From positions 1-38,596 of the IMG/VR virus record IMGVR_UViG_3300025896_000070: a DNA stretch of 38,596 bases; one strand, 5' to 3'. The translations under genes were made by a program, and so were the position numbers. Below are positions 1-38,596 of this stretch, in pieces. This DNA is from a virus. Numbering within the stretch: the first letter of the stretch is position 1; the number at the start of each line of letters is the position of its first letter. The notes under the pieces are model-generated. The model did no database searches, was not told the origin of the DNA, and worked only from the letters and a program-made list of their open reading frames with translations.

Positions 1-1
1 C

Positions 2-109
2 CCACGGGCCACCATCGCCAACCGGGTGGGCAAGGCGCGGTCCAAGGTCTTCGAGGCGCTGAAGCGGCACCAGGAGGCCAGGAGGGCGGCCTTGAGGGCG
101 GCTGGGTGA
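2..109 (+). CDS. 3' end of a small HTH-like phage protein, cut by the window edge
   Basis: The window opens inside a reading frame whose last 35 residues run from PRATIANRVG to RRAALRAAG and end at TGA 107-109. They closely match the C-terminus of the complete gene at 38256-38555 (PRATIAIRVG ... ARRAALRAAG), so this is a second copy of that family. Residues like RATIANRVGKARSKVFEAL fit a helix-turn-helix. The intergenic element that follows both copies is also shared. The start lies outside the window, or is missing if the molecule is circular as shown. The function is unknown; a place next to terminase and lysis genes suggests a late-operon DNA-binding or regulatory role. Confidence 0.7.
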   Translation, partial: PRATIANRVGKARSKVFEALKRHQEARRAALRAAG

Positions 110-111
110 GA

Positions 112-164
112 TAGTCCCCCCCGCCTGGGACGCCCGCAACCCGAGGCTGGGGACTGCGGGCGGC
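112..164 (+). ncRNA. Structured intergenic element, copy A (upstream of the lysis genes)
   Basis: Seen: GTCCC (114-118) pairs with GGGAC (127-131) around an 8-base loop. GCCCGCA (132-138) then pairs with TGCGGGC (155-161), closing a 16-base loop that carries ACCCGAGGCT. The first hairpin and the ACCCGAGGCT segment recur at 7011 and 38557 with compensating base changes. A further hairpin, GCACCC/GGGTGC (218-233), sits directly before the TTG start of the lysis peptidase. Inferred: a cis-acting RNA (leader, antitermination or processing site). No known RNA family is recognised. Confidence 0.55.
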
Positions 165-236
165 ACTCAACCCACATACGGGCGCCACCACGGGCCTACC
201 CTGACCCAGAGCCGCCCGCACCCATCCGGGTGCCGC

Positions 237-647
237 TTGGAACTCACGCCCCACTTCAGCCTTCAGGAACTCACGCACAGCGATGTGGCGGCGCGCCGTG
301 GCCTGGACAACGCCCCGAACCCGGGCGAGGTGGCGAACCTGCAGCGCCTGTGCGAGACCGTCCTGGAGCCCACCCGCTGGCTGCTGGGCGTGCCCCTGCG
401 CGTGAATAGCGGCTTCCGTGCCCCGGCGGTGAACGCTGCGGTGGGCGGGAAGCAGAACAGCGCCCACCTGGACGGCCGGGCCTGTGACTTCGTGCCTATC
501 GGCATGGACCTGGGCGAGGCGTTCCTGATGATCCGCCAGTCGAGCATCCCCTACGACCAGGTGATCCTGGAGTTCAACGCCTGGATCCACCTGGCCATCG
601 CGCCCCGCGGTGCCGACCCCCGGCGCCAGGCGCTGGTGCTGCCATGA
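237..647 (+). CDS. Peptidase M15 family endolysin
   Basis: This 136-residue protein matches the M15_3 zinc peptidases that phages use to cut cell-wall peptides (D-Ala-D-Ala or L-Ala-D-Glu bonds). The zinc and catalytic residues are visible: SAHLDGRACDF gives His77 and Asp84, and WIHLA gives His118. FRAPAVNAAVGG is the usual segment before the first histidine. No signal peptide is seen, so release would need a holin, which the next genes can supply. The only in-frame start that keeps the family N-terminus is TTG at 237. It has no clear ribosome site and follows the hairpin at 218-233, so translation may be controlled by the leader. The end overlaps the next gene by ATGA. Confidence 0.85.
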   Translation: MELTPHFSLQELTHSDVAARRGLDNAPNPGEVANLQRLCETVLEPTRWLLGVPLRVNSGFRAPAVNAAVGGKQNSAHLDGRACDFVPIGMDLGEAFLMIRQSSIPYDQVILEFNAWIHLAIAPRGADPRRQALVLP

Positions 648-949
648 GCCCGCTCCCCGGATTCCTGGTCCGCGCCTTCTCCCACCTTGGCGAACCATCA
701 TCGAAGCGCACCATCGCGGGGTGGTCGGCCGTGGCCCTGTGCCTTGTCTTCGTGGCTATCGGCGCGGCCTGTGGGTGGTGGATCTTCAAGCACGGCGACC
801 TCGGCCTTGGCGCCGCGGGTGCCCTGACCTTCAGCGGGGGGACCGTCGCCACCTTGGCGGGCGTGATCTTCCGCAAGCCAGACGGGGTCGCGGCCCTGCC
901 TTCCCCCGGCGGTTGTGCCGGAAGCGGATCGACCGGGGGTAATCCATGA
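644..949 (+). CDS. Small membrane protein, holin candidate
   Basis: 101 residues with two hydrophobic stretches, about 24-47 (AGWSAVALCLVFVAIGAACGWW) and about 54-76, followed by a short polar, glycine-rich tail. The start overlaps the endolysin stop by ATGA, so the two are translationally coupled. Two membrane spans, size and position right after an endolysin fit a holin, which makes the inner-membrane hole that frees the endolysin. No specific holin family motif is recognised. It could instead be an accessory lysis membrane protein, with the next gene as the holin. Confidence 0.55.
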   Translation: MSPLPGFLVRAFSHLGEPSSKRTIAGWSAVALCLVFVAIGAACGWWIFKHGDLGLGAAGALTFSGGTVATLAGVIFRKPDGVAALPSPGGCAGSGSTGGNP

Positions 950-1233
950 GGGCCTGGGTTCTGTCCATGCTGCTGGCGGCCTACGCCTGGGGCAACGCGG
1001 GCACGCCCCGCGAGGTCTACGTGAAGCACAAGGCCGTCCATGCCCTGGTGGGGCTCGTCCTGGCCTACTATTTCAACGAACTGGGGTTCCCTAAAACAGG
1101 GCTGACGCTTGTTTTAGCCCTGGGCGTGGCCAAGGAACTGTTCGACCAGTCAAGGGGCGGCCGGTTCCGCGCTGGGGACGTGGCCTGGACCATCGGCCCC
1201 GCCACCGTCCTGATCGTGGCGCTGCGATGGTGA
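946..1233 (+). CDS. Small membrane protein of the lysis cassette
   Basis: 95 residues, ATGA-coupled to the gene before. The N-terminus is hydrophobic (WVLSMLLAAYAWG) and could be a signal peptide or anchor. Further hydrophobic helices lie at about 30-45 and 52-63, and around 80-92. The segment KHKAVHALVGL ... KELFDQ ... FRAGDVAWTIGPA has the spacing K/H, KE..D, D..T..G seen in DUF2279/YfiM-type small membrane proteins; this is a resemblance only. With the previous gene it probably forms the membrane part of the lysis system. Confidence 0.5.
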   Translation: MRAWVLSMLLAAYAWGNAGTPREVYVKHKAVHALVGLVLAYYFNELGFPKTGLTLVLALGVAKELFDQSRGGRFRAGDVAWTIGPATVLIVALRW

Positions 1234-1814
1234 CCCGTTACGTGGCCCTCGGCCTGGGCGCCATCCTGCTGGTGCTGGCGTCCCTCGCGGGCGTGGACTC
1301 CTGCCGGAAGCGCCAGGGCAGCCAGGCCGAGCACCAGGCCGCAGTTCACCAAGGGGAAGCGAATGCCCACGTTCAGCAGGCCCAGGCAGTCCCGGATCAT
1401 GCGGCGGAGCTGGCGCAGGCCAAGGCGGACGTGGCTGGGGCACGGGCCGAAGTTGAAAGGCTTCGTCGCATCGTGGCGGCCCAGCGACGGCAGGGAGTTC
1501 CTGATCCGGCCGGTCCCGCTGCGCCCGACCCTGGGCCTGTGGCCCCTGATCATCGAGACGAACTGCTGGCTGCCGACGCTGTTCTGATCGCCAAGCAGGA
1601 CGCGCAGATCCAGGGGCTCACGGTGGCCCTGACCGACGAGCAGGCCCGGTCCGAGCAGTTCCGGCTGGCGTTCGAGGCCGAGCGCAAGGCCACGGCAGCC
1701 CAGCAGGCGGCTACCGAGGCATGGAAGCAGGCTGTGACCACCAGCAAGTGGCGCGGCCGTGTCGAAGGGTTCGCCGCCGGGGTTGCCCTCGGCTATGTGG
1801 GGGGCAAACGATGA
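1227..1814 (+). CDS. Rz-like inner-membrane spanin candidate with long coiled coil
   Basis: 195 residues. An N-terminal membrane anchor (about 5-22, YVALGLGAILLVLASLAG) is followed by a long alanine/glutamate/glutamine-rich region with heptad character (about 30-175), and a short C-terminal hydrophobic segment (AAGVALGYVGG). A one-pass anchor with a periplasmic coiled coil after the holin/endolysin genes is the plan of an i-spanin, which bridges to an outer-membrane lipoprotein in Gram-negative lysis. A nested Rz1-type lipoprotein with a lipobox was looked for in the other frames and not found. It overlaps the gene before by 7 bases and the next by ATGA. Confidence 0.5.
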   Translation: MVTRYVALGLGAILLVLASLAGVDSCRKRQGSQAEHQAAVHQGEANAHVQQAQAVPDHAAELAQAKADVAGARAEVERLRRIVAAQRRQGVPDPAGPAAPDPGPVAPDHRDELLAADAVLIAKQDAQIQGLTVALTDEQARSEQFRLAFEAERKATAAQQAATEAWKQAVTTSKWRGRVEGFAAGVALGYVGGKR

Positions 1815-2143
1815 CAGACGTTCCAACCGCCATCGCAGCAGTTCTGGCCCTCCTGGCTGGCATGGCCGCGCTGATCAAAACCATGGTGCTGAAGCGCCTG
1901 GACAACATCGACGGGAAGCTGGACGGCATGGACGGCCGACTGCAGAACGTCACCGGGCGGGTGATCAGCCTCGAGGAGTGGCGGAAGAACAGCGCCATGC
2001 TCGGCCGCCGGGTCACGGACGGGTGCCCGCACGATGACTGCCCGCTGGACAAGACCGACCCCGGCATCACCCTCACGGGTTCCGGCGCCAAGAGCCTGCG
2101 GGAACTACTTGATGCCATGAAGAACCAGAGCGGTGACCAATGA
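1811..2143 (+). CDS. Membrane-anchored coiled-coil protein, unknown function
   Basis: 110 residues. The start ATG at 1811 overlaps the previous stop (ATGA). Residues 6-24 (TAIAAVLALLAGMAALIKT) form one membrane helix, then a repeat-like coil (LDNIDGKLDGMDGRLQNVTGRV) gives a short heptad region. A CPHDDC pair follows. This plan resembles small phage haemolysin XhlA or spanin-like proteins. Its end overlaps the portal gene start by ATGA, so it is the last gene of the lysis group. Its role is not certain. Confidence 0.6.
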   Translation: MTDVPTAIAAVLALLAGMAALIKTMVLKRLDNIDGKLDGMDGRLQNVTGRVISLEEWRKNSAMLGRRVTDGCPHDDCPLDKTDPGITLTGSGAKSLRELLDAMKNQSGDQ

Positions 2144-3585
2144 ACAAGCAGCCCGAGATCCAGGACGTGGGCCCCGAGATCCAGGAGGCCCAGGCCAAGG
2201 CCAAGGTCTGCCGGGACAACTACGAGGGCATCGAGGAGATGCGCGAGGCGGGCGAGACCTACCTCCCGAAGAACCCCCGCGAGACCGACCCCGACTACAA
2301 ACTGCGCCTGGGCCTGACCGACTACTTCCCCGCCCTGCAGCACGCGGTCCACGCCTACATCGGCAAGCCCCTGGGCTCACCCATCGTGGTGGACGGCGCC
2401 CCGGGCGAGGTCGAGGCCACGCTGGATAACGTGGACCTGGCCGGGAACGACCTGGACATGTGGGCCCGCCAGTCCCTCACCTGCGGCATCGTGGACGGCG
2501 TGACCTTCGCGGTGGCGGACTACCCCGTGGTCCCCGCCGGCAGCACCCTGGCCCAGGAACGGGCACTGGGTGCCCGGCCCTACCTGGTCCACGTCCCACT
2601 GGAGAACGTGGTGGACATCCACTACGCCATGGTTGGCGGGGCCCAGAAGGTGGTCCACTTCCGCTATAAGGAGTGCGCCAGCGTGCAGGACGGGCGCTGG
2701 GGTTCCCGCAAGGTGGAGCGCATCCGAGTGCTGGAGCCCGGCATGGTCGAGGTCTGGGAGGCCCAGCAGGGCCTGGACGGCAAAACCACCTGGGTGCTGC
2801 TGGCGGACCTGTCGGGCCCCGTGAGCGTGCCCGAGGTGCCGGTCGCCAAGTTCTCCGCCATGAACGAGGACGAGCCCCCGCTGACCGAGCTGGCCTGGCT
2901 GAACGTACGCCACTGGCAGAGCAAGTCCGAGCAGAACCACATCCTGCATGTCGCCCGGGTGCCCCTGCTGGCCGCCGATGAGGACACCCGCGTGGACCAG
3001 GAGGCCGCCGTGGAAATCGGCGTCAAGGGCCTGATTACGGGGTTCAAGGGCCTGAAATACGTGGAAATCGAGGGCAAGGCCATCGAAGCCGGCCGCACGG
3101 ACATCATGGACACCGAGGACCGGATGCGCCGGGTCGCGGGGCAGATGCTGGTCACCGAGTCGGGTCAGAAGTCCGCCACCGAGGCCGCCCTGGAGGGTGG
3201 AGAAGGTGCCAGCCAGCTTCGCGCCTGGGTCGGGAACTTCCAGTCGTTCCTGAACGAGTGCCTGCGGCTGCTGGCCCTGTGGGTCGGTCAGAAGGAGGGC
3301 GGCAAGGCCCAGGTGGACATGGAGTGGGACGAGGTGCAGGTGGGCGCGGATCTGCTCACGGCCCTGTCCACGATGCGGGAGAAGGGGCAGATCACCGCCG
3401 AGGTGCTGTTCTTCAACCTGCAGAAGGCCAGCATCATCCCGCCGGACATGACCTTCGATGAGTTCCAGGCCCGGCTGGACATGGAGGCCCCCGCCCCCAT
3501 GCCGGTCGTGAGCCCCCGCAAGCCGCCCAAGGTCGCCACGATCACGAATCCCGATGGCAGCACGTCCACCGTCCAGATGAGCTAA
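2140..3585 (+). CDS. Portal protein (DUF4055 family)
   Basis: 481 residues, the usual size of a phage portal, the dodecameric ring at the head vertex through which DNA enters and leaves. The N-terminal pattern (W/R..GETYLPKNPRET...YKLRLGLTDYFPALQHAVHAYIGKPLG) and the later LAWLNVRHWQSKSEQNHILHVARVPLL match the DUF4055 portal family. The C-terminal part is acidic to helical and ends with a proline-rich tail. Unlike most phages the portal is separated from terL by the lysis genes when the genome is read as a circle. ATGA overlap with the gene before. Confidence 0.85.
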   Translation: MNKQPEIQDVGPEIQEAQAKAKVCRDNYEGIEEMREAGETYLPKNPRETDPDYKLRLGLTDYFPALQHAVHAYIGKPLGSPIVVDGAPGEVEATLDNVDLAGNDLDMWARQSLTCGIVDGVTFAVADYPVVPAGSTLAQERALGARPYLVHVPLENVVDIHYAMVGGAQKVVHFRYKECASVQDGRWGSRKVERIRVLEPGMVEVWEAQQGLDGKTTWVLLADLSGPVSVPEVPVAKFSAMNEDEPPLTELAWLNVRHWQSKSEQNHILHVARVPLLAADEDTRVDQEAAVEIGVKGLITGFKGLKYVEIEGKAIEAGRTDIMDTEDRMRRVAGQMLVTESGQKSATEAALEGGEGASQLRAWVGNFQSFLNECLRLLALWVGQKEGGKAQVDMEWDEVQVGADLLTALSTMREKGQITAEVLFFNLQKASIIPPDMTFDEFQARLDMEAPAPMPVVSPRKPPKVATITNPDGSTSTVQMS

Positions 3586-3594
3586 GGAGCCCCC

Positions 3595-3993
3595 ATGAGC
3601 AAGGGAAACACCACCGAGACCGACATCCTGGCGTTCATCTTCAACGCCACGGCCATGCCCTCCTACGGGGCGAACCTCTACGTTCACCTGCACACCGCCG
3701 ACCCTGGCGAGGGTGGCACGGCGACCACGAATGAGGCCGACTATACCGGCTACGCGGCGGTCTCCGTGAGCCGCGACGGCGCGGGGTGGACGGTGGCCGG
3801 GAACCAGGCCAGCAACACCGCCGAGGTCACGTTCCCCGAATGCACGGGCGGGGCCAACACCATCACCCACGCCAGCGTTACCACCTTGGCCGGGCAGATC
3901 CTCTACTCGGGCGCCCTGACTGCACCCATCAACATCAGCAACCTGATCACCCCGCGCTTCCCCGCTGGGACGCTTGTGCTTCAGGAGGACTAG
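3595..3993 (+). CDS. Conserved phage structural protein (MSKGNTTE type)
   Basis: 132 residues starting MSKGNTTETDILAFIFN, a beginning I know from a widespread family of phage structural proteins near portal or capsid genes. The core HLHTADPGEGG..TTNEADYTGYAAVSVSRDGAGWTV.GN and the C-terminal ILYSGALTAPINISN are typical of it. Family members have been labelled tail fibre or head decoration in different phages, so the exact place on the particle is not certain. A GGAG ribosome site lies 6 bases before ATG. Confidence 0.65.
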   Translation: MSKGNTTETDILAFIFNATAMPSYGANLYVHLHTADPGEGGTATTNEADYTGYAAVSVSRDGAGWTVAGNQASNTAEVTFPECTGGANTITHASVTTLAGQILYSGALTAPINISNLITPRFPAGTLVLQED

Positions 3994-3996
3994 CCC

Positions 3997-4617
3997 ATGC
4001 CGGATTCCTACACCCAAGTCCCGCCCAACAGCACCGGCAACAAGATGCGGACCCGCACCAGGGTTGTGGGTGCGGATACGGTCCACGAGCAGGCTGTCTT
4101 CAACGGTGCCCAGCCCACTTTCTATGCCTACGCCGATGCGGTGGCCTTCGCTGCCAACAAGCAGATGATCAGCATCTACAACGCTGCTGGCACAGGCAAG
4201 ATGATCGTGCTGAAGAATCTGTTCCTGATCGACCTCGCCGTGTCTGCTGTCACCGGTGTGGCGCTTCGCCAGGATGTGAAGCGGTTCTCGGCTCTGCACT
4301 CTGGCGGGACGGCTGTGACCCCTGTCCCGTGCGACTCGGCCAGCCCCGCCCTCCCTGCTGGCGTGACGGTGAAGACCGGCGCAACGGTCACCGATGTGAC
4401 CCTGCTATTCCCCATCACCTTCTCGAATGACGAGGTGGGTGCAACCCAGGGCTTCCCCGGTTCCCTCCAGCTTGCGGGGATCAACTGGTTCCCCGAGGGC
4501 GTGGAGACCCAGGAGATCCGCCTCCGCGAGGGTGAGGGCCTGACCGTGAAGAACATCACCTCCACCACCGTGGGCAGCTTCGGCTACCTGCTGGTCTTCA
4601 CCGTGGATGACCTCTAA
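3997..4617 (+). CDS. Putative virion structural protein
   Basis: 206 residues, beta-strand rich by pattern (alternating hydrophobics, many Thr/Val/Gly), no membrane segment or known catalytic motif. It begins 3 bases after the stop before it, with AGGAGG ahead of ATG, and overlaps the next gene by 11 bases. Placement between portal and minor head protein argues for a particle component such as a decoration or fibre-type protein. No family is recognised. Confidence 0.6.
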   Translation: MPDSYTQVPPNSTGNKMRTRTRVVGADTVHEQAVFNGAQPTFYAYADAVAFAANKQMISIYNAAGTGKMIVLKNLFLIDLAVSAVTGVALRQDVKRFSALHSGGTAVTPVPCDSASPALPAGVTVKTGATVTDVTLLFPITFSNDEVGATQGFPGSLQLAGINWFPEGVETQEIRLREGEGLTVKNITSTTVGSFGYLLVFTVDDL

Positions 4618-5110
4618 AGTGCTCCTGCCCTACACCACCCTTGAATACTACGGCGAAGCCGCTGGGGCCATGCTGGACACGTCCACGGGCACCAGCGCGG
4701 CCGATATTCAGGGGTGGGGGAGGGCCCAGGGTGGTGCCAGCGGCGTGGCGACCATGCCCACAGCGCACGTCACTGGCCTGAAGAACCGCCCGATGACGGC
4801 GGTGGGCCTCGGGCAGATCGTGACGGCCTACCCTCGCGGGAAGGCCCGGCCCATCCTCACCGTGTCCATCGGGGCCCGCCCCAGCGCCGAGGACGTGGCC
4901 CAGGCCGTCTGGGGCATGGACAACGGCATCGAGACCGGCTGGACACCCCGCCAGGTGATGCGCATCCTGGCCGCCGTCATGGCTGGCAAGGTCACGGGCG
5001 CCGACCTGAACGCCCCGGTGTTCCGGTCCATCACGGACACGGAGCCCCGCGTCACCGCAGCCACGGACGCCAGCGGGAACCGGTCCACCGTCACCCTGAA
5101 CCCGGACTAG
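4607..5110 (+). CDS. Putative structural protein with AVWG-type C-terminal segment
   Basis: 167 residues. The C-terminal part (AEDVAQAVWGMDNGIE.GWTPRQVMRILAAVMAGK ... FRSITDTEPRVTAATDASGNRSTVTL) is a recurrent phage pattern in which a short helical segment is followed by a beta hairpin with DxxGNR. It is often found at the end of head or tail structural proteins. The N-terminal 80 residues are not recognised. The ATG at 4607 lies inside the end of the previous gene, which suggests coupling. Confidence 0.55.
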   Translation: MTSKVLLPYTTLEYYGEAAGAMLDTSTGTSAADIQGWGRAQGGASGVATMPTAHVTGLKNRPMTAVGLGQIVTAYPRGKARPILTVSIGARPSAEDVAQAVWGMDNGIETGWTPRQVMRILAAVMAGKVTGADLNAPVFRSITDTEPRVTAATDASGNRSTVTLNPD

Positions 5111-5113
5111 GCC

Positions 5114-5809
5114 ATGTTCAGCGCCTACTTCACGGGCAGCTACTTCCCCACCGCCTGGGGCGGGGCCAGCGAACCCGCCACGCCTGGGGGCATGGCTGCG
5201 ACCGTCCTGGGCCTGGCCTCGGCGTCTGCCCCCCTGCTCGGGCGTGCTGCCCTCGGTATGGCCTCCGGTGGCGCCGGTTCCCTCACGGGCGACCTGTCGG
5301 CATCGAGCGGCCCGTCCGTGGTGGACATGGCGTGCGAGATCCACGGCGCTGGTTCGTTGGCTGGTGCACTCTACGAACCGCCCGCGGCTGGTGGTGGTGG
5401 GGGCATCCAGCCCACGGCCCGCACCCGCCGCCGCTTCGTGACCCTCGCCTGCGAGATCCAGGGCGCCGGGAGGCTGTGGGGCCGGTGCGAGACCGCCCTG
5501 CGGGTCGTGCAGGAGGTCCACGGGTTCAGCCTGCCGACCTTTGAAGCCACCCGGGCCCAGGTAGCCGCCCCGCCCCCTGCGCCCGTCGCGGTGTTCAAGC
5601 CCGCCCCGCCCCCGGTCTATGTGCCCCTGGGCATGGTGGCCATGGGCTCCAGCCGGGTGGTGGCGGGCCTGTCGGCCATCGCTGGCGCGTCCGCCCTGGC
5701 CGCCGGCAACGGCAGTCTAACCGGGGCGCTCACAGTCTCCGCCCGCCCCGCCCCTGACCATCGCGCCCTCGCCGTGGCCCTGCTCATGCTCATGGAGGAC
5801 GCGGCATGA
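5114..5809 (+). CDS. Low-complexity Gly/Ala-rich structural protein, unknown
   Basis: 231 residues rich in Ala, Gly, Ser and Pro. It has duplicated modules: ACEIHGAGSLAGA and ACEIQGAGRLWGR, and a third weaker ITGA/SLTGALTVSA type unit, as in proteins built from short tandem repeats. A poly-proline stretch (APPPAPVAVFKPAPPPVYVP, about 152-171) separates the halves. It reads as a real gene because the frame is tightly packed between neighbours (3-base gap before, ATGA overlap after) and its third codon positions are GC-rich like theirs. Its role is unknown; a flexible virion protein is likely. Confidence 0.5.
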   Translation: MFSAYFTGSYFPTAWGGASEPATPGGMAATVLGLASASAPLLGRAALGMASGGAGSLTGDLSASSGPSVVDMACEIHGAGSLAGALYEPPAAGGGGGIQPTARTRRRFVTLACEIQGAGRLWGRCETALRVVQEVHGFSLPTFEATRAQVAAPPPAPVAVFKPAPPPVYVPLGMVAMGSSRVVAGLSAIAGASALAAGNGSLTGALTVSARPAPDHRALAVALLMLMEDAA

Positions 5810-5979
5810 ACACCATCACGCTGATCATCCCCGAACACACCCAGGCGAAGCTGGACGAGCTCCAAGCGCACTACCTGATCCCCCCGGACATGATCCTCCA
5901 GAAGGTCATCGTGGACCGCGTGGACGAGATCCATGAGCTGGTGGTCCTCGAACCAGCACGAAAGAAGGCCAGCGCATGA
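5806..5979 (+). CDS. Small ribbon-helix-helix-like protein
   Basis: A 57-residue frame (MNTITLIIPEHTQAKLDELQ ... VVLEPARKKASA). It overlaps the previous stop by ATGA and the next start by ATGA, so it fills the gap between two real genes exactly. The pattern of a short beta strand TLIIP followed by two helices (HTQAKLDELQAHY; PPDMILQKVIVDRVDEIHEL) is that of ribbon-helix-helix/CopG-type DNA-binding proteins. The second helix could equally be a coiled coil for a small head factor. The family is inferred from pattern only. Confidence 0.6.
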   Translation: MNTITLIIPEHTQAKLDELQAHYLIPPDMILQKVIVDRVDEIHELVVLEPARKKASA

Positions 5980-7013
5980 ACCTAGCCGACCGCTGGCACA
6001 GCGCCATCCTGAAGAACTCCCTCGACCTCATGCGCTACGAGGCGGGCCTGCGCACCGAGATCCTGGCCATGCTCACGCAGCTCGGCCGTGAACTGGTGGG
6101 CGAACTGGCCCAGGCCGGTCTGGACACCCCCCGCACCGACTGGCAGCGGGCCCGGCTGCGGGCGCTGCTCGACGGGGCCCAGAAGCGGATCGGGGAGGGG
6201 TTCAGCGACATCGCGGACCACCACGCCCTGAACCTTGCGGACGCTGCTGAGGCATCCGCGAACAGCCTGGTGGTCGCCCTGAACGACGCCGTGGGGGTCG
6301 AGCTGCTCCAGGGCGTGAAGTGGACGCCCGAACTCCTGAAGGGCCTGGTGGACGGCACGCTGGTCGAGGGCGCCCCGAGCGCCGACTGGTGGGCTCGGCA
6401 GTCCGTGGACCTCCAGGAAGCCTTCGCGGACCAGATGCGGCAGGGCATCCTCCGGGGCGAGACCGTGGGCCAGATGACCGCCCGCGTGCGTGACCTCCAG
6501 GCCATCAGCGCCCGGAACGCCGAGGCCCTGGTGCGGACCAGCGCCCTGGCCGTGAACAACGCCGCGCAGCTGGCCGCCTACCAGGAGAACGCGGACGTGA
6601 TCGACAAGCTGCAGTGGACCGCCACGCTGGACCCCCGCACCTGCGTGCGCTGCGGTGCCCAGGACGGCACCATGTGGCCCCTGGGCGAGGCCCACGTCCT
6701 GCCCCCGCTCCACTGGAACTGTCGTTGCATAACTGTCCCAATTACAAAAACTTGGGAGCAATTGGCGAAGAAGAACAAAGCCCTGGCCGCCCAGTTCGAT
6801 GAGATCACCCCCGGCACCCGGGCCAGCATGGGCGGGCCGGTGAGCGGGGACACGACCTGGGAGTCCTGGCTGGGGGGCCAGCCCAAGGCGGTCCAGTCCG
6901 AGATCCTGGGCCCCGCCCGCCAGAAACTCTGGGACGCGGGGAAGCTGACCATCACCGACCTGGTGGACCAGCGGGGCAACGCCTTGTCCCTGGCTGAACT
7001 CCGCGCCAGATAG
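5976..7013 (+). CDS. Phage head morphogenesis protein (SPP1 gp7 / Mu gpF-like)
   Basis: 345 residues. The conserved C-terminal block LQWTATLDPRTCVRCGAQDG.MW......LPPLHWNCRCITVPI is the signature of the SPP1 gp7/Mu F minor head proteins: WxATLDxRTCxxC, then PPxHxNCRC. Proteins of this family enter the procapsid and act in head assembly or DNA ejection. The preceding helical region (LADAAEASANSL ... LRGETVGQMTARVRDL) also fits. The TAG stop is itself the first triplet of the repeated element at 7011. Confidence 0.9.
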   Translation: MNLADRWHSAILKNSLDLMRYEAGLRTEILAMLTQLGRELVGELAQAGLDTPRTDWQRARLRALLDGAQKRIGEGFSDIADHHALNLADAAEASANSLVVALNDAVGVELLQGVKWTPELLKGLVDGTLVEGAPSADWWARQSVDLQEAFADQMRQGILRGETVGQMTARVRDLQAISARNAEALVRTSALAVNNAAQLAAYQENADVIDKLQWTATLDPRTCVRCGAQDGTMWPLGEAHVLPPLHWNCRCITVPITKTWEQLAKKNKALAAQFDEITPGTRASMGGPVSGDTTWESWLGGQPKAVQSEILGPARQKLWDAGKLTITDLVDQRGNALSLAELRAR

Positions 7014-7090
7014 TCCCCCCCGGTGGGGACGGTAACAACCCGAGGCTTGGTCCAGGACTGGGTGCGACGCCCATCCTCCGCGTGACGCGG
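7011..7090 (+). ncRNA. Structured intergenic element, copy B (upstream of scaffold and capsid)
   Basis: Seen: GTCCCC (7013-7018) pairs with GGGGAC (7025-7030) around a 6-base loop. ACAACCCGAGGCTTGG (7035-7050) carries the segment shared with the copies at 112 and 38557. A second strong hairpin, CCGCG-TGA-CGCGG, lies at 7078-7090, 9 bases before the ribosome site GGAG of the scaffold gene (ATG at 7107). The layout matches copy A: hairpin, conserved single-stranded segment, then a hairpin next to the start. Inferred cis-regulatory RNA for the two most strongly needed head genes; mechanism unknown. Confidence 0.6.
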
Positions 7091-7106
7091 AACCCCTGGA
7101 GCCTCA

Positions 7107-7769
7107 ATGCTCAAGTACAAGCTCGACTCCCTAGACGGTCTCGATGAGGGCCTGAAGGCGTTCTACAAAAAGGACGGCGACAAGTTCGTCCTGGACGTGG
7201 ACGACTCCGGCGCGAAGTCGGCCATCAAAGCGGAGCGCGACCGGGCCGAGGCCGCCGAGAAAGCCCTGAAGGAACGGGAAGCGGCGGAAACGAAGGCCAA
7301 GGCAGACGCCGAGAAGGCGAAGCTGGAAGCGGCGGGCGACTACGAGAAGCTGAAAGCGGCTGTGGAAGCCGAGAAAAAGGCTCTGCTTGAGGAGAAGGAG
7401 AAGGCCACCGCTGGCCTGAAGTCCTACCTCCTGAAGTCGGAACTCACGGCGGCCATCGCCCAGCACAAGGGCAACCCGCACCTCGAAAAGCTGGTCGTTG
7501 ACCAGTTCGAGGCAGTCCTGTCCCCGGATGGTGCCCACAAGGTGCTCTCCAAGGACGGCAAGACCCCGGCCCAGTTCATCGAGTCCCTGAAGGCGGACGC
7601 CAGCTATGGCGCGTTCTTCGAGGGCTCCGGCGTGAGCGGTGGCGGGGCGCCTCCCCAGGCAGGTGGCAGTAGGCCCGCCGGGAAGGTCATCTCCCAGGAA
7701 TCCTTCAACCAAATGAGCCCCAAGGCCCGCGCTGAATACGTGGAAGCCGGGGGCACTCTCAAGGGGTAA
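7107..7769 (+). CDS. Head scaffolding protein
   Basis: 220 residues just ahead of the major capsid gene. The centre (about 30-110) is a highly charged Ala/Glu/Lys helix with coiled-coil character (AERDRAEAAEKALKEREAAE). The end is a basic or polar tail (SPKARAEYVEAGGTLKG) that ends like other phage scaffolds, which bind the coat protein through a short C-terminal helix. No protease gene is seen next to it, consistent with a scaffold that leaves the head intact, as in P22-type assembly. Start ATG is preceded by GGAG (CTGGAGCCTCA). Confidence 0.85.
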   Translation: MLKYKLDSLDGLDEGLKAFYKKDGDKFVLDVDDSGAKSAIKAERDRAEAAEKALKEREAAETKAKADAEKAKLEAAGDYEKLKAAVEAEKKALLEEKEKATAGLKSYLLKSELTAAIAQHKGNPHLEKLVVDQFEAVLSPDGAHKVLSKDGKTPAQFIESLKADASYGAFFEGSGVSGGGAPPQAGGSRPAGKVISQESFNQMSPKARAEYVEAGGTLKG

Positions 7770-7775
7770 CGGACC

Positions 7776-8906
7776 ATGTCCAATACGCTCACCGCCCTAG
7801 TCCCGACGCTGTTCAGCGCGGCCCTGGAAGTCTCCAACGAACCCTTCGGCGTCCTGGCCGCCGTCACCACCAACTGGAACGACAAGGGCGTCGCCAAGGG
7901 CGACGAGGTCATGGTCCCCATCGCGCCCGTCCGCGCCGCGACCGACTTCACCCCCGCCGCCACCAGCACCGCCGGTGACGACGCGGTGGCCGCGAACGTC
8001 AAGGTGAAGATCACCCAGTCCAAGAAGGTGAGCTGGCACCTGACCGGGGAGCAGCAGCGCAGCCTCGAAAACGGCGCCGACGCCAACGAGTGGGTGCGCC
8101 AGATGGTCCTCCAGGGCATGCGCACCCTGCGCAACTTGGCCGAGGCTGACGCCGCCGCCGCCATCAAGGTGGGCGCTTCCCGCGCTGTGGGCGCCGCTGG
8201 CACCAACCCCTTCGCCACCAACATGGACCCCCTGGTCGATGTCCGGAAGGTGCTGTTCGATAACGGCGCCCCCATGTCCGACCTGCAGTTCGTCATCGAC
8301 TCCACGGCCGGCACCGCCGCCCGCAAGCTGGCGATCATCCAGCAGGCTTACCAGGCCGGGTCCGATGCCGAGCGTCGCAGCGGCGATCTCCTCCGGCAGT
8401 TCGGGTTCGCCATCAAGGAATCCGCTGGCATCAGCCTCCACACCAAGGGCACCGGCGCCTCCTACGTGACCTCCGGCTCCACCGCACCCGGTGTGACGGA
8501 TGTCGCCCTGGTCACCGGCACCGGCACCGTGCTGGCTGGCGATGTGGTCACCTTCGCGGCTGATTCCGCGAACAAGTATGTGGCGAACGTCGGCGTGGCC
8601 GCCCCCGGCACCATCACCCTGGGCCGCCCCGGCGCAAAGGTGACCATCGCCACCGCCAACGCCCTGACCGTGGGTAACAGCTACACCCCCAATCTCGCTT
8701 TCGAGCGCAGCGCGGTGGTGAGCGTTCTCCGGCCTCCCATCATCCCCGAGAACGCCACGATCAAGCAGCAGATGATCAGCGACAAGACCGGCCTGACCTA
8801 CCTCCTGCTCGACATCCAGCAGTACGGCATGCGCACCTGGGAACTCCACCTGGCCTACGGGACCAAGGTCGTCCAGGGCGAACACGTCGCCATCGTCATG
8901 GGCTAG
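7776..8906 (+). CDS. Major capsid protein (P22 coat protein type)
   Basis: 376 residues beginning MSNTLTALVPTLFSAALE, with VMVPIAPVRAATDFTPA and the charged KKVSWHLTGEQQRSLEN segment seen in P22-like coat proteins (HK97 fold). A beta-rich stretch at about residues 230-300 (VTSGSTAPGVTDVALVTGTGTVLAGDVVTF ...) looks like the inserted I-domain of this family. It is followed by NLAFERSAVVSVLRPP, the return to the core fold. It assembles the icosahedral shell with the upstream scaffold. A factor-independent terminator follows at once, so this gene is probably transcribed above the level of those after it. Confidence 0.85.
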   Translation: MSNTLTALVPTLFSAALEVSNEPFGVLAAVTTNWNDKGVAKGDEVMVPIAPVRAATDFTPAATSTAGDDAVAANVKVKITQSKKVSWHLTGEQQRSLENGADANEWVRQMVLQGMRTLRNLAEADAAAAIKVGASRAVGAAGTNPFATNMDPLVDVRKVLFDNGAPMSDLQFVIDSTAGTAARKLAIIQQAYQAGSDAERRSGDLLRQFGFAIKESAGISLHTKGTGASYVTSGSTAPGVTDVALVTGTGTVLAGDVVTFAADSANKYVANVGVAAPGTITLGRPGAKVTIATANALTVGNSYTPNLAFERSAVVSVLRPPIIPENATIKQQMISDKTGLTYLLLDIQQYGMRTWELHLAYGTKVVQGEHVAIVMG

Positions 8907-8915
8907 ACCTAACCA

Positions 8916-8952
8916 GCCGGGGGGCTCTGATCGGGCTCCCCGGCACCTTTTT
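8916..8952 (+). terminator. Factor-independent terminator after the capsid gene
   Basis: GCCGGGG (8916-8922) pairs with CCCCGGC (8938-8944). The loop region contains GGCTCTGATCGGGCT, which can extend the stem. TTTTT follows at 8948-8952. It lies between the capsid gene and the rest of the head and tail operon, so it should be leaky or be read through by antitermination, leaving the capsid message in excess. Confidence 0.7.
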
Positions 8953-8961
8953 GGAGCCAGC

Positions 8962-9129
8962 ATGGCCCGCCGCCGCACCGCCGCGCCCGTTGAGGGCCTG
9001 GTCAACGCCACCGAAACCGCCGCGCCCGTTGAGGGCCTGGTCACGGTGTGCAAGGGCGGTGAAGTCCTTTACGTCCACCCCACTTGCGTCAAGGCCCATG
9101 AAAACGCGGGCTGGAAGGTGGAGGAGTAG
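8962..9129 (+). CDS. Small hypothetical protein with internal duplication
   Basis: 55 residues (MARRRTAAPVEG ... NAGWKVEE). A 28-base direct repeat at 8977-9004 and 9016-9043 gives the peptide TAAPVEGLV twice. The C-terminal half, VCKGGEVLYVHPTCVKAHENAGWK, is the shape of short phage head proteins found just after capsid genes, where such a domain often ends with a GW dipeptide. A clear GGAG ribosome site (TTGGAGCCAGC) precedes ATG. The next gene begins 3 bases later. Function is unknown; a head-completion or decoration role is a guess. Confidence 0.6.
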   Translation: MARRRTAAPVEGLVNATETAAPVEGLVTVCKGGEVLYVHPTCVKAHENAGWKVEE

Positions 9130-9132
9130 CCC

Positions 9133-9624
9133 ATGCCCCTCGTCATCGTCGCCACCGCCGGGGCAGCCAACGCCAACGCCTACGCCACCCTGGCGCAGGC
9201 CGAGGACTACGCGCTGACCCTCCCCATCCGCACGGACTGGGCGGCGGCTGACGACGCCACGAAGAACGCGGCCCTGGTCCAGGCCACGCGCATGCTGGAC
9301 ACCCTGCTGTGGGCTGGCTGGCGTTCCGCGCCGGCCGTCCAGGCCCTCCAGTGGCCGCGCCAGGGCGTGTGCGACCGGGAGAACTATTCCCTGGACCCCG
9401 CCACCATCCCCGCCAAGATCCGGGACGCCTGCTGCGAGTTCGCGGTGCGGCTGATCGCGGACGACCGGGCGGGCGACGCGGGCGGCCTGGCCCCTGAGAC
9501 CATCAAGGTGGGCCCCCTCGAACTGGGCAGGATGCGGCGGTCCCCCATCCCGGCCAGCGTGCTGGAGATGGTCCGCGAGTTCCTGGAGTCCGCTGGCGCT
9601 GGGCCCCGCATGGTGCGGGCATGA
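9133..9624 (+). CDS. Head-tail connector (DnaT-like annotated family)
   Basis: 163 residues. The pattern ANAYATLAQAEDYALT..RTDWAAADDATKNAALVQATRMLDTLLWAGWR ... QALQWPRQGVCDRENYSLDPATIPAKIRDACCEFAVRLIADD is the phage family often labelled putative DnaT-like ssDNA-binding protein. Position after the capsid genes and before neck and tail-terminator genes shows that it more likely acts as the head-tail adaptor (gp6-like helical bundle). It overlaps the next start by ATGA. Confidence 0.75.
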   Translation: MPLVIVATAGAANANAYATLAQAEDYALTLPIRTDWAAADDATKNAALVQATRMLDTLLWAGWRSAPAVQALQWPRQGVCDRENYSLDPATIPAKIRDACCEFAVRLIADDRAGDAGGLAPETIKVGPLELGRMRRSPIPASVLEMVREFLESAGAGPRMVRA

Positions 9625-9980
9625 GCCTCGCCACGGTGGTCGCTGGTGCGGCCAAGCGGGCGCTGGGTGCATATGGCGCCCCTGGGACGCTGACCCACAA
9701 GACCCCCGGAGCCTACGACCCCGCCACGGGTGGGGCCTCGGTCACCACGACCACCACCAGCGTCCGCGCCCTGCTGGATGCTTCGTCCACCACGGCCCTG
9801 GGCTTCAAGTTCGGCCAGGATCTGGTCCGCGCCGGGGACATGCTGGCCACCGTCACGGGCGTGGTCCCGGTCGAGGGCGACACGCTGACCCTGGCCATGG
9901 GCACCTTCGCGGTCATCGAGGTGCGCCCTGCCTTCGTCCAGGCCACCCAGGTGATGGCAGAGTGCCTGGTGCGGCGATGA
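9621..9980 (+). CDS. Head-tail joining / neck protein candidate
   Basis: 119 residues of mostly beta pattern (GTLTHKTPGAYDPATGGASVTTTTTSVRALLD ... GDMLATVTGVVPVEGDTLTLAMGTFAVIEVRPAFVQATQVMAECLVRR). Length, beta content and order (adaptor, this, gp10-like, tail terminator) match the head-closure or stopper protein of siphoviruses. It is ATGA-coupled on both sides. The family is inferred from order and shape. Confidence 0.6.
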   Translation: MSLATVVAGAAKRALGAYGAPGTLTHKTPGAYDPATGGASVTTTTTSVRALLDASSTTALGFKFGQDLVRAGDMLATVTGVVPVEGDTLTLAMGTFAVIEVRPAFVQATQVMAECLVRR

Positions 9981-10411
9981 CGTTCGCCTCGGACCTCCAG
10001 AAGTTCTCCGAGAAGACCGGCATCCGCATGGATCAGGTGGTGCGGAAGGTGTGCCTGGACCTGACCCGCGACCTGGTTCGCATGACCCCTGTGGCCTACC
10101 CCCCAAGCTGGACGCCTCCAGGCCCCACCTGGTATGTCGGCGGCCATGCCCGGTCCAACTACTTCTTCGGCGTCGAGCGGAACGGGTCGAAGGATCCAGC
10201 CCGAGATAAGACTGGCGCCCCATCGCTGGCCCGATCTGCCACCTTCTCCGCCACCCTCAAGGCAGGCGGGGTGTTCTACATCACGAACAACCTCCCATAC
10301 ATCCTCCAGATCACGCAATACGGGCACAGCCAGCAGGCCGCTCCCGGAAGCCTCACGAAGCTGACCGCGAACTGGCAGTCCAGGCTGGACAAAATCGCGA
10401 GGTCCGTGTGA
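9977..10411 (+). CDS. Neck/tail component of HK97 gp10 type
   Basis: 144 residues starting at the ATG that overlaps the previous stop. LQKFSEKTGIRMDQVVRKVCLDLTRDLVRMTPV.. is the usual helical start of the HK97 gp10-like proteins, with the M/TPV motif, then SNYFFGVERNG and a C-terminal region with FYITNNLPYILQITQYGHSQQAAPGSL (N-x-L-PYA-like motif, then G-hydrophobic tail). They act at the head-tail joint. The gene ends in GTGA shared with the next start. Confidence 0.7.
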   Translation: MTFASDLQKFSEKTGIRMDQVVRKVCLDLTRDLVRMTPVAYPPSWTPPGPTWYVGGHARSNYFFGVERNGSKDPARDKTGAPSLARSATFSATLKAGGVFYITNNLPYILQITQYGHSQQAAPGSLTKLTANWQSRLDKIARSV

Positions 10412-10788
10412 ACCACGCCGCGATCCGCACCGCCCTGGAGGCCAAACTGAACGCCCTGGGCGCCATCAGCGTGGCGTGGCCCGGGGTGCCCTACACGCCG
10501 CCCACCTCCGGGGTCTGGTACAAGCCCGCCATCTTGCCCGGCGGGGTGGACGTGGCTGCTGGCGTGGCCGGTTCGGTCCACCAGAACGGCGACTTCCAGG
10601 TGTCCGTCTTCGCGCCTGCGGGCACGGGCACGACCGCCCTGCACGCCGCGGCGGATGCCCTGGTCGCGCACTTCGACCGGGTGCTGCTCGGCACCACTCT
10701 CCACACAGGCGTGCCGGAGATCGGCCCGCTACTGGCCGAACCGGATTGGCTCCAGTTGCCAGTGACCGTCCCCTACACCGTCCTCTAG
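10408..10788 (+). CDS. Tail terminator candidate
   Basis: 126 residues, GTG start overlapping the previous stop (GTGA). IRTALEAKLNAL..ISVAWPGVPYTPP..GVWYKPAILP ... GDFQVSVFAPAGTGTTALHAAADALVAHFDR is the pattern of the DUF4128/lambda gpU-type tail terminator, a hexameric cap that fixes tail length and attaches the head. Place just ahead of the tail tube gene supports this. Confidence 0.7.
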   Translation: MNHAAIRTALEAKLNALGAISVAWPGVPYTPPTSGVWYKPAILPGGVDVAAGVAGSVHQNGDFQVSVFAPAGTGTTALHAAADALVAHFDRVLLGTTLHTGVPEIGPLLAEPDWLQLPVTVPYTVL

Positions 10789-10797
10789 GAGCCTCCC

Positions 10798-11964
10798 ATG
10801 CCTGTTGAAGTTGGAAATCTCTCCCGCCTTGCCTACGTCCAGGAGGTGGCCTTCGGGACCACCCCTGCCACCCCCACCGGCCTGACCGTGCGGAAGATCG
10901 GGTTCGACCTGACCGCCGACCGGAACTACATCGACAACCCCGAGCTGCGCACGGACGGCATGACCGCCGTGGGGCGCGGCGGGGCGCTCCGGGGCAAGGG
11001 CTCGATCAGCGCCAAACTGTCCTACGGGTCGTTCGATGACCTCCTGGCCGCCTCGCTGGGGAGTTTCGGCTGGTTCTCGAACGTCATCAAGGTGAAGCCC
11101 ATCGTCGTGGACAGCGCGGCCACCCTCCAGATGACCGCCGCCACGCGCACCATCACCCGCCCCACGGGTTCGTTCACTTCGGACGGCTTCGTGGTGGGCG
11201 ATTTCATCAACCTGTCCGGCTTCACCAACGCCGGGAACAACGGCGTGTGCCAGTTGGCCACCGTGGGCACCACCACGATGACCTTCAACGCGACTCCCAC
11301 CAGCCTGACCCCCGTGGACGAGGCCGCGAACGCTGCGGCGGGCGCCTCCGTGAACACCCGGCCCTCCTTCACCTTCGAGAAGGCGCACCTGGTCAACGGC
11401 ATCTACTTCCCCTTCACCGGCTGCGTGGTGGACGGGTTCGAGATGTCCGGCAAGGTGAACGACGCCGTGGACATCAAGTTCGACCTGGTGACCAAGGCTG
11501 TGGGCAACGAGGCCGTGTCTAGCGTGTTCAGCGCCATCACCGCGGCGAACGCGAACCCGCTGATCACCTCCTGGGATGGCACCGTCAAGAAGGGCGGCAC
11601 CACCCTGGCCAACGTGGTGGGCTGGACCCTGAAGGCCACCCGCAACGTGGACACCGCCGAGGTGGTGGGCTCCAGCGCCCTCTACGACATCCAGCCCAAG
11701 GCCGCGAAGATCACCGGGACCATGGAGCTGTATTTCGACTCCTACGCCCTCTACACGGACATGCGGGCTGAGAACGACGTGGTGTTCCAGCTCAACCTGG
11801 GCCCCGGCGGGACCAAGAGCTACACCGTGGACCTGACGCTGTGCCGCATCAAGTCCTGGAAGTCCGAGCCCAAGGAAGGGCTGATGACCGCCATGGTCGA
11901 GTTCGAGTCCTTCGCGCCCACCTCCGGGACGAACACCTCGCTGATGATCACCCGCCTGCCGTAA
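10798..11964 (+). CDS. Major tail tube protein
   Basis: 388 residues. SRLAYVQEVAFGTTPATPTGLTVRKIGFDLTADRNYIDNPELRTDG fits the Phage_tube_2 family of siphovirus tube proteins. GSISAKLSYGSFDDLLAASLGSF is the usual following motif. The N-terminal and C-terminal beta domains flank an additional Ig-like beta stretch (about 95-190). Many copies stack into the hollow tail tube. GGAGCC ribosome site before ATG. A strong GC hairpin follows it (11975-11999). Confidence 0.85.
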   Translation: MPVEVGNLSRLAYVQEVAFGTTPATPTGLTVRKIGFDLTADRNYIDNPELRTDGMTAVGRGGALRGKGSISAKLSYGSFDDLLAASLGSFGWFSNVIKVKPIVVDSAATLQMTAATRTITRPTGSFTSDGFVVGDFINLSGFTNAGNNGVCQLATVGTTTMTFNATPTSLTPVDEAANAAAGASVNTRPSFTFEKAHLVNGIYFPFTGCVVDGFEMSGKVNDAVDIKFDLVTKAVGNEAVSSVFSAITAANANPLITSWDGTVKKGGTTLANVVGWTLKATRNVDTAEVVGSSALYDIQPKAAKITGTMELYFDSYALYTDMRAENDVVFQLNLGPGGTKSYTVDLTLCRIKSWKSEPKEGLMTAMVEFESFAPTSGTNTSLMITRLP

Positions 11965-11974
11965 ACCAAAAACC

Positions 11975-11999
11975 GGGGCGGGTCGTGATGGCCCGCCCC
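11975..11999 (+). terminator. GC hairpin after the tube gene, probable attenuator
   Basis: GGGGCGGG (11975-11982) is the exact complement of CCCGCCCC (11992-11999), loop TCGTGATGG. No T-run follows (ATTAAAGGAG, which is the next ribosome site). It may be a partial terminator or an mRNA-stabilising 3' end that raises tube protein level over chaperones. Confidence 0.45.
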
Positions 12000-12015
12000 A
12001 TTAAAGGAGTCCGAG

Positions 12016-12375
12016 ATGGACATCAAAAAGATCCGAGTGCTTGACACCATCCCGGTGGTGGTCACCGATCCAGACGGGGGGCCTGATGTGGTGTTTACGC
12101 TGGCTGGCCCCGCGCACCCGGTGGCGCTGAAGGCAGACCAGGCCCGGGCCGACGCGATCATGAAGCAGCGCGGCAAGTTCAACGCCCGCGCCATGGCGAA
12201 TGAGTATGTGGCGGCCCGCGTCATTGGTTGGGAGGGGCTGACCTCCGATGGCGAGCCGCTGGTTTTCTCCCCGGAAGCCGCCTCGGCGCTGCTGTCCGAT
12301 CCGAACATGGGATTCCTGCGGGACCATCTCCAGGCCGCCATCGGGGACAACGAATCCTTCTACAAAAGCCGCTGA
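12016..12375 (+). CDS. Tail assembly chaperone, gpG-like
   Basis: 119 residues between tail tube and tape measure, with a helical pattern (ADAIMKQRGKFNARAMANEYVAARVIGWEGLTSDGEPLVFSPEAASALLSDPNMGFLRDHLQAAIGDNESFY). It is the place and style of the G part of the lambda G/GT chaperones that coat the tape measure during tail building. A good ribosome site (AAAGGAGTCC) precedes ATG. It ends at TGA 12373-12375 after FYKSR, right at a probable frameshift site. Confidence 0.75.
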   Translation: MDIKKIRVLDTIPVVVTDPDGGPDVVFTLAGPAHPVALKADQARADAIMKQRGKFNARAMANEYVAARVIGWEGLTSDGEPLVFSPEAASALLSDPNMGFLRDHLQAAIGDNESFYKSR

Positions 12376-12712
12376 GGATGAGGTCTTCGACGCCGCCCTC
12401 CAGACTTTCAGGCTCACCACGCCTGATGAGGGTGGCGTCACTCTTTTCGAGAAGGGCGAACACCTGGCCAAAACGAAAGGGGGAAACCCGTTCGAGGTCC
12501 CTGCAATGCCCGCCATCGCGGATCGCCCAATGGCCTGGTTCCGGGATCTTTCTTCTCGCAGGACGGTGGGCATGGCTCTCAACCCGATCACATGGGAGGC
12601 CATGGACGCCTACTTTCGATTGACCGGGGTCTCACCCCTCCCGTGGGAAATCAGGATCTTCAGCGCCATCGAAAACGCCTTTATGGCATCCCGCAACAAG
12701 CCCAAGGACTGA
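12365..12712 (+). CDS. Tail assembly chaperone T-part, made as a frameshift fusion
   Basis: The open frame 12248-12712 is one base ahead of the G frame and has no good start near the G stop. From 12365 it reads K-AAEDEVFDAALQTFRLTTPDEGGV ... MASRNKPKD, a coherent helical protein up to TGA before the tape measure. In G, the codons are TAC AAA AGC CGC TGA. The AAAA run at 12364-12367 lets the tRNA on AAA slip by +1 to AAA, then GCC, giving ESFYK-AAED. A -2 slip would give the same frame. The sequence shows the frames; the slip itself is inferred from known G/GT biology. Confidence 0.65.
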   Translation, partial: KAAEDEVFDAALQTFRLTTPDEGGVTLFEKGEHLAKTKGGNPFEVPAMPAIADRPMAWFRDLSSRRTVGMALNPITWEAMDAYFRLTGVSPLPWEIRIFSAIENAFMASRNKPKD

Positions 12713-12715
12713 GCC

Positions 12716-14911
12716 ATGGACATCGCTAAACTGAGCATCGCCGTTGACTCGTCCTCAGTTAAGCAGGCGACGCGGGACATGGGCGAGATGCAAGCAAAGG
12801 GCGAAAACCTGATGCGCATCCTGGCAGGGCTTGGAACGGCGCTTGGGGTGGGCGCCATCGTCCAGCAGTTCGTAGCGACGAACCAGGAGTTCCAGCGCCT
12901 CAGCGCCTCGCTGGTCACAGTGACGGGCGACATCGACTCCGCTCAACGCGCTTTTGCGATGGTTCAGGATTTCGCAAAAACCACACCTTACGAGCTGACC
13001 GAGCTGACCCAGGCGTTTGTGGACCTGAAAACCAGGGGCATGGACGCCAGCGTCTCCAGCCTGACCTCGTACGGGAACATGGCCTCAGCCTTCGGGCGGT
13101 CCCTCACGGACCTGATCCGCGCCGTGTCTGGCGTGGCCATGGGCGAATCCGAGGCCATCAAGAGTTTCGGCGTCCAGGCGCGGACTGAGGGGGACCGGAT
13201 CGCCCTCACATTCAAGGGGCAGACCGAGATCATCAACCGCAGCGTGAGCGCAGTTGAGGATTATTTTAAGCGGCTCTCGGATGCCAACTTCGCCAGCGGG
13301 ATGGAGCGCCAGGCCAAAACCCTGGGAGGCGTCCTGTCGAATCTCAAGGACCAGGTTGCGTCAACGTTCTTCGCCATCGGCAACGCCGGGGCTTCGGATG
13401 TGATGACGAAATCCATTCTTGGACTGACCAACGCCATCGCAAGGGCCACCCCTACCTTGGTTGAGTTCACCACCAAATCCATCCAGGGCTTCTCCTCCCT
13501 GATTGGCATCATCCAGTCTTACAAGATGCAGATTGGTTTGGCGGTGGTGGTCCTTGGGACCATGAGTGCGGCCACAGCCATCGTCAATTCCACAACGCTC
13601 GCTTCGGTGGTGGCCTTCACCGCGCAGACGGCGCGGGTGGTGGCACTGACCTATGCCGCGTCTGGGTTCAGCGTGTCCGCTGCTGCCGCCGCCATCGCTC
13701 AGGCTTCTTGGAACGCGGCGACCCTCACGGGGGTTGCGGCGGCTGGTGTGCTGGCGGCGGCTATCGCTGCCCTCTACATCGCCACAAAGAGCATACGCGA
13801 GGAGATTGAGCGCCTCAACAAGGAAGTAGAGAACAACAAGCCCTGGCATGACCGAGCCGCGCTCCACAAGAATTTTGCCGCAGACACCAACCAGGTGCTA
13901 GAGAACGTGAAACTGCTACGGGCGGCACTGGCTGGGGACAAGGGCGCCAAGGACGAACTCGCCATGCCCGAGGTCTCGGCCTACAAGCGGCTGGCGGCTG
14001 AGATGGGAACCGAGGCTTTCGGCCGCCAGGTCAAAATGCGCGTCGATGCGGTGAAGACCGAACGCGAGTTGAAGGCCCAACTGGATGCCCAGAACAAGGC
14101 GATGAAGGACGGCGAGGAGGCGGCCAAGAAACTGCACGCCGAGCGCAAGAAGTTCTTCGCGGACCAGGCCGAAGCCTACGCAAAGGCCACGCTCTCGGAG
14201 TCGAAACTTTTGGACATGGAGATGAAGCGGCTCCGGCTCAAGGGCAGCGACCGCGCCATGCAGAACATCCTCCAGGGGGTGGTGGACACCGCCACGATGA
14301 AGCCTCTCGATGAGGGCCTGCGGGACATCCCAGACCTGAAGCCCGCCACCGTGAACGCCCTGGACCTCCAGATGGCGATGATCAAAGCCCAGAGGGAGGC
14401 ACGGAACCTCCGAATCGCTGTCGTCACGAACTGGGACATCATCAGCCAGGTGATCGAGGACTCCAGCCAGAACGCCACGGATGCGCTGGTGTCCTGGATG
14501 AACAACCTCGACGGCGTAGGCCGGTCCTGGGACACGCTGGGGCAGACGGTCAAGCGTGTCATCGCGGACATGCTGATCCAGATGCAGCGGGCGGTGGTGC
14601 AGCAGCAGATGATGGGCTGGGTCAGTGCTGGCGTCACAGCGTTGGGCGGGATGCTGGGCGGCCAGCCCACCACCACGGCCAGCACCACCGGCTTCATCGA
14701 CACGGCGCCCGTGGTGGCGGGGTCCATGCAGTCCTCTGGCCGGGTGGAGACATCCATCGTGGTGAACGTGAACGGCGGCAAGGGCGAGGTGGACAGCCAA
14801 GCCAAGGGCGGCGGCGACTTGGGGCGGGGCCTCAAGGCAGCGGTGGACAACTACATGGCCGAATGGGCGTCCCGCGAGAAGCGCCACGGCGGTATGCTGG
14901 CGAGGTCTTGA
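12716..14911 (+). CDS. Tail tape measure protein
   Basis: 731 residues. The N-terminus (DIAKLSIAVDSSSVKQATRDMGEMQAKGE) and the segment NQEFQRLSASLVTVTGD..SAQRAFAMVQDFAKTTPYELTELTQAFVDLKTRGMDAS...LTSYGNMASAFGRSLTDLIRAVSGVAMGESEAIKSFGV are typical of lambda-type tape measures. Hydrophobic helices lie at about 270-355 and long coils at about 440-500. It sets tail length, so at roughly 1.5 angstrom per residue a tail near 110 nm is expected. It overlaps the next start by one base (TGATG). Confidence 0.9.
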   Translation: MDIAKLSIAVDSSSVKQATRDMGEMQAKGENLMRILAGLGTALGVGAIVQQFVATNQEFQRLSASLVTVTGDIDSAQRAFAMVQDFAKTTPYELTELTQAFVDLKTRGMDASVSSLTSYGNMASAFGRSLTDLIRAVSGVAMGESEAIKSFGVQARTEGDRIALTFKGQTEIINRSVSAVEDYFKRLSDANFASGMERQAKTLGGVLSNLKDQVASTFFAIGNAGASDVMTKSILGLTNAIARATPTLVEFTTKSIQGFSSLIGIIQSYKMQIGLAVVVLGTMSAATAIVNSTTLASVVAFTAQTARVVALTYAASGFSVSAAAAAIAQASWNAATLTGVAAAGVLAAAIAALYIATKSIREEIERLNKEVENNKPWHDRAALHKNFAADTNQVLENVKLLRAALAGDKGAKDELAMPEVSAYKRLAAEMGTEAFGRQVKMRVDAVKTERELKAQLDAQNKAMKDGEEAAKKLHAERKKFFADQAEAYAKATLSESKLLDMEMKRLRLKGSDRAMQNILQGVVDTATMKPLDEGLRDIPDLKPATVNALDLQMAMIKAQREARNLRIAVVTNWDIISQVIEDSSQNATDALVSWMNNLDGVGRSWDTLGQTVKRVIADMLIQMQRAVVQQQMMGWVSAGVTALGGMLGGQPTTTASTTGFIDTAPVVAGSMQSSGRVETSIVVNVNGGKGEVDSQAKGGGDLGRGLKAAVDNYMAEWASREKRHGGMLARS

Positions 14912-15243
14912 TGGATACCTTCACCTGGGTGCCCGACATCGGCGCGGAATTAGAGATGAAGCCAAACCTCCACGGCGTGGACTTTGGCGAGAACTACGAG
15001 CAGACCGCCCCGGCTGGGATCAACTACCTCATGGAGAGGCGGACGCTGAGTTTCACCAGTCGCGCACCCGCCGAATCCCAAGCCATCGCTGACTTCCTGG
15101 AGGCACAGGGCGGCTACCTGACCTTCCTCTACACCCACCCGAACGGCACGGCGAAAAAATACAAGTGCAAGTCGTGGCGCGTGACTGACACGGAGGGCAA
15201 CCACCAGAGGATCAGCGCCGAATTCCAGCAGGTGCCCGCGTGA
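14911..15243 (+). CDS. Minor tail protein M-like
   Basis: 110 residues (MDTFTWVPDIG ... ISAEFQQVPA). It has the pattern of lambda gpM / Phage_min_tail: TFTW.P, VDFGENYEQTAPAGINYLMERRTLSFT, then FLEAQGGYLTFLYTHPNGTAKKYKCKSWRVT. It is part of the tail-tip ring that joins tube and baseplate. Start chosen at ATG 14911, which overlaps the tape measure stop. GTGA overlap with the next gene. Confidence 0.8.
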   Translation: MDTFTWVPDIGAELEMKPNLHGVDFGENYEQTAPAGINYLMERRTLSFTSRAPAESQAIADFLEAQGGYLTFLYTHPNGTAKKYKCKSWRVTDTEGNHQRISAEFQQVPA

Positions 15244-15974
15244 GCCTACCCGTCGCCGAGATCCAGAGGCTGGACCCATCTGCGGTCCTGCATCTGTTCG
15301 TCTTGGACGCCACGGTCTGCGGCGGTGGCGTGACCTACTGGGCCATGGAGCCCAACATCACGGGGGCGCCCATCATCTGGCAGGGGCAGGCATACCAGCC
15401 CATCCCCATGACGTTTGAGGGGTTCGAGTGGTCCAGCAAGGGCACCCTGCCCCGCCCAAAACTGACCATATCCAACCTGGACGGCGCGATCGGCGCGATG
15501 GCGCGGGAGTTCGATGACCTGGTGGGCGCGAAGGTCACCCTCCGGCGAACCTTCGCCCGGTTCATGGACTCGGACAACTTCCCCGCGCCCGCCGGTGACC
15601 TGGGGTGGGGGCTGGGCCCGTGGGGTGACACGGCCTGGGGCGGGTCTGGGTTCAACCCCAGCGCAGACCCCGAGGCCGGGTATGTGGACGAGCCCTGGTT
15701 CGTAGAGCGCAAGATTTCGGAAACCCCTACCGCCATCGAGTTCGAGCTTTGCACCCCCATGGACCAGCAGAACGCCATGGTTCCAAAGCGGCGGGTCACG
15801 GCGAACGTCTGCGGCTGGCAGGATGCCGCTGTCTGCCCGTTCTCTGTGGGCGGGCTCTGCGCCAAGACCCTTCCGGCCTGCCGCGACCACGCCGCTGGTG
15901 ACGGGGCGGCCTTGGCCCAGTTCACGGGGGGGCTGCCCTTCGGCGCCTTCGTTGGCACGGCGCGGGTCCGATGA
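15240..15974 (+). CDS. Minor tail protein L-like, with iron-sulphur cysteines
   Basis: 244 residues, GTG start (GTGA overlap). MSLPVAEIQRLDPSAVLHLFVLDA, YWAMEPNITGAPIIWQGQAYQPIPMTFEGFEWSSKGTLPRPKLTISN match lambda gpL. The C-terminal domain has the cluster-binding cysteines FELC ... NVCGW..AAVC ... GLCAK..PAC; lambda gpL is known to hold a [4Fe-4S] cluster there. It forms part of the tail-tip complex with M, I and J. ATGA overlap with the next gene. Confidence 0.85.
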   Translation: MSLPVAEIQRLDPSAVLHLFVLDATVCGGGVTYWAMEPNITGAPIIWQGQAYQPIPMTFEGFEWSSKGTLPRPKLTISNLDGAIGAMAREFDDLVGAKVTLRRTFARFMDSDNFPAPAGDLGWGLGPWGDTAWGGSGFNPSADPEAGYVDEPWFVERKISETPTAIEFELCTPMDQQNAMVPKRRVTANVCGWQDAAVCPFSVGGLCAKTLPACRDHAAGDGAALAQFTGGLPFGAFVGTARVR

Positions 15975-16642
15975 CGCCCGCCCTACTGGAGGTCATCCTG
16001 GACCACGCCCGCGCCGAGGCGCCCCGCGAGTCCTGCGGCGTGCTGGTGTGGGACGGGCAGAACGGGGCGACCTACCGCCACTGCCAGAACATCGGGGGGC
16101 CGGACCAGTTCGAGATCCACCCCGAGGACTGGGTGGCCGCCGAGGACGCGGGCCCGGTCCTGGGCGTGGTCCACAGCCACCCGGGCGGCACCACCGAGCC
16201 CAGCGGCATGGACCGCGAGATGTGCGACCGCTCCGGCGTGCCGTGGTGGATCGTGACGCCCGAGGGCGACTGGCAGCGCATCACCCCCACCGGATGGGAG
16301 ACCAAGGGCCACCCGTTCGCCTGGGGCGTGCAGGACTGCTACACCCTGGCGTGGGATGCCTACGGCCACATGCCGGACTTCGTGCGCGGGCCCGGCTTCT
16401 GGAAGAATCACGACCTATTCACCGAGGGCCTGGAGGCAGCCGGGTTCGAGCGCGTGGAGGACGGGCCCCAGGTGGGCGACGCCCTGCTGCTGTCGATCCG
16501 GGGCGCGGGTGTGCCGAACCACTGCGCGGTCTACATCGGCGGCGGCCGGGTGCTCCACCACCTGCCGGGGCGGCTGTCCCGCGAGGAAGACCTGGGCCCG
16601 CTGAACCGGGCGGTGGTGGCCGTGGTGCGGAGGCGGGCATGA
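15971..16642 (+). CDS. Tail tip assembly peptidase K-like (JAMM + NlpC/P60)
   Basis: 223 residues with two enzyme domains. The JAMM/MPN+ metal site is complete: Glu20, His68-x-His70 in VVHSHPGG, Ser78 and Asp81. The NlpC/P60 cysteine peptidase domain follows, with Cys123 in GVQDCYTLAW, His184 in NHCAVYIGGG and the later LHH. Lambda gpK has the same fusion and acts in tail-tip assembly, probably also cutting peptidoglycan during DNA entry. ATGA overlaps on both sides. Confidence 0.9.
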   Translation: MTPALLEVILDHARAEAPRESCGVLVWDGQNGATYRHCQNIGGPDQFEIHPEDWVAAEDAGPVLGVVHSHPGGTTEPSGMDREMCDRSGVPWWIVTPEGDWQRITPTGWETKGHPFAWGVQDCYTLAWDAYGHMPDFVRGPGFWKNHDLFTEGLEAAGFERVEDGPQVGDALLLSIRGAGVPNHCAVYIGGGRVLHHLPGRLSREEDLGPLNRAVVAVVRRRA

Positions 16643-17310
16643 GCATGAAGACGATCCGGCTCTACGGGGAGATGCGGAAGAAGTTCGGGAAGGAGTTCCG
16701 GGTGGACGTGGCCACGCCACGGGAGGCGGTGGCATGGCTGTGCAGGTTCCAGCCCGGCTTCCGTGCCTACCTCCAGGAACGCCTTGACGCCCCTTTCCGG
16801 GTGCTGGTTGGGCGCCGAGCCCAAGATGAGAGCGGGCTACACGCCCCGGTGGGCCGCACGGATGTCATTCGCCTTGTGCCGGTGGTGGCCGGTGCCAAAG
16901 ACGGCTGGGGGCAGATCCTGACCGGCGTTGTGCTGCTGGTGGCCGTTTATTTTTCAGGCGGCTCCCTTGCCCCTTGGGCTGCCAGCTTGATGACAAGCAT
17001 GGGCACGGCCATGGTCCTCGGCGGCGTGGCCCAGGTGCTGGCTGGGACGCCCCAGGCCAACACGCCAGGCGACTACGGCGGGAACGATGCCAAGACGTGG
17101 ACCTTCGGCGGGCCGACCCTCACGGTGGGCCAGGGCGGGTGTGTCCCGGTGCTCTACGGCAAGATGCGCATCGGCGGCCACGTCATCAGCGCGGGGATCG
17201 ACGCACACGCGTGGGGTTCTGACGACTTTGGATCTGGCGCCCCAGACACGAGCGGCACAGGCGGAACGGCAGGCGGCGGGGACCATCGCGTTTGGGTTAG
17301 GGAGCTGTAA
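16639..17310 (+). CDS. Tail assembly protein I-like
   Basis: 223 residues. Start ATG overlaps the K-like stop. MSMKTIRLYGEMRKKFGKEFRVDVATPREAVAWLCRFQPGFRAYLQE is the ubiquitin-like N-terminal domain typical of lambda gpI. VIRLVPVVAGAKDGWGQILTGVVLLVAVYFSGG is the following glycine-rich hydrophobic part. The C-terminal half (WTFGGPTLTVGQGGCVPVLYGKMRIGGHVISAGI) fits the same family. It helps gpJ assemble. It ends in TAATG shared with the next gene. Confidence 0.85.
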   Translation: MSMKTIRLYGEMRKKFGKEFRVDVATPREAVAWLCRFQPGFRAYLQERLDAPFRVLVGRRAQDESGLHAPVGRTDVIRLVPVVAGAKDGWGQILTGVVLLVAVYFSGGSLAPWAASLMTSMGTAMVLGGVAQVLAGTPQANTPGDYGGNDAKTWTFGGPTLTVGQGGCVPVLYGKMRIGGHVISAGIDAHAWGSDDFGSGAPDTSGTGGTAGGGDHRVWVREL

Positions 17311-19307
17311 TGCCAGGGATTCAAGTACTCGATTCGGGGGCGGGCGGCTGGACCGGTGGCAGCGGCGGCAGCGGCGGCGGTGGCACGGGGTCTTCGGGCG
17401 ATGGCGGCCCCGAAACCTTCACCCCGACAGGCGTCATCCCGGAAATCGGGACGCTCCAGATCCTTTTGAGCGAGGGCGAAATCGAGGGCCTGGAGGACGG
17501 GCTTAAATCTGTCTACCTCGACGGGACGCCGATCATGGCCAGCGATGGCAGCTTCAGTTTCAATGGCTGGGCCATGGAAATGGCGATGGGGACCAACGAG
17601 CAGCCGGTGCTTGATGGCGTCACGGGCACGGAGTCGGAGAACCCGGTCAACGTGCGGGTGAAGTATGGGGTGCCGGTCACGCGGTCCATCACGTCCAACC
17701 CAACCGCGGTGCGGGTCAGGATCGCCATCCCCGCGCTGAAGCTGATCAACAGCACCACGGGCGTGGAATCCGCCTACTCGGTGACGATCAAGATCGAGCG
17801 GCAGAACGCCAACTACACCCCGTCAGGTGGGGCGCAGGGCGACTGGGAGGAGGTCACCCTGGCGGGCGGGGGTGTGATCGCGGGAGTGGACCCTTACTCT
17901 ACAAAACTCACCACCACCTATCGAATCGAAACCCCAGTGGCCGGGGCTTGGCAAATCCGGGTTACCCGCGTCAGCGCGGACGATGCGGACCTCTACCACC
18001 AATCCGCAACCTGGTGGGAGGCGTTCACAGAGATCGTGGACGGGGAGTTCAGGTATCCGAACAGCGCGGTCCTGAGCATCCAGATCAGCGCGGAGCAGTT
18101 TCAGAGCATCCCCCAGGTGAATGTAGTGGCCAAGGGCATCAAGGTCTTGGTGCCCTCGAACTACGAGCCCCCGCAGTGGACGCCCGCGAGTGGCGGGACG
18201 CCCGGTTTCTGGACAGAGGCGGTTTACCACACGACCGGCTTCGGCACCACGGGGGGAGCATGGGACGGGACGTTTGGCGACCGCGCCACAAGCACGCTCG
18301 GGAAGAAGGTCTGGACCTCCAACCCGGCCTGGATCTTCCTGGACATGGCGACCAGTGAGCGTTACGGCACGGGGTCTTTCCTCGATGTGGCGAACCTCGA
18401 CAAGTGGGCGCTCTACTCGATCTCGCAATGGTGCGATGAGCTGGTAGACGACACCAAGGGCGGGGAGGAACCCCGGTTCCAGTGCAACCTCTACATTCAG
18501 AACCAGCAGAACGCTATCCGTGCGTTGGCCCAGCTGGCTTCCGTCTTCCTCGGGGTCTGCTACTACGCGTCGGGGGTCATCACACCCCTGCCGGATGTGG
18601 ACGACGCGCCCAGCGCCCTTTTCACGAACGCCAACGTGGAGGGCGGCGTATTCACCTACGAGGGGACGGCCCGCAGCGCCCGCCACAGCGCGTGCGTGGT
18701 CACGTTCTCCGACCCAGAACTAGGTTGGGCGCCGAACACGGCGGTCTATGAGGACGAAGCAGCCATCGCCAAGTATGGCCTTCAGACCCTCGACTACCAG
18801 GCCATCGGCTGCACGAGCTACGGGCAGGCGCTGCGCCTCGCTAAGTGGGCCATCCTCACGGAGACCATGTGCGGCGAGGTGGTTTCCTTCGTCAGCGGGC
18901 TGGAAGGGTCAACTGTCGCGCCAGGGGTGATCATCCAGGTGGCTGATCAGTTCCGAGCGGGGAACACGCGGGCCGGCGGTCGCATCCTCGCCGTGGACAA
19001 CACCGGCACCAACGCCGTGGTGACCCTGGACGCCCCCGTGACTATCGGGGCTGGTGCCTACACGCTGCGATGCCAGACCAGCTCCGGGATGGAATCCAAG
19101 ACCGTTCTGACGGGCGCGGGGACCACGGATGTTCTCACGGTCTCGGGGTTGTTCAGTTCTGCGCCCGAGGCCAACACCGGGTGGTTGCTCCAGGCGGGCA
19201 CCACGGCCTCTCTGTGGCGCGTGCTCGGGGTCAAGAAGGACGAAGGCATCAAGTATTCCGTCACCGCGCTGAAGCATGACCCCACCAAGTACACCTTGAT
19301 CGCATAG
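17310..19307 (+). CDS. Central tail-tip / host specificity protein J-like
   Basis: 665 residues. After a Gly/Ser-rich N-terminal linker (about 8-32), the sequence GVIPEIGTLQILLSEGEIEGLEDGLKSVYLDGTPI is the gpJ start. EITVDGEF-like text (FTEIVDGEFRYPNSAVLSIQISAEQFQSIPQVNVVAKGIKVLVPSNY), FLDMATSERYGTG, and LYSISQWCDELVDD follow. It is much shorter than lambda gpJ (1132 residues) and lacks the C-terminal fibronectin and receptor-binding part. So host recognition is probably passed to the tailspike after it. Confidence 0.85.
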   Translation: MPGIQVLDSGAGGWTGGSGGSGGGGTGSSGDGGPETFTPTGVIPEIGTLQILLSEGEIEGLEDGLKSVYLDGTPIMASDGSFSFNGWAMEMAMGTNEQPVLDGVTGTESENPVNVRVKYGVPVTRSITSNPTAVRVRIAIPALKLINSTTGVESAYSVTIKIERQNANYTPSGGAQGDWEEVTLAGGGVIAGVDPYSTKLTTTYRIETPVAGAWQIRVTRVSADDADLYHQSATWWEAFTEIVDGEFRYPNSAVLSIQISAEQFQSIPQVNVVAKGIKVLVPSNYEPPQWTPASGGTPGFWTEAVYHTTGFGTTGGAWDGTFGDRATSTLGKKVWTSNPAWIFLDMATSERYGTGSFLDVANLDKWALYSISQWCDELVDDTKGGEEPRFQCNLYIQNQQNAIRALAQLASVFLGVCYYASGVITPLPDVDDAPSALFTNANVEGGVFTYEGTARSARHSACVVTFSDPELGWAPNTAVYEDEAAIAKYGLQTLDYQAIGCTSYGQALRLAKWAILTETMCGEVVSFVSGLEGSTVAPGVIIQVADQFRAGNTRAGGRILAVDNTGTNAVVTLDAPVTIGAGAYTLRCQTSSGMESKTVLTGAGTTDVLTVSGLFSSAPEANTGWLLQAGTTASLWRVLGVKKDEGIKYSVTALKHDPTKYTLIA

Positions 19308-19315
19308 GAGATCCC

Positions 19316-21397
19316 ATGTCCACGACCACGCCCAATCTCGGCCTTTACATCCCCGCGAGTGGTGACGGCTCCAACAATGGCCTTCCGTGGGGCGTCCAGA
19401 TGCAGGAGAACTTTGAAAAGATTGATACGTTCACCTCCGACCTCGCCGCGACTACGGGGGCGGGGCTGGTGGGGGGACTCCCGTTCGTCTCAGTAATGTC
19501 CTACGGGGCAACGGGCAACGGGGTCACGGATGACACGGCCAATATCGCAACCGCAGTGGCGGCGGCCAACGGGAAGCGGCTGGTGTTCCCATTCGGGACC
19601 TACATCATCAACACTCTATCCATCACAGGATCAGCAGATATTGACCTGACATCGGGTGCCACGCTCAAACATAAGACTTCGGCGTCTGGGAACATGATCG
19701 AGTTCACTGGAACACGGTTATCTATCACGGGCGGGTTTATTGATGGGAACCAAGCGAACCAGCCTGGGGTGATCTACGCCGTTTCCTGCGCCCTGCCTTC
19801 CACGGCCAATGTGATCGTCAATGGTGTGACCTTCACGAATACGGCCAACGCTGCCGTTGCCGCTACCAATTCCGGCGGGCACCTGTATGTAGACCGCTGC
19901 AAGTTCTCTGCGATGCGTGAGCATGACGGGACGCTCCAGCACGACACCTGCGCGGTAAGCGTCCAGTCTGGCGAAACGGGGAAGAAGGGGTTCCTCCGGT
20001 TCAACGACAATACGCTGGTTGGAACCGTCACCCCCGTTCTTCCGGGTGCCTCCCCTGGTGGCATCTTCTTCGCCCCAACGCTTGATTATGTCAACGGGGT
20101 CGGCAACTTCTCCACACTGGAGGCCATCGGCAACCACTTCTATGGCATTGGCCAGAACTGCGGTGGTAACGACATCGCTCCCATTCACACCTACCCTTCC
20201 ACCGATGGGGCCAGGGTCATCGGGAACTATTTCGAGGGGTGCGGGTTCTCGGCGATTGCGGCGAAGTCGGTTAAGAACTTCATCTGCACCGATAATGTGA
20301 TCGTCAACGGTCAGACCTCAGCACAGAACGATCCTACCTCGGGCGCGATCTACTACACGCCAGGGGACCACTCGGGCTCCACCGTCCGGCCTCGCGCCGT
20401 CATCAGCAACAACATCATCGACACTCCCGGTGGAACGGCAACCGTGAAGCAGAACGGCATCAGTGTCATCGGTAGCCCCACCTCTGTCGCAACCCAGGTC
20501 GTGATTGCCAACAATGTGATCAATGGGTGCGGGGACGGGATCTGGATTGATCGGGCTACCGATGTTTCGATCACCGGGAACAAAATCAACGGTTCCACGG
20601 GTGGGACCGCCAATACCGAACACGGCATCATCCTGAACAATATTTCCTCGGTTGCCATGATCTATGGGAACTATGTGGTGGCCCCCAACGGCTACGGGAT
20701 CGCAGCGACCAACGCGAACACCACTGCAAAGTTCCATGTTGATGGGAACTATGTGATTCACTCCACGGCTGGCAGCTACGGAATGATTTTGCGCGGCATG
20801 GCGTTGGTGAAGTTGACCGGGAACATCATCGACTCAACCACAAGCGCCATCAGCGTGAGTTGGGACGGGGCAACAAAACCGGCCTTCTATTGGGAGAGGT
20901 CCAACCAGATCCTTAACGGGACCGTTTCCTTCGACTTCGCCAACCTCACTTCGGCGGCTGGGCACATTGAGTATCCCAACGCCCCCGATGGACTTGTCCC
21001 GGCTACGGCGGGTGCGCTCTACACGAGAAACAGTGGTGGCGTCCCAGCCCTCTACATCAAGGAGACAGGTGGCGGGACCACCGGATGGAGACCCGTAGAG
21101 ACCAACGCCCTGGGTGGGGACCAGAACGCGAACAGCGGCATCACACTCACAGCCACGCTGGACGCTCCGGTCCAGTTCTTCACCACAGCCTTGACCGCTG
21201 CCAGGACGATCACCCTGTCAACCAGCGGGGCATCAAACGGGGATATGTTCCGAATCATCAGAACCGCTGGAGATACTGGAGGCCCGTGGAACCTATCTGT
21301 TGGGGGTCTCAAGAACCTAGCGGCCAATACCTGGTGCGAGGTTTCCTTCGGAGGAAGCGGGAATGCCTGGGTGTTGACCGGGTATGGCACACTCTAG
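19316..21397 (+). CDS. Tailspike / receptor-binding protein with pectate-lyase-like beta-helix
   Basis: 693 residues. A short N-terminal adaptor (MSTTTPNLGLYIPASGDG ... WGVQMQENFEKIDTF) leads to VMSYGATGNGVTDDTANIATAVAAANGKRLVFPFGTY, the start of a Pectate_lyase_3 right-handed beta-helix. About 350 residues of NNVI/GN-type helix turns follow (VIVNGV.F..N, VISNNIIDT, VIANNVINGCGDGIW, VSITGNKINGS). The C-terminal domain begins near 555 (DGLVPATAGALYTRNSGGVPALYIK) with a small beta-sandwich. Such spikes bind and often cut capsule or O-antigen polysaccharide. Last gene of the late operon. Confidence 0.85.
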   Translation: MSTTTPNLGLYIPASGDGSNNGLPWGVQMQENFEKIDTFTSDLAATTGAGLVGGLPFVSVMSYGATGNGVTDDTANIATAVAAANGKRLVFPFGTYIINTLSITGSADIDLTSGATLKHKTSASGNMIEFTGTRLSITGGFIDGNQANQPGVIYAVSCALPSTANVIVNGVTFTNTANAAVAATNSGGHLYVDRCKFSAMREHDGTLQHDTCAVSVQSGETGKKGFLRFNDNTLVGTVTPVLPGASPGGIFFAPTLDYVNGVGNFSTLEAIGNHFYGIGQNCGGNDIAPIHTYPSTDGARVIGNYFEGCGFSAIAAKSVKNFICTDNVIVNGQTSAQNDPTSGAIYYTPGDHSGSTVRPRAVISNNIIDTPGGTATVKQNGISVIGSPTSVATQVVIANNVINGCGDGIWIDRATDVSITGNKINGSTGGTANTEHGIILNNISSVAMIYGNYVVAPNGYGIAATNANTTAKFHVDGNYVIHSTAGSYGMILRGMALVKLTGNIIDSTTSAISVSWDGATKPAFYWERSNQILNGTVSFDFANLTSAAGHIEYPNAPDGLVPATAGALYTRNSGGVPALYIKETGGGTTGWRPVETNALGGDQNANSGITLTATLDAPVQFFTTALTAARTITLSTSGASNGDMFRIIRTAGDTGGPWNLSVGGLKNLAANTWCEVSFGGSGNAWVLTGYGTL

Positions 21398-21435
21398 CCC
21401 ATCATCCCCGCCAGCCACCCCCCAATGACCTGTTC

Positions 21436-21456
21436 AGCCCCGGATAGCTCGGGGCT
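21436..21456. terminator. Hairpin between convergent operons
   Basis: AGCCCCG (21436-21442) is the complement of CGGGGCT (21450-21456) with loop GATAGCT. It lies where the rightward late operon and leftward early operon meet, and overlaps the last codon and stop of the leftward gene. No T-run on either side, so it may be a weak bidirectional or Rho-assisted end. Confidence 0.45.
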
Positions 21457-21796
21457 AACAGATTGCGGCGGGGGCCCATCCAATCCGGGGAGGCCGGGGG
21501 AGGCCGTGTGCGGGCCATGCCTTGCTCGAGGCAGGGTGCTCGAGGACCCCACCCCAGCGGCGGACGGACGCCAGCGCCGAAGCGAAACACCCCCCATCGT
21601 TCCCGGGGCGATTGTGTTCACCACCCCAGCGTTTGAAATTGAGGGCTGCGAAGTTCACCCACAACTGGCATGGAGGGTGGGCCACCACGGGATGCGGGCC
21701 AGCGTAGAGCCTGGCATCCCGGTTGATGTCCCACGGGTCCACGCCTGGCAGGTTGAAGTAGCAACCATTCGTTTCGACAAAGAGGGCGGCGATCAA
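21455..21796 (-). CDS. Phage protein with HPPC motif, probably C-terminally shortened
   Basis: 113 residues from the TTG at 21796, chosen because GGAG lies 6 bases ahead of it (a TTG at 21808 would add four residues). IAALFVETNGCYFNLPGVDPWDINRDARLYAGPHPVVAHPPCQLW..FA and DGGCFASALASVRRWGGVLEHPASSKAWPAHGLPRPP match a phage family I know as longer (about 200 residues or more), with the HPPC resembling motif IV of DNA methyltransferases. Here it stops after RPPRIGWAPAAIC, inside the convergent hairpin. Either a shortened form or a remnant. Confidence 0.6.
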   Translation of the reverse strand: MIAALFVETNGCYFNLPGVDPWDINRDARLYAGPHPVVAHPPCQLWVNFAALNFKRWGGEHNRPGNDGGCFASALASVRRWGGVLEHPASSKAWPAHGLPRPPRIGWAPAAIC

Positions 21797-21829
21797 TTCA
21801 GGCTCCAAGGTTCACGGTTTTGGACAAGA

Positions 21830-22075
21830 TCAACGGGGTTTCGGAAGGTGCCGAAGGAACTCCCTGGCTTCGATTACCGCAAGGTCATCCTCTGTTGGGA
21901 TCGTGCCGTAAAGGGCATAGCGGAGAAGAACATCAATGTGCATGGACGCCTCGACCGTCTTGCGCTTCCAGTAGGAGGCGTTCTTCGGCGGGTTGGGATC
22001 AGATTCGGTCGGGTAGACCACCAACGGCTTCTCTGGGTGGGGTTGCTTGGGGTGCTGGTAGGTTTCGGGTTCCAT
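21830..22075 (-). CDS. Small early protein, unknown
   Basis: 81 residues (MEPETYQHPKQPHPEKPLVVYPTE ... AREFLRHLPKPR). It has a proline-rich, charged N-terminus, then one helical section (ASMHIDVLLRYALYGTIPTEDDLAVIEAREFL). The sequence CTGGAGGAACC before ATG is a strong ribosome site and lies just after a TGTCCA site. No family recognised. The short length and run of similar genes are typical of early phage accessory or host-takeover genes. Confidence 0.7.
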   Translation of the reverse strand: MEPETYQHPKQPHPEKPLVVYPTESDPNPPKNASYWKRKTVEASMHIDVLLRYALYGTIPTEDDLAVIEAREFLRHLPKPR

Positions 22076-22096
22076 GGTTCCTCCAGATGGACAGGA

Positions 22097-22324
22097 TCAC
22101 TTTTCGTTGAATCGGGTCAGAAGCCTGTCGATGGCTTCTAGCGTTGGGGCGGTAGAGAGTTCAGCAGTGTTCATTTCCTCGTCTGAAACTTCATCCACAA
22201 CATCGGCTTCGATGATTCCGGCGATCACCTTGCCCATCAGGACAACCGATGCGCGGACCATAGCCAGATCCTCACGGAAGGCTTCAGCAGCCTTGCGCTT
22301 TTCTCTGTAGTAGGTGGCTCCCAT
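22097..22324 (-). CDS. Small helical early protein, unknown
   Basis: 75 residues, mostly helix by pattern (REKRKAAEAFREDLAMVRASVVLMGKVIAGIIEADVVDEVSDEEMNTAE). A basic start is followed by an amphipathic stretch and an acidic tail. The start ATG lies only 3 bases after the stop of the HTH gene (TGA CAC ATG), the single junction in this block with no TGTCCA, apparently because there is no room. No known family. Confidence 0.65.
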   Translation of the reverse strand: MGATYYREKRKAAEAFREDLAMVRASVVLMGKVIAGIIEADVVDEVSDEEMNTAELSTAPTLEAIDRLLTRFNEK

Positions 22325-22327
22325 GTG

Positions 22328-22678
22328 TCACCCAACCTTGTGCATTTTTTTGTATCGGATGACTTTCCGGCACCCAACAAAATCGAGGATCTTCCCTGTT
22401 GGCTCGTCTCTACCTTGTAGGACGTTGTTTAATGCTTGTTGTGGGATGCCAATTTCCCTAGACAGCCGTGCTTGATCCCCGTGTTTCGCAATGCGCGATT
22501 TAAGCGCGTCCACCACTTGAGCCGACGAAAGGTATTCGATCCCATCTGTGCCGATCCTCCTGGCAAGGTCTGGTGGCATGAGAAGTTCGATCCCATTTGA
22601 GACGCTGATCGGGATGCTCCCTTCTGTTGGGAAGGTCAATTCTTTGATAGCGCAGATGTCGAAAAACCTTTTCTTCAT
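22328..22678 (-). CDS. HTH DNA-binding protein, candidate early regulator
   Basis: 116 residues. The C-terminal half has a helix-turn-helix: DALKSRIAKHGDQARLSREIGIPQQALNNVLQGRDEPTGKILDFVG (about 58-102), close to the XRE-like pattern of phage proteins that end in LGLRRV-YE. The first 50 residues (FFDICAIKELTFPTEGSIPISVSNG) form a separate beta-like part. It may bind the operator sites at 30578 and 30999 or the TGTCCA sites; nothing in the sequence proves either. Start ATG follows TGTCCAGGAG, where the ribosome site is part of the repeat. Confidence 0.7.
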   Translation of the reverse strand: MKKRFFDICAIKELTFPTEGSIPISVSNGIELLMPPDLARRIGTDGIEYLSSAQVVDALKSRIAKHGDQARLSREIGIPQQALNNVLQGRDEPTGKILDFVGCRKVIRYKKMHKVG

Positions 22679-22701
22679 CGGGTCAGTCTCCTGGACAAAA
22701 G

Positions 22702-22977
22702 CTAGATGGATTCGTTGCCAACGGTAGGCTCGGAGGGCATGACATAGACCTCCAATGGCTTCCCGCAGTAAGGACAGAAGTGGTAGTGGTTCTCTTTGGG
22801 ACCGTCCTCGATGAACTCATGGCGGTTGTCGCAGGCGGTATCCCAAACGCCATCCTCGTCCTGCCACCAGCAGCAGCGGGGGTGTTCACAGGTCATTTCG
22901 ATGGTGTCGCCGCCGAAGGTTTCAAGAATGTATTTCCCGGTGTCTCGGCATCGTTGGCACTTGTGCATGGTGGTCAT
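22702..22977 (-). CDS. Small zinc-ribbon protein
   Basis: 91 residues. Two cysteine sets are seen: CQRCRDTGK ... CEHPRCCW and HFCPYCGKPLEV. The WDTACDNRHEFIEDGP.ENHYHFCPYCGKPL segment looks like the restriction-alleviation (Lar)/DUF551-type zinc ribbons of phage early regions. It likely binds one or two zinc ions. Function unknown; anti-restriction or protein-binding roles are possible. It begins with two close ATGs (22977 and 22968). Confidence 0.7.
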   Translation of the reverse strand: MTTMHKCQRCRDTGKYILETFGGDTIEMTCEHPRCCWWQDEDGVWDTACDNRHEFIEDGPKENHYHFCPYCGKPLEVYVMPSEPTVGNESI

Positions 22978-22986
22978 TTCTGGACA

Positions 22987-23136
22987 TCAGCGTTTCAGGG
23001 CTTCGCGGGCAATGTCCTGCAAGTAAAGCCGCGTGTGGGTTTCAGTGGCGATTCGATTAAGCGCGTGGCGCAGGCGCATGTTTTCCTCGCCAAGCGCCTG
23101 GAGGCATGCGATCAACTGTTCGGTGTCTTCCGGCAT
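22987..23136 (-). CDS. 49-residue helical protein, unknown
   Basis: MPEDTEQLIACLQALGEENM ... LQDIAREALKR. Supported by the GAAAGGTGAACC ribosome site ahead of ATG at 23136, TGTCCA sites on both sides, and a reading frame that fills the gap between its neighbours exactly. A leucine/alanine heptad pattern (LIACLQALGEENMRLRHALNRIA) suggests a short coiled coil. Its stop TGA at 22987-22989 directly precedes the next TGTCCA. No family recognised. Confidence 0.65.
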   Translation of the reverse strand: MPEDTEQLIACLQALGEENMRLRHALNRIATETHTRLYLQDIAREALKR

Positions 23137-23158
23137 GGTTCACCTTTCTGGACAGGTG

Positions 23159-23350
23159 CTACTTGTAGAGGGGAAGGCGCTCGGTCAGGTATTCCTGGAG
23201 GTCGTCCATGATTTCCAGGTTTTCCTCGTCGGCGCTGAACCAGAGATAGGCAACCTCGCGCCCATCTTTCACCACGCTCATGCGGGTTCCGATGGGACAG
23301 GCTGGATCGCCATGCTCGACCTGTTCTTCGATCTTCAATTCACAGGGCAA
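23159..23350 (-). CDS. 63-residue acidic protein, unknown
   Basis: Starts at TTG 23350; the strong AGGAGG ribosome site 5 bases ahead decides this start. MPCELKIEEQVEHGDPACPIGTRMSVVKDGREVAYLWFSADEENLEIMDDLQEYLTERLPLYK: a small beta sheet followed by an acidic helix. It resembles other small phage early proteins of the mixed alpha-beta kind, but no family is recognised. Confidence 0.65.
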   Translation of the reverse strand: MPCELKIEEQVEHGDPACPIGTRMSVVKDGREVAYLWFSADEENLEIMDDLQEYLTERLPLYK

Positions 23351-23369
23351 GGTGCCCTCCTATGGACAG

Positions 23370-23777
23370 TTACGGATTGAGGGCGGTTCGGATAGCGTTG
23401 GCGAGGGCGAAGTCGCCCAGGGCCTCGCACGATCCTTGGGCCCGTTTCAGCAGGTCACGGAACTTGGCTTCTTCCTTCTTCCAAATCTCGATGACCTTTG
23501 CGTGTTGGGCGTCGATCTCTTTGGCTTCGGCTTCCAGTTCCGCGACACGGTGAGGCATAGGCGCGAGTTCTCGGCAGTAGTCCAGCAGTTCGTCCTGCAT
23601 CCGTTTCCCGTTGTCGCCCAGGGCAAACCGGACACGGGAGAGTAGATCGAAGGCGCTGATGTTGTCCTTCCGGGCTTGCTCCAAGTCATCCCGCAGGGAA
23701 TCCAGGGCGGGGCGCCACACGGTTTCCGGTGCGTCACAGGTCAGGAGGCATTGCTCAAGGATTGAAAGGTCAGTCAT
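23370..23777 (-). CDS. Coiled-coil early protein, unknown
   Basis: 135 residues. A helical N-terminal part (LEQCLLTCDAPETVWRPALDSLRDDLEQARKD) is followed by a long coil (about 70-125: PMPHRVAELEAEAKEIDAQHAKVIEIWKKEEAKFRDLLKRAQGSCEAL). No catalytic or zinc motif. ATG at 23777 follows a TGTCCA site, with GAGG as ribosome site. Could be a structural or adaptor protein; no family recognised. Confidence 0.65.
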   Translation of the reverse strand: MTDLSILEQCLLTCDAPETVWRPALDSLRDDLEQARKDNISAFDLLSRVRFALGDNGKRMQDELLDYCRELAPMPHRVAELEAEAKEIDAQHAKVIEIWKKEEAKFRDLLKRAQGSCEALGDFALANAIRTALNP

Positions 23778-23795
23778 GTGGGGTGCCTCTGGACA

Positions 23796-24050
23796 TCAGC
23801 ATTGAAGGTGGTTTTCGTAGTGCTGGATGGCGCGGATCGCCGCATCCACCCACGATGTTCCGGGTTGCCACAGATCCTCGTTGGCACCGTTCCCGAGTGC
23901 AGCTTGGACCTTCGCTCGGTCCTGTTCGTGCCCCTGGACCTCGCCCAGCTTGGCGATATAGAGCGCCTGGAGGCTGAGATAGTCCTGTGAGTAGTAAACC
24001 GGCGAGGCGAGTTGGCACCCGCAGCCTCTGCATTTTGTTAGTTCAGACAC
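23796..24050 (-). CDS. Small protein with N-terminal CxxCxC motif
   Basis: 84 residues from GTG 24050, set by GGAGGGCACC just upstream (the same 10 bases as before the TTG gene at 23350). MSELTKCRGCGCQLASPVYYSQDYLSLQALYIAKLGEV has a cysteine pattern at residues 7-12 that may bind metal. The rest is helical, with a second part (LWQPGTSWVDAAIRAIQHYENHL). Its stop abuts a TGTCCA site. Function unknown. Confidence 0.65.
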   Translation of the reverse strand: MSELTKCRGCGCQLASPVYYSQDYLSLQALYIAKLGEVQGHEQDRAKVQAALGNGANEDLWQPGTSWVDAAIRAIQHYENHLQC

Positions 24051-24093
24051 GGTGCCCTCCAGGGCAAGGCGGGAGGTTCCCGCGAGTGGACAT

Positions 24094-24288
24094 TCACGGT
24101 TTGAGGGCGTCTTTCATGTTGTGCAGGGCTTCGGGGAAGTTCGCGCCGAAGTAGATCGCGCCGTTGGGATGCTTGATCGCACAGACTTCCGACCCGTCAT
24201 CGAAGGTTTCGACCTGATGCCAAACCCTCACGGGCAGGGAAACAATCGTGTCCTTGGGCTCGGTTCGGGACTTCAGGTTTCGGGGCAT
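24094..24288 (-). CDS. 64-residue early protein, unknown
   Basis: MPRNLKSRTEPKDTIVSLPVRVWHQVETFDDGSEVCAIKHPNGAIYFGANFPEALHNMKDALKP. Basic N-terminus, then a beta-rich domain and a C-terminal helix. AAAGGAGGCGCG before ATG is a very strong ribosome site. TGTCCA sites flank it. No family recognised; the short beta-barrel-like pattern could serve a host-binding protein. Confidence 0.65.
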   Translation of the reverse strand: MPRNLKSRTEPKDTIVSLPVRVWHQVETFDDGSEVCAIKHPNGAIYFGANFPEALHNMKDALKP

Positions 24289-24324
24289 CGCGCCTCCTTT
24301 CGAGGGTCGTGCAGATGGACATAT

Positions 24325-24492
24325 TCAAACTTGGTTGATGGGGATGCGGCAGGCGCAGGGGTCAAGGAACGGGACGATGCCCAACACGGCGCAAGCCTTG
24401 GCATAGACATTCCAGTCATCCGTGGTGTAGCAACCGCCCAAGGTGTAGCGGTCCACGATTCGCTGGGCATCGGCTTTCTTCCGGTCGCTCAC
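24325..24492 (-). CDS. 55-residue early protein, unknown
   Basis: The start is taken at GTG 24492 (VSDRKKADAQRIVDRYTLGG...), because GGAG of TGTCCAGGAG lies 7 bases ahead of it; a TTG at 24510 would overlap that repeat. The product has one helix (KKADAQRIVDRY), then GGCYTTDDWNVYAKACAVLGIVPFLDPCAC. Several cysteines, no clear metal site. Function unknown. Confidence 0.65.
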   Translation of the reverse strand: MSDRKKADAQRIVDRYTLGGCYTTDDWNVYAKACAVLGIVPFLDPCACRIPINQV

Positions 24493-24521
24493 GGTCAGGC
24501 TCCTGGACAAGATCAGTTCCG

Positions 24522-24608
24522 TTAATGGTTGTTATGGCAATGGTTGCCGTGAACCCGCACCGTGCATTGGGCCAAGGTTCGGCTCCGCGGGCATCGCAGA
24601 CACTTCAT
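24522..24608 (-). CDS. 28-residue cysteine/histidine micro-protein
   Basis: MKCLRCPRSR ... HGNHCHNNH. ATG at 24608 overlaps the stop of the gene before by ATGA. The stop TAA at 24522 is followed, after 12 bases, by the TGTCCA/RBS of the next gene, so it fills the interval exactly. CxxC near the start plus C and His residues near the end could hold a zinc. Very small, so a chance frame cannot be ruled out. Confidence 0.45.
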   Translation of the reverse strand: MKCLRCPRSRTLAQCTVRVHGNHCHNNH

Positions 24609-25024
24609 GCCGCCACCCCGTGCTGCCGCTTCTTGGCCCGGTATGCCTGGTTCCGGCTCCGATACACGGCGCGGCAGGGTTCGCAGGGGACCGGGCCTCC
24701 ACACCGGGCGCAGCGCCCGGCCTCGCGGTTCTTCTCGCGCTTCGTGCGCTGCCGCTCGGTGTGGGCCTCGGCGCAGACGGCGCACCACTTCAGGCCCCTC
24801 ATGCGCTCCCGCTGTAGGCACTGGACGCACCACCCCAGGACGATGGCCAGCACGCGCATCTTGCGCTGGCGTCGGCGGCTGGCCTCGTTCGTGGTCTTCC
24901 GGCAGGGGACGCACATCGGGCGCCCAGGCTCGGGCGGGACGCTGCCGCACTGGGTGCAGACCCCGGCAGCCTTGCGGGCCCGGTAGCGGCGGCGGGAGGC
25001 CGTGGCGGGGGCGTTGGTCATCAT
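24605..25024 (-). CDS. Cysteine-rich basic protein with several zinc-binding pairs
   Basis: 139 residues, strongly basic, with repeated CxxC units: GVCTQCGSVPPEPGRPMCVPCRK (about 21-43), GWCVQCLQRERMRGLKWCAVCAE (about 64-86) and RCARCGGPVPCEPCR (about 103-117). That gives two or three treble-clef-like zinc sites separated by arginine-rich helices, as in phage HNH-adjacent or nucleic-acid-binding zinc proteins. No HNH triad is visible. Probably binds DNA or RNA. ATGA overlap at both ends. Confidence 0.7.
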   Translation of the reverse strand: MMTNAPATASRRRYRARKAAGVCTQCGSVPPEPGRPMCVPCRKTTNEASRRRQRKMRVLAIVLGWCVQCLQRERMRGLKWCAVCAEAHTERQRTKREKNREAGRCARCGGPVPCEPCRAVYRSRNQAYRAKKRQHGVAA

Positions 25025-25215
25025 GTCAGCGGCTCCTCATCCATCGGATTCGGGACGCGCTTCTCCACCAGACCCTTGCCGCAGAACGGGCAGTAGTTCA
25101 TCCGGTTATCAGTGGGGCCGCCTTCCTCGAAAACCCAGGCTTCCCCGCAATCGGATTCCCAGGTGGAGTAGTCCCAGTTCTCCTGGTATTTCCAGGTGCA
25201 AAGCTCAACGCTCAT
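25021..25215 (-). CDS. Small zinc-ribbon-like protein
   Basis: 64 residues (MSVELCTWKYQENWDYSTWE ... MDEEPLT) from ATG 25215, which overlaps the stop of the gene before. WESDCGEAWVFEEGGPTDNRMNYCPFCGKGLVEK is the known phage zinc-ribbon ending (C near the middle, then CPFCGK), similar in plan to the gene at 22702. It may act in anti-restriction or be a host-binding protein. A longer upstream frame is ignored because it merely runs antisense to real coupling signals. Confidence 0.7.
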   Translation of the reverse strand: MSVELCTWKYQENWDYSTWESDCGEAWVFEEGGPTDNRMNYCPFCGKGLVEKRVPNPMDEEPLT

Positions 25216-25430
25216 GTCAGCGGCTCCTGTTCGTCCAACTCGGAACACATGCGCGGGTGGATCACGGCCGCCCTGCCCTTCCAGCAGGCGACCGCGGCCT
25301 GCCGTTCGGCCTCGCGGTGGGCCTGGTGGCGCTCCAGGTCGGTCGGCTGGGGCTCGGGCCGCTCGGGGAACAGCACCGGGTAGAGCAGCCACCCGACGAT
25401 CAGGCAGGCGATGGGGACCAGGATGATCAT
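25212..25430 (-). CDS. Small single-pass membrane protein
   Basis: 72 residues from ATG 25430, preceded by GGAGGACC and overlapping the previous stop by ATGA. Residues 2-21 (IILVPIACLIVGWLLYPVLF) form one membrane helix; the rest is a charged, helical tail (DLERHQAHREAERQAAVACWKGRAAVI). Its last 17 bases are identical to the end of the next gene, including AGGAG and the ATGA overlap. Function unknown; an early inner-membrane protein. Confidence 0.65.
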   Translation of the reverse strand: MIILVPIACLIVGWLLYPVLFPERPEPQPTDLERHQAHREAERQAAVACWKGRAAVIHPRMCSELDEQEPLT

Positions 25431-25669
25431 GCGGTCCTCCGGCCACGCAGGTCGCGCCATAGGTAGTCGGCCTTGGTGGAGCAGCTCGGGCGGTTCAGGT
25501 TCACGGTGCCCACGTCGATCCCGGCCACGCGCTCCTCGATCTCGAGGCTGTGTTTTTCGGTCACCCACGCCTGGAACGCACGCTGCCACGCGATGGCGGC
25601 GGCACTGTGCGGCACGAACGGGCGCGGCATCTCGGGGCGCTGGGTGAGGTGGTGCTGGAGGGGGGTCAT
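25427..25669 (-). CDS. Small early protein, unknown
   Basis: 80 residues (MTPLQHHLTQRPEMPRPFVPHSAAAIAWQRAFQAWVTEKHSLEIEERVAGIDVGTVNLNRPSCSTKADYLWRDLRGRRTA). It has a helix around IAWQRAFQAWVTEKHSLEIEERVAG, a basic tail, no recognised motif. ATGA overlaps at both ends tie it to its neighbours. Third-position GC fits the rest of the genome. Confidence 0.65.
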   Translation of the reverse strand: MTPLQHHLTQRPEMPRPFVPHSAAAIAWQRAFQAWVTEKHSLEIEERVAGIDVGTVNLNRPSCSTKADYLWRDLRGRRTA

Positions 25670-26493
25670 GCGGCACAGATAGACGAGAAGAAGGCGCGGA
25701 GGTGGGCCACAGCGGCGTCCATGCTTTCGGTATTAATCTGGATTTTTTTGTTGTGTTCTTTGGACGGGTCGAACAACGCCACGGACCGGGCGAACAGATC
25801 GCGTTGATTCTGCGACCCAACCCTATTGGTTTCGCACTGCCTGATAAACGCCTTCGCGACCATCGGGAGATTCGGGTCGCAAAGATCAAACGAAACCAGG
25901 CTATGGTAAACGCGCTTGACGTAGAAGGCGCTGTCTTGGCGCAACATCATGGAAAACACTGCTGCGGCTTTAACCGTGGCCGAGCTATAGGTTTTTCTGT
26001 TAGTTCCGCACCCGTCCAGAAGTGAGATAAGGCTTGGCGAGATTGAGTTGTAAACCCGTTCGACCTGGCCAGTAGTCGGGTTATGGCCGACGACCATCTT
26101 CGCTATAAAAAGGGCCACTTCTGAGTGCGTTTTGGGAATCCTCAGAATGTCCGACATCTTCCGTCTGGCCCCAAGATCCAGTGCTTTGAACGAGTCTGGA
26201 CGCAACCCTCTGGTGACCATGAGTTGCACTGTCACCCCTGAGTCGACGATGGCGCGGAGTCGGTGCTGCCCATCGATCAAATGCCCATCCTGGTCAAAGG
26301 CGATCCCCTGGTGGGTCGGCACCCACTCGCCAGCCAGCATTTTGTTTGAGTAGTCCCTGATGGTGGATGGCCGAATCGGGCGGTTCTTGTCGAGGTTCAA
26401 AGCCAAGTATTTCTCGGCGGTTCCGGGGCTTATGCGTTCAACTTGTGAAGTGATCATTTGGCTGTTCCTATGTGATGGGTTGATGGGCGTCAT
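25666..26493 (-). CDS. ParB/sulfiredoxin-like DGQHR-type phage protein
   Basis: 275 residues from ATG 26493, which overlaps the previous stop (ATGA); ATG 26457 (MITSQVERIS) with GGAA ahead is an alternative. MITSQVERISPGTAEKYLALNLDKNRPIRPSTIRDYSNKMLAGEW..THQGIAFD.DGHLIDGQHRLRAIVDSGVTVQLMVTRGL matches the phage family with an IDGQHRL site related to the ParB N-terminal/sulfiredoxin fold. The remainder is helical. Its role is not established; binding or cleavage of nucleic acid is possible. Codon use is less GC-rich than its neighbours, hinting at recent gain. Confidence 0.75.
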   Translation of the reverse strand: MTPINPSHRNSQMITSQVERISPGTAEKYLALNLDKNRPIRPSTIRDYSNKMLAGEWVPTHQGIAFDQDGHLIDGQHRLRAIVDSGVTVQLMVTRGLRPDSFKALDLGARRKMSDILRIPKTHSEVALFIAKMVVGHNPTTGQVERVYNSISPSLISLLDGCGTNRKTYSSATVKAAAVFSMMLRQDSAFYVKRVYHSLVSFDLCDPNLPMVAKAFIRQCETNRVGSQNQRDLFARSVALFDPSKEHNKKIQINTESMDAAVAHLRAFFSSICAA

Positions 26494-26831
26494 GTGGCCA
26501 CCTGCATCAGGTGGGCCAGGCTGAAAAAGACCGGCTTCCCCCACCGGCAGGCGGCCTCCAGTTCAGCGCGGCAGCCCTTCGAGGCGTGCCAGTCGCCGGT
26601 CAGCAGGATGGCGTCACAGGACTGCAGGTGGCTCATGCACTCGCGCATGGCGGGCTCCCACTGGTCCTCGATGCTCATGGACGCGGGGAACGGCGGCAGG
26701 GCGATGTGGGGCACGAAGGGGACGTGGCCCAGGGCCCGCACCTCCACGCCCACCCGCTCGGCGTGGAGGATGTTGGCGACCACCTGCTTGGTGGCGGGCG
26801 AACTGTAGGGGCTGGCGCAGTAGACGCGCAT
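26490..26831 (-). CDS. DUF4406-like nucleoside deoxyribosyltransferase-fold protein
   Basis: 113 residues. MRVYCASPYSSPATKQVVANILHAERVGVEVRALGHVPFVPH ... PAMRECMSHLQSCDAILLTGDWHASKGCRAELEAACRWGKPVF matches the nucleoside 2-deoxyribosyltransferase-like fold (YhIA-SPYS start, then D-A-I-h-h-h-x-x-W-x-x-S-x-G-x-x-x-E). Members may act on nucleotide bases or ADP-ribose-like ligands. Here the conserved acidic residue in SKGCRAELE is kept. It overlaps the SSB gene stop by one base (TGATG). Confidence 0.75.
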   Translation of the reverse strand: MRVYCASPYSSPATKQVVANILHAERVGVEVRALGHVPFVPHIALPPFPASMSIEDQWEPAMRECMSHLQSCDAILLTGDWHASKGCRAELEAACRWGKPVFFSLAHLMQVAT

Positions 26832-27370
26832 CAGAAGGGCAGATCGTCATCGGTCCCGGTGGGCTCCAGGACGTTGGTGGGGGTGGCCACGACGGGCACC
26901 AGGCCGCGCTCGGCCACGCCGTTGAAGATGTAGCCGATTTTGGGGTAGGTCTTGCCGTCGTTCCCGGTGCGTTCGCCCTTGTGCTTGGCGCCGAAGGCCA
27001 CGACCACGCCCCCCTTGTAGAGGGTGGGGTCCACCTTCCCGGCCTTGAAGATCCCCAGCGCCTTGACGGCCTTGGTCAGGGTCTCCAGGTTCCGCTGGTG
27101 CTGCGCCTGGTGGTCGGCGTCGTCCTTGGGCTGGTAGGTCTTCTCGGGCTCGGTGCTGACCAGCAGCTCGGCCCCGCACTCGCCGTTGCGCACGCGGATG
27201 GCGAGGTATTCGTTTTCGCCCAGGGTCTTGGCCTCGACGCTCGTCACTTCTCCGGTGAAGGTCTGCCACCGCTGCGTGGCGGGGAAGGGCTTGCCGATGC
27301 CGGTCTTCGCGGTGGCGTCGGTCTGGTTGAGGGTGGCCTGGTCAAGGCCGGGTACGGTGAAAGCTGCCAT
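26831..27370 (-). CDS. Single-stranded DNA-binding protein (phage SSB type)
   Basis: 179 residues. The acidic end TGTDDDLPF is the classic SSB tip that docks partner enzymes. The core has an OB-fold-like strand pattern (WQTFTGEVTSVEAKTLGENEYLAIRVRNGECGAELLVS ... GGVVVAFGAKHKGERTGNDGKTYPKIGYIFNGV). Right upstream is the Sak4-like ATPase; the two are commonly paired in phage recombination modules. It would coat single strands during replication and annealing. AGGAGAACGCCACC before ATG. Confidence 0.8.
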   Translation of the reverse strand: MAAFTVPGLDQATLNQTDATAKTGIGKPFPATQRWQTFTGEVTSVEAKTLGENEYLAIRVRNGECGAELLVSTEPEKTYQPKDDADHQAQHQRNLETLTKAVKALGIFKAGKVDPTLYKGGVVVAFGAKHKGERTGNDGKTYPKIGYIFNGVAERGLVPVVATPTNVLEPTGTDDDLPF

Positions 27371-27395
27371 GGTGGCGTTCTCCTGTGGTGGTGGG

Positions 27396-28442
27396 TTAGG
27401 CGGCGGTGGCCGCGTACTGCTTGTTGAGGTGGGCGATCAGTCCACGGCGCTTCTGCTCGTCCGTGAGGTGCGGCAGGATCTTGGCGTGGCCCTCCTTGGT
27501 GAGGCGGGTCCAGTTCTTGGGGTCGGGCATGGCGCCCTTGGCGTGCAGGTAGGACGCGAGGGCGCCCAGCAGCTTGGGCATGTGGCGCCCGGCCAGGTCC
27601 GTGACCTCCACGCACTCCTCGGGGCTGCACCACGCCACGGGCGTGAGACCGTCCACGAAAGCGGACGCCTCGGGGCTGACCGGCGTGGGCTCGGGGAGGG
27701 GCATCTGGGCGAAGATCTCGCCGGCGGTCTTGGGCGCCTCGCGCTCGGCCTGCATGGCGTCGGCGGCCTTGCCCGCGGCCTCGATGCGCCGGGCCGTGGT
27801 CACGGTCGTGGCGCTGGGCCCGGCCTCCACCAGGGCCAGGAACTCGTCCATGGACCCCGTGAAGATGCTGGGCACCCAGGGCAGGCCCGCCCGCTGGGTG
27901 TATTCGTCGGGGTTCGTGTCCAGCACCCAGCCCAGGTTGTCATCGAACCGGGTCTCGGCGGTCAGGATGCACTTGGCGGGGAGGCTGGCGGCGGACTTGC
28001 CCAGGCTGCCAGGCACGATCCGGTGGACCTTGCCCTGCTCCTTGGCCTCGCTGCGGCTGATGATGACCACCGGGATGGGGGACTTCATCAGGGCGCGGAC
28101 CAGTTCCATGGCCTTGTTGCCGATGGTTCCGTAGTCCTGGATCTGGAGCGGGAACCCCATCTGCAGCCACTCGGGCATCAGTTCGGTGAGTTCCGAGTAG
28201 GAGTCCAGCACGATGCGGGTGTAGCCCTTCTCCACCAGCTCGGGGCGCTGGACCAGGGCGATGGCCTTATTGAAGTCCACCAGCGTGTCGAGGGGCACGA
28301 CGCTGGCCTCGGGGTTGATGGCCTTCACCGTCAGGCGGCACTTCGGCTCGGGGGCGAGGTAGAGGGGTTTGCCACCCTCGGCGGATCGGAAGGTCTTGCC
28401 TCGGCCACTGAGGGCCTGGATGAGGATGCAAGCGCGGGTCAT
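27396..28442 (-). CDS. Sak4-like RecA-fold ATPase, recombination protein
   Basis: 348 residues. Walker A QALSGRGKT at residues 9-17, Walker B RIVLDSY (about 74-80), then IPVVIISRSEAKEQGKVHRIVPGSLGKSAASLPAKCILTAETRF, the AAA_24/Sak4 pattern of single-strand annealing ATPases related to the RecA core. Sak4 family proteins are usually about 230-250 residues; this one has an additional C-terminal part of about 100 residues (after LALVEAGPSATTV) ending in LTDEQKRRGLIAHLNKQYA. Works with the SSB downstream. RBS CAGGAGA. Confidence 0.8.
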   Translation of the reverse strand: MTRACILIQALSGRGKTFRSAEGGKPLYLAPEPKCRLTVKAINPEASVVPLDTLVDFNKAIALVQRPELVEKGYTRIVLDSYSELTELMPEWLQMGFPLQIQDYGTIGNKAMELVRALMKSPIPVVIISRSEAKEQGKVHRIVPGSLGKSAASLPAKCILTAETRFDDNLGWVLDTNPDEYTQRAGLPWVPSIFTGSMDEFLALVEAGPSATTVTTARRIEAAGKAADAMQAEREAPKTAGEIFAQMPLPEPTPVSPEASAFVDGLTPVAWCSPEECVEVTDLAGRHMPKLLGALASYLHAKGAMPDPKNWTRLTKEGHAKILPHLTDEQKRRGLIAHLNKQYAATAA

Positions 28443-28457
28443 GTGTGTGGTCTCCTG

Positions 28458-28991
28458 TTAGGCTTCGCTGTTTTTCTTGGTGGGGGTGCGGATCATCAGA
28501 CTGGTGTTCGTGGACTCGGAGCAGACCACCCCATCGGGCAGCGTCCCGGCCTTGGCGGCTTCGTTCAGCGCGGACTTCACCAGCACGGGGTCCGGCTGCT
28601 TCCAGAACTGGGTGGGCAACTCGAACAGCTCCACGCCCGGCTGGACCTCAAAGGCGTAGGACGTGCGGGTTTGGGTGCTGAGGGTGAACTCGGGCAGCTT
28701 CACCGGCTTGCCGATGCGCTTCAGCACGGTGGCCATGAGGTCGCGGACCTTCTCGGCCTTGGCCTCCTTCACCGCCTTGTTGGCGGCGAGGGCCTGGCGC
28801 CGGGCGTCGATCACGCCGACCTCGGCCTCCAGGAACTTGAGGTAGAACCCGGCCCGCTCCAGCGCCTCTGGCGCCTCACCGATCAGGGTGTCCAACAGTT
28901 CGCCGGCCTCGGGGGTGATCTCCCCGCCGGTTTCCTCGAGGATGGCGTCGAGGGCCACCCAGGAGTCGTTCAGTCCGAATACACTAAGCAT
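28458..28991 (-). CDS. Siphovirus Gp157-like protein
   Basis: 177 residues from ATG 28991 (AAAGGAGCATCA ahead of it, overlapping the HNH stop by 8). DAILEETGGEITPEAGELLDTL..EAPEALERAGFYLKFLEAEVGVIDARRQALAANKAVKEAKAEKVRDLMATVLKRIGKPVKLPEFTLSTQTRTS, then ...VELFELPTQFWKQPDPVLVKSALNEAAKAGTLPDGV, fits the Sipho_Gp157 family (coil followed by a small beta/alpha domain). Known members lie next to SSAP/SSB genes in phages; role unclear, and protection against other phages has been suggested for some. Confidence 0.8.
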   Translation of the reverse strand: MLSVFGLNDSWVALDAILEETGGEITPEAGELLDTLIGEAPEALERAGFYLKFLEAEVGVIDARRQALAANKAVKEAKAEKVRDLMATVLKRIGKPVKLPEFTLSTQTRTSYAFEVQPGVELFELPTQFWKQPDPVLVKSALNEAAKAGTLPDGVVCSESTNTSLMIRTPTKKNSEA

Positions 28992-29421
28992 TGATGCTCC
29001 TTTTCTGTCGTTGATAGATGCGGGCTGCGGTGCGGCCGCACTCGCGGCACTTCCGACGCCCATCGGGGGTGAGGTAGACGTTCTCCCCGGCCAGTTCGTG
29101 GCCGTGGGAACAGTGGGTCTTGCGGCTGTTAACGGAGTGGGGTGAGCCACCCCGTTTCGCGTTTTCGCCCCGTGTGACGACTTCCATGTGGGCGGGGTTC
29201 ACACAGCTTGTGCATTTGCAGAGGTGGTCTACCGTCATGCCTGGCGGGATGGGGCCAACCAGCGAGGTGTAGGAGAACCGGTGCGCGTAGGAAGTTGATC
29301 CCACCCTGCGCGGAAGTTGCCCATACCCGGCCTTGGTCTTGTAGCCAGTCCACACCCAGCATGAATGCGGGTCAAAGGACGAGACTCTGGAGCAGAACCA
29401 GTCGGGCAGATGGGTTTTCAC
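28984..29421 (-). CDS. HNH endonuclease
   Basis: 145 residues, GTG start at 29421 sharing GTGA with the previous stop. The HNH_3 motif is complete: TVDHLCKCTSCVNPAHMEVVTRGENAKRGG, with Asp65-His66, Asn75 and His78. CWVWTG...GYGQL at the start and AHRFSY ahead of the motif are typical of free-standing phage HNH homing-type enzymes. A C-terminal zinc pair CSHGHEL...CRECGR lies after it. It is either a mobile homing enzyme or a packaging or recombination partner. Confidence 0.85.
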   Translation of the reverse strand: MKTHLPDWFCSRVSSFDPHSCWVWTGYKTKAGYGQLPRRVGSTSYAHRFSYTSLVGPIPPGMTVDHLCKCTSCVNPAHMEVVTRGENAKRGGSPHSVNSRKTHCSHGHELAGENVYLTPDGRRKCRECGRTAARIYQRQKRSINA

Positions 29422-29744
29422 TGGGCGATCCTCAGACCAGCCAGCAGCGGCGCGAACACCGGGTGGACGTGGGCGTGGTCAACGCGGGCGGCCTCGGTCT
29501 GGCCTTCGACCACCTCAGCCACGGCCGGGTGCTTCTCACGGAACTCAGCGGCCCGCTGGGCGTGGGACTGGTTCAGCCGGCGGCTGCCCATCCAGGCCCG
29601 CAGCGTGACCTCGATGGGGCGCACCAGGCGCAGGGCTTCCTCAATCTCGGCGGTGGTGGGCTGCCCGAAGCACAGTTTCTGGAGTTTCGCCGTCAGGTCC
29701 AGGATCACTTCCGGGGCGTGTTCTTCGGTGTGGCGGGGTTTCAT
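29418..29744 (-). CDS. Helical early protein, unknown
   Basis: 108 residues from ATG 29744 (overlaps the previous stop by ATGA; a longer upstream extension is rejected). KPRHTEEHAPEVILDLTAKLQKLCFGQPTTAEIEEALRLVRPIEVTLRAWMGSRRLNQSHAQRAAEFREKHPAVAEVVEGQTEAARVDHAHVHPVFAPLLAGLRIAQ. Mostly helical, no known motif. Part of the leftward early operon between the repeat protein and HNH gene. Confidence 0.65.
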   Translation of the reverse strand: MKPRHTEEHAPEVILDLTAKLQKLCFGQPTTAEIEEALRLVRPIEVTLRAWMGSRRLNQSHAQRAAEFREKHPAVAEVVEGQTEAARVDHAHVHPVFAPLLAGLRIAQ

Positions 29745-30535
29745 GACGCCACCTCGTTTTCGGCATTCTCTTTGGCTGGGAACTTCTGCTTGAGCCATTG
29801 GGCCGCGAGGGCGATGAGCAAACCGTATTCAGTGATCTGGTCTGCGCTGTAGCCTTCTCGATTACCGATGATTTGGTAGTTCGTCTGCCAGTGCCCCACC
29901 GTGTGGGTGTGGCACCCAATCTGGATTTTGGTGTGGGTGCAAGTGGTCAGGAAATGGCAGCTACCCTGAATTTGCAAAGGCGATGAGACCCAGGCGTCGC
30001 CGTAGACCCGGGCGTTGCCGTAGACCTGGGCGTCGCCGTAGACCCAGGCGTTGCCGTAGACCAGGGCGTTGCCGTAGACCCGGGCGTTGCCGTAGACCTG
30101 GGCGTCGCCGTAGACCCGGGCGTTGCCGTAGACCCGGGCGTTGCCGTAGACCTGGGCGTCGCCGTAGACCAGGGCGTCGCCGTAGACCCAGGCGTTGCCG
30201 GAGACCCAGGCGTCGCCGGAGACCCAGGCGTCGCCGTAGACCTGGGCGTCGCCGTAGACCAGGGCGTTGCCGTAGACCAGGGCGTTGCCGTAGACCCGGG
30301 CGTTGCCGTAGACCTGGGCGTCGCCGTAGACCCGGGCGTTGCCGTAGACCCGGGCGTTGCCGGAGACCCGGGCGTTGCCGGAGACCTGGGCGTTGCCGTA
30401 GACGATGCCTTCGATCAGGCAGGTGGCTTCGGCCTTTGCCGTGGTCTGGACCCAACCGCCGCCGTTCTCATGCTGCGTCCAGTCTTTTGCGGTGGTCCAG
30501 GTGAAGATGGCGAGGACTTCTTCGAGCGGTTTCAT
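29741..30535 (-). CDS. Hexapeptide-repeat beta-helix protein
   Basis: 264 residues. Residues 46-183 are 23 tandem six-residue units of the type Y/S-G-N/D-A-R/Q/L/W-V, as in left-handed or pentapeptide-like beta-helices. The C-terminal domain (SPLQIQGSCHFLTTCTHTKIQIGCHTHTVGHWQTNYQIIG) is a known tail of such phage proteins, with conserved Cys/His. First gene of the leftward early operon, 42 bases after the operator module. Function unknown; DNA-mimic or host-binding roles known for other repeat proteins are only an analogy. Confidence 0.8.
   Translation of the reverse strand: MKPLEEVLAIFTWTTAKDWTQHENGGGWVQTTAKAEATCLIEGIVYGNAQVSGNARVSGNARVYGNARVYGDAQVYGNARVYGNALVYGNALVYGDAQVYGDAWVSGDAWVSGNAWVYGDALVYGDAQVYGNARVYGNARVYGDAQVYGNARVYGNALVYGNAWVYGDAQVYGNARVYGDAWVSSPLQIQGSCHFLTTCTHTKIQIGCHTHTVGHWQTNYQIIGNREGYSADQITEYGLLIALAAQWLKQKFPAKENAENEVAS
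29987..30400 (-). repeat. Tandem array of 23 units of 18 bases
   Basis: Codes for the hexapeptide units of the protein above. On the coding strand each unit reads TAC/TCC GGC AAC/GAC GCC NNG GTC, where NNG is CGG, CAG, CTG or TGG. Only three codons vary, and each by one or two fixed choices. The near identity of the units argues for recent unequal exchange or gene conversion. Confidence 0.9.
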
Positions 30536-30577
30536 GCGGTGGGCTCCTGTGGGTTGGGTGAATCGTCAGCAGGACCA

Positions 30578-30618
30578 GTCTCGCACTTTTTGTGAGACGC
30601 GCAAGAGGGAATCTCACA
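30578..30618 (-). promoter_or_regulatory. Operator/promoter module facing the leftward early operon
   Basis: On the minus strand this 41-base segment starts TGTGAGATTCCCTCTTGCGC and continues GTCTCACAAAAAGTGCGAGAC. TGTGAGA and TCTCACA form an inverted repeat 14 bases apart. The second half is itself a near palindrome (TCTCAC/GCGAGA). It is a twin of 30999-31039 in opposite orientation (33 of 41 bases identical). TTGCGC could be a -35 box; no convincing -10 box is seen. Probably the binding site of an early repressor or Cro-like protein. Confidence 0.7.
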
Positions 30619-30645
30619 TTTTTTGTTTGTTTGTCTCCGGGCACG

Positions 30646-30668
30646 AAAAAGCCCCTCGGGTGAGGGGC
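30646..30668 (-). terminator. Factor-independent terminator (leftward)
   Basis: On the minus strand GCCCCTC-ACCC-GAGGGGC is followed by TTTTT (plus 30646-30650). It ends the short leftward unit of 30693-30951 before the operator and promoter of the next leftward gene, so the two leftward units are transcribed separately. Confidence 0.75.
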
Positions 30669-30692
30669 CGGGAATTGGGGCGGTTTGGCCGT

Positions 30693-30951
30693 CTATCTGA
30701 AGAAGTGCGGCATGGGTGGGTCGTCGTGGGTGATGCTATTCAGCCAATTGTACCGGCCGTTATTCCATATCAAGTAGCGAGTGCGGAACCCCACATAGGC
30801 ACCATAGGAGTTCTTGGCGTTCACCTCGAACATGATGACCCACCCGTAGACCCAGCGGGACGCCCTCGTCTACCTTGCGGTCCACAAGTTCCATGAAACG
30901 GTCCCTCTGTTTCCAGGGGTCGGTTTCACGCGGTTTCCGGGGGCGGGCCAT
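30693..30951 (-). pseudogene. Small leftward gene that appears frameshifted (two overlapping frames)
   Basis: From ATG 30951 one frame reads MARPRKPRETDPWKQRDRFM ... and runs to 30760 (63 residues). In the next frame, reaching TAG 30693, lies VYGWVIMFEVNAKNSYGAYV, then GFRTRYLIWNNGRYNWLN, a text with strong protein character (NAKNSYGAY is seen in small secreted domains). It has only an internal ATG (30833, 46 residues). A single-base change near 30845-30860 would join both halves into about 86 residues. Either a frameshift in the phage or the read, or two overlapping genes. It has its own terminator. Confidence 0.5.
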
Positions 30952-30985
30952 GACCAGATTGTGCGTATTTGTTGCTAAATCTGCA
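30952..30985 (-). promoter_or_regulatory. Possible leaderless promoter for the small leftward gene
   Basis: On the minus strand TTGCAG, 17 bases, CACAAT, then CTGGTC and ATG (30951). The start codon lies 7 bases after the -10-like box, with no ribosome site, so the message may be leaderless, as for lambda cI from PRM. The -10 matches the usual TATAAT in only four positions, so this is a weak call. Confidence 0.35.
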
Positions 30986-30998
30986 ATTTCGCTTGTTT

Positions 30999-31039
30999 TG
31001 TGAGATTGCCCCTTGCGTGTCTCACAATTTGTGCGACAT
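30999..31039 (+). promoter_or_regulatory. Operator/promoter module facing the rightward early operon
   Basis: On the plus strand this 41-base segment begins TGTGAGATTGCCCCTTGCGT and ends GTCTCACAATTTGTGCGACAT. It is the twin of the 30578-30618 module: TGTGAGA...TCTCACA inverted repeat, TTGCG box, and TCTCACAAnnnGTGCGA-type half. It ends 8 bases before the ATG of the Cro-like gene, so binding here would block that start and its promoter. Confidence 0.7.
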
Positions 31040-31047
31040 TTGAGGAC

Positions 31048-31305
31048 ATGAAGATCACCCTGCCCCATGGCGTGACTTGCGCCTCGCTTGCCAACCTGTG
31101 CGGTGTCCATCCGGCCAGCATGGCGCGGGCCCTGAACGACTTCGACCCGGTGACGGGTGTGCATGTCTGTGGGGCGTCCCTGGCCATCGCCATCCACTAC
31201 GCCAGCGGCGCAGCCGTGCCCTGCTGGGCGCTGCGCCCAGACATCTGGTGCGAGGGCCAGGTGCCGCCTCATCCGTCTGCCTCGTCTTCCCGGGCCATCG
31301 CATGA
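31048..31305 (+). CDS. Cro/YdaS-like regulator
   Basis: 85 residues. MKITLPHGVTCASLANLCGVHPASMARALNDFDP has a helix-turn-helix (about 10-30). GAAVPCWALRPDIWCEG (about 54-70) is the LRPD-x-W ending of YdaS-type Cro-like proteins. It directly follows the operator module, so self-control is likely. In lambda-like circuits such a protein turns off early and repressor genes after infection. Weak ribosome site GAGG close to ATG. Ends in ATGA shared with a small frame at 31302. Confidence 0.7.
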   Translation: MKITLPHGVTCASLANLCGVHPASMARALNDFDPVTGVHVCGASLAIAIHYASGAAVPCWALRPDIWCEGQVPPHPSASSSRAIA

Positions 31306-31424
31306 CCGCCCTTGGGCCGTGCCGCCTCCCGGGCCTGGAGCTGCTTTGCGGCGGCCTCCCATTCCGGCGTGGGGCCGAACAGCGCCTGCCAGGACAGCTT
31401 CAAAAACCCGACCACTTCGCCCAT
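31269..31424 (-). CDS. Antisense 51-residue gene between the Cro-like and CII-like genes
   Basis: On the minus strand MGEVVGFLKLSWQALFGPTP ... MAREDEADG, from ATG 31424 with GGAGG 8 bases ahead. Its codons have the GC-rich third positions seen in true genes here; the opposite plus-strand frame (31302-31445, 47 residues, MTALGPCRLPG...) does not, although that frame has stop/start overlaps with its neighbours. A transcript here would be antisense to the Cro-like end and the CII-like start, as OOP RNA is to cII in lambda. One of the two frames may be real; the minus one is preferred. Confidence 0.45.
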   Translation of the reverse strand: MGEVVGFLKLSWQALFGPTPEWEAAAKQLQAREAARPKGGHAMAREDEADG

Positions 31425-31437
31425 CGAGGACACCTCC

Positions 31438-31929
31438 ATGAGTAGTGTCAACCCCTCGACAGGCGAAGGCCACCCCTACGCTGTTCGCACGGCCAAGGCC
31501 CTGGACGAGATCTGCCGCCCCCACAAGGCCGCGTGGCTGGCCCGGGTGCTCGGTGTGCAGGAGTCGGTCCTGTCCGAGTGGCGCCATAACACCCGCACCC
31601 TGCCCCTGTGGCGGGCCGCGCTGGTGGACGAGGCCCTGGGCACTCACGCGCTGCTCGAGGAGCTGGCTGCGATGGAGGGCTGCGGGGTCCACTCGCTGGA
31701 GCCCAGCGCCATCACGGCGGCAGACCTCGAATCCATGTTCCCCGCGGTCCTCCGCGCCGAGGGTGCCGCCAGCGCCGACGTGTTCCAGGCCCTGGCCGAT
31801 GGCCACCTGGACAGCGGGGAGCGCGACCGGCTCCACGCGCACTTCAGCAAGCTCCGGCACTACTTCCAGTCCCTGGAGGAGGCCACCTCCCCCCATGCAA
31901 AGGGCCCCGCGCAAACGAGGCCCTCGTAG
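31438..31929 (+). CDS. CII-like regulatory protein
   Basis: 163 residues from ATG 31438 (earlier in-frame ATG at 31312 lacks a ribosome site). CRPHKAAWLARVLGVQESVLSEWRHNTRTLPLWRAALVDEALG (about 26-68) holds a helix-turn-helix with the L-x-R-V-L-G-V...L-S-x-W pattern of CII-like activators. The rest is helical, with a C-terminal basic part. Place after the Cro-like gene supports a regulatory role. GAGGACACCTCC precedes ATG. Confidence 0.65.
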   Translation: MSSVNPSTGEGHPYAVRTAKALDEICRPHKAAWLARVLGVQESVLSEWRHNTRTLPLWRAALVDEALGTHALLEELAAMEGCGVHSLEPSAITAADLESMFPAVLRAEGAASADVFQALADGHLDSGERDRLHAHFSKLRHYFQSLEEATSPHAKGPAQTRPS

Positions 31930-31954
31930 TTCACCCCGCTTCTGAGGAGCGAAG

Positions 31955-32161
31955 ATGACCAAGAATAACCCCTCCTGCCCCCGATGCCAAGGTCGTGGCT
32001 GGTACGAGGGCCCCTACTACGGGAACCTCCAGCCATCTGTCGAGATGATGGTCTGCGAGGACTGCAACACCGTGGGCAAGCCCAGCCGGGCCGAGGTCGT
32101 ATTTATCGGCGTCTGCTTCGTCGTGTTCTTCGTCCTCATGCTCATGGGGGCGGCATCATGA
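31955..32161 (+). CDS. Small membrane protein with DnaJ-like zinc motif
   Basis: 68 residues. CPRCQGRGWYEGPYYG...VCEDC is a DnaJ-type CxxCxGxG zinc half with a second CxxC. Residues 47-64 (AEVVFIGVCFVVFFVLMLMG) form a single membrane helix. AGGAGCGAAG before ATG is a strong ribosome site. It may sit in the inner membrane with its zinc head in the cytoplasm; function unknown. Confidence 0.7.
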   Translation: MTKNNPSCPRCQGRGWYEGPYYGNLQPSVEMMVCEDCNTVGKPSRAEVVFIGVCFVVFFVLMLMGAAS

Positions 32162-32334
32162 GCGCACCTACCCCCAACCCCTTCGCCAGTATCTTCGGGG
32201 ACCTGTTTGGTGGTCCCAAGCCGACACCTGCCCAGCAGTCCTGCTCCCACCTCCTCAGCGCCAAGATGCCGGACGGAAAGTTCTTCTGCCCCTCCTGCCG
32301 CCTGGTGTCCTCGGTGCCCCTGGTGCGGTCATGA
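32158..32334 (+). CDS. Small early protein, unknown
   Basis: 58 residues (MSAPTPNPFASIFGDLFGGP ... VPLVRS). ATGA overlap with the gene before. A CxH...CPSC set (SCSHLLSAKMPDGKFFCPSC) could hold one zinc. The start resembles other MSAPT phage proteins. Function unknown. Confidence 0.65.
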   Translation: MSAPTPNPFASIFGDLFGGPKPTPAQQSCSHLLSAKMPDGKFFCPSCRLVSSVPLVRS

Positions 32335-32477
32335 CCGACCTCCGCGCCCTGAACCTCATCGAGGAAGCGAAATACGCCATCAAGGGCGGGGACTGGCGCC
32401 GGGCCGAGCTGCTGCTGGCTGAAGCCTGCACGGTGGTCGCGTTTGAGCGGCAGCTGGTGGAGGAGGTGGCTGGATGA
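32331..32477 (+). CDS. 48-residue helical protein, unknown
   Basis: MTDLRALNLIEEAKYAIKGG ... LVEEVAG. It overlaps the previous stop (ATGA) and next start (ATGA), filling the interval. All helix by pattern (LIEEAKYAIKGGDWRRAELLLAEACTVVAFERQLVEE), like a TPR-type helical pair. Real by context though too short for family recognition. Confidence 0.65.
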   Translation: MTDLRALNLIEEAKYAIKGGDWRRAELLLAEACTVVAFERQLVEEVAG

Positions 32478-32977
32478 GCGCGCCCACCATCAAGGCCATT
32501 GAGACCCACTACAAGGGATACCGCTTCCGGTCGCGCCTGGAGGCCCGCTGGGCGGTCTTCTTCGACGCGCTGGGGATCGAGTGGCAATACGAGCCGGAGG
32601 GATTTGAACTCCCCGATGGCACCCGCTATCTGCCGGACTTCTGGCTGCCTGCCATTGGGGTGTTCGTAGAAATCAAGGGCCAGACGCCCAGTGGTGACGA
32701 ATATAAGAAGGCCCAGCAACTTTCACAAAAAAACGGTGTGTGGATTATTTCAGGTTCGCCTCTGGACGCCTTCGTCTGGATATTTGAGGGAGGTCGGTGG
32801 GTAGGCGGCCCAACCAACCTAGAGTTCATCTGGCACCCCGAGTGGCACCTGCGGATCGTTCAGGAAAACCTAGACGACCGTGACTGGGAAAAGCCCAACT
32901 TCATCATGCGGGGATCTGCACAGATGGCCGCCAGCCGCGCCCGTTCTGCCCGCTTCGAGCACGGGGAGCGCGGATGA
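32474..32977 (+). CDS. PD-(D/E)XK nuclease-like protein
   Basis: 167 residues. YRFRSRLEARWAVFFDALGIEWQYEPEGFELPDGTRYLPDFWLPAIGVFVEIKG contains Glu23, PD 54-55 and E-x-K 66-68 of a PD-(D/E)XK core, like a Holliday-junction or restriction-like nuclease family of phages. The C-terminal part is helical. ATGA overlaps on both sides. It may process replication or recombination intermediates. Confidence 0.8.
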   Translation: MSAPTIKAIETHYKGYRFRSRLEARWAVFFDALGIEWQYEPEGFELPDGTRYLPDFWLPAIGVFVEIKGQTPSGDEYKKAQQLSQKNGVWIISGSPLDAFVWIFEGGRWVGGPTNLEFIWHPEWHLRIVQENLDDRDWEKPNFIMRGSAQMAASRARSARFEHGERG

Positions 32978-35277
32978 CAGCCGCCGAGCAACTGAAGCCC
33001 CTCCAGCGGGTGCTGTCCTGGTCCCAGTTCAAGGGCGCCCGGGACAACGACCCCGACCGGCACAACGGAACCTGGGACGACCTGGTGCCCCTGCTCAAGG
33101 CTGTGAACTCGGCACCCAAGAAGAAGGACCCCAGCGAGGCCAAGAAGTCCGTGCCGGCGTTCAGCGGCACCGCGTTCTTCGAAGGCACCACCCGGGCCCG
33201 GGAGAACGCCGAGGGCGTCCACCTGCTGGTCTTCGACTTCGACAACTGCATCGAGGTCCCGGTGGCGGGCGAGTTCCATCCCAGCGGGCGGCCCAAGACC
33301 CAGAAGGTGCCCATCCAGACCCCGGCGCAGCCGGAGGCTGTGGTGGACCGGCTGAAGGCCCTGGGCCTCGACGCCATGGTCTACACCACGTGGAGCTCCA
33401 GCCCGAAGCTGGTCAAGTTCCGGGTGGTGGTGCCCCTCGCCAACGTCATCAGCCCGGCCTACTGGACCGAGGCGACCGAGTGGGCCATGGAGGCCATGGG
33501 CTTCCAGGAGTGGCGGGACAGCCAGGCCATCGACATCCCGGTCCTGCGAGACACCGCCCGGCTGAACTTCCTGCCCTGCGCCCCGGACCCCAAGACCGTC
33601 CGCCAGTGGGAACTGAAGGGCAAGCACCTGGCCATCCCAGTGGCGGCCCTGCCCGAGTTCAAGTTCGAGGAGCGCCCCAAGCCCAACTGGCAGAAGCCCC
33701 GCGCCAAGACCAACGAGCGCACCGGCCGGGACTGGTGGCGCGAGTTCCGGGTGGACTTCAAGACCCTGAACCTGGAGGGCCTGGTCCGCGCCATGGGCGT
33801 CGAGGTCGGCAAGGCCCAACCCTGGAACGGCGGGTTCAAGTGGAGGTGCCACTGCCCCTGGGCCGGGGAACACACCCACGCCCTGGACGATGACTGCGCC
33901 GTGATCATCCAGACCCACGGCGACTGGCCCTCGTTCAAGTGCCAGCACAGCTCCCACGCCCTCCTGGGCCTGCGGGAGATCTGCGAGAGCGCCGGGGCCC
34001 CGATGGTCGAGTCCTACGCCGCCCGCTACACCCCGAAGCAGGCGGAAACCCCAGAGGCCGAGGAGGAGGGCGAACCCCTGCCCCCAGCTGCCGGGAACGA
34101 GGACCAGCGCCCCGTGGTCGATCGGCTGCACCGGAACAAAGAGGGCGTGATCCTCAAACTGCCGGCGAACCTGGCCAAGATCCTGCGGTTCGACCCCCAG
34201 TGGGGTGCCCGGCTGTCCCTGAACCAGATGAGCCAGGAGATCTGCCACGACCTGGCGCCCAAGGGTGACCCGTTCGTGGATGAGGTCCAGGAGTGGCTGC
34301 AGGATGTCTACCACCTGAACTTCGGGCGGGACGAGATCCGGGCCAAGCTGGTGGCCCAGTCCAGCCAGAACCCGGTTCACCCCGTCCGCGAGTGGCTGCG
34401 CAGCCTGCCCGAGTGGGACGGTGCCGAGCGCCTGAAGCTGGTGGCCACCCAGATCCTGCACGCCGAGCCCCACAGCCTGAACTCCCAATACATCATCCGG
34501 TGGGCCGTGGGCGCCGTGAGGCGCGTCATGCACCCCGGCTGCAAGGTGGACACCACCCTGGTGCTGGCGGGGCAGCAGGGCTACCTGAAGTCCACGTTCT
34601 TCCAGGTGCTGGGCGGAGAATGGTTCAACGACTCCCCGATCGACCTCCAGAACAAGGACGGCTACCTGGTCCTCCACCGGGCCTGGATCACCGAGCTGGG
34701 CGAGATCGACCACCTGACCAGCGTCCAGTCCACCGAGAAGATGAAGGCGTTCCTGTCCTCGAAGCAGGACGTGTTCCGGGCGCCCTACACCCCCAGCGCC
34801 GCGGTGTTCCCCCGGTCCTGCATCATTGTGGGCACCACGAACCAGGAGGGGTTCCTGACCGACGCCACCGGCAGCCGCCGGTTCTGGCCCATCAAGGTGA
34901 ACGCCCCCATCGAGGTGGACCGCCTGATCTCCTGGCGGGACCAGCTGTGGGCGGAAGCCCTGCACCTCGAGCAGGCTGGGGTGGACCACTGGCTGGACGC
35001 CGGCATGGACCGCATGCGCGAGGAACAGGCGGAAGCCTTCGCCGCCGAGGACCCCTGGGAACACATGGCCAAGCAGGCCGCCGAAGCCTACAGAAACCAG
35101 GGGAAGTCTCTGGCGGATGGTGTGGCGATGAACGACTTAATGACGCTGATGGAGATCCCGAAGTCCCAGCAGACCAAGGGCGCCTCCATGAAGCTGGCCG
35201 GCATCCTCAAGAAGATGGGCTGGGAGCGGGTCATGGTGTCCGAGCGCCGGGTCAGGGTGTGGAGGCCGACCGTATGA
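32974..35277 (+). CDS. Primase/VapE-type helicase fusion
   Basis: 767 residues. N-terminal primase-like domain: VFDFDN (about 86-91) with the acidic pair, and later MVYTTWSSSPKLVKFRVVVPL. A zinc-like segment follows: FKWRCHCPWAGEHTHA and FKCQHSSHALLGLREICES (about 290-330). C-terminal VirE/VapE SF3-type domain: VREWLRSLPEWDGAERL, Walker A LVLAGQQGYLKST (about 529-541), Walker-B-like AWITELGEID, then SRRFWPIKV. Main replication enzyme, priming and unwinding. It ends at the first iteron of the likely origin. Confidence 0.85.
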   Translation: MTAAEQLKPLQRVLSWSQFKGARDNDPDRHNGTWDDLVPLLKAVNSAPKKKDPSEAKKSVPAFSGTAFFEGTTRARENAEGVHLLVFDFDNCIEVPVAGEFHPSGRPKTQKVPIQTPAQPEAVVDRLKALGLDAMVYTTWSSSPKLVKFRVVVPLANVISPAYWTEATEWAMEAMGFQEWRDSQAIDIPVLRDTARLNFLPCAPDPKTVRQWELKGKHLAIPVAALPEFKFEERPKPNWQKPRAKTNERTGRDWWREFRVDFKTLNLEGLVRAMGVEVGKAQPWNGGFKWRCHCPWAGEHTHALDDDCAVIIQTHGDWPSFKCQHSSHALLGLREICESAGAPMVESYAARYTPKQAETPEAEEEGEPLPPAAGNEDQRPVVDRLHRNKEGVILKLPANLAKILRFDPQWGARLSLNQMSQEICHDLAPKGDPFVDEVQEWLQDVYHLNFGRDEIRAKLVAQSSQNPVHPVREWLRSLPEWDGAERLKLVATQILHAEPHSLNSQYIIRWAVGAVRRVMHPGCKVDTTLVLAGQQGYLKSTFFQVLGGEWFNDSPIDLQNKDGYLVLHRAWITELGEIDHLTSVQSTEKMKAFLSSKQDVFRAPYTPSAAVFPRSCIIVGTTNQEGFLTDATGSRRFWPIKVNAPIEVDRLISWRDQLWAEALHLEQAGVDHWLDAGMDRMREEQAEAFAAEDPWEHMAKQAAEAYRNQGKSLADGVAMNDLMTLMEIPKSQQTKGASMKLAGILKKMGWERVMVSERRVRVWRPTV

Positions 35278-35517
35278 GCGACCTCCGAGCAACCTCTGAG
35301 CAACCTCTGAGCAACCTTAAGTCCCTGCTGTGTCAGTCAAAGAGCAACCTGAGCGACCTGAGCGGCCATCTCCCTATAGCTACCTTTTCTTCCCTAAAAA
35401 ACTTCCCTCTCTTTTCTTCTTTAAGGTTGCTCAGGTTGCTCAGGTTGCTCAAAGAGAGCATTGAAGCGGGTTTGAGGGTGAGCAACCTGCCTTTTGAGGT
35501 CGCTCAGAGGTTGCTCA
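35275..35517. other. Iteron cluster, probable replication origin
   Basis: TGAGCAACCT and close variants occur as direct copies at 35275, 35286, 35297, 35308 (11-base step), 35341, 35350, 35359 (9-base step, last one weak), and as reverse copies (AGGTTGCTCA) at 35424, 35433, 35442 (9-base step). Then one direct at 35479 and two reverse at 35497 and 35508. An A/T- and pyrimidine-rich stretch (about 35370-35423) lies between the arms. Next to the replication enzyme this reads as an origin. A 92-residue frame (35274-35552) spans it but its Leu/Ser repeat text is probably only the repeats translated. Confidence 0.75.
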
Positions 35518-35544
35518 GTTCTGACTTTTCCCGCGAGGTGCCCC

Positions 35545-35964
35545 ATGCCTAGCCCCTGGGGCCTCGGCCTCTGCGCCCCCAAGAAGACCCGGAAGCCCAC
35601 CCCCGAGTCCCTGGTCCTCAAGGCCGTCCTCGCCTACCTCCGGGTGTGCCGCCTGGGCAAGGTCACCCGGAACAACGTCGGCATGGTCTGGACTGGTGGG
35701 CGCACCGGGGCTGGTCGCCCTGTCCGGTTCGGGACACCTGGCCAGGCTGATGTGACCGTATCCCTCACAGGCGACCCCCGGCAGATCCACGTCGAGTGCA
35801 AGGCTGGCAAGGGCACCCTGACCGACGCCCAGCGGGCCTGGGGTGCCTCCGAGATCGCCCGCGGAAACGTCTACCTGGTCGCCCGCAGCGTGATGGACGT
35901 CTATACCGCCCTGACCAACGCAGGGTTCACTGTGCCCCGCCCTGGGGCGAGGCGGGCCGCATGA
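35545..35964 (+). CDS. VRR-NUC domain nuclease
   Basis: 139 residues from ATG 35545. ESLVLKAVLAYLRV..LGKVTRNNVGMVWTGGRTGAGRPVRFGTPGQADVTVSLTGDPRQIHVECKAGKGTLTDAQRAWG matches the VRR-NUC fold, with Glu21, Asp69, Glu84-x-Lys86 and Gln96 of the PD-(D/E)XK active site. Phage members often act as Holliday junction or flap nucleases in late replication. ATGA overlap with the next gene. Confidence 0.8.
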   Translation: MPSPWGLGLCAPKKTRKPTPESLVLKAVLAYLRVCRLGKVTRNNVGMVWTGGRTGAGRPVRFGTPGQADVTVSLTGDPRQIHVECKAGKGTLTDAQRAWGASEIARGNVYLVARSVMDVYTALTNAGFTVPRPGARRAA

Positions 35965-36140
35965 CCACCCCCTGCGCCAAGCACCCCTACAGCCGCGCCC
36001 GAGCCTACGAGGTCATCCGGCGCGTCGAGCATGAGCGGCCCCACACGAAGGACACCCTGCGGGCCTACTACTGCCCCAGGTGTGGCAAGTGGCACCTGAC
36101 CAGTGCCCCGGACAAGTTCAAGAACCAGGAGGCGGTATGA
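35961..36140 (+). CDS. Small zinc-ribbon protein
   Basis: 59 residues (MTTPCAKHPYSRARAYEVIR ... DKFKNQEAV). CAKH at the start and YYCPRCGKWHLTS near the end form a likely zinc site. The text YCP-CG-WHLTS is frequent in small phage proteins next to terminase genes. ATGA overlaps both sides, so it links the nuclease and terminase genes. Confidence 0.7.
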   Translation: MTTPCAKHPYSRARAYEVIRRVEHERPHTKDTLRAYYCPRCGKWHLTSAPDKFKNQEAV

Positions 36141-36628
36141 CCCCCAAGCAGGAAGCCTTCGTCCGTGAGTATCTGGTGGACCTGAACGCCAGCGCGGCGT
36201 ATCTCAGGGCTGGTTATAAGACCGGGAACGCCAACGTCCTCGGCCCTCGCATGCTGGCAAATGCTGGCATTGGTCAGGCTATCCAAAAAGAGATGGACGA
36301 AAGGGCTAAACGGGTCCAAATCACTGCCGATTATGTCCTTACGACCATTCGGGACACCGTGGAGCGGTGCCGCCAGGCCGAACCCGTCCTGGACAAGGAG
36401 GGCCACCCGACCGGGGAGTATCGGTTCGACTCCACGGCGGTCCTGCGTGGGGCGGAGCTGCTGGGCAAGCACCTGAAACTGTTCACCGACAAGACCGAGG
36501 TGACCGGCAAGGACGGCGCTGCCCTGGGCGGTGTGCTGCTCTGCCCCGCCCCGATGAACGCCGAGCAGTGGGAGGCCACCGTGGCGACCCAGCAGGCGGC
36601 GCTGCTGAAGGGGGCAGGCCGTGGCTGA
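36137..36628 (+). CDS. terS: Terminase small subunit
   Basis: 163 residues. TPKQEAFVREYLVDLNASAAYLRAGYKTGNANVLGPRMLANAGIGQAIQKEMDERAKRVQITADYVL is the Terminase_2 pattern. The first 60 residues are a helix-turn-helix DNA-binding domain that picks the packaging site, and the centre oligomerises. It hands the DNA to terL. ATGA overlap with the gene before; overlaps the terL start by 8 bases. Confidence 0.9.
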   Translation: MTPKQEAFVREYLVDLNASAAYLRAGYKTGNANVLGPRMLANAGIGQAIQKEMDERAKRVQITADYVLTTIRDTVERCRQAEPVLDKEGHPTGEYRFDSTAVLRGAELLGKHLKLFTDKTEVTGKDGAALGGVLLCPAPMNAEQWEATVATQQAALLKGAGRG

Positions 36629-38012
36629 ACGCGCCATCTGGGCGCCCCAGCCGGGCAGCCAGCAGTTCTTCGTCCAGTGCCCCTTCTGGGAGGCGCTGTA
36701 CGAGGGGACACGCGGGCCCGGCAAGACTCAGGGGCTCCTGATGGACTTCGGCCAGCACGTGGGCCAGGGCTACGGCGCCAACTGGCGGGGCGTTCTGTTC
36801 CGGGAAACCTACCCGCAGCTCGCGGACGTGGTGGCGAAGTCCAAGAAGCTGTTCTACCAGGTCTTCCCCGGCGCCAAGTTCAACGCCTCGGACTACACCT
36901 GGCACTTCCCTGATGGCGAGGAACTGCTGCTGCGCCACATGAGCAAAGAGGACGACTACTGGAACTATCACGGCCACGAATACCCGTGGATCGGCTGGGA
37001 GGAGCTGACGAACTGGGCCAGCCCCGCCTGCTACGAGGCCATGAAGTCCTGCAGCCGGTCCTCCCACCCAGGGATGCCCCGGAAATACCGGTCGAACTGC
37101 AACCCCTACGGCGTGGGGCACAACTGGGTGAAGGTGTTCTGGATCGACCCCGCGCCGGCTGGGGTGCCCATCAAGGAGGGCAACAAGCCCACCCGCGTGC
37201 GCATCCACGGCAGCGTCTACGAGAACAAGATCCTGATGTCCGCCGACCCGGAGTACATCCAGAAGCTGGAGAGCATCACCGACCCGAACAAGCGCAAGGC
37301 GTGGCTGCTGGGATCCTGGGACATCGTGGCCGGTGGGATGTTCGATGACGTGTGGAGGGAGGAGGTCCACCCGCTGGAGCCCTTCGACATCCCGGCATCC
37401 TGGACCATTGACCGCAGCTTCGACTGGGGCAGCGCCAGGCCGTTCTCGGTCGGGTTCTGGGCCGAGTCGGACGGCACCGAGGCCACCCTGCGGGATGGGA
37501 CGAAGCGCCAGTTCCCCAGGGGCACCCTGTTCCGCATTGGGGAAATCTACGGCTGGAACGGGCAGGCGAACGAGGGCTGCCGCAAGCTGGCGGTCGAGGT
37601 GGCGCGGGACATCGTGGCCTTCCAGAAGGACGTGCCCTGGGGCCACCGGGTGCAGCCGGGCCCGGCGGACAACTCGGTCTTCGACGCCGAGAACGGGGTC
37701 TGCATCGCGGATGACATGGCCAAGCTCGGCGTGCGCTGGGAGCGGTCGGACAAGTCCCCCGGAAGCCGCCGGACTGGCTGGGAGGCCCTGCGCAAGCGCC
37801 TGAAGGCGGGCCTGCAGCACCCCATGGAAGACCCTGGCCTGTTCGTGTTCAACAACTGCCGCCACTTCATGCGCACCGTGCCCACCCTGCCCCGTGACTC
37901 CAAAAAGCTGGATGACGTGGACACGGACGCCGAGGACCACACCGGGGACGAGGTCCGCTACCGCTGCCTCGCTGTCCGCAAGACCGCCGCCTTCCACGCC
38001 ATCAACTTCTGA
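36621..38012 (+). CDS. terL: Terminase large subunit
   Basis: 463 residues, GTG start. ATPase: Walker A EGTRGPGKTQG (29-36), Walker B WIGWEEL (123-129). Nuclease: FDWG with Asp268, PADNSVFD (348-355), and GDEVR with Asp443 near the end, the three acidic places of the RNase H-like domain. It packs DNA into the prohead and cuts it. The fold fits Terminase_3/6 types. Confidence 0.95.
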   Translation: MAERAIWAPQPGSQQFFVQCPFWEALYEGTRGPGKTQGLLMDFGQHVGQGYGANWRGVLFRETYPQLADVVAKSKKLFYQVFPGAKFNASDYTWHFPDGEELLLRHMSKEDDYWNYHGHEYPWIGWEELTNWASPACYEAMKSCSRSSHPGMPRKYRSNCNPYGVGHNWVKVFWIDPAPAGVPIKEGNKPTRVRIHGSVYENKILMSADPEYIQKLESITDPNKRKAWLLGSWDIVAGGMFDDVWREEVHPLEPFDIPASWTIDRSFDWGSARPFSVGFWAESDGTEATLRDGTKRQFPRGTLFRIGEIYGWNGQANEGCRKLAVEVARDIVAFQKDVPWGHRVQPGPADNSVFDAENGVCIADDMAKLGVRWERSDKSPGSRRTGWEALRKRLKAGLQHPMEDPGLFVFNNCRHFMRTVPTLPRDSKKLDDVDTDAEDHTGDEVRYRCLAVRKTAAFHAINF

Positions 38013-38019
38013 GGTGTCT

Positions 38020-38271
38020 ATGGTCCGTGTCCGCTTCTACTGCGACATCTGGAACGCCCCGGTCCCGCTGGTTAGGGGGTTCACCCCCAGCCTGATGGCC
38101 AGCACCACGCCCCCGGACCCGCGCCACATGACGAACACCCGGCGCGTCGCCTTCGACGTGGACCTCCCTGACCACTTCTTCCGGGAGGCCGAAGACATGG
38201 GCCAGCAGGTGGGCCCTGCCATCGAGGTGCCCATGCCCTTCCCTGGAGGTGAGCCATGCACTACGCCCTGA
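38020..38271 (+). CDS. Small protein after terL, unknown
   Basis: 83 residues (MVRVRFYCDIWNAPVPLVRGFTPSLMASTTPPDPRHMTNTRRVAFDVDLPDHFFREAEDMGQQVGP...). Beta-rich start followed by a short helix, no cysteine-metal motif. Weak ribosome site (GAGGTG) 5 bases ahead. Overlaps the next start by 16 bases. Unknown function; commonly such genes are packaging or head accessory. Confidence 0.6.
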   Translation: MVRVRFYCDIWNAPVPLVRGFTPSLMASTTPPDPRHMTNTRRVAFDVDLPDHFFREAEDMGQQVGPAIEVPMPFPGGEPCTTP

Positions 38272-38555
38272 CCGAAGCGTTCCTGGCCCAGTGCTTCGCC
38301 GCGAAGACCGGCGTGGACCGGGAGGCCGCCGTCCAGGCCACCGCCGTGTTCCTGGAGATCAGCCAGGCCATGGCCCTGATCACGGTCCAGCGGCTGGAGA
38401 CCGCGGAGCAGGACGCCCACATCCTGCACCTGGCCGGGCAGGGCGTCCCACGGGCCACCATCGCCATCCGGGTGGGGTTGGCCAAATCAAATGTGTTTGC
38501 CGCACTGAGGCGGCAGCAGGAGGCCAGGAGGGCGGCACTGAGGGCGGCGGGGTAA
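38256..38555 (+). CDS. Small HTH-like phage protein, paralogue of the window-start gene
   Basis: 99 residues (MHYALTEAFLAQCFAAKTGVDREAAVQATAVFLEISQAMALITVQRLETAEQDAHILHLAGQGVPRATIAIRVGLAKSNVFAALRRQQEARRAALRAAG). The C-terminal VPRATIAIRVGLAKSNVFAALRR is a helix-turn-helix with a basic tail. Its last third matches the partial gene at 2-109. GGAGGT before ATG. A late, terminase-linked DNA-binding protein is likely, function not known. Confidence 0.65.
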   Translation: MHYALTEAFLAQCFAAKTGVDREAAVQATAVFLEISQAMALITVQRLETAEQDAHILHLAGQGVPRATIAIRVGLAKSNVFAALRRQQEARRAALRAAG

Positions 38556-38556
38556 T

Positions 38557-38596
38557 TAGTCCTGAGCAGACAGGACGCCCCGCACCCGAGGCTTGG
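38557..38596 (+). ncRNA. Structured intergenic element, copy C (window end)
   Basis: GTCCT (38559-38563) pairs with AGGAC (38572-38576) around GAGCAGAC. GCCCCGCACCCGAGGCTTGG follows and ends the window. The stem differs from copies A and B (T-A replaces C-G at the closing pair), so pairing is conserved while sequence changes. The copy is cut off before any second hairpin. Confidence 0.55.

Follow-up and report, generated by a model that had tools for sequence, protein, structure and literature searches.

An array of small genes and its repeated hexamer

The window, which here means the whole 38,596-nt stretch of viral DNA analysed (IMG/VR record IMGVR_UViG_3300025896_000070), carries on its minus strand an array of eleven small genes. 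The hexamer TGTCCA is present in ten copies on this sense (coding) strand, at 10 of the 11 array junctions and in none of the gene bodies there, each copy being placed between the stop of the preceding gene and the start of the following one. In coding order, the elements and genes are:

24504..24509, minus: TGTCCA copy 1, the first of the array; context TAACGGAACTGATCT, TGTCCA, GGAGCCTGACC GTG
24325..24492, minus: array gene 1, 55 aa
24316..24321, minus: TGTCCA copy 2; context TGA ATA TGTCCA TCTGCACGACCCTCGAAAGGAGG
24094..24288, minus: array gene 2, 64 aa
24087..24092, minus: TGTCCA copy 3; hairpin leader CTCGCGGGAACCTCCCGC
23796..24050, minus: array gene 3, 84 aa; 3' part common to contigs L045 and L143, where the next genes differ
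23790..23795, minus: TGTCCA copy 4; TGATGTCCA; divergence point of the window, L045 and L143
23370..23777, minus: array gene 4, 135 aa; cassette common to contig G010 from the motif on
23363..23368, minus: TGTCCA copy 5
23159..23350, minus: array gene 5, 63 aa
23149..23154, minus: TGTCCA copy 6
22987..23136, minus: array gene 6, 49 aa
22981..22986, minus: TGTCCA copy 7
22702..22977, minus: array gene 7, 91 aa, zinc-ribbon-like (phrog_10312)
22692..22697, minus: TGTCCA copy 8
22328..22678, minus: array gene 8, 116 aa, weak HTH_3 match
22325..22327, minus: sole junction without TGTCCA; TGACACATG, a 3-nt gap
22097..22324, minus: array gene 9, 75 aa, 3 nt behind gene 8
22088..22093, minus: TGTCCA copy 9
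21830..22075, minus: array gene 10, 81 aa
21821..21826, minus: TGTCCA copy 10, ahead of the last gene; similarity to contig G009 begins 4 nt before the motif
21455..21796, minus: array gene 11, 113 aa from TTG (phrog_12600, N-terminal half only)

The start of gene 11 is probably the TTG at 21796 rather than 21808, judging by homology and a GGAG site. Genes 8 and 9, on either side of the 3-nt gap, are read as a two-gene cassette. An Rfam scan of the window gave no match.

For the 2730-nt array block, shuffling dinucleotides 2000 times gives an expectation of 0.63 copies of TGTCCA (at most 4) against the 10 observed, and the antisense strand of the block has none. The eleven gaps amount to 256 nt altogether, and a random scatter of ten copies would fall entirely inside them with P = 4.6e-11. 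The original prediction, made from the sequence of the window, thus holds for the ten junctions, for the absence from gene bodies, for a chance expectation of one copy or less and for a single motif-free junction of 3 bases. Nine of the ten copies lie 0-4 nt behind the stop; copy 1 lies at 12 nt, with a TGA, out of frame relative to its gene, 3 nt ahead of it. TGTCCA in the window array is anchored to the stop, its distance from the start codon being variable. Over the whole window there are 49 copies, with 21 expected; of the 39 that lie elsewhere than in the array, 31 are minus-strand copies, mostly antisense to rightward structural genes, and this excess is attributed to codon usage and not to the element.

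Arrays in other phages

Stop-adjacent TGTCCA arrays were found on about 20 more uncultivated phage contigs by motif-independent and motif-based searches; arrays are present in the window and 14 other contigs, plus several of L219-L227. Most relatives were retrieved by patterns containing TGTCCA, so that one junction in each contig is given by the search itself, while L077, L090 and L095 were reached via a protein homologue and not the motif. Across the window and 18 contigs, TGTCCA ranks first of the 4096 hexamers behind stops. It has 125 copies flanked by stop and start, whereas the 179 other hexamers with an equal base composition average 12 (sd 8) and reach 39 at most. Besides pieces of TGTCCA, the strongest hexamers behind stops in other phages were mostly Shine-Dalgarno (SD)-like pieces (GGAGCG, GGAGCC) or low-complexity runs. 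TGTCCA arrays are a system and not a quirk of one window.

The array-bearing contigs come from lineages that are not related to one another; there is no gene family that all of them carry, and no repressor family common to them was found. Terminase relatives are mostly without arrays, so that the array is not tied to the terminase lineage. The zinc-ribbon gene has no relatives in viral_contigs, and whole-array queries against phage and plasmid DNA returned no array-carrying cultured phage. In searches for the host, a pattern scan of genome_contigs gave 29 matches, where about 30 are expected by chance, and no arrays; among the 379 and 399 genomes of two drawn samples there was a single isolated match and no array. 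It had been proposed that related phages with the same genes but no hexamer at their junctions would speak against the element. Such relatives exist for one gene, at 79 of 80 loci, but these loci were picked by that gene alone; TGTCCA goes with the array and not with the individual gene.

Across contigs, post-stop copies of TGTCCA overlap or abut the upstream stop at a distance of 0-8 nt, while the start lies anywhere between about 5 and 57 nt away. The original description of the hexamer as start-associated needs refining in this respect. The extended post-stop form is G-N4-TGTCCA (consensus GNNNNTGTCCANNNGC), in which only the six positions of TGTCCA are invariant; a G is found at -5 in 79 of 102 copies (77%). 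The identity of the stop is adjusted so that this G is kept, TGA standing at spacing 3 in 35 of 37 cases and TAG at spacing 4 in 11 of 14. Genes overlap at none of 60 TGTCCA junctions (median gap 36), compared with 77 of 190 other junctions in the same contigs, which speaks for insulation. Array copies are oriented with transcription, and antisense copies within array spans are at chance level. Within 84 array ORFs, TGTCCA is avoided in the sense direction (0 vs 4.9 expected, P 0.005), with 6 antisense copies vs 6.0 expected; non-array genes show no sense avoidance (131 vs 118 expected).

At seven loci a conserved promoter-like header occurs once per array, before the first copy, with TGTCCA 10-11 nt downstream. 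When the header was searched for without the hexamer, TGTCCA followed in 7 of 7 loci. In some phages, this places the first TGTCCA about where a transcript would begin if the header, which is only promoter-like, were a promoter. The window array is without such a header, and an AT-rich block is missing from the non-header junctions. Taken together, the leaders show no more structure than shuffled sequences (mean z -0.25), and hence no common RNA fold backs a reading at the RNA level; compact hairpins are found in a minority of leaders, and a few copies have a terminator-like hairpin ahead of them. The word preceding TGTCCA and the leader following it were compared for coupling, and of 128 position pairs one was notable (z 4.4) and no other. 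AACC or GAACC ahead of ATG is also common. That UGUCCA pairs with the 3' tail of 16S rRNA was considered and rejected, as its complement UGGACA is not known to occur in the anti-SD tail.

Cassette exchange at the hexamer

Homologous genes of different arrays resemble each other up to TGTCCA and diverge beyond it. The cassette of array gene 4 is 82% identical to its counterpart in G010 over 234 nt, beginning exactly at the motif, and the start of the copy 2 leader recurs in the same contig ahead of an unrelated gene. Relative to the motif, similarity starts at 0 between G000 and G010, starts at 0/0 and ends at -4/-7 between G016 and G020, and ends at +6 in the pairs G014-G018 and G009-G017. G009 contains an internal cassette duplication with the motif at both ends (limits -1 to +13). 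The window, L045 and L143 are near-identical as far as GATGTCCA and then continue into three differing leaders and genes. None of 13 neighbour comparisons of cassettes agree, and five of eight recurring gene families have clearly different leaders.

These comparisons support well the reading of TGTCCA as the seam at which homologous cassettes of different phages start, end and swap neighbours; a linker for cassette exchange, one of several roles originally suggested, is thereby strongly supported. As neighbours change exactly at TGTCCA, it appears to be a shared joint for plugging in new, expressible genes.

Possible roles of TGTCCA

The chances are about even that TGTCCA both marks the 5' limit of a small, exchangeable cassette and acts in the sense strand as a leader element, recognised by a host factor and most likely working at the mRNA level. 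A cassette would consist of TGTCCA, a leader of some 10-50 nt with a ribosome site, one ORF or sometimes two adjoining, a stop, and 0-8 nt before the next TGTCCA. In the mRNA, the leader might serve as a processing site or as a translation-initiation or insulation signal, read by a factor of the host group common to these phages; the occurrence of arrays in phages without a common gene family points to a shared host rather than a shared phage gene. Each small gene could then be expressed whatever gene lies upstream, a cassette arriving by phage recombination would work immediately, and TGTCCA at every seam would supply a common joint for the junctions. A translation enhancer, an RNA-binding site and a processing site had all been listed originally; we infer a mechanism at the RNA level, and what backs a leader role, indirectly, is the avoidance confined to the sense strand and the position behind the header.

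The nearest known kinds of element are the start-associated sequences (SAS) of Cluster K mycobacteriophages, a resemblance already proposed along with the difference in sequence, and the PeSLs of T4-like phages. SAS and ESAS are short asymmetric repeats with 11-19 copies per genome in a single orientation, the SAS being 13 bp (GGGATAGGAGCCC), including an AGGAG ribosome site and lying 3-7 bp from the start (PMC3203893). Like them, TGTCCA has one orientation, sits at junctions of non-structural genes of varied families, and can contain the upstream stop. However, it is a hexamer (G-N4-TGTCCA) without an SD that does not match the 13-bp consensus; it is anchored to the stop, where the SAS is anchored to the start and overlaps the SD, and it occurs in unrelated lineages with a visible cassette seam, where the SAS belongs to one phage cluster. 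PeSLs, as summarised in PMC4503421 (citing Arbiol 2010 and Comeau 2014), are composite promoter-terminator elements of one phage group. So far as that summary describes them, they share with TGTCCA a short element between small genes where shuffling occurs; TGTCCA arrays differ in having neither a promoter nor a stem-loop terminator per junction but a hexamer followed by varied leaders and, in some phages, a single header for the whole array. Integron gene cassettes likewise combine small ORFs, a common joint and changing order, but the joint here is six bases within phage genomes, and on inspection no structured attC with R and L boxes was seen at the junctions.

It is unlikely that TGTCCA is a recombination joint only, that is, a recombinase site core or exchange microhomology with no role in expression. 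Homology does break at the motif, at both cassette ends and beside the header, the motif flanks the duplicated G009 cassette on both sides, and so short a seam is equally compatible with a pure microhomology joint. Such a joint would not predict the sense-only avoidance inside array genes, the strict orientation with transcription or the position 10-11 nt behind the header, and the contigs have no universally common gene family; six bases are, besides, few for homologous or site-specific recombination. More doubtful still is a DNA operator, with a protein bound to the DNA of every copy so as to halt or modulate transcription there. The stoperators of L5 and other Cluster A mycobacteriophages are 13-bp sites of a phage repressor, spread genome-wide, and TGTCCA resembles them in being asymmetric, oriented with transcription and located in short, stop-adjacent intergenic gaps, about ten per phage (PMC9283540). 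However, six positions are invariant here (with G at -5 in 77%) against 13 bp in L5, there is no 13-bp asymmetric consensus, the hexamer is found in a single array, the contigs share no repressor family, and avoidance is confined to the sense strand. The HTH protein at 22328, put forward as the binder, has no relative in viral_contigs or the phage collection; since the same arrays also occur in phages without any gene family in common, this operator idea is unsupported.

An extended ribosome-recruitment sequence, reflecting an unusual SD context of the host group and having no special function, is very unlikely: TGTCCA often fuses with a purine site (TGTCCAGGAG) and AACC or GAACC before ATG is likewise common, but the distance to the start varies while that to the stop stays within 0-8 nt, separate SDs are usually present, and genes outside the arrays make no use of TGTCCA in these contigs. 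Least probable by far is a site for single-strand nicking of virion DNA of the kind found in T5, phiKMV and tf. A short one-strand consensus in about ten repeats would suit it, tf having 14 one-strand sites (PMC3517423), but the T5, phiKMV and tf sites are not described as linked to stops or cassettes, and TGTCCA copies are restricted to one small-gene array and present in unrelated phages.

Small, rapidly exchanged genes are abundant in phage genomes, and how they can be swapped without loss of expression is a long-standing question. Under the reading of TGTCCA as boundary and leader element, it may be suggested, with confidence slightly short of even, that the arrays are a common-currency cassette format of unrelated phages with one host group: a host-read UGUCCA leader behind the stop would turn every small accessory gene into a plug-in unit, and siphovirus-like and podovirus-like phages could freely exchange cassettes that are expressed wherever they land. 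The joint is resolved to the base and is common to phages without any gene family in common, and the strand-specific selection on TGTCCA hints at a host RNA signal. The seam provides a handle for locating accessory genes in phages, and offers a test of whether phage gene exchange depends on a shared expression format.

The TGTCCA array and its distribution

In the window, a 38.6-kb IMG/VR virus record, 11 consecutive small genes, whose starts are predictions, run on the minus strand from 24525 down to 21796. As originally noted, TGTCCA is found in 10 of the 11 gaps, the motif-free junction being a gap of 3 nt, and is absent from the gene bodies; no copy lies outside the gaps, which total 256 of 2730 nt, on either strand of the block. 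Chance had been put at one copy or less, and shuffles of the block give 0.63. The motif follows the stop at 0-4 nt, except for the first copy (12 nt). Across the whole window there are 49 copies against 21 expected, an excess that is mainly antisense to the structural genes and a matter separate from the array. Upstream of the array, genes at 25021-25669 (-) are coupled by 4-nt overlaps, which the array lacks, and GAGCCGCTGACATG precedes two of their starts, again not in the array style. A 264-aa gene of near-perfect VYGNA/VYGDA repeats at 29741-30535 (-) has relatives in several PHROGs without an assigned function.

Those array proteins that served as queries returned few relatives, except for the last gene (21455-21796 (-)), which has many. 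At 113 aa (202 aa in phage contig G009), its product covers the N-terminal half of phrog_12600 only; a terminator-like hairpin, CCCCGAGCTATCCGGGG, lies behind the gene. The 80 best loci of its relatives were collected without any use of the motif; among them L077, L090 and L095 have stop-adjacent TGTCCA arrays, yet in 79 of the 80 TGTCCA is absent from the 70 nt upstream of the last-gene homologue. Thus, the motif is a property of the array, not of the gene. The original note would have counted related phages with the same genes but no motif at their junctions against the observation; the last gene is such a case, in loci picked by that gene alone.

Scans with junction words added L130, L131, L133, L134, L136-L139, L142, L144, L045, L047 and L219-L224. 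TGTCCA ranks first of 4096 hexamers in the seven positions behind stops (132 occurrences, 4.4-fold) in 17 contigs and one array-less relative, all covered over their full or nearly full length; as relatives were mostly found by patterns containing TGTCCA, one junction per contig was fixed in advance. If a copy is counted only when a stop lies 0-8 nt before it and a start 4-60 nt after it, TGTCCA has 125 copies, whereas the 179 other hexamers with the same base composition average 12.0 (sd 8.0). E-values and P values hold for these data sets only. Contig G010, whose ends (L176, L177) share 127 identical bp, is probably a complete circular genome with an array spanning the contig ends.

Anatomy of the junctions

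Across 102 array copies, in which the hexamer is invariant by construction, the conserved flank comprises G at -5 (79/102), GC at +4,+5 (69 and 68), A at +9 and CC at +11,+12. The upstream stop occurs in several registers, immediately preceding positions -8 to -1 or falling within them, and which stop codon is used depends on the register, such that the G at -5 is kept: at spacing 3 it is TGA in 35 of 37 cases, at spacing 4 TAG in 11 of 14 and never TGA, the overall usage being 557 TGA, 261 TAG and 241 TAA. Recurring leader types (CTCGC-hairpin, GGAG, GGCGC, TCCTC, TCTGC and GATGCGGGAGGC) are common to unrelated genes; as a whole set the leaders are not unusually structured, compact hairpins occurring in some only. 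Genes overlap at none of 60 motif junctions (median gap 36) and at 77 of 190 other junctions of the same contigs. By inspection, at least four of the 18 array junctions lacking the motif likely carry a one-base variant (TGCCCA, TGTCGA, TGACCA, TTTCCA).

Inside 84 array ORFs, sense TGTCCA is absent against 4.9 copies expected from synonymous-codon shuffling (P 0.005), while antisense TGGACA is at its expected level (6 found, 6.0 expected); no such avoidance is seen in long non-array genes (131 versus 118). Sense-only avoidance fits a signal that would be recognised in the RNA or, at the least, read along the direction of transcription.

Before its first TGTCCA copy, some arrays have a promoter-like header; GCGCACCAACGRTRATGAATTATTT is common to G018, G019 and G028. 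When the core of the block, hexamer excluded, was used as the search pattern, seven loci came up, and in every one TGTCCA follows the AT-rich part at a distance of roughly a dozen bases. Three of these loci had served for discovery, and L225 looks like a copy of L227 or the reverse, leaving at most three independent new cases. By position the AT-rich block resembles a -10 region, which would place the first TGTCCA near the transcript start in header-bearing arrays. The window array has no header. Some TGTCCA copies, in many cases the array's first, are immediately preceded by a terminator-like hairpin with a T run or by a GGTTCCG..CGGAACC palindrome:

L143:3900-3977, hairpin or palindrome before TGTCCA
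L095:8640-8714, hairpin or palindrome before TGTCCA
L221:480-553, hairpin or palindrome before TGTCCA
L224:1000-1095, hairpin or palindrome before TGTCCA

Cassette exchange and the probable reader of the motif

When arrays are compared at the nucleotide level, similarity starts or stops at TGTCCA. The clearest case is window gene 23796-24050, the 3' part of which is near-identical in L045 and L143 as far as GATGTCCA, downstream of which each of the three has a different leader and a different gene. At L143:3560-3580 the shared gene has CGA in place of its TGA stop directly before TGTCCA, and the frame continues into the seam. The 84 cassette ORFs fall into 75 families, and neighbours agreed in none of 13 comparisons among the eight recurring families. 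G017 has 19 families in common with the window, yet its array has no cassette similar to the window's. Internal tandem repeats occur inside ORFs in several array regions (G009, G019, G020, G022), one example being a DNA methylase-like gene of G019 that carries RPHLGNAGMGVN repeats.

TGTCCA shares with the start-associated sequences of Cluster K mycobacteriophages (PMC3203893) a short length, a fixed orientation and a restriction to non-structural junctions, but it does not match their consensus, SD and spacing. Stoperators (PMC9283540) are similar in orientation and location, but differ in length and in having a cognate repressor. As a site of gene shuffling TGTCCA recalls the T4 PeSLs cited in PMC4503421, although unlike PeSLs its junctions do not each have a promoter and terminator.

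The contigs with the motif include siphovirus-like phages (the window, G017) as well as P22-portal-like podoviruses (G009, G010, G015, G018), and not one gene family occurs in every contig. It is therefore more likely, judging from gene content, that the motif would be read by a shared host factor than by a shared phage protein.
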